NCBI GenBank assembly: GCA_033065855.1
Contig: JAVXUO010001206.1
Coordinates: forward strand, 124,001 to 188,000
Length of the DNA: 64,000 nucleotides
DNA from: Escallonia rubra
Taxonomy: Eukaryota > Streptophyta > Magnoliopsida > Escalloniales > Escalloniaceae
Direction: 5' to 3'
Position 1 is the first letter of the stretch. Each line of letters starts with the position of its first letter. The position numbers and the translations under genes were made by a program. The notes below the pieces were generated by a model. The model saw nothing but the letters and a program-made list of their open reading frames with translations. It made no database searches and was not told where the DNA came from. Shown one piece after another: positions 1 to 64,000 of this stretch.

Positions 1-244
1 CGGTGTTCGCGACACTGGGGCCTGGGCGGCGTCAAGAACCGAGCCAGGTCCTGCAGGCTGGATCGATGGGATGACTTACTGTGAGGCCAACGATGTATGG
101 ATTTTTTCATTTCCATGATGGCGGCCATAAGAGTGGTCTGCGAGTCTTGTAGGTTGGCTATAGTGGGAGTAAGCTGTTGGATGGCTGCACTGACTGCAAC
201 TTGTACGTCAGGTGCGATAGTTAGCAGCTGGTCTTGGAGACGCA
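1..244 (-). CDS. Partial gag-like reading frame of an LTR retrotransposon
   Basis: The minus strand is open from an ATG at 244-242 to the window edge (about 81 codons, no stop). The peptide starts MRLQDQLLTIAP and continues as a Gln/Ala/Thr-rich, probably helical stretch. It lies about 150 bp downstream (minus sense) of a tRNA-Arg-type primer binding site, which is where gag of a Ty3/gypsy-type element would start. No zinc knuckle or protease is visible because the window ends. The family assignment rests on position; I do not recognise the peptide itself. It could be a chance frame. Confidence 0.4.
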
Positions 245-390
245 TGGCACTAGTCACTTCTTATTCACCAAAGTGGTTCTCCTCTTGCACGGTATGGATA
301 AGGCCCTGGTTGGTAGCCCTCGTAACTCTCATTTGAATAGGCATGGTGCCTAAGTGTGGAATACATGCAGACTGCAATACGATGCTCACC

Positions 391-408
391 TCCCCAGCGG
401 AGTCGCCA
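391..408 (-). other. LTR retrotransposon primer binding site (tRNA-Arg type)
   Basis: On the minus strand these 18 bases read TGGCGACTCCGCTGGGGA, complementary to the 3' end of a plant tRNA-Arg including CCA. This primer site is typical of Tat/Ogre-like Ty3/gypsy elements. Three bases separate it from a TG/CA boundary at 412, the expected inner edge of the 5' LTR. Confidence 0.7.
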
Positions 409-1203
409 AAATGATGCCAAGGAAAATGGGTTTGTACCTACGTGGAGGTGCCACAAAGGCTGCAGTCCGAGTCAGCTTCCAAGTATGCAAAGTGAGAAAC
501 AGCGAGGGCGGAGTAAGGGCAGAGAACAAGGCTTCCCAGACAGGCCGTGAGAGATGACAGTACTGTGGAGACAAGGCTGAGACGAATAAGGCCGGCAGTC
601 GACAGTCCAAGTCAAGGTCCAATGTTACGGTCCAAAGTTATGTTCAATTTGTGTTTCTCTCTTTAGAATCCAAGAGCTCCCAAATTCTAGCGTGAGAAAG
701 TGATTTTGTAAGAATGAGCCAAAAGTCCTTGAATAAGTCATAAAGTCCACTATTCATAGGAAACAGTGTGCCTATGTCATCAAGTGCCACATGTCGTCCC
801 CTGGGAGTGACACGTCACCAGGGGTCCAAAAATACCAGTTCTCCGTTGGACTGCTGGTTCCCAAATTTGCACTACATGCCCCACACAGTGTCGCTCTACC
901 TGTCTGAGAAGACTGACCACACCAAGACATCATGATAAGAGTAAGCCCGTTGCCCAAGACACCGGTCCAAGCCCTTACTGAATCCCACAAGGTGCGTCAA
1001 GAAACGCGTAGAGAACCTGATAGCGGTGAGGGTTGCCCCTATAGCAAACTGTCAGGCGAACTAGGCGCGATGCCCTCCAAAGACCCGCTCCCATCCCGGA
1101 GTGACCCGGGGGTCATCGTCCTGGGGGCACCGATGATCACCGGTAACGTGAATGGACATGATCGCAACTCAGTGTCTAGTGTCATGCAAGTCACCCCAGA
1201 CGG

Positions 1204-1464
1204 CGATAGCTTTGTGGTAACGAGCCTGTCCCGCTGCGAAGGGTCTTCGTGCTCGAGCACTACGGGCGGAGCCCCCCAGAATGAAGACGGCGATAGCTTT
1301 GTGGTAACGAGCCTATCCCGCTGCGAAGGGTCCTCGTGCCGGAGCACTACGAGCAGAGCCCCCCGGAATGAAGACGACGATAGCTTTGTGGTAATGAGCC
1401 ATTCCCGCTGCGAAGGGTCCTCGTGCCGGAGCACTACGAGCGGAGCCCCTCGAAATGCTGCACA
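1204..1464. repeat. Tandem repeat, 87-bp unit, three copies
   Basis: Units begin at 1204, 1291 and 1378 with CGATAGCTTTGTGGTAA and share the core CGCTGCGAAGGGTC. The period of 87 bp is a multiple of three, so long frames stay open on both strands. I read it as an LTR-internal minisatellite. Confidence 0.85.
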
Positions 1465-1549
1465 CTCCGGAGAGTGGGTCGAAGCATGTTCCACGTCCAT
1501 GGCGTGGGCACACGGTGTGGTGAATGAGTGTGATGCCCGGAGGCTTGTA

Positions 1550-1870
1550 ACATGATTGTGGCGTATGGGCGTGGTGCCTATAGCACGAGACATGATTGTG
1601 GCGCATGGGCGCAATGCCAAAGGCATGAGACATTGATTGTGGCGCATGGGCGCGACGACAACCGTCGCGAGACAATACCTGGTGTCGTGGGCACATGTCA
1701 TGAAAATGGCGCACGGGTGCGGCGACGACCGTCGCGGAGACAATACCTGGTGCTGGGGCACGTATCATGGAAGTGGCGCACGGGCACGGCGACGGCCGTC
1801 GCGGGACAATTCCTGGTGCCGGGGGCACATGTCATGAAAGTGGCGCACGGGCGAGGCGACGACTGTCGGG
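1550..1870. repeat. GC-rich tandem repeats, about 40-bp and 66-68-bp units
   Basis: From 1550 three short units start near GATTGTGGCG. From about 1641 a 66-68-bp unit repeats about three and a half times (GGCGCA at 1641, 1708, 1774, 1840). Each long unit carries a small inverted repeat of the form GCGAC..GTCGC. This is a second minisatellite inside the candidate LTR. Confidence 0.8.
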
Positions 1871-2637
1871 TGTTCCGGAGACGGGACGTGAGTTGAGTTT
1901 GTATGTTATGCCAAAATAATGAATGTAATATTTAGTAATGACAGAGTTGGGAGTGATAGTACGCGGTCGTCGGTGATGGGTCATTCGGCGGTAGCGCGCG
2001 ACTTTGGGCGACGGGCGTCGCGAGAGCGGTGTGCGGGCAATGATGAGTTTGGAAGTCGAGTTACGACGAGCGTGTTGCCGTGAGTCGTACCCACGTAACA
2101 AATAAGGTGCCAAACTCACATACGGAGCGTACGAAGCGGACAATGCGCGAAAAGGACTTTGCGCGAGAAGTGAGCAACCGGGGGGGAGGGGGAGGCCAAG
2201 GCCAACCCCCATGGGGGGCCGAGGCTGACCCCATAGGCTAGGAGGAGGCCGAGGCCGACCCCATGGGGTTGGCCTTGCCTTTGCCCTTTGACCCCGTTGC
2301 TCCGGTTGCGCCATCGGCCGATGTTTTTGATGAAAAGGTGTTCGGGTGGTTGCGGCGTGACGATCGCGCTACCGTGAGTCACGTTAACGTAAAATAATTG
2401 GCGCTTAAGTCACGTGCGAAGCGAGAGAAGTGAAAAAACGCACGTGACTTGGGCGCGGGCACTTTGACCGGTTTGATGCGTTAAAAAGTTGACCGTTGAA
2501 AGCGTCGACGTGTTCGCGCGAAGTGGGACCCCTAGTGGGCCCTTGGGTCCGACCAAGATAGGTCGGGAACATATAGTTACCACAAAGCGGTGCCAGCATC
2601 CGAGTGGATGCCAGTATACCCTGCCAAATACTTAACA

Positions 2638-3273
2638 CCTCTTACCACAATCCCTGTTCACGTGGATGATCCTGCAGGATTTTCGATAGGTGATGGTACG
2701 AGCCGCTGAAACAATTTTTAGCTTGATGCTGGAACTGGAGCTGAGATAAATATCTAGTATGACGGCGTTGCTATATCGGGCATTCTTCACTTTATATACC
2801 CCTATTTCCTGCCAGATTGGCGGCCTTTACCTAAGCCTTGAGAGCAATGTTCTATGATATAAGCCTTAAAATGACAATTGATATATATATTTCTTCGGGT
2901 TACCAGCAGTATGGTCTTATGAGCGCACAAAAATATGATAAGGGTCTTCACTCCAGTTGAGTGAAATTACTAATAAGTGTTTGGTATGTCTTCAAATGTT
3001 CCATGGATACAGAATTTAAGGGCCTACGTGATGACTTCCAAAACAACTAAAGAGGAAAGAGAAACAAGGGCAGATATGGATGGGAACTTAATCTACAATA
3101 CACAGATACAAATCAATCCAATGATTCCTGGCCTTTATACAAGATCATATACAGGGGATAGTCCCACTACGTAAACTTTTCTAAGCATTAACAAGTAGCA
3201 ACTCTATACATTATCTAAACAATGGAGATCGAGGACATTTAGATTGATCAGCTAATGACTGATCAAAAGGACA
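2638..3273. other. Intergenic, 3' flank of the VQ gene
   Basis: No coding similarity or repeat boundary seen. It holds the presumed 3' UTR of the VQ gene nearest 3273 and AT-rich DNA. A TATA-like TTTATATACC at about 2790 has no gene attached on the plus strand. Confidence 0.4.
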
Positions 3274-3783
3274 TCAAGCAAGTAGCCCCGAAAGATCATA
3301 GTCATATACACAAACCTCCTGCTGAATCGCTGGGACGAAGCCGTCATAGTTATATACGAACGGGTCCATGTCCAATAGCCATGACTCTAAATCTCTCTCT
3401 TGTGAGAGTCCCATCTCATAAGGTGCTGGAAAGCATAGTTCTGGCGAAGAAGAACCTAAGGCAGGGAAGGAAGTTGGCACGCAGAGGTCAGAAGAATTAT
3501 AGGATAACTCCGTGCTAGTATCTTCATAACCATGATCTTCGATGTCTATAACTGGGACTCCAGCAATCGTTTTTTGCATAGAAGGAGGTGGGGAAAAGAC
3601 TGGACTTTCGTTTCCATTGCCGGTTAATTCCTGAACAAGTCGTTTGAAGCTTGAAGAGTCTGTGATGTAGACTTTGGGACGTAAAACCCTTATCAAGCTG
3701 TTTAGTTGTTTCTTTTCATTCTTGGATATCCTCAGAGCTGTAGATTGACTGTTGATGACTTTCTTCCCCATGTTTTGAAACAA
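3274..3783 (-). CDS. VQ-motif protein
   Basis: Single-exon gene, 169 aa. The VQ signature FKRLVQELTG lies at residues 46-55, after the basic segment RPKVYITDSSS, and matches the F-x3-VQ-x-LTG pattern that defines the plant VQ family. VQ proteins are small, usually intronless nuclear cofactors that bind WRKY transcription factors (group I and IIc) and MAP kinase substrate networks in defence and development. The C-terminal two-thirds is Ser/Pro-rich and acidic with several Asp/Tyr, as usual for the family, and has no other domain. Length is normal (100-250 aa). The start is the first in-frame ATG (3783-3781); a second Met is at residue 5. A TTAAATA-like box lies about 165 bp upstream near 3945. 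No linked gene explains its target. Family certain; the subgroup was not assigned. Confidence 0.92.
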   Translation of the reverse strand: MFQNMGKKVINSQSTALRISKNEKKQLNSLIRVLRPKVYITDSSSFKRLVQELTGNGNESPVFSPPPSMQKTIAGVPVIDIEDHGYEDTSTELSYNSSDLCVPTSFPALGSSSPELCFPAPYEMGLSQERDLESWLLDMDPFVYNYDGFVPAIQQEVCVYDYDLSGLLA

Positions 3784-5847
3784 AAGAGGAACAGTTGGAG
3801 TCTTTGGCCTAGGAATTAACTCCCACTGCTTTCTTTGTTCTTGCTGTTAACGGAGGATCCTAAGAGGTATTAATATGAGGTAACAATGGGAGTGACATGG
3901 TTGAGGAATGGTGGAAGGTGTGGATACACAACAAGCCAGAAGATATTTAAGATGCTGAAAATGATGTTCATTCTACACTAGGGTTTGTAAATAGTAGTCC
4001 TTACCCATCCCCCTAGACTCCACATACACGTCACCTTAGGTCTGTATTCAGAAGGGGAGATGCCAAATTTTGTATTTACATTGATGTTGGTCAATTCTTA
4101 GTAAATGATAGTTAAATCATGTTGGTTTTGGTCACTTCATAAGATTGTTTTTCAAGGGATAAATTTCTTCAAAATAAGACAGATATATGTGCACATTAGG
4201 TAGAAGAACAGTGAAGGCACGCAGTCAACTATTCATTGGCTTGTCTTGTTCGGCCCACGCTTGCATCCAAACACAGGGAGAAAGGGAAGGGGAGAGAGAG
4301 ACATACAAGGAAATGATAGAAGAAGGATGCCTTCAAAAAAAAAAAAATTTCGAGTGTTATCCGTTATGCTTGCTTAATGCATATGTCTTGCACGATCAAT
4401 AAAAATGAATCAAAAGTTCGTTTCCCGTACATGTTACTTGCCCGTTTAGGTTTCATAAGCTCTATATAGAAAAGTAGCGGGCAACACGTACTGATGTGAA
4501 TTTTTCTTGATATTATGTGCATAGTCATATGTTAAGTCTCTATTTACTGAATAACAAGCATCACATGATGAGAGATTGAGGACCATTAATCTAGTATTCA
4601 TCGACCCATTTCTAATTCCAAACTCTCTTACTATAAAATTCTTCCTCAACTCTTAAAATCTCTTGACGTCGTATTAAGAGACTTCAATTTTAAAAGATGA
4701 CCTAATGCAATAATTTTTCTGTGGACTTCCGGAAATCTGTTTCATGTAGCTTGGCAAGGAAATCACAAGAGGGGATAGTCACGGTCTACACCCAAGTGAT
4801 CTCAGATACCCAACCAAAAAAACATAAACAAGAACCCCACAATAAACAAAATGAAGGCACGCACAAAGGCGTAGCTCTCGTAAAGGCAAAGACAAAAGGA
4901 CAGGGTTGATGATACGTGTGTTTTTATAGTCGGGATGGAAAAAGAATATGTATTAATTAAATCCATTACTACAGCACGTCACATGTTTTACGTTACATAA
5001 TGCTTCTGCTCCCTACATCACATCAAAAATCTGGATTTTGGCTTTGGCTGTCTTGTTTGCATGCTTCCGAGTTCTGACGGGTGATTACAAATCACTGTTT
5101 GCCACATTTTAGTCCAATGTATGCACATCAGGTGAGCAGCTATCACACCTCAATTATATAGATATATATATAGTCCTTGCTAAGGCAGCAATTTTCTATC
5201 TCGCTTTAATAAGGATAATTACAGGAACCATAAGAGTTTGCGTAGATATATAGTCAAAAATAATAAAAATTACAATTCAATCAAAGACGAAAAGCTACAA
5301 GCCTAGCTATTACAAACTAAAACCAAAACCAAAGTATATTACAAACCAAAACAATTAGGAAGTACGTAACTATAACCCAGATCAGCCTCCTGCGGCAATC
5401 CAACCATAATGGATCTTATTGTTAGCCATTGTAAAGAAGTTTTGTAATTCCTTGTAAAACTGCAGCTGTGTAGCTCCATAGTAGTCAAATATATATCAAA
5501 AGCTATTGGGCATGTGTGAAGATGTTTACAGTTACCAGCACTTAGTTTTGAAGACAAAGAAATCAGAGTCCGTATATATCATCACATGCTTGAAGTTACG
5601 AGAGTGAGTCCATGTGCATGCCGTGAGAGGTGTGATAGCTTGCGCGAAGTGGTCATTGACTGACGTTGTTTCAGTGCCAAGGATGTAATGTGACGGTTGT
5701 TCTAATCTAAAACTACTAATCAATACCCATCATTTTACTTTTGACGACAAACCGACATGCTAGCCAAATAAAACTAACTCGAGAAGTAATAAAATGACGA
5801 TTTTTAGAAGGAGGCCATTTTCGATTTGAGTTCTATTGGGTATGATC
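3784..5847. other. Intergenic DNA, promoter side of the VQ gene
   Basis: AT-rich. The first few hundred bases should hold the VQ promoter (minus strand). The rest has only short frames with no recognisable protein. A stretch at 4440-4660 reads like old LTR or transposon sequence but has no boundary I can defend. Confidence 0.35.
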
Positions 5848-5855
5848 CTAATGGG

Positions 5856-6437
5856 TAGGGGTGAGCATTTAAACCGTTGAAACCGATCCAACCGTGAAAA
5901 TCGAACCAACCAATCCGTATATTTTCAAACCGATCTAAAAATCAATCACTTTGGTTTTTTTTCCCCAAACTGTATATTCGGTTCGGTCGGTTCCGTTTGA
6001 ATTTTTTTGAAACCGCATAAACCAAACCAACCGTATATAGTATAACACATCTATATTTTTACTAATCCTAGTTATTTTTACTAACTCTAGTTATCTAACA
6101 ACTCATACAAAATGGGATAAACCCTAAATCCCTTGACGTAACACACATTTTTCACTCGTCTCTTACATCTCACTAAGCGTTATTAATTATGATAAAAATT
6201 TCAATTTTTTTGGAACTTATTAGCATGTATAAGTTATTAAATTTTTGGGCCTAAACTTGCCCAAAATTGATTTTGGCCCAAACCGTTCAAACCGATTCGT
6301 TCAATCAGGAGAAATTGAACTGTTGAAACCGAACCGTTCAACCACGGTTCGGTTTTTTTTTTCCAAACCGAGGTTGGTCGGTTCGGTTTGGTATTCAACC
6401 TCCAAACTGAACCAACCGAACCATGCGCTCACCCCTA
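5856..6437. mobile_element. Non-autonomous hAT-type element (582 bp)
   Basis: The ends are inverted: TAGGGGTGAGC at 5856-5866 and GCTCACCCCTA at 6427-6437. The 8-bp sequence CTAATGGG flanks both sides exactly (5848-5855 and 6438-6445), which is the hAT-type target duplication. The interior is rich in AACCG and CGGTT motifs in both orientations near the ends, typical of subterminal repeats in plant hAT elements. It encodes no transposase; the 60-67-aa frames inside are artefacts of the repeats. Confidence 0.93.
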
Positions 6438-6956
6438 CTAATGGGTAAAGATCCAGACTTAGTGGATGAATTGGACTAATTCCCACTAATGCAGAAGTAT
6501 GAAAGAAGATATGACTGACATCTAGCCTAGTCTGGTTAAAGTTTACATTGAATAAGTTTTACCCTTTGTTAACTTAAGTTCAACATTGAACTAGCATACC
6601 AGAGCAATGGTCGGGGAGCTTAATCATGGTATCTCAAAATCAGATAGATAAGTAAGTTATCTAAATTCGCAATATAGATCAATAGATGTTTGTTTTTAAT
6701 GAGGTTAAAAGAACGTATATTTATGTATTGGCAACGGATACTAGCAAGTAGTGGTATCGTGCTAATTAACAATGATAATGAAGTAACCTTAATAGTTACC
6801 ACAATATTAGTTATGGCAAACTTAACCGTAAAAATCTCTCATATTATGCCTTGTTCTTATCACACGCATAACATAGAACACATAAAGCAAGGAACTGATG
6901 GTGAATGGAGGCTTTTTTTTTTTTGATGTGTCTATAATAGTAACAATAATAGTAAC

Positions 6957-7032
6957 AATAGTATAAAAGGTTATTAATACCATATATGACGCGATAACTT
7001 TTTCTATGGTATTAATAACCTTTTATACTATT
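6957..7032. repeat. Perfect 28-bp inverted repeat (hairpin)
   Basis: Arms 6957-6984 and 7005-7032 are exact reverse complements, starting AATAGTATAAAAGG and ending CCTTTTATACTATT, around a 20-bp loop. Upstream are two further copies of a short AATAGTAAC motif. No target duplication is seen. It could be a small foldback element or a small-RNA hairpin. Confidence 0.9.
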
Positions 7033-7061
7033 GAAAAACACAGACCCAATCAAACTCAATG

Positions 7062-9211
7062 ATGAGTATGGTAGATGGTTATAGGATGATACTTCCCTGA
7101 CAAAATAGGAATGAAAAAGTAGGGGTATCAAGGCAAAAAGTAGGTCGGGTGGATATGAGAGCGAAGACGGAGAAGCATCTAATCAAAGAAATTGGGCCAC
7201 GAATCACGATGGATATGATAAGCCATTGATCAAATACGAAAATTCAGGAGATGAGAGTTTGCAGTTAACCAATAGTAGCAAAGGAAAATCCGTTTACAAA
7301 TACAAATACAAATCCTAAAAATCCCAAAGACTTGATAGTTGTCTCAAATCACCAGTTAGAAACCGCATCAGCTGATCTATTGGAACAAGTTAAGAAAACG
7401 GTGGAAACGGGGGGCGCAAAAACAGACACATATATGGGGGAAAATGAAGGAAACAAATTTCTTTTTAAAGGAAGATAGGCTCGAACAGGTACAAGTAAAT
7501 TTAACATTGAACTTAGGCCTTTTGGGCCAAGAAAATAAAAAGAACGCTGAGAGTTGTGTCAAGTGAAATATCTAATGGAGGAAGAGCCCAGCCGAAAGAA
7601 GCATTTGACCCAAAAATAACCAAAATGGTGTAGGCTAGTTCATAGTAACACAGCTGAAAAGGGAGACGAAATTCGCAGACAAAGCAAAAAAAGATAAAAG
7701 GGCATCAAGGAAGCAAGGAAATAGGGGCTCTCTGAGAAAGAAAGGATCAAGGTGCAAGGGATGAAGAAGGCAGTATCACAACAGCAGTGGTTGATAAGCA
7801 ACCTTCCCGAAGCAAATAAATCTCCTAGGATGGAATTGCCAAGGCCTTGGGAACCATACGACAGTGCAAGCTCCTAAACTCCTATTCCTCTCAAAAACCA
7901 TCATGGATCAAAGAGATATGGAATTTCTTCGACGAAAACTGGGGTTCAAAGGCTGTTTCTGTGTAAAAAGGACTAGTAATTCAGGGGGTTTAGCCATGAT
8001 GTGGCAGGACAAAGTGGAGCTTGGTCTACGTATTTTCTCAAAAATCACATTGTGTAAGCGCGAGGAGGGAGGGATTGGATAGTTGGCAATTGACGGGTTT
8101 CTATGGCTTATCTGAAACATCCAAAATGATTTTTGGGTTGGAATTTGTAATGCCAATTAAAATCACAGTTCAGCTTGCCGTGGTTGTGCTTCGGTGATTT
8201 TAATGAGATTGTAAGTAATGAAGAAAAATTTAGCCGGTTACCTAGAGATGAAACTCTAACGGCAAGGTGCAATGATGGATGACTGCTGTTTTTAAGAGTT
8301 GGGGTATGAATAGACAATATGAAGATGGCAATTATAGAGCAGGTTTGGACAGGGCCTTGGCTACGATAGACTGGATTCATTGTTTTGGCGGGTTCAGAGT
8401 TCGGCATGTCGCGGAGTATTCTTTTGATCATGTTCCTATTATTGTGATGATGGAAGGCTAGGAGGCTAGAAGATCCTTGAGGAGTGCTGAAGTGTCTAAA
8501 TTGGAAAAGATGTGGCTTGCAAAGAAGATGTGGGGGAAGCTTAGAATTTATATGCACAAAGTTCAGAACCAGTATATTTTTAAAGAATATGTTCAAAGTA
8601 CTGCAGAGAGACTCAGCTCTTGGGGTGCGGGAAGACTTGGTGAACTTTAAAAACATACTAACAAAGAAAACACGAGCTCAAAGTTCTGATGAGTAAGACT
8701 CCTACCAACGTAAACAAGTTAGAAATCGTAAGGTGTATGAGTTATGGCTAAGGGAGGAAGTGCACTGGAGAAACAAATCTCGAGTTGCTTATTTAAAGCA
8801 AGGGGGTCAAAACACGACTTATTTTCACTCAAAGGCTTCTAAAGCAAACAAAAGGCAACATTGCAGGATTGGGGGACAGAAGTGGGTATGGAGGAAAAAA
8901 GGGGAAGAACTTGAAGAAATGGTGATGGGCTATTTTGAAGAACTTTTCACTTCAAATCCTTAGTTAGAGATGCGGGAAACACTAGATGCCACTGAAAATT
9001 GGGTGGACAGGGAAATGAATAACACTGGAGGAGCTCAGTCCTGAGGAGATCCGTACAGTCTTGTTCCAAATGTATCCTGCAAAAGCACTGGACCTAGATG
9101 GTATATCTTCTTTTTTTAACCAAAATATTGGCTTTTGGTAAGCGGGACACTAGTGAACGTAGTGTTGTGTTTCCTTAACGCAAGTGGTAATAATGAGAGT
9201 CTAAACCATAC
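7062..9211 (+). pseudogene. Decayed LINE (L1-type), ORF1 end plus ORF2 endonuclease and start of reverse transcriptase
   Basis: A broken L1-type retrotransposon on the plus strand. Around 7062 the translation resembles the end of a plant LINE ORF1 (DEYGRWL). ORF2 begins near 7826 with the hallmark WNCQGLGN, then an APE-type endonuclease region (MEFLRRKLGF, GGLAMMWQDKVEL; later LDRALATIDW and DHVPI), then the linker WRNKSRVAYLKQGGQNTTYF typical of plant LINEs just before the reverse transcriptase. Frameshifts and stops interrupt it throughout, so it is dead. It is cut at 9212-9222 by another insertion and resumes at 13189. Confidence 0.85.
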
Positions 9212-9733
9212 ACATATAGTGCCATGACCCGAACCCACGAGTGAGCCCATGAGCTAGGCTCGAGACCGGCCGCAGGCCCATTAACCCTTCACCTAGGCTC
9301 TGTTAGGCCTACCACAACCTGTACTCAGAATTTAATCCAACTAACTAAATTCTAAAACAATAAATTAGCGACTACAAGCCGCACTTAAAAATTTTCTCAA
9401 CTGCCATAAATAACTTCAATTCATAATTAAAATCCATGGTGAACAAAGCTCCAACCAATTTTTAAAAACATAAAGTTTGTACTACAATATCATCTAAAGG
9501 TTCACAAGTGCTCGAAGAGGGCTTAAGTCTCTAACGACCATCTCCCGCAAGTCCGTCCTCATTACCCTCATGGATGTCGGGTTCAAGGGTTCATCTAAGT
9601 AACCACCTGAAAACTTTTATAAAAGAGTGAGCGCACACATACCTTGTCCCTAAAACAAGTTGAGGATTTCAAAACATACCATCGGTTTTCTTTCCAAGAT
9701 CAGGCAATCAGTATCATCAAACGAAAATTGCTT

Positions 9734-9738
<5 letters not shown>

Positions 9739-9803
<65 letters not shown>
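9739..9803. repeat. (TA)n microsatellite, left of the small MULE
   Basis: About 65 bp of uninterrupted TA repeat, ending exactly at the first base of the small MULE. Confidence 0.95.
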
Positions 9804-9805
<2 letters not shown>

Positions 9806-10880
9806 GATCTGATCCGTTGATAGCGCTAGCAAAATAGGAGAAGTTGCAAACGCGATCTGGCCGTCCACCCTGAAAGGATAGACGGTCCAGATCTTTGTTT
9901 TGCATTTTTTTTAAGTACGTCCGCTACATTGTGTAGCGGACAACTTTTTGACAAAAATACCCTCCAGCTTAAAAAGAGTTCGTCCTCTACATTATGTAGC
10001 GGACTACTTTTCAGATTTTTTTCTCTTTCTATCATTAATGTTCTGACTTCTTTCTCTTTCTCTCTCTCCTTTATCTCCGTCCGCTACATTATGTAGCGGA
10101 CTAGTTTTCTGACCTTTTTTCTTTTCTGTCATTAATGTTCTGACTTCTTTCTCTTTCTCTCTCTCATTTATCTCCTTCTTCTGACTTCTCTCTCTCCCAT
10201 TTATCTCGGATAAGCTTCCATTGAGTCTATAAGTCTTCAATGTCCTGAAAATGCCTTGCTGATCTTTCCAGACCATCTGAGAATGACGTGCCTGCTCAAA
10301 TTCAAGAGAGGGGGAAGGAAACATCACAGCTTTATCTTTTGAACAAATCCCAAAGAAAAGGACCGCCCGCCCAGTCAGAAAAGAGAAGATGATCTACTAG
10401 TTCCCAGGCATATCTGGACCTAGAATCCAAATCTCTTTGAGACGAGCCTTCTTCTAATTTTTTCATAGTGACAGGAAGAAAGGCCAGTCAGTTCCCGGAT
10501 TCCCTTCTTCATACGCGGGAATTGTCCCGGATTCTCTTTTGCAGAGAGAATACTGATGAGAGAAAGAGAAATGAGAGAGAGAGAGAGGGACATAGCATTG
10601 ATGACAGAAAAAGGAGAGAGAGAGACAAACATGTCAGGAAAATAATGATAGAAATGAGAGAGAAAGAGAAACAAAGGTCTGAAAACTAGTCCGCTACATA
10701 ATGTAGTGGACGAAGCTGGAGGGCATTTTTGTCAAAAAATTATCCGCTACATAATATAGCGGACATACTTAAAAAAAATGCAAAAAAAAAAAAGATCTGG
10801 ACCGTCCATCCTTTCAGGACGGACGGCCAGATCGTGTTTGCAACTTCTCCTATTTTGCTAACACTATCAACAGATCAGCT

Positions 10881-10883
<3 letters not shown>
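9804..10883. mobile_element. Non-autonomous MULE (1,080 bp) related to the large MULE at 18925-28174
   Basis: Both ends begin GGGA(T/G)CTGATC and stay about 90% alike as an inverted repeat for over 200 bp, including AAAATAGGAGAAGTTGCAAA and GGACGGTCCAGATCT. The ends match those of the large MULE over about 95 bp with clear divergence, so it is a sister subfamily. Five palindromes of the same GTCCGCTACAT / ATGTAGCGGAC type lie at 9919, 9982, 10079, 10689 and 10742; the one at 10079-10101 is a perfect 23-bp palindrome. CT-rich stretches inside the left half face GA-rich ones in the right half. No transposase is encoded. The middle (about 10210-10450) is unlike the ends and might be captured host DNA. 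Flanked by (TA)n on both sides. Confidence 0.88.

Positions 10884-10915
<32 letters not shown>
10884..10915. repeat. (TA)n microsatellite, right of the small MULE
   Basis: About 32 bp of TA repeat starting directly after the terminal CCC of the element. Confidence 0.95.
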
Positions 10916-10919
<4 letters not shown>

Positions 10920-13188
10920 ACTTGCACAAAAAAGATTCTCAATACTGTGGTATAACATCAAGAAGCTCACCAGATATTGTAATATCCCACATCTGTTGTG
11001 GGAGAATTGGCACTTGGCTTTATAAGACCCTGCCTATGAACTCATAAGTACCTACTTGGCTAGCCCTTTTGAGGGAGGCAATGCCCTGGGTCGTTACAAG
11101 ATAGCTAACACAGTTCATCACAAATAAGGTATGATGCGGTCAGCGTACAATCCCTACTCCACCTGACTAGGGCCCACAATCCATACTCCACCTAGAATAA
11201 TTATTATTCAGTCAGGGTATAAGCCCCCTGACTAGGGCCCACAATCCCTCCTCCGCCCAGGATATATATTATTGTGAACGCAGGGACGAACCACGAGCAA
11301 AAGTGTTGTGCGTCAACGTATTGTCCGGTCAACCAGGACCCACAATCCAACTTTCTCCTGTAGATATGGGGCACAACAACCAAGCCAAATTCACCGTCTC
11401 ATTCAATATACCATCTTTAAAACAACTACTCACATAAATATTCCATCACATTTTTATCTCATATTCTCGTGAAACAATTTAACATGAAAACATAAGCAAA
11501 ACAAAGACTTTGAAAACTTATATTTAATGGAACCATGTACATGGTTACATATATTGCAAAATAGGATATACGGAGCAATATAACAGGAGTACTTACCTAA
11601 CTTGACAGTCAGTCTCGTACTTGCTCAAAAGTCGGTCCTAACTTTTTTCTGTCGGAACCTAAAACATAAATCATACGGGTGTTAATTCTTGACGATGCTT
11701 AACTGCTAAATTTCCCCAAGTGAGTGAAATTTCCAGAACCCCCCTCCCCCAAACTTGTGTAAAATTACCAAATTATCTCAACGCCTAACGTAGCATTACA
11801 CACCCAAAACTAACTCAAAACACCCTTTCAAACGACTAGGTGGATTTTTCGTACAAAAAAGAATATTTTTGGGGATTCTCCACCCAAAACCCTAAATCGC
11901 TCTTTAAATTGAGTGCTACGACTCATATTTCAAAAGCATATCAATCGACACCAGAATGCCGCAAAATTTCAGATACTCAGGTGTCTCAGTAAAATCACAT
12001 CACTGCAAAATTTACGACTAAAAATTAATTTGTTTACTATGTCAAATACTTAAAATAAAAACATTTTATGCTCTTCGCATGCCTAGAAAAATTCCAAAAA
12101 ATTCCATGACGTATGTTTCGTAAAAATAAGAGGTGTTTCAGTTTCTCACTAGGCCCAAATGGCTTAAAAATATTTCGGCAATGGACGGATCTGTAATTTT
12201 TTTAGAAAAACTAATTATGTACATTGACCATTTTGAAGCAGAAACATGAAGAATCCTAGAAAACTCAAAACTACAAAGTTAAATTATACTTGTGGAGCTT
12301 TTCATAAATATAAGGATCATAAAAAATCAACTAGCAATGAATTTTCTATAGCAAGTCGAAGAGGTTGATAGAAGCAGCACATCTCTGAACGGACCAGTTT
12401 TGTTCAATGGTTATTTGGAGCAGAATATAACGAATCTTAGAAAACTCAAAACGACAAAGTTAAAGTACACTTTCTGAGGTTTCTAGAAATATAAAATTTA
12501 CAAAAAAATGAATAATGAATTTTTTATGGCAAATCGAAGTAGCTGCCAAAAACCAAAAAATTATGGACTTCTACAGTGCATTTATTTTAAGGTCATTTCT
12601 CGGCATGCAAACGTGAGATTCTAAGAAAACTTAAAAGTTAAAAGTTGAATTGGACACAACAAGATTTTTAGAAAGTATAAAAAATGTATCAATCAGATTA
12701 GTAATAAAAAAGATATTGACAAGAACCCTAAACAATCTTCTGCTGCTCTTAAGCAGCCTTCTTCTCAAACCACCCACGTCTTACCCTATGCAACACACAC
12801 AATACACACACAAAATCCTAGCGCTCAACACATCAACACCCCTCTAAAATACACCCAACAACACTTTATACGTCTAATTAATGGTTGAAATTAGAGAGAA
12901 AAAATAGAGATCATACCTTAGAATTTTGCCGTAGTTGGTTCTTCTTTTCTCTCTTCCTTTCTCTCTCTAAGTTTCACGTAAAGAATGGTTTAGTGAATTG
13001 TCTTTGACGGCTAGAGACTATACTAGGGTATCTATACTAACACTAAAAGGTATTTTCTTAGAAACACTTGAATTTTTATTTTATTTTTCTTTCCATAAAT
13101 TTTAATCTAACGAAAAGTCCCCAATTTGATTATATTAAGATATAAAAAAATTATTGACAATAAAAGTTCCGGGCATTACATATAGTGC

Positions 13189-15760
13189 TAATCCAAGGTC
13201 GAAAAGCCCACAAAAGTTTCTGAATTCAGACCCATTAGCCTGTGCAATGTTGCATATGTAATTGTCACTAAAGTCTTAGCTAACCGGCTGAAACGGATTC
13301 TTCCCAACATCATTTCAGATTTTCAGAATGCCTTTATCCCAAGAAGGCTTATTTCAGGCAATATCTTGATCGCTTTCGAAACTTTTCATCAGTTGAAGAA
13401 TGAAAGGAGGTTAGATCAAGGACAACTATCTCTATAACTTGACATGAGTTAGGCTTATGATCGAGTAGAATCATGTATTGATGGATTTTCTTCCTCGTTG
13501 GATACATCTAATTATGCAGTGCATTTCCTCGGTCTCTTTTTCAGTATTTATTATGGGGCACCTATAGGTTATTTTTGGCCAATGCGTTGTGTGCGACATT
13601 ATTTATTCATCTTATGCGTAGATGGCCTATCTAGTTTTATATTGAAGGATGTAGCTGACCTAAAGCTCTAATTAATAGCAGTATGTAGAAATGCACCCAG
13701 TGTTAAACATTTATCTTTGCTGATGATAGCCTATTGTTTGCCGAGCTAATGCGGACCAACTCAGGGAGATTGGGCGAATTCCTCAAGTGTATGAACGAGC
13801 ATAAAAAAATACAAATTTGGAAAAATCTTCCATAACTTGCAGTAAAAATGTGAATAAGGGGAAGGCCGAAGAACTTTGCCAATTGTTGGGAATTAGGGCA
13901 GCGACAGGTCAAGAAAAGTACCTACGACTACCATCGCAATTGGAAAGTCAAAATCCTAAGCGTTTTACACAATTAAGGAGAGGGTTTGGAGGAAACTCCG
14001 AGGATGAAAGAAAAACTCTTTTTATCAGATAGGAAGAAAGTTTTAATCAAAGCGCTTGCACAAGCAGTCCTGACATATGTCATGAGTTGTTTCCAACTCT
14101 TTGAGTCTTTTTTAGAGGAATTAAAAATTAGCTAGTGGCACGATTTTGGTGGGGATAGAGAGAAAAGGAAATGAAAATTCATTGGGTTGGCCGGAAAAAA
14201 TTATGTCTAACAAAATTGAAGGTGGAATAGGCTTTTGGGTATGAAGGCTTTCAATACGGCATTGCTCGCCAAACAAGGCTGGCATTTCTTTAACAAACCT
14301 TCCTCTTTGGCGACGAAAGTTTGCAAGCTAAACTTTTCTCGAATTCCAGTTTTTTGGACACATAATTTGGTAAGAAACTATCCTAGCTTTGGCGAAGTGT
14401 TTTGATAGCAAAGTGCGTTCTAGATATGGGTACTAAATGGTGCATTGGAAAGGACATTGAAGTTAAGGTCTAGATGGATTCGTGGCTCCCAAGACCAACC
14501 ACGTTCAAGCCTTTTTCACCTATAGGTGGTGTAAGTCCAGAACTGAAAGTTGTAGATCTAATTGATTATGACACCGTGTCTTGGAACGTAAATACTATCT
14601 AATCGCTATTTTTACAGTCTACAGTAGAAATACTATCCAAACGTTATTTTCACAGTCTAAAATAGAAGAGGCGTGCAACACACAACTTTCATCTTACCCT
14701 TAAGAGGATCAACTAATTTGGCATTATGGCAAAATGGCAACTTTTATGGTAAAGTCGGCGTGCTACATGTATCTTCAAGCAATAAACATGAGGAATAACA
14801 AAAGCAGGAGAGAAGCATTGAATGAACAACGTATAGAAAAATTGGAAGATGCCTATGGGGACTCAAGATTTTAAAAAAATTAAGGTTATGCTTTGGTGAG
14901 CTTGCAAGAGTGCACTGCCAACCAGATTCAACTTGAAAATGAGGATGTCAGGTAGACTTGGAATGCCCGTTATGTGGCAAGGATGTAAAAACGATCATGC
15001 ATATTTTTCGGGACCGTGAATGGGTGGGTTCACTCTGGGAACAGATGTCCACAAATGTCGATCAAGTTGTTAGATCATAATTCTGTCTATGGTTCGAATT
15101 TATGCATACAACAGCCGACTCAAATAGATTTTTGATATGGTGTGTGATGATTTGGTTGGTGTGGCATAATAGAACTCTAGTAGTCAGTCCACGACAAATT
15201 TTATAGGGAGCTTAGATCTTTATAAGAAAGGGCATCGTCATATTTGTTTGAATATCACGCAACCTTGGGTGGAGTTCATGTTGAGGTAACAATTCTAGCC
15301 CCTATTATCTGGCAACGCCCTCTTTGCAAATTGTACAAGGTAAATATTGGTGGAAGCTTTGATGTGAAAACTGGAAGAGGGTTGGAAACAAGGAAAGAGC
15401 GGTCATGGCGTCCAAGGCTACAACTGCAGATGAAAGGATGCGACTGGTGAGGAAAAAGGCTTCTCTTAAATTATGCTAGAAAGGGATAACTTAGAAGTGA
15501 TGCAAGTTTTTAATGGTAAAAATTTAGATTTATAAGAGTTTGGATTAATCCTACAGGATGTTGAGGTTGAGAAGGGTGCTTTACATAAGTACAGTTCCAT
15601 CATGTCAAACGAGATGCAAACAAGGGCGCCCACGAGTTGGCATGTTAGGAAAGGGATTGCATGAGCTTAGGGTCTAGTTGGAGGAATACCCTCCCAGCTT
15701 ATCTTATATTGTAGCTGTCGATAAACTTTTGAGATAATGAATATTCTCAATTCATAAAAG
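13189..15760 (+). pseudogene. Decayed LINE, second half: reverse transcriptase and C-terminal region
   Basis: Continuation of the LINE left at 9211. Reverse-transcriptase motifs are readable in shifting frames: NRLKRILPNIISDFQNAF followed by ISGNILIAFE near 13285-13380, and the catalytic FADDSLLF near 13713. Further on come the usual plant LINE segments (YLRLPSQL near 13920, KVLIKALAQAVLTYVMSCF near 14040-14100). Near the end, HVKRDANKGAHELA (about 15600-15650) is the RNase H-like tail of plant LINEs. Stops and frameshifts are frequent. A short local duplication lies near 14595-14660. The 3' end is placed near 15760, where coding similarity stops and AT-rich DNA begins; no clean tail or target duplication was found. 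Confidence 0.85.
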
Positions 15761-15866
15761 AAAAGATAAAATATGAATATTGAAAGGTACCATTACTAAA
15801 TTAAAGTGCTATAACACAAAAAAAATAATATATACATTCGAGTTCTTTTCTGAGATAAAACAAATA

Positions 15867-17084
15867 GAGTAAAATGCCTAATGGCCACTGAACTATGACT
15901 CCTTTTTCACTAAAATCACTCAACTTTATTTTGTGCCATTTTGGCCACTGGACTCTCAAATTTGTCTGATTTGACCACTCCGTCAGCCGGTGTTAAATTT
16001 TCTCCGTTAAAGGGTCTTGTGCCGCTCACATGACCCTTCAAAGCAGGGGCAAAACCGCCAATCCCCACCAAATATTTTTTTTTCTTTCTTTCTCTATCTT
16101 TATTATCTCGCTTTCCCTCTCACACAGAGATCCACCATCAGATCTGTTGTCCCCACAAGATAAGCTCCACCATCATCGGTGCTGCTTGTACCGTACTTCA
16201 CTTTCACCATCATACAGTTCACCATCGTGGCCCGCAACCCCCAACCATTGAGTCTCCATTCTATACGATCATCGACTTTGCTTCATACAAGAACCAGGCC
16301 ATTGCGCCGTCGGTGATGCCGCCGCTCTTCTTCCAACAAAGGGAATCGCAAGTGATTGGGGGAGCGGCGGTGCCGTTTTTCCTGCCATTTTCTTCTTCTT
16401 CTTCTTCTTTTATTCTGTCTATTTACATTAATCTCTCTATGTTACGTGTTGGCAAATTATTGGTGGTGGGTTAGGATTTGCCGATTGCCGACATAGTGTT
16501 GGTGGTGGACATTGGAGGTGGGTAACAATACTGATTGTAATTGATGGTGTAGTGGTAAATTGATGGTGCAGTGATGATGGGTGGGGAGATCAATGGTGGT
16601 TCATTTTAATGGGTAGTGGTAGTGGTAGTGGACTGATGGTGTACCAGTGGTGAGTGGAGAGATCAGTGGTGGTGGATTGATCGTGGGTGGAGAGATCGTT
16701 GGTGGGCTGGCTGTTGGACACGTGGTGGTTACACGGCAGGGCATGAGGGGTGATAGGGGAAGGTTACGGTGGTGATGGGGTGGGGGGGTGGGGGGGGGGG
16801 GGCTTGATGGTGTTGTGGTGGACTGTTGGTGTTGGACAGTGGTATGGATGTTGGTGGAAGAAGACAACGAGAACTAAAGAATAATAATGAAGAGACAATT
16901 TTACCCCCTATATTGATGTCCATGTGCGCGGCACGTGACCACTTTACGGAGAAAAGCTAACCCCAGCTAACAGAGTGGCCAGATTGGACAAATTTGCTAG
17001 TCTAATGACTAAATTGGCACAAAAAAAAAATTGAGTGACTTTAGTGAAAAATGGGATATCAGTGACCATTGGTGCCTTTTACTC
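15867..17084. mobile_element. Long-TIR MULE-like non-autonomous element (1,218 bp)
   Basis: The two ends are long imperfect inverted repeats (over 150 bp): both start GAGTAAAA and share TTTTTCACTAAA and TCACTCAA, then the ACAAATTTGTC region. Flanks are AAACAAATA (15858-15866) and AAAAAAATA (17085-17093), a 9-bp duplication with one mismatch, the size expected for MULEs. The middle has short simple repeats (TTC, and GGT/ACC-rich DNA at 16500-16870) and no transposase. A second, truncated member is at 30615-31722. Confidence 0.8.
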
Positions 17085-17093
17085 AAAAAAATA

Positions 17094-18440
17094 TTAATAT
17101 TCGAAAGGTATCAATACTAAGAAAAGTTAGTTATATGAGTTTTGAGAGGAAGCTATAACTTTTTACACAATAACATGCTATATTTGTTATTCTCCGATCG
17201 TAGTTTCTTGAACATGGCGATAAAGGTGACTAGCACTGATAATCATAAGATACATCAATATTTCTGAAGAGAATATATCACGTGATTCCTAAATAAATAC
17301 TTAGGAATTTCGACATAATAGCCTTATCGGAAATTTAACACCATTAGAATTTTTTTCTTTCACTTATCTTTTATACAAAAGGAAAATGGATTGTAAAACG
17401 TTGTTTCAAAAGATATACTCTGTTTAAAAGTACAAAAAGAAAAAAAAATAGTGAAACATTGTTACACATGTACAATGAAAAATTTAGCATAAAGGACTAT
17501 TTTTCTTACGCATGCAAAACTTATTAGTATTATTGAGATGGAACTTGAAGTTATATAAAAGGCGTAAGCATACTTTCATTTGAAGATACCCAGTGATGCC
17601 ATGCCACCTTTGTATATATCCCTTTAAATTTGAATATTGTTTTAACTATTAAAGGCAAGGCTATTTTCTCTTTCTAGTGAGCTATTCTACTCAACATTTG
17701 TACTACAAAGTGAACCGATGTCATCAAAATGTTTTTAGGGACAAAAATTGATGAAATTTATAGTGGCCCATTACTAATACACCTTTACGAATGGTGTATT
17801 TTTGCATGTCCAACTTATTGAAGCATTTTATTAGAGATAGAGAAAAAGAAAGAAACATTTGTAGGTATAATGTTGTGCAATTAGTCGAATATAAACTCAT
17901 TTTTTATACATTTATTATGTTAAATTGATCTTGTGCAACTAGCCAAATGTCATTTTAGTACAATGCATTCAATTTCCTTTAGTTGGTTATATTATGATCT
18001 CACAATAATATAGTGTAATCAATTTGTGTGATTAGGACCGTGGTACTATTAGGTTATATTATAATGTATCTAGAAAAGTTAAATCAAAATTTTTGATGGA
18101 GTTTCATTAATAGGTTATAATGCAATGTATCTCGAGAAATTAAATAAGACAATGAGATGAAGTTCAATATAGAATGTCCAATTTAAGCAAAGCGTTACGG
18201 GAGAGCTCGTACCGAAAAAATGACAATTGGTTGAAACTCCAGAGCCAAACTCATCTTTTTCATATATATAATATAATAAACAAAGCAAGAAAGATAATGA
18301 TAACTTCTTTGAGCGACACATCATCGCTTATTTATATGACACATCATCACATAATGTTTTCAATATGAAATAGACTTATAAACATTATATACTAAATAAG
18401 AGAGTGTCATTAAAGATCTCCAATATTATCTTGGATATGT
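17094..18440. other. AT-rich intergenic DNA
   Basis: No gene, RNA or transposon end recognised. A short local duplication at about 18045-18170 (GGTTATA..ATGTATCT..GAAATTAAAT) is the only structure seen. Confidence 0.4.
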
Positions 18441-18868
18441 TCTTTACTGTAAGATTAATTAATTTTTTTAATTAGTAAGCTTTATTTATAAAAAAAATTA
18501 ATTCTAATCATTCTAAAATTCTAATCTAATCAACATACTAATCTATTAAGACTTTATTTTGACAATGATGTCCTTTAATAGTGTTCTCTAATATGACAAT
18601 TAAAACCATACCCAAAAAGAAATAACTTATGAGATTTAGAATAAAAACGTGATCTAACAATTGATTTTAATTTTAATAGGATCCTTATTTTTAAAATTAA
18701 TTACTTTTACTGGAGTAATGAGGATTTTCCGTAACCCCTATATAATTTTAAAACTAATTCTAATCATTATAAAATTTAACCTAATCAATATACTAACTTA
18801 TTAGGACTTAATATTGACTATTGTATCCTTAAAAGCACTCTCCAATATGAATATAAAAACTCATATAT

Positions 18869-18870
<2 letters not shown>
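18441..18870. repeat. AT-rich tandem repeat (unit about 200-250 bp), left of the large MULE
   Basis: Two diverged units. The landmarks AATTCTAATCATT, TATTAAGACTT / TATTAGGACTT, TTTTGACAATGATGTCCTT / ATTGACTATTGTATCCTT and TCTAATATGA / TCCAATATGA occur first at about 18500-18600 and again at 18750-18850. A third unit follows the MULE at 28235-28480, so the transposon landed inside this array. Confidence 0.75.

Positions 18871-18924
<54 letters not shown>
18871..18924. repeat. (TA)n microsatellite, left of the large MULE
   Basis: 54 bp of TA repeat, ending at the first G of the MULE. Together with 28175-28202 it masks any 9-bp target duplication, because any TA stretch would match. Confidence 0.95.
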
Positions 18925-18927
<3 letters not shown>

Positions 18928-19030
18928 AGCTGATCCCTTGACCGCGTAGGCAAAATAGGATATCTTGCCAGCGCGATCTGGCCGTCCATCCCGAAGGGAT
19001 GGACGGTCCAGATCACTTTTTTTTGCGGCG
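18925..19030 (+). repeat. Left terminal inverted repeat of the large MULE
   Basis: 106 bp starting GGGAGCTGATCCC and ending TTTTGCGGCG; identical in reverse complement to 28069-28174. It contains its own inverted repeat, CCGTCCATCCC / GGGATGGACGG around GAA, a plausible transposase contact site. Confidence 0.97.
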
Positions 19031-19039
19031 GACAAAGTC

Positions 19040-19272
19040 GTCCGCTACACAGTCTCGCGGACGGAAATGTTTACCATCTTGCCCTCGCTCCCCCGTCCGC
19101 TACACAGTCTAGCGGACGACATTCTTGGGCCAACAAAAAGTAGTCCGCTACACTGTCTAGCGGACGACTTTGTCCGTCAAACCACCCACTTCCCCCTGAC
19201 AGTTGTCACATCAGTCGATGCACGTCTGTTACTTTGTCGTTATCCCAGCGTCCGCAACACAGTGTAGCGGAC
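19040..19272. promoter_or_regulatory. Four palindromes upstream of the mobile-domain/protease gene
   Basis: Copies of the family palindrome at 19040-19062, 19095-19117, 19143-19165 and 19250-19272, each GTCCGC..GCGGAC around an ACACAGTCT-like centre. They lie between the left TIR and the gene start at 19677. The first three have matching copies in the right subterminal region. Confidence 0.85.
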
Positions 19273-19306
19273 GTTGGCAAGCATTCGAATACTTCTAAAC
19301 TTCTAT

Positions 19307-19378
19307 TCATTCCTTCTTCTCACAATCAAACTATTCCTTCTTCTCACAATCAAACTATTCCTTCTTCTCACGATCAAA
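19307..19378 (+). repeat. 24-bp tandem repeat, three copies, in the presumed 5' UTR or promoter
   Basis: Units at 19307, 19331 and 19355, CTATTCCTTCTTCTCACAAT followed by CAAA. Pyrimidine-rich, about 300 bp upstream of the start codon at 19677. Just downstream, GCGGCGTTGGCAAGTAGAT also occurs twice (about 19382 and 19498). Confidence 0.85.
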
Positions 19379-19676
19379 CCAGCGGCGTTGGCAAGTAGAT
19401 CGGCGCAATTTCTTTGCAAGAAATCCTTTAATCGTCTCATCAATCACGTAAGTTCACAAACTAATCCTTACTTTGTTCATAATCTAGAGTTCATCTTGCG
19501 GCGTTGGCAAGTAGATAGGCACTATGCTAGCGTTTGTCAATGTATATACATATATATTATATATGTGTATTGCGTATTATCTGATCACATGCTAGCGCTG
19601 AATATGCTAGCGTTGTATGTTTGGGAATGTTTACGCTTCCAACCTTGCCCTCTTTCCATTATTTCAGTTGCAAAAA

Positions 19677-22600
19677 ATGGATTTCAACCCTGGACCAGAA
19701 GATTCGTCCGTATTATATGACCAAGCATCCCATATCAGTACGCTCATATGGGATGGTGGAGTAAGATACTTATTTTATCGTTTATATCGTTTATTTTGCT
19801 TACGTATTTCAGTTGCGAACGTTGTATAGTGTTTATTTTGCTTAAATAATATTTATTAATTCGTAGGAAAGAGCACTTGTCAACACGGTAGAAGTAAGCG
19901 ATAATTTCAACGCCTGGAAATTGAACAGAACCCAGAAAAGATTACTGCGTGGGATTGGGTTTGGGATTTTCACGCATGGGCAGATCTTTCAACAACTTGA
20001 CCGGCACTTAATAGGTGCCCTTGTTGAAAGGTGGAGAAGTGAAACGAATACGTTTCACTTCCCTCTCGGAGAGATGACAATTACCCTAGAAGATGTAGGG
20101 TTCATCTTAGGGTTACCGGTGACGGGGCGGCCGGTAATAGCTCATCCGTCCGAAGCAACGAATAAGAGGACCGCTAGGGACTTCTTTACTTCGGTACCCC
20201 AGGATGGATTTAGCAGTGGTGGTATCAAGTTGAAGTGGTTGGTAGATACCTACGGGGTTTTGCCGGAAAACTATACGGGCCATGACCTTGTGCTGTACAC
20301 ACAAGCCTTCCTCTTGTGGGTGATGGGGGCAATATTATTCCCAACGACGTCGAAGAACACGGTCAGCGTCAAATATATACCGTTTTTGCGTAACCTGGCT
20401 GAGGTTGGGGATTATGCCTGGGGTGCAGCAACTCTTGCATACCTGTACCGAGCATTGCACAAGGCAACGAGGCCCGACTCCAAAGCGATATGTGCATGTC
20501 TCTCGCTATTGCAGGTATATCATACAATTCTTCATTACGTGCTCTTTGTTGTTTTTTTTTGTTGTTGAATGGACAATAAATGTTGACGATACTTTTTTCA
20601 ATGTCTTTGCTCTCAGGTGTGGTCTTATGAACACCTTGCTACCGGCGCACCCAGGCGTAGGGACGGAACAGATAATGTGTGGCCTCGGTTGTGCGCCTGG
20701 GAGTACAGCCGGAAGGAAACCCACTACGAGAGGAGAGACGATCCCCATCACAACATTTCATACTATCGGGGGGAGCTCGACTCGTTATCTCCTGGCCAGA
20801 TGCGATGGGCACCGTACAAACGTTTGGCGCGACGGGTGGGAGAGTCGTTCGTCTTCACGCTCTCCGGGTTGCAACGCACACCCCTGATCCACTTCGAGGT
20901 CGCAGAGTGGCAGCTGCCGGATCGCGCTATGCGCCATTTTGACTGCCTGCAGGGGTTGCCAGCCGGTGCGCCAGATATGAGGCTTAACAGGAACCCACCG
21001 GGTGTCGGACTGTTTGGCAGGGCGAATGCGCACGAGTTGTGCGCGCGTGAAATTGAGGTCTGGAATTCTTGGCAGGACACGCTGGCGGCCATTGTGTCGG
21101 AGCCTGACCCCGTCATCAGTATCGAACAGTACAACGAGTGGTACTACCGCATCACCCGGAGGAGAGTAGCTCCAGTAAGGTTTGAACGCGGGGAGAAGTA
21201 CCACCCTAGGGGTCAGATCGATGAGCACATGGCATACAATCTGGTAAGTTGCCCAACCAGTGCTTCTAATTGAACTTGATCATTCTAAGTGTGTACGAAG
21301 TTACTTATTTATTATCTCTCTGGATGTAGGTTAATGCCTCGTTCGCCTTCTTCCAGAAGTTGAGCGAGCGGAAGGATTTGGTGGATGCCATGGGCGAGGA
21401 GCTTCGCCAACAGGCTGAAGCGTTGGCGCTTGGCTGCGGGAATTTTTTGCGGCAAGCATCGGGACAGCCAAACCCGGGAATGGGTTATCCGGGGTGGCAG
21501 CGGCCGTTTGTTCCCGAGGGATGCACCGATCCCTCGGGACAGACTTCGGGAGTGAGCCAGGGATATGGTTTTCCCTCTGTACCAGAGATGGCTGGTGATT
21601 GGGGACCGCCAAGCACCATGGGCCAGGCTCAAGCGCCGTGGGATTATTACAGTGCGCCCTCCTTCTCTTTACGATTGGATTCGGAACCCCAACCCCTCTC
21701 CCAGAGTCAAGTCACGCAAGACTGGATTTTCGGAAACATCAGTCTGCCCATTGTCCCGTGGGCAGGACCATCTATTGCCGAAGGCGGGCAATATCCCCCC
21801 GTCGACCCCCCCGAAGGAGTGCAATATCCCCCCGTCGACCCCCCCGAAGGAGTGCAATATCCCCCCGTCGACCCCCCCGAAGGAGTGCAATACCCCCCGG
21901 TCGACCCCCCCGAAGGAGTGCAATACCCCCCGGTCGACCCCCGAGGGCAATATCGCAAAGGGCATCCGTTGAAGCCCCTAAAGCCGCAGAAATGCCAGAT
22001 AATCAGAGAGCGTTATTTTAGCGGCGTCCCGCATGACCAAGCGTTGTATAGTGTGGATCATCCGGAGGGCATGGATTACATTTGCTCGTGGGGAGAACTG
22101 GCCTCGCTGGCTCCGGGGAGTTGGTTAGACACCGGTGTCGTCTCCACCTACGTGGAGATTCTGAGGGAAAGGTGTCGGCAGCAGCCGAGCTATCCGGCCG
22201 TTTTTCTGTTCGATGCCTTTTTTCATCAGATGCTAGTGTCTGAATGGCAGGAGTGGGTCGAACATAGGGGGAAGAAAAAGTTGGCCCAGTGGAGACCGTC
22301 CTTTAACCTAGGAGCATATATTAATAGGGATAGTCCGGTGAGCGCAAGTGTTGCCGATGTGTTTCTAATCCCATTTCTAGGGCACAGCCACTGGTACTTG
22401 GTTTGCTACTCCCCAACAACTAAAGTCGTATCGGTGATCGACAGTCTCCACGACGATACTCATCAGATGCCTGTGCTGCACATGTACAAAGCCCAATTGG
22501 ACGCGTTGGTAATATTACGATCGCTGTATAATTCTCTGATTCTATCTTGCCATAAATTTTAACTCGTGTCTTACGCCATTTTCTGTTTCTCGCAGAATAT

Positions 22601-22907
22601 TTTTTGTGCAATGGTCAATCGTGCCCGTGAAGTCCCCGTACCGGCGCGGCCAAATCTCAATAGGCGATTGAAGAAGAGGAGGCCCAAGCAACGTAACACT
22701 TCGGACTGCGGCGTCTTCCTTTGCATGTACATGGATTTCATTTGTCGCTCTGAGAGCCTCAAGGCGGCCGTCTGGAGCCAAGCAGAAGTTGAAGGCTATA
22801 GATATAGAATGGCTTGGCAAATTATGAAAGGCCGGCCTAGAGCGGTTAGGTTTATAGAAAATCCGGCTAATGACGAGAATCTGGCCCAACATGCGGACCC
22901 CAGTTGA
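19677..22907 (+). CDS. Plant mobile domain - Ulp1-type (C48) protease fusion of the MULE
   Basis: Five exons: 19677-19760, 19867-20514, 20617-21243, 21330-22508, 22596-22907. All introns are GT-AG and phase 0; the protein is 949 aa with no internal stop. The start MDFNPGPEDSSVLYDQ is the usual opening of plant mobile domain (PMD) proteins. The PMD fills residues about 20-450 (RLLRGIGFGIF, FHFPLGEMTITLEDV, GFILGLPVTGRPV), the domain shared by MAIN/MAIL1, PP7-long-form-like proteins and many plant transposons. A Pro-rich linker with five 11-residue repeats (QYPPVDPPEGV) follows. The C-terminal third is a C48 cysteine protease: His807 in GHSHWYLV, Asp824 in VIDSL and Cys884 in NTSDCGVF form the expected triad. 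Ulp1-family enzymes remove SUMO or related tags; the true substrate is unknown. It runs rightward from the left TIR, away from four palindromes. Domain calls are firm; its role in transposition or anti-silencing is inference. Confidence 0.92.
21789..21953 (+). repeat. 33-bp minisatellite in exon 4, five copies
   Basis: Units start at 21789, 21822, 21855, 21888 and 21921 and encode QYPPVDPPEGV; the last unit is degenerate (QYPPVDPRG). It is in frame and forms the linker between the mobile domain and the protease. Confidence 0.95.
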
Positions 22908-23087
22908 AATTGTATCATAACAGTAGTTTTTACATAAATCGTACGCAATTGGTGTGATTTGATTTGTGTTGTCGTTGGTGTGATTTGATTTGTGTTGATT
23001 TCTGTTGTCGAATACTGATTTTTCTGATGACGTAAAATGAAGACCAAATTTTTCTAAGTGTTGATAACAAAAGTTTCTGCTGCGTCG

Positions 23088-23930
23088 TCCGCTACATTGT
23101 CTCGCGGACGTAAAATGAAGACCAAAAGTTTCTGCTGCGCCGTCCGCTACATTGTCTCGCGGAGGTAAAATGAAGACCAAATTTTTCTAAGTGTTGATAA
23201 CAAAAGTTTCTGCTGCGTCGTCCGCTACATTGTCTCGCGGACGTAAAATGAAGACCAAATTTTTCTAAGTGTTGATAACAAAAGTTTCTGCTGCGTCGTC
23301 CGCTACATTGTCTCGCGGACGTAAAATGAAGACCAAATTTTTCTAAGTGTTGATAACAAAAGTTTCTGCTGCGTCGTCCGCTACATTGTCTCGCGGACGT
23401 AAAATGAAGACCAAAAGTTTCTGCTGCGCCGTCCGCTACATTGTCTCGCGGAGGTAAAATGAAGACCAAATTTTTCTAAGTGTTGATAACAAAAGTTTCT
23501 GCTGCGTCGTCCGCTACATTGTCTCGCGGACGTAAAATGAAGACCAAATTTTTCTAAGTGTTGATAACAAAAGTTTCTGCTGCGTCGTCCGCTACATTGT
23601 CTCGCGGACGTAAAATGAAGACCAAAAGTTTCTGCTGCGCCGTCCGCTACATTGTATCGCGGAGGTAAAATGAAGACCAAATTTTTCTAAGTGTTGATAA
23701 CAAAAGTTTCTGCTGCGCCGTCCGCTACATTGTCTCGCGGACGTAAAATGAAGACCAAAAGTTTCTGCTGCGCCGTCCGCTACATTGTCTCGCGGAGGTA
23801 AAATGAAGACCAAAATTTTCTAAGTGTTGATAACAAAAGTTTCTGCTGCGCCGTCCGCTACATTGTCTCGCGGACGTGAAATGAAGACCAAAAGTTTCTG
23901 CTGCGCCGTCCGCTACATTGTATCGCGGAC
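23088..23930. repeat. Array of 13 palindromes with two alternating unit lengths (78 and 55 bp)
   Basis: TCCGCTACATTGT starts at 23088, 23143, 23221, 23299, 23377, 23432, 23510, 23588, 23643, 23721, 23776, 23854 and 23909. Spacings are 55 or 78 bp. The long unit has 23 extra bases (TTTTTCTAAGTGTTGATAAC region) between two CAAA motifs. Most copies have ..TCTCGCGGA.. in the right arm, which shortens the palindrome. The array separates the 3' ends of the protease gene (+) and the B3 gene (-). Long minus-strand frames across it are repeat artefacts. Confidence 0.95.
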
Positions 23931-24049
23931 GTAAAATCCAAATTTTTCGAAGTGTTTATAACAAAAGTGTATTTCAAACGACACAATTAAGCGAGGAAAA
24001 ATTTCGAAACACAATCAACAAGAACTCAAATAATTTTATTAATCATAAA

Positions 24050-24513
24050 TTAGGGTTCACATTGGGGGAAAGAAATTTTTTCACAAGTGCTCCGATCAAA
24101 GATTACAACTTCAAAATCCCACCACCCAAGGTGTTCAAATACTACAAAGTCCCCGAGTTCGAGGCCATGCTGGCGCACGAAGACGTTCCAACCCTCTGCG
24201 AATTGCTTTTTTTGGGGTCGGCCGGGCTTCAGCTTGATTTCAACCTGCCATGCCCCCTTGCGGCTATATAATCTTGCACTGTCATGAATTGTTGTAAATT
24301 GATTGGTGAAGGCTTCCGGTATGTCCTAACAAACACAATACACAAAAAATAGGTTAGTTTTTAACCAAAAGAGTTAACACACGAAAATACAGAGATAGAG
24401 GGATGGCATACAAGTTCATTCTCAAACCCCGGCATCATGACTTTGAAAAAGTGTTTGCCTGCCAGGTGCAAGTTGCCAATAAAATCGTAGGTGGTCTCCG
24501 ATCCAGAAGCCAT
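24050..24513 (-). CDS. B3 DNA-binding-domain protein encoded by the MULE
   Basis: Two exons on the minus strand: 24513-24412 (34 codons) and 24325-24050 (91 codons plus TAA), joined over an 86-bp GT-AG intron in phase 0; 125 aa. The spliced product is almost all B3 domain: HFFKVMMPGFENEL / DIPEAFTNQF at the first strands, then GAWQVEIKL, FAEGWNVFVRQHGLELGDF, VVFEHLGWWDFEVVIFD and CEK, the standard order of a REM-type plant B3 domain. B3 domains bind short DNA sites in the nucleus. There is no other domain, so it is shorter than most host REM proteins. It lies inside the MULE, with five family palindromes 150-380 bp upstream and the 13-copy array just downstream. I infer it is an element protein, possibly reading those sites. 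It may also be a captured host gene kept intact. The splice junction is predicted by eye. Confidence 0.88.
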
Positions 24514-24660
24514 CGAGGTCGGCGTTGAGGGGGGGACGGTTTATCGCCGGAGTTGTGGAGTATTGGCCTGGGCTAGATGTTCCAGACAGAGAGAGCAGAG
24601 AGACTGTTGGACTGATAACAGCCGATTGCCCGATATGATTAATTTATATCATATAGACTT

Positions 24661-24887
24661 CTCCGCTACATTGTATAGCGGACATGAAAGGCCAAAAGTT
24701 ATGACGTCCGCTATATTATATAGCGGACAGTAAAGAAGACCAAAAGTTTGCCTGCTCTAACGTCCGCTACATTGTATAGCGGACGTACAAAGACCAAAAG
24801 TTTTACTTCGATGCCACCCGTCCGCTATACAATATAGCGGACGTAAAAGACCAAAGTCAATGATGTCCGCTACATTGTATAGCGGAC
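24661..24887. promoter_or_regulatory. Five palindromes upstream of the B3 gene
   Basis: Copies at 24661-24683, 24706-24728, 24762-24784, 24820-24842 and 24865-24887. They have full 8-bp arms GTCCGCTA and TAGCGGAC with AT-rich centres, less decayed than the array copies. Spacing is 43-58 bp. They lie between the B3 start codon (24513) and the 3' end of the transposase gene (25039). Confidence 0.88.
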
Positions 24888-25038
24888 GGGGATTACAAAA
24901 TAAAAGAAAAACCTCGTAATAAAGACTTTAGATTTGATTCGATGGCCTCTCATAGGTCCATTTTAAAAAAATCCCAGTACCCCGTCGAAAAATTATCCCT
25001 CGAATATTATTACAAATGTCATAAAGTTGTACAAAAAA

Positions 25039-27336
25039 TTATAGGTCCACTGCAGCTTGTTCGTCCTCATCTTCGGCGTCACCTTCTTCCCCGTCTTGCA
25101 AACCCCTTGAACTTATCCCCAGTGCCTTGTAATGGTTCCGCTTGTCGTGGTCGGTCATTTTGTTGCACAATGCACACCTTCGCAGCTTTTTAGGTTGAGT
25201 TGCCGTTTCAATAGAGCTTTTCATCCGCGTAGATCTCTTGCGGCCTTTCGTTTGCGATATAATTGGATCCAACAAACGGATATCATTGTCGTCTTCCTCC
25301 TCCGGCTCGTCATCTTCTGATACCCCCGTCGTAGGCTCGGTGTCAATCGCATTGGTGACTGAAGCTGCTTCCAACTGGTCGACGATGGGCTCTTGTTGCT
25401 GAGCTACCTCGAGGAGATGTTTATAACCGACCATTGTAGCAGCACCTTTTACGGACAAACGGGTGAACATCGTCACCAGATGATTATACCGCAGCGTCTC
25501 TGATTCTTCAAAGTCAGTATACGGGTGCTCCGGAAAGGAAATGGTACCGTGCAACCTGTTTGCACCTTTTGTCCACCGTGGCAAGACGTATTTATCGGGG
25601 ATTGTCCTGATATTCTTCTGGGTGAAAAACCGCAGAACGTGTCTACACAGGATGCCATGGAACTCAAACTTCTTGCAAACACATGTCACCGAGTCCGTCA
25701 ATGTGTCGTGGCTCACCGTATACATTCTGCGCAGCTTCTCAGGGACTAGGTCATTCACGAGCGAATAAACCTTGTACTCACGCGTAGACATTTCTGCCAC
25801 CTTGTTTATACTGTATCGTCCGGATTTTCGCAGCTCTACTTGGTATAGCAAGAAGATCTCCTTCGTATAGACTTTGGCACCGTTCATCTCCAGCGGGGTC
25901 TCGAGCAACGTTCTCCTTTGTTTGTACGTTGTTGCAAAGTCGGCAGCCCTTTCTTTTACGAACAACGAAGCTACCGCTTTTTGTGCGGATGCAACGAAAG
26001 TCTTCAAATTGGTAGCTGTACCCACATAACTATCGAACGTGGCATTCATGGATTCACTCCTGCCCGTCGTTTTCATGCCCGCTGAAAAATACCTCCTCGT
26101 GTAAACGCCAATCCATTGCTCTTTGCGCTCGTACAAGTTCTGGAGCCACTCGTTGTCTTGCAATGAGTAATCCCGAACAAGCTTTTCCCACCTCTCCTCG
26201 AATTCCTCAATCGTTAACGACTTGAGGACGCACTTGTCAAAATCCTGTTTAAAGTCTTGATACTTTGCGTACACGTGATGCAGCCGTTCCGGGTATTTGT
26301 TGCTTATGTGCCAGGTGCACAAGTTGTGCCGAGTGTCTGGGAAGACGGTCGCAATAGCCTTCTTCATTGCCAAATCTTGATCGGTGATGATCACTTTGGG
26401 TGCTTTGAAGTTCATTGCTTCCAGCCACGTCCTAAACAACCATTCAAAAGAACTCTCGGTCTCGTCCCTTAACAAGGCGAACCCGAACAGGATGGAGTGA
26501 TAATGATGATTGACCCCCGTGAAAGGGGCGAACGGCATCGAGTACTTGTTGGTACGGTATGTGGTGTCGAACGTCACGACATCCCCAAAATGCTTATAAG
26601 CAAGCCTCGAACGACCGTCGACCCAAAAAATTGTGCTAACTCGATGCTCGTCGTCAAGTTTATAATCGAAGGTCAACTGCGGGTCCTCCATCTGCATCCG
26701 TTTCAATAGGCTCATTGTGGCTTGAGCATCATTGAGGTCATACGCGGCTCGTCTATGGGTTCGGACCGCGTTACGAACGTCTGTCGTGTTAAAGGTCAAA
26801 TTTTGAATTCCCCCAGCCTGTTCAGCAAGAACATTAATCATGTCGGTAGGTCCTAGTCGCGCATTGCTCATTGTCTGAATCAGGCTCCTTGCGACCTTAC
26901 CCATCTTCTTGTGTTGATGCATCTCACTCACCTTAGAAGGGGTTACTAACGGGTGATTGTGTGCCAGTTCCAGGCTGGTAATAAGCCAATGGTCTTGTTT
27001 GGGTTTGTAGCTTACGAACATCTTGACCTGGCAATTTGTGCGCTCAAAGCAGTCCCGTCTTCTACGCGGATATCCTATTTCGTCCTCACTGTCATCATTG
27101 CCTACACATGTCTCATTTTGCACTGGGTTTCTGCTCCTATGGCACTCGTATAAGCGAGAGCATATCTTTCTCGTTATGGTGCTCGTTCTTGAAGTCTTTA
27201 TTCTAATGCCAAAACCAACCCTCAATGAATACGCTCGAAAACAATCTTCAGCTTCTTCCAACGTAGCAAATGTTCGTCCTAGATACGGATCACTAGCATC
27301 TACGGGGACGTTGGAGCTCGACACGAAATCAGACAT
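25039..27336 (-). CDS. FAR1-type Mutator-like transposase
   Basis: Single coding exon, 765 aa from ATG at 27336-27334; the frame extends 15 codons further but without an ATG. Residues about 25-130 are a FAR1/WRKY-GCM1-like zinc-binding DNA-binding domain (KICSRLYEC, NCQVK, HNHPL). The MULE transposase core follows, with DDE candidates Asp257 (VTFDTTY), Asp319 (IITDQD) and Glu428 (GRSESMNATF), and CTWHISNKYP between the last two. A SWIM zinc finger is intact (Cys552, Cys554, Cys564, His566). The C-terminus has an acidic stretch and a CxxC..H..H knuckle (CALCNKMTDHDKRNH). Host FHY3/FAR1 genes derive from such transposases, but this copy lies inside perfect TIRs, so I call it the element's own enzyme. 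A possible 5'-UTR intron runs 27705-27395 (GTAAG..CAG). The gene faces the right TIR. Confidence 0.95.
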   Translation of the reverse strand: MSDFVSSSNVPVDASDPYLGRTFATLEEAEDCFRAYSLRVGFGIRIKTSRTSTITRKICSRLYECHRSRNPVQNETCVGNDDSEDEIGYPRRRRDCFERTNCQVKMFVSYKPKQDHWLITSLELAHNHPLVTPSKVSEMHQHKKMGKVARSLIQTMSNARLGPTDMINVLAEQAGGIQNLTFNTTDVRNAVRTHRRAAYDLNDAQATMSLLKRMQMEDPQLTFDYKLDDEHRVSTIFWVDGRSRLAYKHFGDVVTFDTTYRTNKYSMPFAPFTGVNHHYHSILFGFALLRDETESSFEWLFRTWLEAMNFKAPKVIITDQDLAMKKAIATVFPDTRHNLCTWHISNKYPERLHHVYAKYQDFKQDFDKCVLKSLTIEEFEERWEKLVRDYSLQDNEWLQNLYERKEQWIGVYTRRYFSAGMKTTGRSESMNATFDSYVGTATNLKTFVASAQKAVASLFVKERAADFATTYKQRRTLLETPLEMNGAKVYTKEIFLLYQVELRKSGRYSINKVAEMSTREYKVYSLVNDLVPEKLRRMYTVSHDTLTDSVTCVCKKFEFHGILCRHVLRFFTQKNIRTIPDKYVLPRWTKGANRLHGTISFPEHPYTDFEESETLRYNHLVTMFTRLSVKGAATMVGYKHLLEVAQQQEPIVDQLEAASVTNAIDTEPTTGVSEDDEPEEEDDNDIRLLDPIISQTKGRKRSTRMKSSIETATQPKKLRRCALCNKMTDHDKRNHYKALGISSRGLQDGEEGDAEDEDEQAAVDL

Positions 27337-27848
27337 TGTGAAACAAGAGCTGTGTAGAAATAGACTGCGCTTAACAATCAAATGGCATTTCTAACTGAAA
27401 ATATTACCTAAAAATTAGGATGGCAAACATACGGTATGCATAATCTCAAAAGTGTCTCCAAATTAACAATTACTAATTTAAATTTATTGAACATAACAAA
27501 TTTAAATTAGTAAGATAAATAGACGAATTCATCATGCCAAAAAATCGAATTAAACTATAATGAATTAAATATAAAGTTAACAAATTATACCTTTTTGATG
27601 AACATCATGTCTAGAACATCACAAAAAATCTAGAGTATAAAATCACAAATTGATGAATACAGTGACAAATTTCTAGAACATCAAGAAAACTTGAAGCAAA
27701 CTTACCTTGCTTGAGCGAAGCTTGAAGCAAGTGTTACTCGAAGCTTGAAGGCAGCTGAAAATGGAAGCGAGTCTGAAGGAGAAGAAAATTGTGCGGAAAG
27801 AATTGAGTAGAAGAAAATTGTGCTGAAAGAAAGGGGATGGGCAATACT

Positions 27849-28059
27849 GTCCGCTATACTGTGTAGCGGACAGAATTGCCGACATCAAGTCACACTTGTG
27901 TCAGACAAGTCACAATTGTGTCAGAATGACAGTCGTCCGCTGGACAGTGTAGCGGACTACTTTTTGTCGCAGGTTGTTTTCGTCCGCTAGACTGTGTAGC
28001 GGACGGGTGAGCGAGGGCAAGATGGTAAAAAGATCCGTCCGCGAGACTGTGTAGCGGAC
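27849..28059. promoter_or_regulatory. Four palindromes upstream of the transposase gene
   Basis: Copies at 27849-27871, 27935-27957, 27982-28004 and 28037-28059, in the right subterminal region. They mirror those at the left end in order and spacing. A decayed pair of direct repeats (TCACAATTGTGTCAGA / TCACACTTGTGTCAGA) lies at about 27890-27930. Confidence 0.85.
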
Positions 28060-28068
28060 AACTGACAG

Positions 28069-28171
28069 CGCCGCAAAAAAAAGTGATCTGGACCGTCCAT
28101 CCCTTCGGGATGGACGGCCAGATCGCGCTGGCAAGATATCCTATTTTGCCTACGCGGTCAAGGGATCAGCT

Positions 28172-28174
<3 letters not shown>
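28069..28174 (-). repeat. Right terminal inverted repeat of the large MULE
   Basis: Exact reverse complement of 18925-19030; ends GCTGATCAGCTCCC-type with terminal CCC followed at once by (TA)n. Confidence 0.97.

Positions 28175-28202
<28 letters not shown>
28175..28202. repeat. (TA)n microsatellite, right of the large MULE
   Basis: About 28 bp of TA repeat starting at the base after the right TIR. Confidence 0.95.
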
Positions 28203-28234
28203 ATGTAGAAGAAAAAATTATGTTACAATTGAAT

Positions 28235-28480
28235 TTAAACAACTTATGAGACATAGAATAAAAAAAAAAAAAAATCTAACAATTGATTTAAATACTGATG
28301 GGGTCCTTAATTTTAAGTTTTTTTTAAAATTTTGCAAGAATACTGAGGTTTGTATTCATACGCTTGGTATAATTTAGAAGTTAATTTTAATCATTTTATT
28401 AGGACTTGATTTTGATATTATATTCCTAAAACTACTCTTTAATGTGAACATAAAAATTAAAATATCTAAGAAACGAAAAT
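28235..28480. repeat. AT-rich tandem repeat unit, right of the large MULE
   Basis: Matches the left-flank unit (18621-18860) in direct orientation: AACTTATGAGA, ATCTAACAATTGATTT, TATTAGGACTT, TTTGATATTATATTCCTAAAA and TTTAATGTGAACATAAAAA appear in the same order. Confidence 0.75.
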
Positions 28481-30614
28481 AACATTTAGAAGGAAAAAAA
28501 AGGGCTTTCTAATTATTAGACTAATTATAAGCTTTGGAGCTTAATTTTGACTATAATAGAGTCGATTATAACTTTGAGTGGTTATTGTCATGTCCATTCA
28601 ATAACACTTATATGAACTAATATTCACCCTATGATTGTTAGCTTAACATAATAATATTTGCAAAATTTTACAAGCCAACAAGAATAACCCGACAAAAGTT
28701 GGTTGGTATATAAAAGTTATATTATGTTCTGATAAAATAATTATCGATGGAAAAATACCATTAAAGGCATTTATTGGATGTAAGGACTATAGTTTTGTAG
28801 CAAATAGTAGATAAGATGTGAAAAGAAAAATCAAACCTTTTAAACTTAAACTTCTTTTAAACTATACTTTATCGATGTACTTACATAGCAAGTATTAGTT
28901 TTGACTAAACACCTCAAAAACACTCCAAAATAAGGACACATCTTTGTTGATTGAACTTCCTTACATGTATTTTACAAAAAATAGAAAAAGACATATATAT
29001 AAAATTATTCAATATTATTTAATTCGATATTATTTTGTAATTTGTTAAAATTATTTTGGCAAAAGTGAATAACTTTCTTGAAATTAATGTGACGTCTATA
29101 AGTCCTATAAATTTTTACTTAATCGCTATTAACACCTATGAGGATATGTTTGGTCATTGGCACCTTAAAAATTCTCTAAACCTAAAGGATAGGATTTATA
29201 CGTAAGCATTTAGAATTAAAATGGATATGTAAAAAGTACCACCCTTTTTTTTATCACAATTATATTTGGTAATTAGGATGTTATTCTATTACTCTAAATG
29301 CTAAGTACATAATCATTCGAAAGGATGCTTGACGATGTAAAATAAAAGTTTAAAGAATGTAAATATCTACGACGGCACGGTAATAAAATCTACTCATCGT
29401 TCTTTCAACTTACAATTCAAAGGAAATAAAGCAAATATATATACATATGCAAATATCACGCAAGAATTGCATGACAATCTGATGAAGACTTCAACTTTAA
29501 ATGTGTACGAGACGAATAAATGTTATGTTGCATATCATGTTTGTATCTGAATAAGTTAATGATTTCTTGAAACAATGATTCATGAAGAAGATAAGAAAGG
29601 ATTATGACATTTACGATTCCAAAGATAAAGAACTTTCAACCTAACTTTTCAAGCTAAAAGACTTGATTTTGAAAACCTTATTATATTTGAAGAAATATCT
29701 GACTTAGTAAACATGCTTATTAGATACTACATTGTTTAACGTTGTTTAAATTTTGCTCAACAATTTGCTTAGTACGAGGTTTTGATTTATCCTATTGAGT
29801 CATGTTAGATAAACTTTTTAAGCTTTATATAATTATCTCATGAAATAATTATTATTTTCTCTGTATACTTTATTGGTGGATTCCATTTGCTTCTGAAAAC
29901 GCCGCATCATGCTTATTAATTAGTGGAGCTAATTGACTTTCATTCACATGCTATAAGAAAAAATATGGACCAAGATCCATCAAAATCAAACTAAGATGTA
30001 ATTAATGTAATGGGAAACCCATTGAAATGTACAATTTATTTTTAAAAGATACGTAGAAAATAATAAAAACGTCTTATGCAATAACAAATTTGATCTAAAT
30101 ATGTTTTCCGCATACTTTTATCAGTGCAATTTGCTTTTTACTTTTTTATGTACTAAATAAACTTCTAGGTTTTGTTCATTTATAGTTACCAAATCAGAAT
30201 TAGCAAATATGCCGAAGACATTACTTATTGATATTTCACCACAAGGATTAATTTATTTCATTAAAAGAAAGTTCACCACAAAAATTGAAGTGACTATTTT
30301 TGATGAAATAATTATGAAATTGTGAAATTGTGCAATCGATTTTATTATGCAATTCAAAACTACTAAAATAAATGATTATTAATAGAACCGTCCCGTGCTT
30401 GGCAAGGTTTCTGGACTAGTATTTTTATTATTGATTGATAGTTATATTTGGATTTGTTTATACTTATATTTATATTGATATATGCAAGGCCGAATAAAAC
30501 CATGTAACACCAAAAAGGCCACTTCAAATTTAAACTGATAAAAGTTGAGTTATTAAGGAAGTCTGTGTGCAAGTGCAAGTATGGCCATAGACATGGCCGC
30601 AATCCCCTTTCTCG
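28481..30614. other. AT-rich intergenic DNA
   Basis: No gene or transposon end recognised over about 2.1 kb. Only short frames. Confidence 0.4.
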
Positions 30615-31722
30615 TTGACTCACAAATTTGTTCATTGGACTCACAAATTTATTCAATCAAGCAATTATGTTAGCCGGGGTTACAATTTCTTCGTTAAATG
30701 GTCACATGACATGCACATGCCCCATCAAAGCAGGGGCAAAACTGTCACTCCCCACCAATCCCTCTTTTTTCTCTCTCTCCCTCTCATACCCCAGCTCGGG
30801 GACGTTGCTCGCTCACTTCATACCCCAGCTCTCGCACACCTGAACTTCATAAACGTAAACCTAGATTCCATGCAAACAATCTCAGTGAGCCATGGTTTGG
30901 CTCACAGGCAAAAAATTCTTAGCCAAAAGTTTTAATTTTGTGTAGAAAACACAAACACGCACACAACAATCTTAGCACGGCGCGGGTCCAGATTGACCGC
31001 TGCCGGAGGAACCGCGAGTTGAGGCTCGCAAATTTCTGGCGAATCACGGACACCGGCACGTCGCCGCTAGAGAGGTTGCGGCAGAGTTGTGTTAGCGTTT
31101 CGGCTGCGGTTGAGGGGTTCCCCGAGAGGACGAGCACAACGGTCACTGACGGCAAAGCGAAGCACGCGATGGAGATTGAAGTGAATAGAGAAATGCAGGA
31201 CTTGGAGTATCCGTGGATCAGAACCATCATTTGGTCTGAGCGGAAGGTCCTCTCTCTGTGGCGTGTGAACTTGTCATGTTTGCTTCGAGTAGATGAATTA
31301 GGGTTTCGAATTCAGTAGAATTAGGTCTTTGGAGGGCAAATTTGCGATTGAGGGGAGATGATAATCAAGCGCAGATATGGAGAGAGAGAGAGAGAGAGAG
31401 AGAGATTGGATGGGAGTGACGATTTTGCCCCTGCTTTGATGGGGCATGCGCGCTTCACGTGACCATTTCACGGAGAAATTGTAATCTCAACTAACAGAAC
31501 GGCTTAACCCCAAGGGGTGGTGGAAGTGGCAAAGGGCCTCGAGGCCCCGAGTTCAATTCTCCATACCGACGAGCCATATTGAATTGCAGTTCTAAACATT
31601 CCCAAAAAAAAAAGAATGGCTTAATTGAACAAATTTGTTAGTCTTGTGACCAAATTGACACAAAGTAAAGTTTAATGACTTTAGCAAAAAATGAGTCATA
31701 ATTGAGAGTGACCATTGGGGAT
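30615..31722. mobile_element. Second copy of the long-TIR MULE-like family, left end truncated
   Basis: Shares with 15867-17084 the segments ACAAATTTGTTCA, TCTCCGT..AA.GGTCAC and CAAAGCAGGGGCAAAAC in inverted pairs. The right end is nearly full (AATGGTCACTCTCAATTATG in reverse, down to about 31722), while the left side starts abruptly about 85 bp further in. The middle (30920-31320) has a GC-rich segment open on both strands that could be captured host DNA; I do not recognise it. It also contains a (GA)n tract at about 31380-31405 and a SINE. Confidence 0.7.
31507..31612 (+). mobile_element. tRNA-derived SINE (106 bp) inside the MULE-like element
   Basis: Flanked by AGAACGGCTTA (31496-31506) and AGAATGGCTTA (31613-31623), an 11-bp target duplication with one mismatch. 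The body opens GGGGTGGTGGAAGTGGC, which suits a polymerase III A box, and has GAGTTCAATTCTCC as a B box, then ends in poly(A). Shorter than most plant SINEs, so perhaps 5' truncated. Confidence 0.8.
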
Positions 31723-32735
31723 AAACTCTTCTGATAAAGGTGACAAAATTGGCCGTAATTCTCTAGCCTTTAGCCGTAGTTTTATCATACGTGCCACGAA
31801 AGCTATGTTAAAAGGGGACTTTGCAGCCAAGTATATCTTCGGATTGCTCACTTTTTTGTTCCTGCACGATTATCCCTATGTTGTTGCATGCTGGATAACT
31901 CGACGCGGGGACCAAACCAGAAAAAAGAAAAACAGACCAATGCCAGCACAATGACGATAGATATGTAGATGTACAGTAATGGAACTCTGAAGGCATGTGA
32001 TCTCTAATTTTCATGCTCATCCTATGTTTTCATTGTCAGTTTGAAAACTAAGAATATGCTATGTTAGGCAAATGATTCTACAAACAGTTGTTTTTCTTGT
32101 TCGGAAAGTGCTCTCAAAATGAACTTTCATCTAAAAGCGTGTATCCCCGGTTCTGCGGGGACAAAAATGGGGCGAGGAGGAAATGGATAGATCCTCATTC
32201 TGCCACCGCTGCATGGATTAGCGACAAAACAATGTCGCTCAATTCATTAATAGTAGCAAATACAGTAGCGACAGAGCGCCACAAAAGCTTTTACATCACC
32301 TTCATAGTGCAGCAGGTGTTTCCCAAATTTGCTAGCTACTGTATTCAAGATAAACCTAAAGAAGCCAATTTGCAAATGAAAACTGAAAAAGGGAAGGGAT
32401 CCTATACAGGCCCTTCTTTCTCAGTTTGTGGTCGTATAGAAGGATATGGATGGGTACAATATCTACTACAAATGAATGGGACACGGAACAAATGGAAACA
32501 AAACCAAAAAGCCGAAAACGTAAGTGTACAGAAGGAAACATGATACCTTCAGAGGGTCAAAACTGCCATCGAACTAATAAATAGCTTTTGGTCCCTTGAG
32601 CACCCTGAAGATAGGCATGAACTATAGCATGAAATACTTTTGTTTTGGCTCGCATCTGCAACAATACTATGAGGCGACAGCCCAGTGAGGGGCCTCTGGT
32701 CTATAGAGAACGATTTACATGAAATATCCAGTTTA
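31723..32735. other. Spacer downstream of COG5
   Basis: The part next to 32735 should hold the COG5 3' UTR. A 151-codon plus-strand frame at 32088-32543 has no recognisable domain and lies opposite that region; not called as a gene. Confidence 0.4.
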
Positions 32736-35700
32736 TCAAGGTCTTTGGGGCACAGGAGAATTATCTGATAGAGATGACCCCAGTCGCAGCATAAGAGGAT
32801 ATACAGGATTGAATTCCTTGTCTCCTCTTGCCCTTACTTTTGCAGCATAATCATCAAGTGTAGCTTTAATGCCTTTCCAGATCTGATCCTCACCCTGAGA
32901 ATCCAACCATAAAGAATATTGCACAGGCGTAAGTTTATTCCTCTGCATCGGTGACTGCAATTCCTCTGGGCCTCTAGAATAGAGATGGTGAAGTATGACA
33001 CTTAATGGCAGATCTTGAAGAAGAGAGGATGCACCCAATTGAGATGTTTCCAAGAAAATAACAGGTCGCAATGCACGAAGGGCTCGGTACGGTGGACCAA
33101 GCTGTTCTACTGGGAACAAGTTCTGGCCCACTGCTAATTCCAACTCAGCCATGTCCCTGGCCATTCTCAGCTTCCCTGATTCGGAGAGAGGTCTAACCAG
33201 AGAAGCATGCCTAATGAAGAACATCAGAACCCGAGAAGCCATTGTCCTGACAAGCCTAGTGCATATGGTTTCTGTACCTGCCAAGACGGCATTTGCCGAA
33301 GTAGGCAGCATCCTTGACAAGAATTCCCTACGGAAGTGAGTTATACACTTCTGCAGTTCCTCCATGTAAGGTGATGCATTATTATCCATAGCTGCATCCA
33401 TGCCAAGCGCGCCAAAATTTTGTTCGTGTATTTGCAAGATGCAAGACTCTAAACGATCAAGCATCCCTTGGAATAACGATGTAACTGAGTCGCATGCAAC
33501 ACCATATATTGTACCAAGTGACGCTGACAAGACTTCTGAGGCAATAGGGGGCAGTCCTCTCATGATAGATGATATGCGTGTATGGATCTCTTGTAGTTGC
33601 TGACATAATGTGAAATTCTTGATCTGAGCTGGAGTTGCAGGACCAGCAACTTGACGTGCTTCAGGCCCAGTAGATATCTGCTATCAGAAAGTTCATCATA
33701 TTTCCATTCCATCCATATTCAGAAACCGAATAATAGAAGGATAGCAGTGCCATGAGATGGACAAGTATTAGATATGCAAAAACTAACAAAACAGAACAGA
33801 AACGCATTATACTTTTGAATCAAGATCTTCCATCGCGAAAAAAATCAATAACACCAGGAAGAAAGTGACTGACATGCTAAATGCATCCTCTGCAAAGGTC
33901 TTGTGCTTTTGCCCACATTATAATAGCTCGTTATTTATGCTGGTTCTCAGTTCAAATCAAAGGTTTCTAGTTCTATTTCTTTAGTTTAAATCTTCATTTA
34001 GCTTAGAACTTGCCATTTCATAATACAATATCTGTTACCATTCCTTTTTCCATTTGGAACTAAAATTCGAGTTCAAATCCTAAAAAGAGAAGACCTCCAA
34101 TTTAGTCTTTATGTGTATATAGTTGAACGGGTATCAGTCAATTAGTTGTTTGAGCATGCAAAGGATCTGCAACTGTGTTTCAAGGATCATAAAGGAACTT
34201 CAAACCAGTTAAAAAGACCTCATTAGTCATATACGGTTTATGTATGCATAAGCAGAAGATTCAAGTCTCTCTCTTATGATGACTTCAATATGGTCACCTA
34301 AATGCCAGGTTAGAGCCCCACTCCTTCAACAGAAACTTCGCAAAAAACTTACTTGGATGCAATTTTTATATCCAATCAATGCCTTGAGGACATACTAAGG
34401 TTGAGACTGAAGTGGTTCGCAAAGTTGACATGTAAAAGGCTTGAATGCCAACTGAAAGTTTCTTTTGTATGTTGCACATATGGGCCCGTATTTGTCTGTG
34501 CCATTTTCTAAATGGCAGGTGGTTTGACCACCTTTGCAATCACCTAGTATAAACTCTCCACAAGGCTAATCTGTATTAAATCCGAAAATTCCCTGCACCC
34601 CAATCTTCAGATCAAGGAAATTAAGGAAGCACTCAATTGCTCCACTCTAATTCCCCTGCTGGGGAACTCTTTTAATGCCGCCATCACATTCGCCTTACCC
34701 TCCTCTAACACAGCTGGAAAATAAAACCACCATGGTGAAGCCATCATGACTTGGTGACTTGCCTCCACAACATGACACAAAAGCTTCTATTATCTCCTAG
34801 AGACCCTCCCTTACAAGTACCAATAACCTACCTCCATAGATGCAAACAAAGCAGAAACCAACCCCATCTCTAAGGTTTCTCATAACACAAGTGTTTGTAG
34901 AAAATCACAAATCCTCCAATAATTCCTTCTCAATTTGATGTGACTCCTCCCAGATAGTAATCTTTCCAAAAGTGATTTCCCTCTCTAAAGGATCAAAAAA
35001 ATTTCCATAGAGCTTTGCATTACTCTCCAGATAATGGAAATAACCAACCAAATTTGACCAAGTTAGATGATTCCGCCCGTCACTCGCTCCACCTCTTCCC
35101 CCTTCCACCCTCTTACTCTCGCTTAGGAAAAATGTGCTCTAAATATCTGAATTTACTTATTTTCTTCAGAAAATAGTTGAAGATTGTCTTTGCTCTCCTT
35201 CTTCCCCCAATTTTATCAGTTTTGATGATTGTTTATAACCAAAATAACAGGTCAATCTGGCTACTTAGTCGGTTCAGGACTTTCATTTATTTATGATTAT
35301 AGACAGTTTGCTTCGACCTAAGTTTACAGAAGTACATAACCAAAACTAGCGATCCACCTGCGTAAGTGTATGGTGCGGTTTACCAACTGATGCAGACACA
35401 TACATTTAAAGACTATCCTTTTAGTACGTCTATGTTACATATGAAGACCCAAAACAAACATGTACATTTAAAGACTATCGTTTTAGTACGTCTATGTTAT
35501 ATATGAAGACCCAAAACAAACATGTACATTTAAAGACTATCCTTTTAGTACGTCTATGTTATATATGAAGACCCGAAACAAACATGTTGAATCACTTCTG
35601 TATGCATACATTAAGTGGGTCATTCTCTAACGCGATGACTACCAGCATACCAACCATGTATGTATCTACAGAAATAAAAACAAATAAGTACGGCATGGAA

Positions 35701-38700
35701 AAAGGAAACAGTTGGTAGGACCAGAAAATTAAAATATGCTAGGACTAAATTGCAGCCCTTAATTAAGTTCGGGAAGAAAAAAAAGACATACTGTCTCACT
35801 TTTTTTGGCCTATTCCAATATTAATTGGGCCCAACAGTACCTGGTACTCGGCTCTTTGTGCAAGCAGAAGCAGAACTTTGCTGATTTCGCGCAAGACAAG
35901 AAGAGTCAAACGTGCATCCGTTTGAACAGCCTCTATTTCTTCTTGAATGCGTGCAACGATTCTAGAAATGTGTTCTGTGGAGGGAACACTCCCACGACTT
36001 GACATCGGATAAACGTTATTAACAAGATCGGACAAGCGACTCAAGCAGAGTGCCAAGAAAGATGTCTGAAAATTTTCGATAGCCGCAACCATTTGATCTT
36101 TTCCTTCCAAACTGATGGCAGGTAGAACCCCCTTTACATCCGTGTCACGTGAGATTCTTTCAAGAAGATTCTCTATCATGGAGAATAGCTTTGGGTACCC
36201 CAATGTAAATATCTCTTTAACAAAACTAGACGCCGTGAAAGAAGACTTCATTTGGCTTGCAAAAGACTTCACAAGGGCCTCCCAGATGCGATCTGTTAAC
36301 AGTTGATCACCTTCCTAGAAAACAAAAGCCAGCATAAGCACAAAATAAATCTAAAAAACGAAAAGAGAAAGTTTGTTAATCGAAATGAGAGAATTCGAAT
36401 TATAAACAAGACTAATAAAGTCAAAGAGGAACTATAAGTGATAAGCTCATGATGAAGTCTCTTTACTACTTTGCGAACGGAATTCATTCTGAAGTCTCCT
36501 CCTAGTTTTACTAAAACTGCATTCTAAGTGCGCTCGTGTGCAAAGAGAAAATTAAAAATCTACCATACGCAGATGAAATTAATGTCTTTTTCTCGTTGGA
36601 TACCCATTGGGAAGATCACAACCAAACTAATTACCCTAGGCATACAACCTAGCGAATACAACACAGCAAGAAACGTTATTGTGATGGCTGAAACTGGCAC
36701 CGACTACACTGCCAATGTGGCGAGTCCCTACTGGTTGTTACCAAAACCAAGGCATTAGAAACTCCATAGCAAAATTTACTCAAAATTCCCCCAAATAACC
36801 ATCCAGCAGTGTACACGCACGGTAGAACAGAAACTTGGAAGATCCATCAAAATTTAGAAAGAAGACCATGCGAGGTTACAGATGTCTTAAAATTGGAAAG
36901 AGAACTTCACATCCCAAAGAAGGAAACAAATTTGAGAGAGATTATAAGTTTTTCCAATTGCATTTCGGCGGAGATGGCTGACGGTCTTTCTAAACTCTAA
37001 TAAAGCCCCTGTAATATACTTACTTTTAAGTCTAGTTAAATTGTTGATTTGTGTAATATACTTGCTAGAACAACGCTACATTATAGTTGGTGGTGAAGAG
37101 AAGCTTTGCAGGTCTCTTTTCTCCCAGGAATTTTCTGTAGTATGAGCAAGAAGGACCAAATTCAGAACATCTTCAGCAGCAATTAGCTCAGCATTATTAA
37201 TCTTCAATTGCGAGCAGGTTTTGAACAAAGTGGTAAACCAAGCGAAAATAACGCAAACGCTCTTTGTCTGGGTTAGTAAACAAAACGTTCTCATCTGCAA
37301 ATAGTAAGTGAGAAACCACTACCGTGTAGATCTCATCTTAACCGGCTTGAAAGCCTTTAAGATAACCCTCCCCCACCCCCCTACACCGCCTATTGCAGCA
37401 ATCCACTTAGAGCCGTCATGACAAATAAAAAGGCAAATGGGGGAAGAAAGGACCTTGCCTAAAGCCCCGAGAAGATGGAAATAGACCAGCTGGGAGTGCC
37501 GTTCACTATAATCGAGTATTTAGCTGATGACATGCAGAAATCCATCCCGGTCCACCATCTCGACCAAATCCCATCCTCTCCATTGCCCCTTCACGTGGCC
37601 AGAACATTTTCCATATCCAATTCGTAGAAGATCCAGGCTCCCAGACATAGCCCTCGAGTCAACACATTCATTGGCAAATGAGGACTGCATCAAGATGTGA
37701 AGTACCCAACAAACGCATTTAGGGAAACAGAAATAACACCGGCGATTACCTAGTTAAGTCTAGCGTCCAACAACCTACGAGCGTAGTTTGTACACACTAC
37801 CATCTAAGCTGATGGGTTGAAAATACCGAACATCAGTTGCGCCGCCTTTTTGAGGAACCAAACAAACAACAGTAGCGCTCAAACTTCTCTCAAAACAGCC
37901 TGCTTGAAAGCTAACCATGCGACTTCATCTGGCCATTGAATAACTTGAAGGCCACGCATAGACTCCAATCAAAAAGTTATCCAGGCAATTAAGATGCATT
38001 GCAATTTCTACTCCTGAGGTCACTTCCTCGCCAGTATGCCCGTCAAAGATAATGAGAACGGTAGAAAGATTACAGCAGTATATTCTGCAAGAGAGCATGG
38101 AAATAACCTGCTGTAGTAAAACAAGCTCAAAAAACTACTCCTGTGTTAGTTCTTTCATGCCACACAACCAGCCCCTTTATATTTTCCATACAAGCACATG
38201 CCACATTCACATTATTGAAGAATATTGGGCAGATCACCCCAAGTAAAATGACTTCAGGGAAATTGATCACCAATGCAGCACAGCAGTCAATCCTGCAAAT
38301 ATTTTAACCCTCTTCCCACCAAAATATTTCCTAGGCTCCTACCTTTACATGATCCAGATCCTCAACATCATCATAAAGCTTGGAATATTCCAATTTTATT
38401 TTGTTATCTTGTCAAAACCAAAACCCGGGAAACACAAAGTTCCCACAGAAATTAATGTGCTCAATGCAATCAAGTCGTCTTACAGGGTTTTGGTACAAGA
38501 AGCCAAAAAGGCGTGGAACTAGCCAAGTCAAATTTACTTCTTGCCAAGAACGGTATTGTTTCTTCTAGGAATGCCCAATTGAGGCTCCTTATGAGACGAT
38601 AAAAACGTATCTGAGTATCTCCAGCACAATTTCACTATACAGCCAATCTACTGAGTATTGAGAAGGTCAGAATTGCCTCCCAAAATCTCAAGCCTCTTTT

Positions 38701-40705
38701 TCAAGTAAACTACTTTTCTACTGTGCCTCCCAGACTTTCTCAACTATTGAAACTTTTATTAACCTGAACATAGTCCAACCCTGCCAAGGGGTTCTTACCT
38801 AGTTAACGTACGCATTTTCCCTTATGCAGGCCATTGACAACTGCAGGGCTAACTTCTTGTTGAACAACTTAGACAGAGACGGGCAAATTTATTTATGTGG
38901 ATTGAAAAAAGGTAATCTAGAAAAATTTAACCCCCCTCTATTCCCAATAAAGGCTCCACCCGCAGCAGAGAACAGCTAGATATATAGTACAGCTGTAACA
39001 ATGAGTCCACAAGAGATAGCGCAGCACAAAAATCTATGAGCACGAAGGCCAACCCTGGACACACCTTCTTGAGCCTACAAAAGGAGAATCAGGAACAAGG
39101 TAGGAAAACTGGGTTGTGGATCTGATTTTGAATTAGCAGCGCACTTGTGCAAGCATCAGATAAATCTCAACAATGAACAACCAGCTTTCTGCATACCTCC
39201 AATTCACATTAGGTCCGACCTTGGGAATATGGCTACTTGTTCTCCACCAAAAATGTTTTACATATAGATAGATGCATATGCCAGCAGTAGAAAATGACGA
39301 AATCACACTTCAAATTGCAGTAGATCAAACTCTCTCACTTATGATATTTTTTTGTACTCCAAAAGGTGGCATTGTTCTTTATGACAAAAAGAAGAACACA
39401 TCAAGAACACAACTTGAGCAGAATGCAGGGAAAAAACATACAACATCATGCATTTATAAAGTTGTTACATTCTGAGCTTTCCAAAATAGTGCCTTGCATC
39501 ATATGGTGACAATCACATCAGCATGTTACTCACAGGGATAACATTGCAGAACTAACACACACCAGAAAATGTATAGCAGATAAAAATGTACCCACAAAAT
39601 CGCTCACCTGAATGACATCATCAAGCAGCAGGACATGAGTAAACGGGTCCCTCTTCTTGGACAATACCCTCTGCAAATGCCAAACCGCGACCACAATTGA
39701 ATGCAGCTGATCCATACAGGCACCCATCCTCTGCCACAGCGCATCCTTGGCTTTTCCCCCACCCCCGATCTGCGGCGTCCCGCTCCTCTGTATCCCTCCC
39801 GGCCCAAACCCAACGCCCGAAGACGCCGATATTGCCTTCATATCGAGCGCCGCGCCCACACTCTTCACACCCAAATTCCTATACTTGCTAATCAACACAT
39901 CAACCGTCACCTTCAGCTCTCCCAAGTTATAAAACACCTGCAGTCCCGCCCCAACCTCCGCCTGATTGAACCCTTCTAGTCCCCTCTCCAAGACCCGCAT
40001 TCCCTCGGATCGTAGCTTCTGACCCGCTTCTGAAACCCATTTGAGTTCTTCATCTACAGCGGCAATTCCGGAGAGGTCATTTTCGTTGCATAAAGTTAAA
40101 ATCTCGTGGTGTAGTTGTGCTGCTTTTGAGAGGTCGAGCTTGTCCGGATCGGACTCGGCGGGCGCCATGACGTCACGGAGCTTCTTGGAGAGGCGGAGGA
40201 GGCGGACGGTGAGCTGGAGGAGGAGGGAGGCAGAGTGGAGGTTGGAGAGTTGGAGGGTTTGAGAGCGGAGGAGGCGGTGGGGGACTGAGAGGTCGTGGCG
40301 GAGGCGGAGGAGGGAGGAGCGGATGATGGAGACGGAGGAGCGGAGCGAGGCGAGGGCGGAGTCGGCGTGAGCGACGAAGGAGAGCTGGCGGAGGAGGTCG
40401 GGGTGGCGGGAGAGGACCTGGTTGCGGAGCTCCTTCTCGAGGAGGCGGATGGCGTGCTGGAGCTGCTCGGCACGGGCGGCGGCGGAGCCGGAGGAGAGGG
40501 CGGCGGAGGAGAAGCGGGTGGAGTCAAAGTCCGGGGAGAGGAAGGCAGAGAAGATGGGGTCGGAGGCGAAGGAGTCGAGGGCGGACGGAGTGGCGGTGGG
40601 AGAGGCGGCGGCGGTGGGGGTGGTGGTTGGGTCCTTGCTGAAGGTGGGAAGGCGGTGGAGAGGGGACGAGATTGGGGATCTCAGATGGATCGCTGGTGAG
40701 CCCAT
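32736..40705 (-). CDS. COG5: Conserved oligomeric Golgi complex subunit 5 (COG5)
   Basis: Three exons on the minus strand: 40705-39608 (366 codons), 36314-35841 (158 codons), 33677-32736 (313 codons plus stop); 837 aa. Introns (3,293 and 2,163 bp) are GT-AG and phase 0. The protein matches plant COG5 along its length: SSPLHRLPTF and LDSFASDPIFSAFLSPDFD at the start, the coiled N-terminal region (AEQLQHAIRLLEKELRNQVL), DPFTHVLLLDDVIQ at the end of exon 1, and ISTGPEARQVAGPATPAQIK, MRGLPPIASEVLSASLGTIY and LPLSVILHHLYSRGPEELQ in exon 3. COG5 is a lobe B subunit of the COG tether, which works at the Golgi in retrograde vesicle traffic and glycosyltransferase retention. Length agrees with the plant family (about 830 aa). 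Exon 1 is very GC-rich in its 5' half. The gene looks intact and functional; it is the main host gene of the window. Confidence 0.96.
35401..35586. repeat. 62-bp tandem repeat in COG5 intron 2, three copies
   Basis: Units start at 35401, 35463 and 35525 with TACATTTAAAGACTATC and differ at only a few positions, so the duplication is fairly recent. Confidence 0.95.
36990..38000 (-). pseudogene. LINE reverse-transcriptase remnant in COG5 intron 1
   Basis: Read on the minus strand (same sense as COG5), the intron holds broken plant LINE reverse-transcriptase pieces in the right order: LVPQKGGATDVRYFQPISL near 37800-37890, SSFANECVDSR near 37650-37700, then HLLFADENVLFTNPDKE near 37260-37300. 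The catalytic FADD has become FADE. Stops and frameshifts are many. Ends were not found; the remnant may extend further on both sides within the intron. Confidence 0.75.
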
Positions 40706-42640
40706 CTTGCGTTGTTCACTTCAGTTCAGGCCAAAGCCAAACAGATTTGTGCAACGTTATGTGCGATCAGATCAGCGAGTACCGGGAAATTGTTAGCGAC
40801 GAAAAAGTATTTGGTTGGTGTAGAACTTCCTAGTGGAATGAAAATTCACGTCATTCGATTTTTTCTTGTCGATTTTTTCTGGACTTGGAAAGACCATTTC
40901 ATATTGGAAATTTTTTTACAGTTGTCCCGATTGAAAAAAAATTCCTTCTACCCTTCGTATAGCGACAATTAATACTCGTTATATATTTTTAGTAACTTTT
41001 AATTAGTGACGTTAAAAAAATATTACTAAGAATTGTCGTTTAAAGTATTAGCAGAAAAGTTACTTGAAACGTTGAGCGACTATAAATTGTCACTATATAT
41101 GAGATTAGAAGAAGATTTCTACAATTCGGATAGCAGTCAAAATTTGTTCTTGTATATTTACCCGATTTTCTGAGTATTGCTACACCGATTAAGGCTGAGC
41201 ACGATCACGTTTAGGGGGTTAAAACAAATCCTAACTGTGACATCTCGGTTAAAATTTCTTGAACCGGACTAAACTTCCCAACAAACAATTCGAATTGGAC
41301 GATTGAGATAGTTTGGACTATGAAAAATCAATTAACCTAGAATTTTCGAAAGCACCAGGTGTTCAGATATGATTAATGCTCAGATTGCTTGACGAGCAAT
41401 GGAAGAGCAAGTCAACACCATATGGTCAACTACTGATAATTTAAATTGACAAAATCTTTTCCTTTGAGCTTTTAGACTTGTTTTAACATGATTTGGTGCC
41501 AAGTGGATTAACAAAAAGAAGAGAGAACTAACTTACCTCTAATGCTTCGAGGAGATGATGAATCGGCAAGTGGCGTTGCTCCATGCCAATATTTGTGACC
41601 GCAATTGTGGTGGTGGTTCAAATAAGAACTGAGAGAGGCAGGAATGGGATAAGCGGCTAAAATAATCACGAAATAATGAGAGTCGTAGTGGTTCAAGGAG
41701 GGAAAGAATGCGTAGGAGACCATATTCGTGGTGGTTAAAAGATGGATCATCATGTATGCATCTTAAGAAAGTCAAGACTTGTTAAGACTAATTTATACAT
41801 GATGTTCCGATGAGAGGGCACAACGACATAGGGATCAGGGGCTGGCCGAGCCCAGTGCTCAGGCACAGAGGCACCTATGGTGGGAGTTAGTGGTGCGAAC
41901 TACAGTCCTAGTTGGCTTAATCATTAGAGCAGTTGTTGTAGTGCTCTAACCGCATCAATGCGGACTTCATTAATGCATTTTCTATCGTCTGGCACTAGTT
42001 GTATTATGTGATAGACTGCCTCAGTAGTGGCACTGGCAACCCTATTCAGGGCATATTTACCTCCCTAACTCTTATCAACATGAGCAGAGTTATTGCTCTT
42101 CTCAACATTTAGAATAATGTCCAACACTGCAGTTTTCGTGCTTTAGTTCTACCACCACAGAGCTATATCATGACCTCCTTAAGGTGGACATATTACTAGC
42201 TTACCCACTAGAGTGGCCAAAATGTTACCTTCATAGTTTCTAATAATAAAAAGAAGCATAAGAAGTCCACACTGATATGGTATGCGATGTCTGGCAACTG
42301 TTTCATTTACTACCGGATAAATCACTAGGTATGCAAAGACATGAAATACATCAACCTTGCATATGGTGTTGAGGACACTGGTAGAGCCCAAGGGATGGCT
42401 ACATGTGATAGAAATCTAGAGAGGGAGAGCTAGACAGACAGACAGAGACAGAGAATAAATAAATGTTTTAAAGCTTTGGTTATTCAACATGGAGTTATAA
42501 GCTATATTTATAACGGGAGAAAATCACATCAAAACTTGATACCAATTTGTTTGTCGCATCACATCAATGTAGACCAGCAACTAATGGACATGACTGCATA
42601 AGCCGGTATGCAAGCCATGCCTAGTAGGGTGGCTGATGTC
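40706..42640. other. Intergenic, COG5 promoter side
   Basis: The first few hundred bases should hold the COG5 promoter. From about 41238 the sequence TGTGACATCTCGG resembles the start of some plant Ty3/gypsy LTRs, but I cannot place its other end. No gene recognised. Confidence 0.35.
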
Positions 42641-43640
42641 CAAAGGAGTGCAACTTGGGTGGGTTGGGTTGGGTTTCAATCTAAACCAAGTAAACCCATG
42701 TTCTTCAAAAAGCCAACCCAAGTAAATCCAAGAAAAATTGAACTGCTTGGGTTGGGTTGGGGCTGGATTGATGGGTAACTTGGGTTTGAATAGGTCGATG
42801 AAAACAAAAATTTTAATTTTTATATTTATATTTATATTTAAAGAAAGGTTGTGGTAAATAATGCTTGGCAGTGACTGCTGGAGGTGGCGACCATTGGCGG
42901 TTGATGGTGGCGGAGGTGGCTATTTCTTGTAGTTGGTTGGAGGCCAGTACCGGCAGGCGGTGGTTGTGGCTAGTTAGAGGTAGCAGCATGCATCATTTGG
43001 TGGTCTGTGGGGGCGGTCGGTGGTAGCGGCAGGTGATGATGGCTATAAAGAGCTGGCAGTTGTCAACAGTTGTTCGTTTGTGAAGGAAGCCAGTAATGGC
43101 TGAGGCGACGGAGGCAGTTACTTGCACTCAACAGCCGCCGGGGCCAAGGTGGTGGAGGTTTTGATCAAAATCAGGCGGCTAGTGGCAGAGCTATGGCTGG
43201 CATTAGGCGGCAGTGGAAGGTAGTGGGCGGCGATGGTCGACAAGTGATAGAGGTGGCAGGTGCAGTCGCTTGTAGTTGGCAACATGCATTAGAGGTCGCT
43301 GTTACCGTCTGCTGGCCGCGGTGACAGGCAGCCATCATCGTCAGTTGCTGCCGAGGGCGACGACACACGGTGGTTTCTAATTATGGTATTTATTCAAAAA
43401 ATATGGGCTTCTACAATAGTATACGTTAACTGGGTTTTAAAACCGAACCGAAGATAACCTGGTTTCATTATGAACCAACCCACCCTAACCTAATTTTGTA
43501 GTTGAGTAGGTTGGGTTGGGTAAATACAATGTTCTTTTTTTTTTTTTTGGATGGGGTAAATACAATGTTATTTTTGGGTGGGGTTGATTAAAACCCATCG
43601 ATACCTAATATGTTCAAACAGATACCTACTTTCACATTTT
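42640..43640. repeat. Probable degenerate hAT-like repeat with GGGTTGGGTT-type ends
   Basis: GGGTGGGTTGGGTTGGGTT at about 42660 is mirrored by AACCAACCCACCCTAACC at about 43470. The middle is GGC/GGT-rich, low complexity. No target duplication was found, so the ends are approximate. Confidence 0.35.
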
Positions 43641-45409
43641 GATATATGCATACCTAACCCTCTATTTACCTCCGACAAGCATTTATACATTCCTAATGTG
43701 CATTAGATTGGATAAGACGCCTCAAGTGTAAAGCTATGTTGGCATCTAGATGAAGCTTTAGACATTGTCTGGTTTTGTCTCTTGTTTTTATCGAGCCAAC
43801 TTCCCTTCAAGCTATGCTTTCCATGCCTTGTTGGGCACAAGGTGGACCAATCACAAAGCCAACCGTGAGCATCATCGTCAAGGGACACCTCTGCCCTGGC
43901 AGTCCTTGTCTCAGGGTCCAAACTTGTGCCCTTTGACTTATCCCAAGTGGCACGCATTAAGGCACGTCATTCAAACCAAGTTGGAGCATGCACTAAGGCA
44001 TTTCATGTCCTTGTTAGAGCTTTGGCCACCCCTCAGGCTTTAATTCTGCCCTGGGTGACTCTAAGGCGTCAAACCTCTTCAGTAGATAGAATGAAAATGG
44101 TATCGCATTTTCACATGCCATCAACGTGAAGCTAGAGCGTGCTGCAATTATTTGGCTTTGCCTTGGGGATATCTTCGCTCATAAGATGATCATTTTATTA
44201 GTACGAGCGAAAATATAGTACTACAATCTAAAGCTTATTTGTGCCCTTCGAGGTTGTTCACCGGCCTTGCCCTAACTTATTTTCCCTTGCTTGAACTAAA
44301 TGTTGTGGTCCTATGTCATTTAGAGACCCATTATTATTATGAAACAATGCTTCAAGGATGCATAATTGCCATACTATACACAAATTCCCATGATCATTGA
44401 TTCGATGACATGTGGTGTCCAGTATGCCTTTTCTCGCTTCAATTAACGCGACATTTTGGCTGTTAGGTGTTTTTATTCTTGGTCTAATCCTTAATTTCCA
44501 CTTTTTTTTTTTTTTTGCATTCAAACTATTAAACCCAATTCCAATGAACTTTTTTTCCATCTTTTTGCTCCTTTTTTCTCTTGATTTAGTAAAACTGGCC
44601 ACAATTTTATATGCGTGTTAGTTTAAGCCGAAGTAGTTTCTTAGCTCCTCTTTTGGGAATTAATTATTGAAGAATTCATCCTTTCAATTTGTGCCATATT
44701 CTTTTAAGAATTATGCAAGAATCGATCCAATGGAGCCCCCTACTGCCAAGAGTAAGTCCTTTATAGTGTTGAACTTTTCCAGTTTGTGATTTGATTAAGC
44801 TTATGATAGTTGCTCACTAGCGTTTGGCGAGGACACCATCACTTGTCAATGATTAGATTTTATGGCATCTCTTATTCAACTCTAGGAAGAAGGCATTGGT
44901 CAAATCAGATGTTTTTGGACATAGTTGAGACACCTTATGGTAGATTGGCATTTTAGAGGGATTCAACAGTACTCCCAGTTGAGCTTCAACTAGATGTACC
45001 TTGGTTGAAATTACTCGTCACACTAGGTTGCTAGTTCCCATGAATTCATAACAAGTTCAAAAAATTCACATCCACACTATTTTGACATTAAATATGGTGA
45101 GGGACGAGTCTTTTTACTCCACCAAGTTTTTGAAGGAGGAAAAGGTTGGGGAGGCCTCTTTGAACAAAAACAATCCATGACAATATGGTGCACGATGTGA
45201 ACCTTCTACAACAAGAGCCAATTGTCTATTTTGGGTTGGGTTCTTCTTTGGCATTTGAATTGAGAGCATTGGTGGCTGATGTTCCAGTTTATTCCATGGT
45301 CAGCATACCTGCACATATTTTGGCCCTACACACTCCTTGTGATTATGCTTTGACAACATTCATGGTAGCGTCTATCTATTGGTTCATGGTCAGCATCGTT
45401 TATCTGTAT

Positions 45410-46010
45410 TTTTGTCTAGGGGCTCACTGAGATTCCCCTCTTACGATAGTCCTAGTAATGTCTACCTTAGTTCCTCCGGTCTATTGCCTGGTCAACATCT
45501 TATTTAGGGGTTCCCTGTGGTTCCTCTTTACACGACAATCATCTTATGGGTTATGGTCATGACAACACATTTTTGTCTAGGGACTCTTTGTGACTCCCAT
45601 CACGTGATAGTCGTAATAGTGTCTGTCTTTTGTTCACTCGGTTCATTGCATGCTCAGCATTGTTTGTATGCATTTTGTCTAGGGGCTCCCTGTGATTCCC
45701 CTTTCAAGACAGTCGTGACAGTGTCACTTTCTCTAGTCTATTGCATGGTCCATTTCGTATGTGTGTGTTTATGCCTAGGGCTCCTTGCGATTTCCCTCTC
45801 TTGACAGTCAGCATAATGTCTGTTTTTGCTCGCCCAGTACATTACATTTTTATGTTGTTTACATGCATTTATTTTAGGGGCTTCTTGTGATTCCCTTCTA
45901 CTGACATTCAGATAATGTATGTCCCTTTTTAGTTAGTCCATTGTGATGCGAGTTCCTTCTGCATGCACTTTAATTTGTCTAGGCGCTTCACGTGATTCCC
46001 CTATTCTGAT
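45410..46010. repeat. Degenerate tandem array, unit about 70-105 bp, seven copies
   Basis: A landmark like AGGGGCTCCCTGTGATTCCCC recurs near 45418, 45508, 45580, 45682, 45777, 45877 and 45980, followed by GACAGTC and (in most) a TAGT/TAATGTCT motif. It makes open frames that are not genes. Confidence 0.75.
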
Positions 46011-46189
46011 AGTCAGGGTTAGTGTCTATGTCTATATCTTAAGAGTCTACCTCTTGAACTTAGTGGCTTACTCTTCAAAAGAGTTTTCTTAAAACATGTA
46101 TATATAAAAATAAAAAGTTGAAAATAAAATAAAGAAGAAAAAATTCTGATTTTTACTGTGAGTTTCAGCCATGCTCCTATACTTCTTGA

Positions 46190-46720
46190 CTCTAGGTTAG
46201 AGTCCATGTATTTCTCCAGCCCTTCCCCTATAATCTTCTCTCCATATACAGTTCAAACTACATTTGACTTGATCTCTTTCGGATGAGGATATGTAGGCAA
46301 CCATCGTTGAGTGCAACCATTTTTTAGACCAGGTTTATTCATGTCAGTACGAGAGAGTCATGTACATTCCCTGTTTCCCAATCCAGTTTAATGTTTAGGC
46401 ATATTTGACCCTCATTTTAGGTTAGTACGTGAATTCATGTACATTCTCCTTTTCAAATCCGGTTCGAGCTTCATTCTTGATCCCTTTTAGACGTGGGTAA
46501 GTAGGCAACCTTCAGCGGGCGCAGCCATCGGCCAATCTAGGTCTATGTCCGAGGGTATCTAACCCTCAGTTTGGTCATGTAAGGGAAAGTCATGCACATT
46601 TTCCATTTTCCAACCCAGGTATATGTATGAGGGTATTTAACCCTCAGTTCAGTCATGTACATCACAATCAGTCTCAGTCTAAACCCGATCTATGCTCGAG
46701 GGTAGAAACTCTCAATTTAG
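46190..46720. other. Probable LTR or untranslated retroelement sequence between two arrays
   Basis: Contains GGATATGTAGGCAACC and GGGTAAGTAGGCAACCTTC with GTGCAACCAT / GCGCAGCCATC, phrases common near the ends of plant Ty3/gypsy LTRs. Boundaries not found. Confidence 0.35.
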
Positions 46721-46779
46721 GTAGCCATGAAGATACCGTGTACCAGCCTCAATCCAGTTTTTGGTGTCCTTAGACGATC

Positions 46780-48150
46780 AATTGTCGTTACCATTGGCTT
46801 CGGCTTCTAAGGATGCGTCTTATGGCAAAGCAACTAATTGTTGTCACCATTGGCTCCGGCTCTTAGTCATAAGCCTTTAGTGTGTCTAGACGACCAATCG
46901 TCGTTATTGTTAGCTTCGGCTTCTAGATACGCTTTTCTCCTCATTCGCTTAAGTGACCAATTGTTGTTACAATTGGCTTCGGCTCTTAGGCAGTGAGATT
47001 TTCCAACTCCAGTTCCAGTTCTTCTAACTCCAATTTTCGGTCTCTTTAGATAACCAATTTCCGTTACCATTGGCTCTGGCTTGTAAGGATGCACCTTATG
47101 GCTAAGCGACCAATTGTTGTCACCATCGGCTCGGACTCTTAGCCACAAGCCTTTAGTGTGTCTAGACGACCAATCGTCGTTACTTTTGACTCTGGCTTTT
47201 AGATATGTTTTTCTCCTCATTTTCCTAAGCGACCAATTGTTGTTATTATTGGCTTTGGCTCTTAGACAATGAGTTTTTCTAGCTCCAGTTCCAGTTCTAG
47301 CTCTAGTTTTCAGAGTGTCTAGACGACCAATTGTCGTTACTATTGGCTCCAGCTTCAAGATATATTTTTCTCCTCATTTGCCTAAGCGACCAATTGTTGT
47401 TATTTTTTGCTCCGGCTCTTAGACAATGAGTTTTCCATATTCCTAGACAACTAATTGTCGTTACTATTGGCTCCAACTTTTAGGCATATGTCCTTATGGC
47501 TAAACGACCAATCGTCGTTACTATTGACTTCGACTATTAGTCATAAGCCTTCGGTGCATCTAGGCGACCAATTATTGTTACCATTGGGTCCGGCTCGTGG
47601 ATGTGCTTTCATGATCATGTTTAAGCGACCAATTGTTGTTATTGTTGGCTGTGTTACTTTTGGCTTTGGCTTCTAGGATGCACCTTATGGCTAAGCGATC
47701 AGTCGTCGTTGCTATTGGCTCCGGCTTCTAGATACCTTTTTTCCCATATTCCTAGACAACCAATTGTCGTTACCATTGGCTCCGGCTTCTAGGTGTATAC
47801 GCCTTATGGCTAAGCCACCAATCTTTGTTACTATTGGCTCCGACTCTTAGTCATAAGCCTCCAGTGTGTCTAGATGACCAATCGTCATTACTATTTGGCT
47901 TCGGCTTCTAGATACGCTTTCTTCTCATCTGCCTAAGTGACCAATCGTTGTTATTATTGGCTCCAGCTCTTAAAGCAGTGAGATTTTCCAGCCCTAATTT
48001 CGGTTCTAGCTCTTATTTTCAGTATCCATAGATGATCAATTGTTGTTACCATTGGCTTTGGCTCCAGACAAGGGTCTACTTCACTTTCCCATGTAATAAT
48101 GTTCGATGACCAATCATTGTTACTATTGGCTCTGGCTTCCAACAATATCC
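46780..48150. repeat. Degenerate tandem array of about 21 GACCAATTGT..ATTGGC units
   Basis: A 35-40-bp core, GCGACCAATTGTTGTTACC followed by ATTGGCTCCGGCT, recurs about 21 times between about 46784 and 48103, every 45-115 bp. Each core has CCAAT and ATTGG about 10 bp apart as an inverted pair. Separators (CATAAGCCTTTAGTGTGTCT, CTTTTCTCCTCATTTGCC) also repeat, giving a higher-order pattern. Frames on either strand are repeat artefacts. Confidence 0.85.
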
Positions 48151-48169
48151 CCACCCTTTAGGAACTATG

Positions 48170-49558
48170 TTGCTCTGATTCCTTTTTTAAGGATACGTAT
48201 GAAACCTTGCAAAGGTTCGACCACTCATGTGGGCCATCTGTCTGTGCCACAAATTTGGCGAGGAGTCATCTTCCATTGCAAGTAAATTGATGCTACACAC
48301 CTTTGTAAGGGGTTTTGTACATAATGCAACAAGCTTTCCCTCTTACAATTACCAAAGACCCTCTGGTGAGTTTTCATTTGCCGCTACAAAAATAATTGTG
48401 GTAGCCTGCGAGGTCCATAGCGTGCGTCGAGATCAGATTAAGGCACAAGTCAGGAATATGTCGTACATCCTTTAAAGGGAGTGGGCATCTCACATTGGTT
48501 TTTAAGCACACGTCACCAATTCTAGCTACAGTTGCATGACTGACATTACCCATCTTCCCGTAGCCAAAGTCCCCTGCTTTGTGTGATGTGGAATATTCCT
48601 TTGTAGGAATAACATGGTAAGATGCTGAAAAATCCACCACCCACTCGATTTCGTGACTTGCAACATATTGCACTCTTCTTTTTGGAAGTAAAAGCTACAA
48701 GGTCTTCTTCAGAAACACTAGTTGTAGCACCATTATCACCGGCATTTGTCTGATATCTTTTTGTTTCATGCTTCCACACACAACAATTTCTTTTTATGTG
48801 TCCTTCTTTACTATAATGGTGGCACTTTCGTCTTTCTACAGACTGATACTTGCCTTTGGATCTACTTCCAGTTCTGCCTTTGAATTTGCCACGGCTCCGA
48901 TTGTTACCTCTGCTTCTGTTTTCAGTAACAAGTGTATGTGGCTCCGTCTTCTTCGTTTTCTCTTAAAGTAAGAGAGATGAAGTAACATCATGTAGAAAGA
49001 GAGTATCATTTCCATGTAATAAGGTAGTAACCAAATTATCATAGGAAGTGGGTAACGAGGCTAGGAGAGCCAATTGTTTATCCTCCTCTTCAAGCTTCAC
49101 CTCAATATTCCGCAATTGAGTGATTATACCATTGAAGATATTTAAATACTTAAAAAAATTTATACCTTCATCTATCTGCAATGCGTACAACTTTGTTTTC
49201 AAATAAAGCTTAGTTGTCATGCTTTTAGCCATGTAAAAGTTTCCCAGCTTCCTCCAAATTTTCACGGCTTTGTGAACATCGTTTACATTGTTCAAAATTT
49301 CATTTGAAAATTTAAGTCGGATCGAGCTGCTATACTTCTCGTCCATGTCTTCCCAATCTTCATTTTTAATATTTTCTGACTTCTTTTCTTATAGTGCCCT
49401 ATGTACACCTTCTTGAATACGAAGATCTTTCATTCTCTTTTGCCAAAGGGTGAAACCATCATGACCATTGAATTTCTCAACCCTGTATTTTGGATCGGTC
49501 ATCTTTATCAATATTTTCAAAAAACGATAGTTGACACACTGAAGCTTTTGATACCAGT
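48170..49558 (-). pseudogene. Broken Ty1/copia gag-protease-integrase start
   Basis: Minus strand, Tnt1/Tork-like. Gag begins near 49510 (MTDPKYRVEKFNG, WQKRMKDLRI) and continues with IWRKLGNFYMAKSMTTKLYL and LASLPTSYDNLVTTLL at 48963-49346. A zinc knuckle is present but has lost one Cys (CHHYSKEGHIKRNC). The protease motif reads WVVDFSASYH where DSGAS is expected, so it is dead. DVRHIPDLCLNLIS follows. The GAG-pre-integrase segment LWHRQMAHMSG is near 48230-48260; beyond about 48170 the element is cut off by the tandem array. Primer site TGGTATCAAAAGC (initiator Met tRNA type) is at 49544-49556. Confidence 0.88.
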
Positions 49559-50280
49559 TGTTGGGATTTAAACCCCTACAACAGGTACAACTAGCATAGT
49601 AAGAAAAAAAATGAGAGAATATAAAAACCATCACACAAAAAATACGGACACAGATATTTAACATGGTTCGGCCTCTTGCCTATGTCCACGGGAAGACAAC
49701 GAAAATATTACACTATAAAGTGGAGAAGTTACAAGAAAACTTTCACCCAGCCACTCAAACCCAGTTCCCATATACACCAAAAACTCACCTCACTATTTTT
49801 ATCTCAGTGAATAAAACTCTCTGTGGTTTTTCTCATTAATTGGTGCTATTACAAAAGCACTTAACACTCTATCATTTGAGCTACAATCATAAGCTCTAAA
49901 TGCCTAACACTCTTTTTAGCTCTCACCGGCTAACTCATAGTGTATCACTACATTTAGCTCTCAATGGCTAAATGTTTATTAATGTTGGCTGTTTGGTGTG
50001 TATCATAAACCTTTGGCAAACTTCTCCCTTTTATAGGAGAAGAGGTGGGTGGAGATTTCATCCGAATCAACCATTCCACCATGTGAAACCAAAAAACCAT
50101 TAAAGGAATAGTGAGCTAGGAAAAAACTTGTGTCCCACCTAACCTGCTAGGTTAAAATTTGTCTATACTTCCCTCAATTCATAGGATTAGTTTCTCATCA
50201 TGTGAAACCTTCTTCTTGAAATCTTTAGTCAAGATTATTGGCTATCTCCACATGTGAGAATTGATAGACAATATCCAACA
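49559..50280 (-). mobile_element. 5' LTR of the broken Copia element (722 bp)
   Basis: On the minus strand it starts TGTTGGATATTG (50280) and ends TCCCAACA (49559), with short inverted ends, and is followed two bases later by the primer site. The other LTR is missing, so no target duplication can be checked. Confidence 0.85.
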
Positions 50281-51093
50281 AAGATCAAGATAGAGCTGCC
50301 AGCGCATCCGTAGCAGCAGTAGTTGTGCCTGTACAGACTAAGGGCAGTATGAATAATTGGTTCAAGACGGCAACTTTTGGTGCTTAATGCTTAGATTAGA
50401 TTTTGGTATTTTTATGTAAACAATTGAAGGCGCTAACATTAATTTGTTTGCCCTCGTGCCTATCTTAGCTTTTGAATTGGAATTGTAACCACCCTATAAA
50501 AGGTGGAGAAGAGATAATCTCATGTATGACGTTATAATATGAAACGAAAAACTAGTCTTCTCTCTATATTCAGTGGCTTTAACCCTGTGCGTTGCACACG
50601 GGAGTAACAACTGTTAAAGTACCGATTCAGAAATTTCACACATGTATATCTAATAACAATATAAGATTCGTAGTGACAAAAAAGTAATTAAAATTTATTT
50701 CCATCTTTTTATATGAGTTTTCCTACCAATTTTTTACGTTAGAAATAAACTTGAGTGATGATTGCAAGCTTTTAGCAACAAATAAAGATGAAAAATAGTT
50801 TATGAAAAGAACAAAATAATATGTCCCAACTAATAATAATAATGGTGATAATTCTAACTATAATAACTCATGTGTTGAGGTTTGTATTAATTAAAGTCAC
50901 TAGGAAAAGAGCAAAGATATGTAATAAATAATTACAAATAACATGGGAGAGTAAACTATGTATACAAACTTGTAATGAAATAAAAGGAGGGAGAATATCT
51001 TAATTATAAGAGAGAGAAATCGATAGAGAATATTGGGCTTCTCTAAACAATAGAAAATATTTAAGATTAAAGGGAATACATAGAGAATTAGTT
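50281..51093. other. AT-rich intergenic DNA
   Basis: No gene recognised. Only short AT-rich frames. Confidence 0.4.
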
Positions 51094-51102
51094 TTATCAA
51101 AA

Positions 51103-52061
51103 GGGCAAATTACACATATGTCCCTGAGGTTATGGCATAATTACAGTCAATGACACAAGTTTCAAAATGTAACATTCCGTGACCAAACACTTTCAAGATG
51201 TATCAGCCGTGTCCATCCGTCAGAGTTCCGTCCAAAATTGTACTTTTTGTATGATGTCATCAATATATATTTTTAAAATGACGATACTAACCCTTGTACT
51301 GTATATACTGAATATTTTTAAAAAAAATTAAATTAAGATTTCAAGCCTTAATTTAAAGTCACAATTAGGATTTTGTTGAAACCCTAATTTGCAAATTAGG
51401 GTTTTGTTTGCAAATTAGGTCCTGCAGACTCTTCGGTGACATCGGCGAAATGACGGCCAACCCAGCCACGGCGAGGCGGCAGCCGGTGGTGACAGTTAAA
51501 TTCAGAGAAATTGTGGATTTTCCATTAGAGTTGGGTCTTCCTTTCGGGCCTGACAGACGGGGAAGGGGGAGGCAGGTCGGGGTGCAGCGCCACCGAGGAT
51601 GGGGGAGGAAGACGGGATGAAGCGCCGGTGACGAGGGAGCAAGACGAGGTGCAGCGCCGTGATGAGGGAGGAAGACGGGTTGCAGCGCCGGTGACGAGGG
51701 AGTTCAGACGGGTTATGCAGGGGAAGGGGGAGGCAGACGGGTGACGGGAAGGGGGAGAGGGGTGGCGCGGGTGGAGCTTGAAAGAAATAAATGGGATTGG
51801 GGTGGTGTGGTGTGGGAAAGGGGGTGGGTTGGGGTGGGGTGCTGTGGGGGGAAGGGTAATGGCATTTTTCCTTTTTTTTAGGTTGAAGTAATGGCATTAA
51901 AAAAAATAAGGTTTCAACTAAGGGGTAATAAAGTCTTTTCACGACAACCGTTAGGGTTTTTAAGATTCCGTTTGGTCAACGGACATAAGTGTAATTTGTC
52001 CAAACTCTTGTCATTACCTGTAATTATACCCTAACCTCAGGGACATAAGTATAATTTGCCC
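51103..52061. mobile_element. MULE-like non-autonomous element (959 bp)
   Basis: Ends GGGCAAATTA and TAATTTGCCC continue as an imperfect inverted repeat of over 100 bp (CATATGTCCCTGAGGTTATG versus its partner). The 9-bp target duplication TTATCAAAA is exact (51094-51102 and 52062-52070). The middle (51420-51800) is GC-rich and unlike the ends: possibly a captured gene piece, with GCAGCGCCG(G/T)TGA repeated several times. No transposase. Confidence 0.9.
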
Positions 52062-52131
52062 TTATCAAAATCTTAAGAATTAATGAAATTGCAAAACTGT
52101 AAAAAAATAAAATTTTAATGGGACATGTTGG

Positions 52132-53512
52132 CAGTGGCGGAACCAGGAATTTGCTCTAGGGGGTGCTAAAAATAAAACACAGCAATAACTAGATACACTG
52201 AAACTACACAAAACTTACAGAAGTAGATGAAATTGAGCAGCTCTGCAGCTGTATTTCACTTGCAGTGAATGCAAAACAAACCAGACCAATACTTGGAATG
52301 AGATTATCTACCAGCAGGTTTACAGTCCTTATGGACTCCTGACCAGAAGAACCATCTCACATTTTAAGAATAGTCTGAGTGAGCTGCTGCTAAGTTACGA
52401 TGGAAGAAATGTGCTGCTAAAGAATGCTTCGTAATGAAAATGTTAGTGGTTACAGCTTTCCACATGGAAAATTTGGAGTAGTTGAGATATGGAAGATACG
52501 ACATTCTTATTTGTCACTGATCTAGTCTAGGCGCCCGCGCGCCGAGTAAAATAAACAAACAAAAACTTGTTGATCTTTTTCTGAGGTTTTTGTACTTTAC
52601 TTGCATTAAATGTATCATGGTAACATTCACCTTATCCAGAGAATCATAAGAACCAACTTATCTACACTCCGTCTGTCTAAAATAGAAATGAAGTAGCTTC
52701 ATGCAGTCATCTTTCACAAAAACATTCATTTGACTTCTTCATATTGTGAAGTTAACAAACAAAGTCAGCTAGCTTTTTAGATAGATTTGCCATATTGTGC
52801 ATGAACTTAATCTTTTAGTCGCCCCTCTAAGACTACTGATCGTTTTGGTATTTTCAAAATGATATTCCTTTATTGCGTTGTTTTCCCTTTTAAAGCATGA
52901 TATGCCCGTTGCGAGTGTTAATCAAATTACTACCACATCATGGACGTTATTAGGACAACAAAGAGTAATCAAAGAATTGACGAAATCTCAATCAACAATT
53001 TGAAATGTTCAATTAACGATTTGAAATGCTCAATCAACAATCTAAATGCTCAATTAGGAAAGCAAATCATCAATTAAGAATCTGAAAATGTGTACCTAAA
53101 TCGCCGGTCATCGGTCGTCGCCGCGTTGTCACATGCAGTAGGTTCTTGGCCGGTGCAGTCCTCGCCTCGTCGTTGCCACTTGCTGGTCACTGATCCTTCC
53201 AGATCTAAACAGAAGAAAACTTCCTCGTCCTCGCCGGTCCACCTGCCGTCCCCTTCCAAGGCTCCACTTCAGCCACTCGTTCCAAATCTGAGCTCCTCAA
53301 CAGAGTGAGTCGACTGAAGGAGGTGGTGTCTGTCGTCGGGGGTGGTGTCTGTCGTCGGCCGTCTGCAGTTTGGGAGTGGGTGAAAGACTACGAGGGACAA
53401 GTTGCAAAGAGAGCGAGAGTCACAGAACCAAACTTGGGTGAAATGCAAAAAAAAATTCCAGAAGTTGAGAGAGTACATTAGCCCCCCTCGTACAAGCGTA
53501 GCTCCGCCACTG
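52132..53512. mobile_element. hAT-like non-autonomous element (about 1.38 kb)
   Basis: Ends CAGTGGCGGA and TCCGCCACTG are inverted, followed inward by a GGGGG / CCCCCC block as in the element at 58822. Flanks CATGTTGG (52124-52131) and CATATTGG (53515-53522) agree at 7 of 8, but two extra bases sit on the right, so the exact end is unsure. No transposase seen. Confidence 0.7.
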
Positions 53513-53522
53513 GCCATATTGG

Positions 53523-54137
53523 GTGGTCTTAATGGTGGTGGTGGGTAGGTTGAAAGAGACCAACGTCTCTTCGGTTTTGGTGGTGCAAAGGTGCCGAGAA
53601 AGAAAAATGTATCCGGAATTTGGATTGGAAACCAGGAAAAGGAAGTAGCATTTGGAAAACGGTACGAAAGGTACTTGGATATTTAACTTACCTCAAGAAA
53701 AGAATTAACCAATTTCCTTCGGTTTTTGTTAGTTCTGTCTTATGCTTGCAAATGTCATTTTTGCTTTTACTGTGACACGAGTCAACGTGTTACACACGAT
53801 ACGCGTGTAAGATATAGTTAATAATATAATTTTTTTTTAAAATCAAACATCATGTATAAGCGTTTATTATGCCATTTGGTGACACGGATTTTAATTTGTA
53901 AAAACCAAATATGTCCTTATAAGTAGTCATTTACTATTTAAGCTTTTATTTTGTGTCATTTTTTTTTCAGAAAAACTATAGAATTGCCAAATTTCATCAT
54001 TTTAAATAGTTAGTTACGTAATGCCAAAAAAAGTGTTACACAGAAAATGAGTGTTCCCATCGTATACCCATCGTATATAATATAGATTTGTAGTCCCGAT
54101 TTCCAGCTACATGTTAGGGCATTAGCTGGGTTGCATA
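53523..54137. other. Intergenic DNA
   Basis: Nothing recognised. Confidence 0.4.
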
Positions 54138-54145
54138 CTCCGTTG

Positions 54146-55019
54146 TAGGGATGGCAATAAGACCCGCAACCGGTGGATACCCGCCCCGCTTCTATAGGAG
54201 CGGGTCTTTTTGACTTTGACAGGCCACGGGGCGGGTATGGTTTTTTCTAAAAAAATCCACAATGGGTTAGGGGCGGGTATGGTATTTAGTTCAAACCGCC
54301 CCAGTACCCGCCCTGCCTCGCAACCCGTGACCACCCCAGTATATTAACCCTATTCACCATTTAATCATAGCCGTCCATCCCACACATATATAATATGTTT
54401 CCCCAACCCTAATTTCCAATCAATCTGCCGCTTCACCCTTATTTTCACTCTCTGACGACTCCACTCTCTGCCGACAACTTGATGCCGCTTCATCCTAATT
54501 TTCATCTGCAGACAAAGGTGTCGCGCCGTCGCGCCTCCTTCTTCTCTCCCGCCGTCGGCAACTGACTTGCGATTAACTTAATGGCACTGTCGGCGACTGA
54601 CCCAACTAGCTTTAAGCCATAAACTAAAGCAAGCCATACCATCAACAGTTGATCTCTCTGAAGTTGGCTGTGAGCTTCTTGGGAGCATCAATGGATGTTT
54701 TCGTTGTGATTTTTGGTGTGGTTTTGGGAGTCTGTCTGTGCAGTACTACTTTGTTTAGATGGAATGAGATGAGGTACAGGAAGAAAGGCTTGGCTCTTGG
54801 TATTATGGGTTGACCACTTTTTGGTGAGACTACAGAGTTTCTAAAACAAGGCCCTGCCAGAGCGGGGCGGGGTGTGGACGGGTTTTCTAAAGCATTTTAG
54901 GGTCGGATATGGATTTGAGATTATATGACCCGATGCGGGGCGGGCCGGGATTTCAAGGGTAGCGGGGCGGGTGCGGATTTTATAAGATCCGCATCCGACC
55001 CGCCCCATTGCCATCCCTA
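54146..55019. mobile_element. hAT-type non-autonomous element (874 bp)
   Basis: Inverted ends TAGGGATGGCAAT and ATTGCCATCCCTA; flanks CTCCGTTG (54138-54145) and TTCCGTTG (55020-55027), an 8-bp duplication with one change. Subterminal CCCGCC / GGCGGG motifs occur in many copies in inverse orientation at the two ends. No coding region of its own. Confidence 0.88.
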
Positions 55020-55027
55020 TTCCGTTG

Positions 55028-58000
55028 TAATTTTATTCAAGGATCAAACTCTAAAACGTATGTTGTGACTGCTCCATCTATAAGTGAGTCATGGGTGCAC
55101 TTGGTTGGCTGCAATGGAAGGCTGTCGTCCGGCCACTATGGCAGAGAAAAGGGACATTGGTAATCCTCTGTTGTCACAGCAGAGGTGCGGTTTAAGTAAG
55201 TCCAGATGCTTTTAACAATAGATAACTCAAATTCAAACACTCGCAAAAATACGGATCAAAATCTTCTGTTGTATAGCAGAGGTGATGCATCATAAAAATG
55301 GCGCTAAATATATTTTTAACGACAAAAAATTGCCATTAGAAATTTTAGTAACAACGATAAAACACTTTCAGTGACAATCTTTTGACGCTAAACGTTATAC
55401 AACATCTTTACTGTACAGCAACGGATCTTGATCCCAAAATCATAATTTGTGATTTTTCCCTACGTTGAAAACGCTTCAGGAACAAACAACACCCATGTTG
55501 TTGTATCACCCGTAACAACATGTTTATTTTGTTAAGGGCTGCGGTAAGAAATATTCTGCAACACGACACGGCACGTGCTACAGTCGAGGGAAGAGATTTG
55601 ACAAAGTAAAACTGTTCCGAGAGAGCGAGGACACTGACGTTATTTTGGTACCGGTAAAAGTCCTGGAAGGTCAAATGGGTGAATACGTGCATAGATTCAG
55701 AGTCAACGAAGGGCACGTAAGAACTGAACAAAAATCCGCTACGTACATATAGCTAGAGCAGCATGCTGGCGACTTGTGTCGCCCGTCTACGATAACGAAG
55801 AGTAGTGCTCCGTAAAACCCTTCTCTGTAAGTCTTCATCTAATTTTACTGTTTAGCATCCAGTGCTTGTTCTGTAGCATGTTCTTAGATGTGATCCAAGT
55901 GTCTTTAGATATTGTCCACAACATTCTCTTGATCTCGTAGGATGAATGAATGCAAAACCATAAAATGATCAGCACAAAGTGCGGTGCCAAAAGGCCTTTC
56001 TTGACTTGCTTCCTATGTTTTCTGGTGCAATCTCCTCTTTAATAGCTGCTCTCTGAATATGATGACACGAAATCAAGAAGTCCTTTTTTCTCTTATTTTT
56101 TCTTTTCTTTTGTATGTGTGTGTGTTTTTTTTTCTTTTCTTTTCCGGTTCTGTTTTGGGGGTTTGGTTGGGGAGAAAAAGTACTGCCCGTGTTCCAAAAT
56201 ATGAGTCCCTTTTTCATACATTATTATGATGTTAACACTAGATTTTTCATTGTTATTTGTTCCCACATTAATGCGCATCTACTCTTGAAATTCGTACAAA
56301 GAAAGCGTTAAGAGTCTAAAAGGACTAAGGTTAGTGAACTGAGTTATGCAACCATAACGGTTATCTAATCCCTACGTTATCACGGTTCTATTAATTTGTA
56401 AACAGGCAGCATACATGCATGGGCCGTTGAAAACCAGACGAATGGACAAAATTGAATCAGATAACGCAACATTTCGGATTAGACACAGCAGCTTGTTAAT
56501 TAGTTTACGGATTAAAGGGCCAGCGGTACAAAATTATCCTCATTTACGCTATTGTAGTTCTCATTGGCACAATCTTAAAGGGACCTTGCCTATTGATGTG
56601 TTTCATGGATTGGAGTTTGACAGCTCACAACATTAAGTTCTGGCTTGTGTCCATAAGCCCTATAAAATCTTGTGATGCTTAGAAGAATAGCATTATGCCA
56701 GGTTTTTACAAGAAATAGGTCTTAAGCGGTCAAGGCCAAGTTTCTGTACTACATAGAAAGGGAATCATTAGTTTGCATTCATCACCCACATTTTAACCTT
56801 AGATTTCCGGTTTCACCAATTCCTAATATTTTAGGGGGAGGGGAAGAAGGTAGGGGAGGAAAAAGTGAAGGGAGAGTGGTAGGATTCGTAGAGTTCATGG
56901 CGGCAACTTGCTGCATTAGCCGAAGTATTGGCACATTGTAATTATGTAGGAATAGAGCTCAAGTGGTTCAGCCGTTCTTTTTCTTGATCTGATATTTATG
57001 GAAAGTTCGGAGCAACACTACGATTCATAACTACAAGGTGCTGAAGGAGGTACTTGTAATAACTTCGTTGGTGGTGTAGGGAAGCAGAGGGACCAGATCT
57101 TATGCTTCAAGTTGAGATCCTTATTGGTCATGTTTGACGTTTCCTCACTGGTTTTTTGCAGTAGGTCTGAAGCTAATTATAAGTTTGCTTTGGTTGACCG
57201 AGAGGCTTGTTAGTTGTTGATCAGTGTTAGTTTGTAGCTTCGTTGATATGACAAAGCATGTTTGTAGGTTAGTCGCCATTATTTCGGTGTTCCTATTATA
57301 TTGTATATAGAGTGGGTTGTTCTGCATGAGGATGAATATCATCGACAGAAGTCCAGAGACAAAATTTTCCAGAAGCTTGCTGCGTTAAGTTTGTAAAGTG
57401 ATGTCTCCCCTCTGCCATCAAGGATGATCTTATCAAAGCATACAGGTGTGGTGGTCTAGTATGTGCATGTTTTATGATTTTGCTTCTGTGTTAGTGGCAA
57501 TATCAATGGCAGTGGTTGAGGGAATTACTGCAAGTGCAATACTGCTAAGGATGGTGGCACAATAGTGTAGTTTTACAAAGGTGACGGTATTTGAAAATTC
57601 TCAATTGTGTGGTGGATGAAGAAAGAGAATAAACGCAATAGATATGGAATTCTTGGTATAAAGCGAAACGCTTTTTCTGTTTGTAACAGCTATACATGTG
57701 TCTAAAATTTACAAGTTGAATCAAGGAAAATTCACAGCATACAGGGTGTATGCTTACACTGAGGAAGCTTTAGCTTTTCAAGAGATTTATGGTGGAGCGA
57801 ACCTTATGATAATCCCTACGTAGAGGAAGGTGGTATAGTGTGTGATGGTTATAAGGGCAGAGGTGTTTTAATGTCGCATATGATGCGACACATATGATGG
57901 TTGCATTTGGCTCTTCTGGTTTGGGAGGAACTTTAACATTTGAGCATCTCACAGCCCCATCCGTATTTTCAAACTCGGGGTTCCTTACTAGTGGCTGACG

Positions 58001-58813
58001 AAGAATGGCAGGGTTGACTACAACACTGGTGGTGGGATGCTGGTTTATTGTTGGTGATAGCGATGACTATTTGGTGTAAGACCTTTCTAGATGTAGCATC
58101 CCTAGCACTTTTGGTGAAACCTGAACTTTGGAAAACCTTACTTGGCTAACATTAGCTTGTATAAAGCAATGACAGAACAAATTAGTTCGTTTTCGAAGGG
58201 TATTAACCAAGACGTGTAGTTTGCCTTGGATGTTGCCTCAGTTATTCTTTTGACTATATTCCGGTAATGCTGTTCATACGCACAGGGTGTTCTGGCCATG
58301 GCCAACACCTTGGAAGATTTTTCTTTAGTGATTCTTGCCAAATATAATTCTACAAATTATTTATGAAAAATGAGGCGAGACTGCCTCTGGTTTGATCGAA
58401 TAACTTAGTGAGCATAAGATGTTCCTGTTATTTTTCAGCACTGAATTTAGTTTGAGGGAATTAAAAACATATCTAAGGGAACTTTTGTTTGGTCATTTGT
58501 CCAATACACCAAAGCAGAAGAATGCCACAGGCACAGTACATTGAAGCCAGTTCGCCTTACACATTGATTTTGGTCTGGTTTTGCAAGGGGGATGTGTTCT
58601 TTCTTCTATTGCACTACTGATTTCGGTCAGTTGTAATGGCATCTCGATCAGGAGAACTGAATGCTTCTAAGTGGTCGTAACCTTAAAATGCTTTTCTGCA
58701 ATGTATCGATCGAGTCTTTCACGGGGATCAACGGCAACAGGATTAGAAAGTTACATGGCTTTCTTCCATTGTACTTGTATTCTAGTAGCCAATCCCCTGG
58801 CACTAATTTCCGC
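55028..58813. other. Long region with no recognised gene
   Basis: 3.8 kb with only short frames. At 55290-55400 AACGACAAAAAATTGCCATTAG and TCAGTGACAATC resemble pieces also seen near 40965-41100 (AGCGACAATTAATAC), perhaps a decayed repeat. A 5' UTR of the gene at 60424 may lie near 58600-58813, but I have no direct evidence. Confidence 0.35.
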
Positions 58814-58821
58814 TATATGAC

Positions 58822-58988
58822 CAGGGGCGGACCTACGTTGTGCAAAGGGGGGGCTGAAGCACCCCCTGACTTTTGCGGGAAAAAAATAATAATTCGGGAA
58901 TCGCACCGCGACTCCGTTCCCGAGATCCCGTTCCCCGAGACGCCGTTCCCCGATACCCCGTTCCCCGAGAGACGCACACTCGGCAGTC

Positions 58989-59036
<48 letters not shown>

Positions 59037-60194
59037 TACCGTGACCGTGACTGACTGACCTTCGGTGGACTAAGCTCAGGCAGGCCGTGAGCCCGTGACG
59101 ACTGACGAGGCAACTCCGACCAAATCAGGATCTGCCGGCGACACATCGACGCACCAGATCAAGTGACGTACCGACGCCTCGACGGCGGCGACGAGACCTG
59201 GTCCCTCACTCTGCTCTTCGATTGCTACGCCGAGGTTTCAACCAGATCTGGCCCCTCATCCCCTGCCAACGACGACTGACGAGGCTCCCTGGCCTGTGGG
59301 TCTTAACTGTTCAGTCCAAACCAGAGGTCCGTGAGTCAGTGAGTGGGTCTTTAATGTGTCATGTATCATGTATGGGTCGTATACTGAGTGGGTCTTTAAT
59401 GTGTCTTAATCATGTATGGGCGTATGCAGTCAAACCTTATTCAGCTAGACATTATCCCATTAAATGTTCAGTTCTTGCACCAAAAAAAAAATTAAATGTT
59501 CAGTTCAAACAAGATCTTTTTCGATTTTGTGCAATGTATATATTGTGCCTTGTGATTTATCAGTTATCACTCAACCAGAAATATTGTGCAATGTATAATG
59601 TATTATGTATGTGATATATTGAATTGTTTGACAAAAATATAAATGGATAACTAGATAAGGGTCTACACGGTTTTAGTTAACTTTGAATAATTAAGATTGA
59701 CCGAAGAATCTCAGTGATATATTCACCAAAAACATGATGGAAAATACAAATTATACTCTTAAGTGTTTACTAATATATTCTTCTGTATGTTTGCTTTTGG
59801 TGAATAATCAGAACAACAAGGAGTATAATTACTAAATTACTAATTATACTCCAAGTTCATGCTCAACAACTTCACCATCGTGTTTTTGGTGAATATCACT
59901 GAGATTCTTCAGTAAAGAAGTATGTTTGCTTTTCAGCTCAAAAACAAACGAATAGTAACGAAGTTGGAGTATAATTTAGTAATTTCGTTTGTAAACACTT
60001 GGAGAATAATTTGTATTTACCTTTTTTTTTTTTTTTTACTTGTAAAGAGTCTTTAATGGCTCTCGTGAAATTTAACAATACTTTTTGTATGCTTTTTAAG
60101 TGCGCTTTGTTTTTAATATTATTTTAATAAAAAAAATTGATAAATTCGATATAATTTTTGCACTCCTAGAAAAAAGTTTCTGGTTCCACCCCTG
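58822..60194. mobile_element. hAT-type non-autonomous element (1,373 bp) next to a gene
   Basis: Ends CAGGGGCGGAcc and ggTTCCACCCCTG are inverted; the target duplication TATATGAC is exact (58814-58821 and 60195-60202). It holds a (CT)n tract at about 58990-59035 and AT-rich DNA but no transposase. It lies 230 bp upstream of the start codon at 60424. Confidence 0.93.
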
Positions 60195-60423
60195 TATATG
60201 ACCTCTTGTTTTAACGATTGAATGCTTTGATAAGATAAAAGAAAGCCACTGCCTCAACACCACAAAGTCACAGTATTCTCTGTAGATATTTAAGTTTTTG
60301 CTCTAATCTGGTAAAGGGCATCCATTCTCTTTGTTTTGTATTACTGCATAATGCCTTTTCTGCTTCCTTGGTTGTTCCGTGCTGACATATATTGTGCCAC
60401 TTTAATCCCAGCTTTTGAGTGAT

Positions 60424-61101
60424 ATGGACAGAACATTTGCTTCTGGTTCCGGAAGCACCATAAGGAGAAGACTTGGTGCTGACCGAACCTTGTGCATGGA
60501 CCAAGCAAAGGGCGAGTTTCCACCAGCAGTTTCAGCCAAACATGTCCGATGGAGACAAAAACCTTCTGAGAAACAGGAAGCATCGATACAAAGGCTCAGA
60601 GGTTTCGCGGCCAACACCTTCCGCCAATTCAGCAATGAGAAGTTCACGGGCGTGACCAAAGCCTTACTCATGATGATTGCAACAAATCTGTTTGCTTTCC
60701 TAATCCTTCTAGCATGTTTACAGACGGCTTGCCAGGTTAGTCCAAACTTTGGTGGTACAGGTGTTTGTCCTATGGCACGGTTTGCGGAGGTGGAGCTAGC
60801 TACAACCACGATGCGTGCTAAATTAGAGGCCTTGAATCAAGAACTGAGATGGATGGCTGGAGAACGGGCGAAAACGGTTGTGGAGAGGATCCAACTTAAG
60901 AGGCGCGTCAGAACATTGGAGGATCAACTAGCTCTGTTGAGTTCTGAGGTAAACAAAATGGGAAGGCTCGATGAGAGCGGTGCGGCAGAGGATAATGATT
61001 TTTATGCAAGGGAGGATATTGCAATTGGTGCAAAAGAGAAGGCCGCAGGCAGGTCTTGGAGAGGCTGGACTCTTCTAAAGAGAAGGAAATCCTCGTCGTG
61101 A
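60424..61101 (+). CDS. Unknown protein with one membrane segment and a coiled coil
   Basis: Single open exon, 225 aa from ATG at 60424. I do not recognise a named family. The N-terminal 79 residues are basic and polar (SGSTIRRRLGADRTL, RWRQKPSEKQ). A hydrophobic segment at about residues 80-102 (ALLMMIATNLFAFLILLACL) should span a membrane. Residues about 119-180 form a likely coiled coil (MRAKLEALNQELRWMAGERA, RVRTLEDQLALLSSEV). The tail is basic (LLKRRKSSS). There is no signal peptide, which suggests a single-pass protein with a coiled-coil domain on one side. Codon use and length look like a real plant gene. A hAT element lies 230 bp upstream, so the promoter or 5' UTR may be altered; further 5' exons cannot be excluded. 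Confidence 0.75.
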   Translation: MDRTFASGSGSTIRRRLGADRTLCMDQAKGEFPPAVSAKHVRWRQKPSEKQEASIQRLRGFAANTFRQFSNEKFTGVTKALLMMIATNLFAFLILLACLQTACQVSPNFGGTGVCPMARFAEVELATTTMRAKLEALNQELRWMAGERAKTVVERIQLKRRVRTLEDQLALLSSEVNKMGRLDESGAAEDNDFYAREDIAIGAKEKAAGRSWRGWTLLKRRKSSS

Positions 61102-61420
61102 GACCATTACTCGTAGTGAACATGTCGAGGTTTACGTTTTACGGAGTATTTGCTTTGGCAGTCATGTAGGGTCGCTTTATTTTGGGCTAGTCAGAACAGC
61201 GGTATAACAACTATGTTTGCGTCTTTTGGGTGAGTAAGAACATCTTCGTTTCTGTTTTTGGTTTGTCATTGATTTATGGATGAACATTATTGTAGTATTC
61301 TGAGCATCATTGAACAAATTAGCTATACTCCACTTAGCTCGAAAATGACGTTTTAGTTCAAATTCTTGGAATTGTTACAAAAATATACAAGAAAATTGCT
61401 CAAATTTTAAGTAAAATTAG

Positions 61421-61815
61421 TTGGCAGAGGTGCAGACTAGACGATTCGCGCCCTTACAGATTACCACCCGTGCAACAAGGTTCTTGGACGTGTCACCTTT
61501 GGGATACAACAACCCAGCTTCAAATGTTGTTTCACCCGTGTTTCTGTATAAAAGAATGAAGAGAAGTCTAAGTGTATAGATAATCAGAAGAAAAGACAAA
61601 GAAATATAAATTGTTGTGAGGAAAGATTATGAGAAAAGGCTCCTTTTATAGGCGAGTTAGATGCCTAAGGTTTAATGAAAAAATAATTGTTAAAAATCTG
61701 TTGCAAAGGATTAATTCTAAAATTCATTTTAGAATAGAATAAAATGTTGTGATAAAAAATGTGACGATTGGTAATAAAAATAGGAATTGGTGAGATTAAA
61801 AGTCTGCATCAACAT
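61421..61815 (-). mobile_element. Candidate 3' LTR of a minus-strand Copia element
   Basis: On the minus strand it would start TGTTGATGCAGAC (61815) and end CTCTGCCA (61421). A TATA box with TATAAAAGGA (61641-61650) sits where an LTR promoter is expected. It lies downstream of the Copia pol end, separated by about 770 bp. Edges are by eye and no second LTR is in the window. Confidence 0.5.
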
Positions 61816-62588
61816 GGGTAGCCCAAGAGCTATATTTTGTAATATCTCATAAACTTGTATCTCTCTCACATGTCATTCTCCCTTGCGCTTGCGAGTATAA
61901 GACTCAAGCTTAAAGTGCCAATCTGGGCAAGTGCTTTAAAAAACTTAAGTATGTGAAAAAAATTCATCTTTTTACTTACGAGCAATATGTGACCAAAGTA
62001 TCTAAAGGTTGTTCTCAAAACTTTAATGTTTTCCCAAAATCATTCTTGTAGAAAAAGGGGATATTTTGTTCAAATTACTCCAACAAAAAATCAAACAACT
62101 TCCGAGAGTGGACAGAGGCGAGAATCTCATGCATTGAGAATCTCATGTTTCGGTCTTCCCATATTAGAGCCAAAGTGGATTCAACCTTGAAAGGATGCCC
62201 ACTTGAGGATGGGCAGAAGAATATCACACACATGACACTCGAGCTATTATATATTAGACTTCATAAACCAACACGTTATGGCTTTGTTTTATCCCAACTT
62301 TCATGAGTGCTCTAGAGAATTAACTCGATTCTCATAGGAAGTGGCCCCACTTCCGCACTCATATAGGTGAGTCTATCAAGCATCTTCTCATAACTAGTAC
62401 ATCCCATCCATACAGGCTATAGAACTCATCAAGAGATTACAAAGAATCTTAGCCTCCAAAATCGTTACGAGAAACGTGTACTTACACTATAGGGAGGGAC
62501 ATTATGCCATAAGAAAAGAATAGTACATGTAAAAAACAAGTCACTCTACAATTTGTTAATCTCCTTACCTAGTTCTTGGGAACTCAAG

Positions 62589-64000
62589 TCATAAGGAGGT
62601 TGATATTATATAGGTGACTTGTACAATTTTGGGCTTAAGTCCCATCACCCTGGATGTATAACAGATCTTTTTTCTAGCTAGAGCTTTTGTCAATCGATCG
62701 GCGAGATTATCACCGGATCTGAAGTAATCAATATTCATGCATCTTTGCTGAGGTAAGATCCTACTGTACTGTATTTTCTTCTCACGATCTAGATTTTCCA
62801 TTACAGTATTTGCTTTGCACTCAGCCAATGCTGCGATGTAGTTACAATGGATCAAGACAAGTGGCACTGGCTTTTCCCACATAGGCATCTCGAAAAATAA
62901 ATAACATAGCCAACCTGCTTATTCACTTGCCGAATCTAAGGCAATAAGTTCGGCTTCAATGGTGGATTTGGAAATAATTTTTTGCTTCTTGGATCTCCAA
63001 CATATAGCTTCACCACTAACGTGAACACATAACCTGTTATTGACATGGAATTTCCAGATTGAGAATTCTAATCTGCATTACTAAAACCTTTAAGAATAGC
63101 CAGTTGCCTTTAATACATCAAATTGTGGTCAATAGTTCTTTTAGGATAACTCATACTACAAAACATCCTAGATGTTCAAAATTAGGTTTAATTGTAAATC
63201 TACTAGGGAAAAACAACATATGCAATATCAGACCTTATATACAATCAGTAGCATATCAAAGACAACCAGTTATACTTGCATATTCTTTTTGATTCACAAC
63301 ATTAACATCAAGCTCAATAAGATACAAAACGAATTTGAGGATCAAAAGGAGTGCATGCAGTTTTCTAATCGCAATATTTGTACTCCTCAAAATTTCTTCA
63401 CATAATGAGCTTGGTCAGGAAATATTTCATCACGAGTTTTAGTAATTTTCATGCCTAGAATAACATCTGCTTCACCCAAGTCTTTCATTTCAAAACTCTT
63501 TTTCAACAAAGATTCGGTAAATTCAATTATTTGCTCTAAAACCATTAGCTAGAACACATGATCAAGTTTATCATGCCATTGTTAGGGAGTCTGTTTCAAC
63601 CCATGTAGGTGTTTGTTCAACTTACGCATCTTGGTATGATGCGCTTGTTGCACATAACCTTCTAGTTAGTCCATATATACCTCTTCTTCCAATTCTCCAT
63701 TCTATTTAGTGAGTCTCTAAGTTATGCAATAGCAATAAAAGCCTAATGGATGTTATTCTAGTGACCGGGGAGATATCAAAACATTCATCTACTTGTTTGA
63801 AACCACTTGCAATCAACCTTACTTTAAACTTGTCAATTGTACCATCAGGTTGAAGTTGTTACCGTAGAATTCCTTTACAACCTATGATTTTACAGCCTAG
63901 ATGTAAGTCAACTAAATTCCATGTTCAATTAGCCCTTAGAGACTTTATTTCCTCATTTATGCCTTCTCTCCAAAGGTTAGAGTCTGGTGAGGATAAGCTT
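62589..64000 (-). pseudogene. Ty1/copia pol, RNase H end, broken
   Basis: Minus strand. The last 99 codons (62888-62589) match the RNase H tail of plant Copia elements: NLADRLTKALARKK and SRVMGLKPK. Upstream (to 64000) pieces of RNase H and reverse transcriptase are readable with frameshifts (STIEAELIALDSA near 62930-62970). It runs off the window edge, so its 5' half is not seen. Confidence 0.8.

Follow-up and report, generated by a model that had tools for sequence, protein, structure and literature searches.

A recently amplified MULE of Escallonia rubra with PMD-C48, B3 and FAR1-type transposase genes and a palindrome array, flanked by TA microsatellites

The element and its three genes

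The window, which is the whole 64,000-nt stretch of Escallonia rubra DNA analysed, contains a complete autonomous-type MULE of 9,250 bp (18925..28174), of which near-identical full-length copies are present elsewhere in the genome. The element is bounded by identical 106-bp terminal inverted repeats (TIRs), the left on the forward strand (18925..19030) and the right on the reverse strand (28069..28174) as its exact reverse complement; the match is exact over the outermost 106 bp at each end and broken at base 107, and the inverted repeat including the adjoining TA is 223 nt long (96%). A 9.25-kb MULE with identical 106-bp TIRs had been placed here by the sequence-only reading, and its coordinates were exact to the base. 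Long TIRs are a feature of the MULE class; the transposase of the window copy is intact, and the element is therefore not a Pack-MULE, which carries captured gene fragments without a transposase. The Rfam scan of the window gave no match at the gathering score.

Three genes were modelled, and all introns are bounded by GT..AG and all frames are intact in the window copy, as the same reading had maintained. The PMD-C48 gene (forward strand, 5 exons, 949 aa) consists of exon 1 (19677..19760), exons 2 and 3 (19867..20514 and 20617..21243), both carrying the plant mobile domain (PMD) by Pfam, exon 4 (21330..22508), which by Pfam includes a linker and the start of the C48 domain, and exon 5 (22596..22907), to which the Q...C block of the protease was assigned by alignment with SENP2. 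Tandem repeats of 33 bp lie in the coding sequence of the linker (21778..21942; 3-7 units among 12 complete copies); the sequence-only reading mentions neither these repeats nor the TA-microsatellite target. With the protein from exon 2 on as the query, Pfam matches were obtained to PMD (1.6e-73), Peptidase_C48 (8.4e-14) and DUF7745, and DUF1985 was absent from the matches of this query, from which exon 1 was left out; DUF1985 is the domain of VANC-type proteins. His, Asp, Gln and Cys, which we take to be the catalytic residues of a Ulp1/SENP-type protease, are all conserved in the SENP2 alignment of the window copy.

The B3 gene (reverse strand, 2 exons, 125 aa) consists of exon 1 (24412..24513) and exon 2 (24050..24325). 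The two exons were submitted to Pfam separately, and the B3 profile was matched by exon 2 alone (3.1e-09; 37.1 bits against a gathering score of 30.1). The structure prediction of exon 2, made from this one exon and one sequence, had a mean pLDDT of 43, too poor for use. The transposase (reverse strand, 25039..27336; single exon, 765 aa) carries FAR1 (1.2e-12), MULE (PF10551; 3.9e-33) and SWIM (5.4e-05) domains. FAR1 together with SWIM in the transposase marks the Jittery group, to which the element is assigned by Pfam domains alone.

Copies in the genome and constraint on the genes

The genome-wide TIR search that the sequence-only reading had proposed gave 581 exact 18-bp TIR tips, and the first 100 tips listed formed 38 TIR pairs, 20 full-length by size and 17 shorter. 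All three genes are complete in 12 of the 13 copies of full-length size that were examined (window copy included), and every frame is open in 9 of the 13; PMD-C48 is frameshifted in 3 of the 12 complete copies. Among the transposase matches listed, all 59 that were scored are full-length without stops, and at least 54 of them have PMD and/or B3 in the expected neighbouring place (33 both, 19 PMD only, 2 B3 only, 5 neither). The proposal that the three proteins form one element-encoded set is thus borne out by the complete copies and by these neighbours, and the 20 full-length pairs among the 38 of the tip scan speak against the possibility that most copies with these TIRs lack the protease and B3 genes. 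That the TIR pair belongs to two separate insertions was ruled out for the window copy, as other full-length copies have identical content within this same pair. One other locus (L014/15) resembles a chimera of two insertions, with the PMD-C48 side at both ends.

Copies differ from one another by 0.08-0.17% in the transposase, B3 and PMD exons 1-3; the family has therefore been amplified recently, in a burst. Among the young copies, 5 synonymous and 8 amino-acid variants of the transposase were found. Against the sister copy L059, dN/dS was 0.44 for the transposase and 0.11 for PMD exon 3 (few changes in each case), and the B3 gene had 3 changes, too few for a selection test. Against a 61%-identical relative, dN/dS of the last C48 exon was 0.50-0.62 (Fisher p 0.03 for the pair with the window copy). 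The His-Asp-Gln-Cys set is kept in L061 and L062; His is replaced by Tyr in L059, a damaged copy, and Cys by Tyr in L063. In the C48 half outside the conserved block, dN/dS was 0.69 (L061), 1.00 (L062) and 1.75 (L059), none significantly above 1. We do not claim positive selection on C48, the highest value coming from the damaged copy and the value of 0.69 from an intact piece; the fast change in this half could also reflect relaxed constraint.

Palindromes, relatives and a possible accessory module

The palindrome scan located 4 left subterminal palindromes (19041..19271), an array of 13 palindromes between PMD-C48 and B3, mostly in 55- and 78-bp units (23088..23929), 5 between B3 and the transposase (24662..24886) and 4 right subterminal palindromes (27850..28058). 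The motif TCCGC-N11-GCGGA has 26 sites in the element against 0 in 53,200 nt of the remaining window (a 1.08-kb relative at 9804-10883 excluded), so that the repeated palindromes pointed out earlier are confined to the element within the sequence compared. Near-palindromes of any sequence numbered 19 in the element against a mean of 3.6 and a maximum of 7 in 20 random sequences of the same dinucleotide composition, and the 21-bp palindrome has 14,837 exact matches genome-wide, against 0 for the reversed-pattern control. Across the 12 complete copies the number of palindromes in the array ranges from 8 to 24, and its dominant core varies from copy to copy; L059 has the layout of the window element with a different palindrome core. 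Turnover of the array is thus fast while the coding exons are nearly identical. Such non-coding motif arrays, expanding and changing together, are a feature of the VANDAL/VANC type.

The 1.08-kb relative in the window (9804..10883) is non-autonomous: its ends share 81-82% identity with the TIR, palindromes lie close to each of them, and (TA)n adjoins the element on both sides. Other non-autonomous relatives also retain palindromes close to their ends. Within the wider clan, an ARGONAUTE fragment unexpectedly occurs in relatives in this genome, mostly as inverted repeats and in some cases directly 3' of B3; the likely host genes are on C2974. In an older relative on another contig (C9), an ARGONAUTE fragment stands in the expected place of B3 and the C48 cysteine is lost; B3 and PMD-C48 are therefore not demonstrably universal in this clan.

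We propose, with a probability of about one half, that PMD-C48 and B3 are carried by this young element, autonomous-type and with a FAR1-type transposase, as a motif-directed accessory module similar to VANC. An address label would be provided by the palindromes of the two ends and of the intergenic array, to be read by B3 or by PMD-C48 itself; PMD-C48 would thereby be recruited to palindrome-bearing copies, autonomous or not, where it might remove SUMO or otherwise disarm silencing, in the way that VANC acts for VANDAL elements. In this scheme we infer the binding protein, the substrate of the protease and the anti-silencing effect. The reading is suggested by the array (8-24 units with shifting cores, as in VANC targets) and by the linker (3-7 peptide repeats, as in VANC variable regions), and also by the preservation of the genes (complete in 12 of 13 copies, all scored transposases stop-free, protease residues kept, dN below dS). 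Counting against it are the frameshifted PMD-C48 of 3 complete copies, the fast change in the C48 half, the excess of amino-acid over synonymous variants in young transposases and the older relative on C9. The architecture and the behaviour of the array fit the VANC precedent: in the parts of the reports available, MULE-encoded accessory proteins are described for the VANDALs of Arabidopsis, some with Ulp1 (KIU being an Ulp1-bearing VANC; PMC5735166, PMC10398659, PMC13317346), and motif-rich non-coding tandem repeats that are VANC targets expand, contract and change jointly, with peptide repeats in the variable region of VANC (PMC5735166). The TIRs of VANDALs are described there as degenerate or lacking, whereas the present element has long identical TIRs and palindromic sites, PMD is joined to C48, and B3 is encoded by a gene of its own.

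Alternatively, B3 and PMD-C48 may aid transposition itself, with the subterminal palindromes bound by a complex of transposase and B3 and the internal array acting in titration or regulation, which we regard as possible but rather unlikely. Pfam names FAR1 and B3 alike as DNA-binding domains. Each of the deletion derivatives L011 and L017 retains 8 palindromes, all of the end types, and the two short elements of locus L060 have several palindromes close to each end. However, the biggest cluster is the internal one, variable in number and missing from L011 and L017, and the 106-bp TIR, where sites for the transposase should lie, contains none of the 26 TCCGC palindromes, though a different inverted repeat is present in it.

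B3 and PMD-C48 could also be captured host genes in the manner of a Pack-MULE, intact merely through the youth of the burst. Capture of host pieces is seen in relatives (a phosphoesterase-family host-gene fragment in a related element of L060, in which no element gene was detected, and the ARGONAUTE fragments), and the slight divergence between copies and the paucity of B3 changes agree with this explanation. We nevertheless consider it improbable: both are complete spliced genes rather than fragments, PMD-C48 is also present in the 61%-identity relative with dN/dS of about 0.5, and 137 of the 150 best-scoring B3 exon matches listed are stop-free, at identities down to 89%.

Beyond the VANC-like reading, a modular anti-silencing transposon might be imagined, in which copies are marked by the array, B3 as reader and PMD-C48 act on chromatin, and hairpin RNA from an inverted repeat of a host ARGONAUTE N-terminal exon, added directly 3' of B3 in a sister subfamily, would give small RNAs against the host ARGONAUTE; we offer this tentatively, as an unlikely extension. 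If it holds, the inverted repeat of the sister subfamily would represent RNA silencing aimed at its own effector. In rice, a silencing gene (DRM2) is targeted by a small RNA of transposon origin (miR820). If the ARGONAUTE inverted repeats are expressed, the long-standing question of transposon RNAi against the silencing machinery becomes directly testable.

Ulp1-carrying MULEs were reportedly described by Hoen (2006) and van Leeuwen (2007). For Kaonashi and MULEs of melon, rice and grapevine, an Ulp1-type sequence adjoins the transposase in either orientation, in Jittery-like families too; the relevant passages of that report give no B3 partner, and the term plant mobile domain does not occur in it (PMC2528002). 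PMD has likewise been captured by MULEs, where, in the part of the article available, it is fused to the transposase rather than to C48 as here, with an anti-silencing use speculated by the authors (PMC5418596). No PMD-Ulp1 fusion in MULEs was found by title or abstract in the literature searched. The sequence-only reading knew of no family with all three proteins; that stands as far as no MULE with a B3 partner was found in the literature searched, most subscription journals being outside its coverage, but MULEs that bear Ulp1, that bear PMD or that target TA have each been published. The element joins features known apart, namely TA-microsatellite targeting and Ulp1 and PMD accessory genes, with B3 and the palindrome array in addition. 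With near-identical copies the family may still be mobile, which would allow direct tests of transposition, expression and anti-silencing instead of work on fossils.

Flanking TA tracts and the target duplication

The window copy lies between (TA)n tracts of 54 nt (18871..18924) and 28 nt (28175..28202). Genome-wide, 520 of the 581 tips (90%) are preceded by six alternating T/A bases, and the phase of the two flanks is opposite in 61 of 67 TIR pairs (p 1.5e-12), the window copy showing the same-phase, minority state. The target duplication of MULEs is 8-11 bp, usually 9-bp. Its length is unreadable inside TA tracts, where parity alone can be inferred from phase; opposite phase implies an odd length, such as 9-bp. 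These data indicate that insertion is into TA microsatellites and that the target duplication has an odd number of bases. That (TA)n is part of the element ends and not the target, as the frequency of TA at tips known from occupied sites alone might suggest, is rejected as highly improbable, because both ends would then share phase, and the tract length varies from 5 to 72 nt.

In MuTAnT/AutoMuTAnT of Medicago, as far as the available text goes, a MULE in (TA)n likewise has one putative autonomous member and many short non-autonomous relatives, a transposase similar to that of Jittery and 9-nt duplications at sites outside perfect (TA)n; AutoMuTAnT differs in its 4.9 kb and single ORF, and the same text has no mention of PMD-C48, B3 or a palindrome array (PMC4486113). 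Microsatellite-targeted MULEs arrayed end to end are described for SaTar/AgS-MULE of guayule and rice, to which L023 (two elements tip to tip with TATATA between) and L060 (two elements joined by (TA)n) correspond here; in the available part of that report the authors favour an alternative recombination mechanism with duplications often lacking, whereas the phase found here points to ordinary staggered insertion (PMC5907723). The text of PMC5907723 contains none of the terms B3, Ulp1, plant mobile domain and palindrome. Sequence from the flank of the window copy is found again next to L060, but no clean empty site could be aligned. The phase test gives the parity of the duplication where tracts mask it, which earlier work on microsatellite-targeted MULEs had not settled.

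Structure and copies of the window element

The sequence-only reading of an apparently complete MULE with three open genes was borne out: the terminal 106 bp of the element (window 18925-28174) are exact reverse complements of each other, and the splice sites are consistent, every intron being GT..AG. The PMD-C48 gene (+ strand, five exons, 949 codons) encodes a PMD followed by Peptidase_C48, the B3 gene (- strand) has two exons and 125 codons, and the transposase (- strand, 765 codons) has FAR1, MULE and SWIM domains. Inside the left TIR, at window 18982-19006, 11-bp arms (CCGTCCATCCC ... GGGATGGACGG) flanking a 3-base centre form another inverted repeat, which is mirrored in the right TIR. 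The element can be described as a FAR1-type MULE that targets TA, carries two accessory genes and has a putative palindrome-based address system, a variant on a known type; the structural part of this description is close to certain. An anti-silencing function of B3 and PMD-C48 is the best-supported inference, rated about as likely as the helper and passenger readings combined.

Searches were performed against the G000 assembly (566 Mb, 3,222 contigs), which contains the window. The TIR search gave at least 42 matches (40 of 1,559 candidates scored); 41 were 100% identical across all 106 bases, so that young copies are overrepresented in the set. The window copy and 18 others (20 stretches, two copies being each in two pieces) were examined. 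Thirteen of the 19 were of full-length size, and all three genes were complete in 12 of these, with every frame open in nine and PMD-C48 frameshifted in three (L019/20, L024 and L025). In the thirteenth (L014/15), PMD-C48 and B3 were present and the transposase was broken; this 11.3-kb copy (C439:1948-13223), whose right end is formed by a second, inverted PMD-C48 side, seems to be the product of recombination or nesting of two elements. One copy (L026) was truncated at a contig end, and five were internal-deletion derivatives without much of PMD-C48 (L010 and L023), without B3 and the transposase (L018), or without most of the interior (L011 and L017). The exact 18-bp TIR tip, a scan less biased than the TIR search, had 581 genome matches against 0 for the control. 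Among the 100 tips listed, 76 formed 38 pairs and 24 were unpaired; 20 pairs spanned 8.3-11.3 kb, 17 spanned 1.35-7.1 kb and one 17.7 kb, that is, about half were full-length as judged by size. The sequence was read for six of these 20 pairs (five complete copies and L014/15).

The proposed co-occurrence of the three genes also held from the side of the transposase: all 59 transposases scored (of 4,782 candidates) had 765 aa and no stops, and, in the expected order and strand, 33 had both B3 and PMD as neighbours, 19 PMD only, two B3 only and five neither, as counted from the 150 B3 and 150 PMD places listed, the PMD matches ending at 97% identity. In the copy on C155 (L021), B3 was present in the sequence though outside the 150 places listed. 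Among the PMD matches listed, a PMD exon lay 1.5-4.4 kb away from 50 of the 61 B3 exons with 100% identity and from 19 of the remaining 89 listed.

Divergence, selection and palindromes

The mean pairwise difference was 4.0 of 2,298 nt (0.17%) for the transposase (12 intact copies), 0.16% for B3 (13 copies) and 0.08% for PMD-C48 exons 1-3 (13 copies); the C48 half was more divergent (0.35-1.4%, window versus five copies). With 7e-9 substitutions per site per year, the transposase divergence would translate into an age on the order of 0.1 million years.

The sister copy L059 was 86-89% identical to the window element in long DNA blocks; its transposase and PMD parts were 98% identical at the protein level, its C48 half less so, and its B3 differed at 2 of 125 residues. 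L059 has suffered damage, with a stop at codon 676, a frameshift in the transposase and Ns, and tyrosine replaces the catalytic histidine of its C48. Between the two, dN/dS was 0.44 for the transposase (17 changes), 0.11 for PMD exon 3 (7 changes), 0.51 for B3 (3 changes) and 1.75 for the C48 half (39 changes, with the damaged L059). Change was thus more rapid in the C48 half than in PMD exon 3 (Fisher p = 0.003, rounded counts, L059 comparison), but its excess over the neutral expectation was not significant (p = 0.23). With two C48 pieces, the window gave dN/dS of 0.69 (L061, stop-free) and 1.00 (L062, containing a stop). The last exon of an older relative on C9 (L063), in which Tyr takes the place of the catalytic Cys, was 61% identical to that of the window (dN/dS 0.53), and gave 0.50-0.62 with L059, L061 and L062.

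The window element has 26 TCCGC-N11-GCGGA sites, of which 13 make up the array separating PMD-C48 from B3, five fall in the B3-transposase interval and four lie at each end. L059 has the same layout with a different core, TATACAATGTA. A search pattern describing the 21-bp palindrome had 14,837 exact genome matches against 0 for the control; the places listed were clustered, with cores varying from cluster to cluster. Across the 12 complete copies, the array had 8-24 units (window, 13) and the PMD-C48 linker peptide repeat 3-7. Eight palindromes were retained in each of L011 and L017, which have lost most genes.

An ARGONAUTE fragment in relatives

On C9, palindrome places outline a further element, about 9.5 kb long, whose palindromes have a different core; the last PMD-C48 exon (L063) adjoins its array. 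At the expected B3 position on the other side of this array (L064, 351 bp), no B3 was found; L064 codes for a portion of the N-terminal region of an ARGONAUTE (AGO10, 4.9e-08 among PDB sequences; Pfam ArgoN, 2.1e-05, below the cut-off). We infer from the coordinates that the palindromes, L063 and L064 belong to one element.

The fragment had at least 150 genome matches (150 scored of 726 candidates), which, its own place excepted, were 86-95% identical. Places that carry it, all outside the window, include C333:5776-6018, C306:4225-4464, C374:88880-89044 and C25:129778-130019. No match was found in the window or in loci L001-L062. A degenerate 27-base word for VRANHFLVQ had, with up to two mismatches, 652 genome matches against 2 for the control. 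The 100 listed, all mismatch-free, comprised 39 convergent pairs (78 words) within 2 kb at a median spacing of 238 nt, no divergent pair, one same-strand neighbour pair and 22 single words including the C9 place; judged from positions and strands, those listed are thus mostly arranged as inverted repeats. On C1-C533, a listed word lay within 1.5 kb 3' of B3 at 11 of the 24 non-identical B3 places, at seven of these as an inverted pair, and within 2.5 kb of none of the 13 B3 places with 100% identity. The likely host ARGONAUTE genes include a pair at C2974:281558-283697 and 337062-339592, in which an N-terminal exon matching the fragment (95% and 86%, protein) stands upstream of same-strand ArgoN matches, one of which contains stops if read without introns.

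TA-microsatellite target and flanking repeats

The alternating TA run adjoining the tip had a median of 29 nt (range, 5-72), as measured at the 43 tips whose flank spanned 80 nt or more (38 after removal of same-place repeats). Genome-wide, 520 of the 581 tips were TA-flanked, TATATA preceding 261 and ATATAT 259. Within (TA)n, the flanks are shifted out of phase by a duplication of odd length; they stay in phase after an even one or none, as they would with a TA within the symmetrical TIR. The phase was opposite in 61 of 67 pairs and the same in six (binomial p = 1.5e-12), the pairs being drawn from 200 tips listed (100 per scan) of the 520; this fits a 9-bp duplication and establishes only that the length is odd. 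The rearranged L014/15 is one of the six. Among the 16 copies with both tips visible, window included, 14 were in opposite phase; the flanks of the window copy are in the same phase, and it is therefore among the minority.

At L023 (C85:53530-60990), two elements stand tip to tip, separated by TATATA alone. The flanks of the window copy (18500-18870 and 28203-28560) share a direct repeat (58 nt at 78%), and their sequence also occurs beside L060 (C9:42400-46300), a pair of short relatives linked by (TA)n; these insertions therefore share a host repeat. The second element of L060 resembles a Pack-MULE in having captured a fragment of the phosphoesterase family (PF04185, 1.4e-30). At window 9804-10883 lies a non-autonomous relative of 1.08 kb, whose ends are 81-82% identical to the TIR and are flanked by (TA)n. 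Outside the element, tandem repeats were observed at window 1198-1449 (87-bp units) and 46753-47842 (276- and 61-63-bp units).
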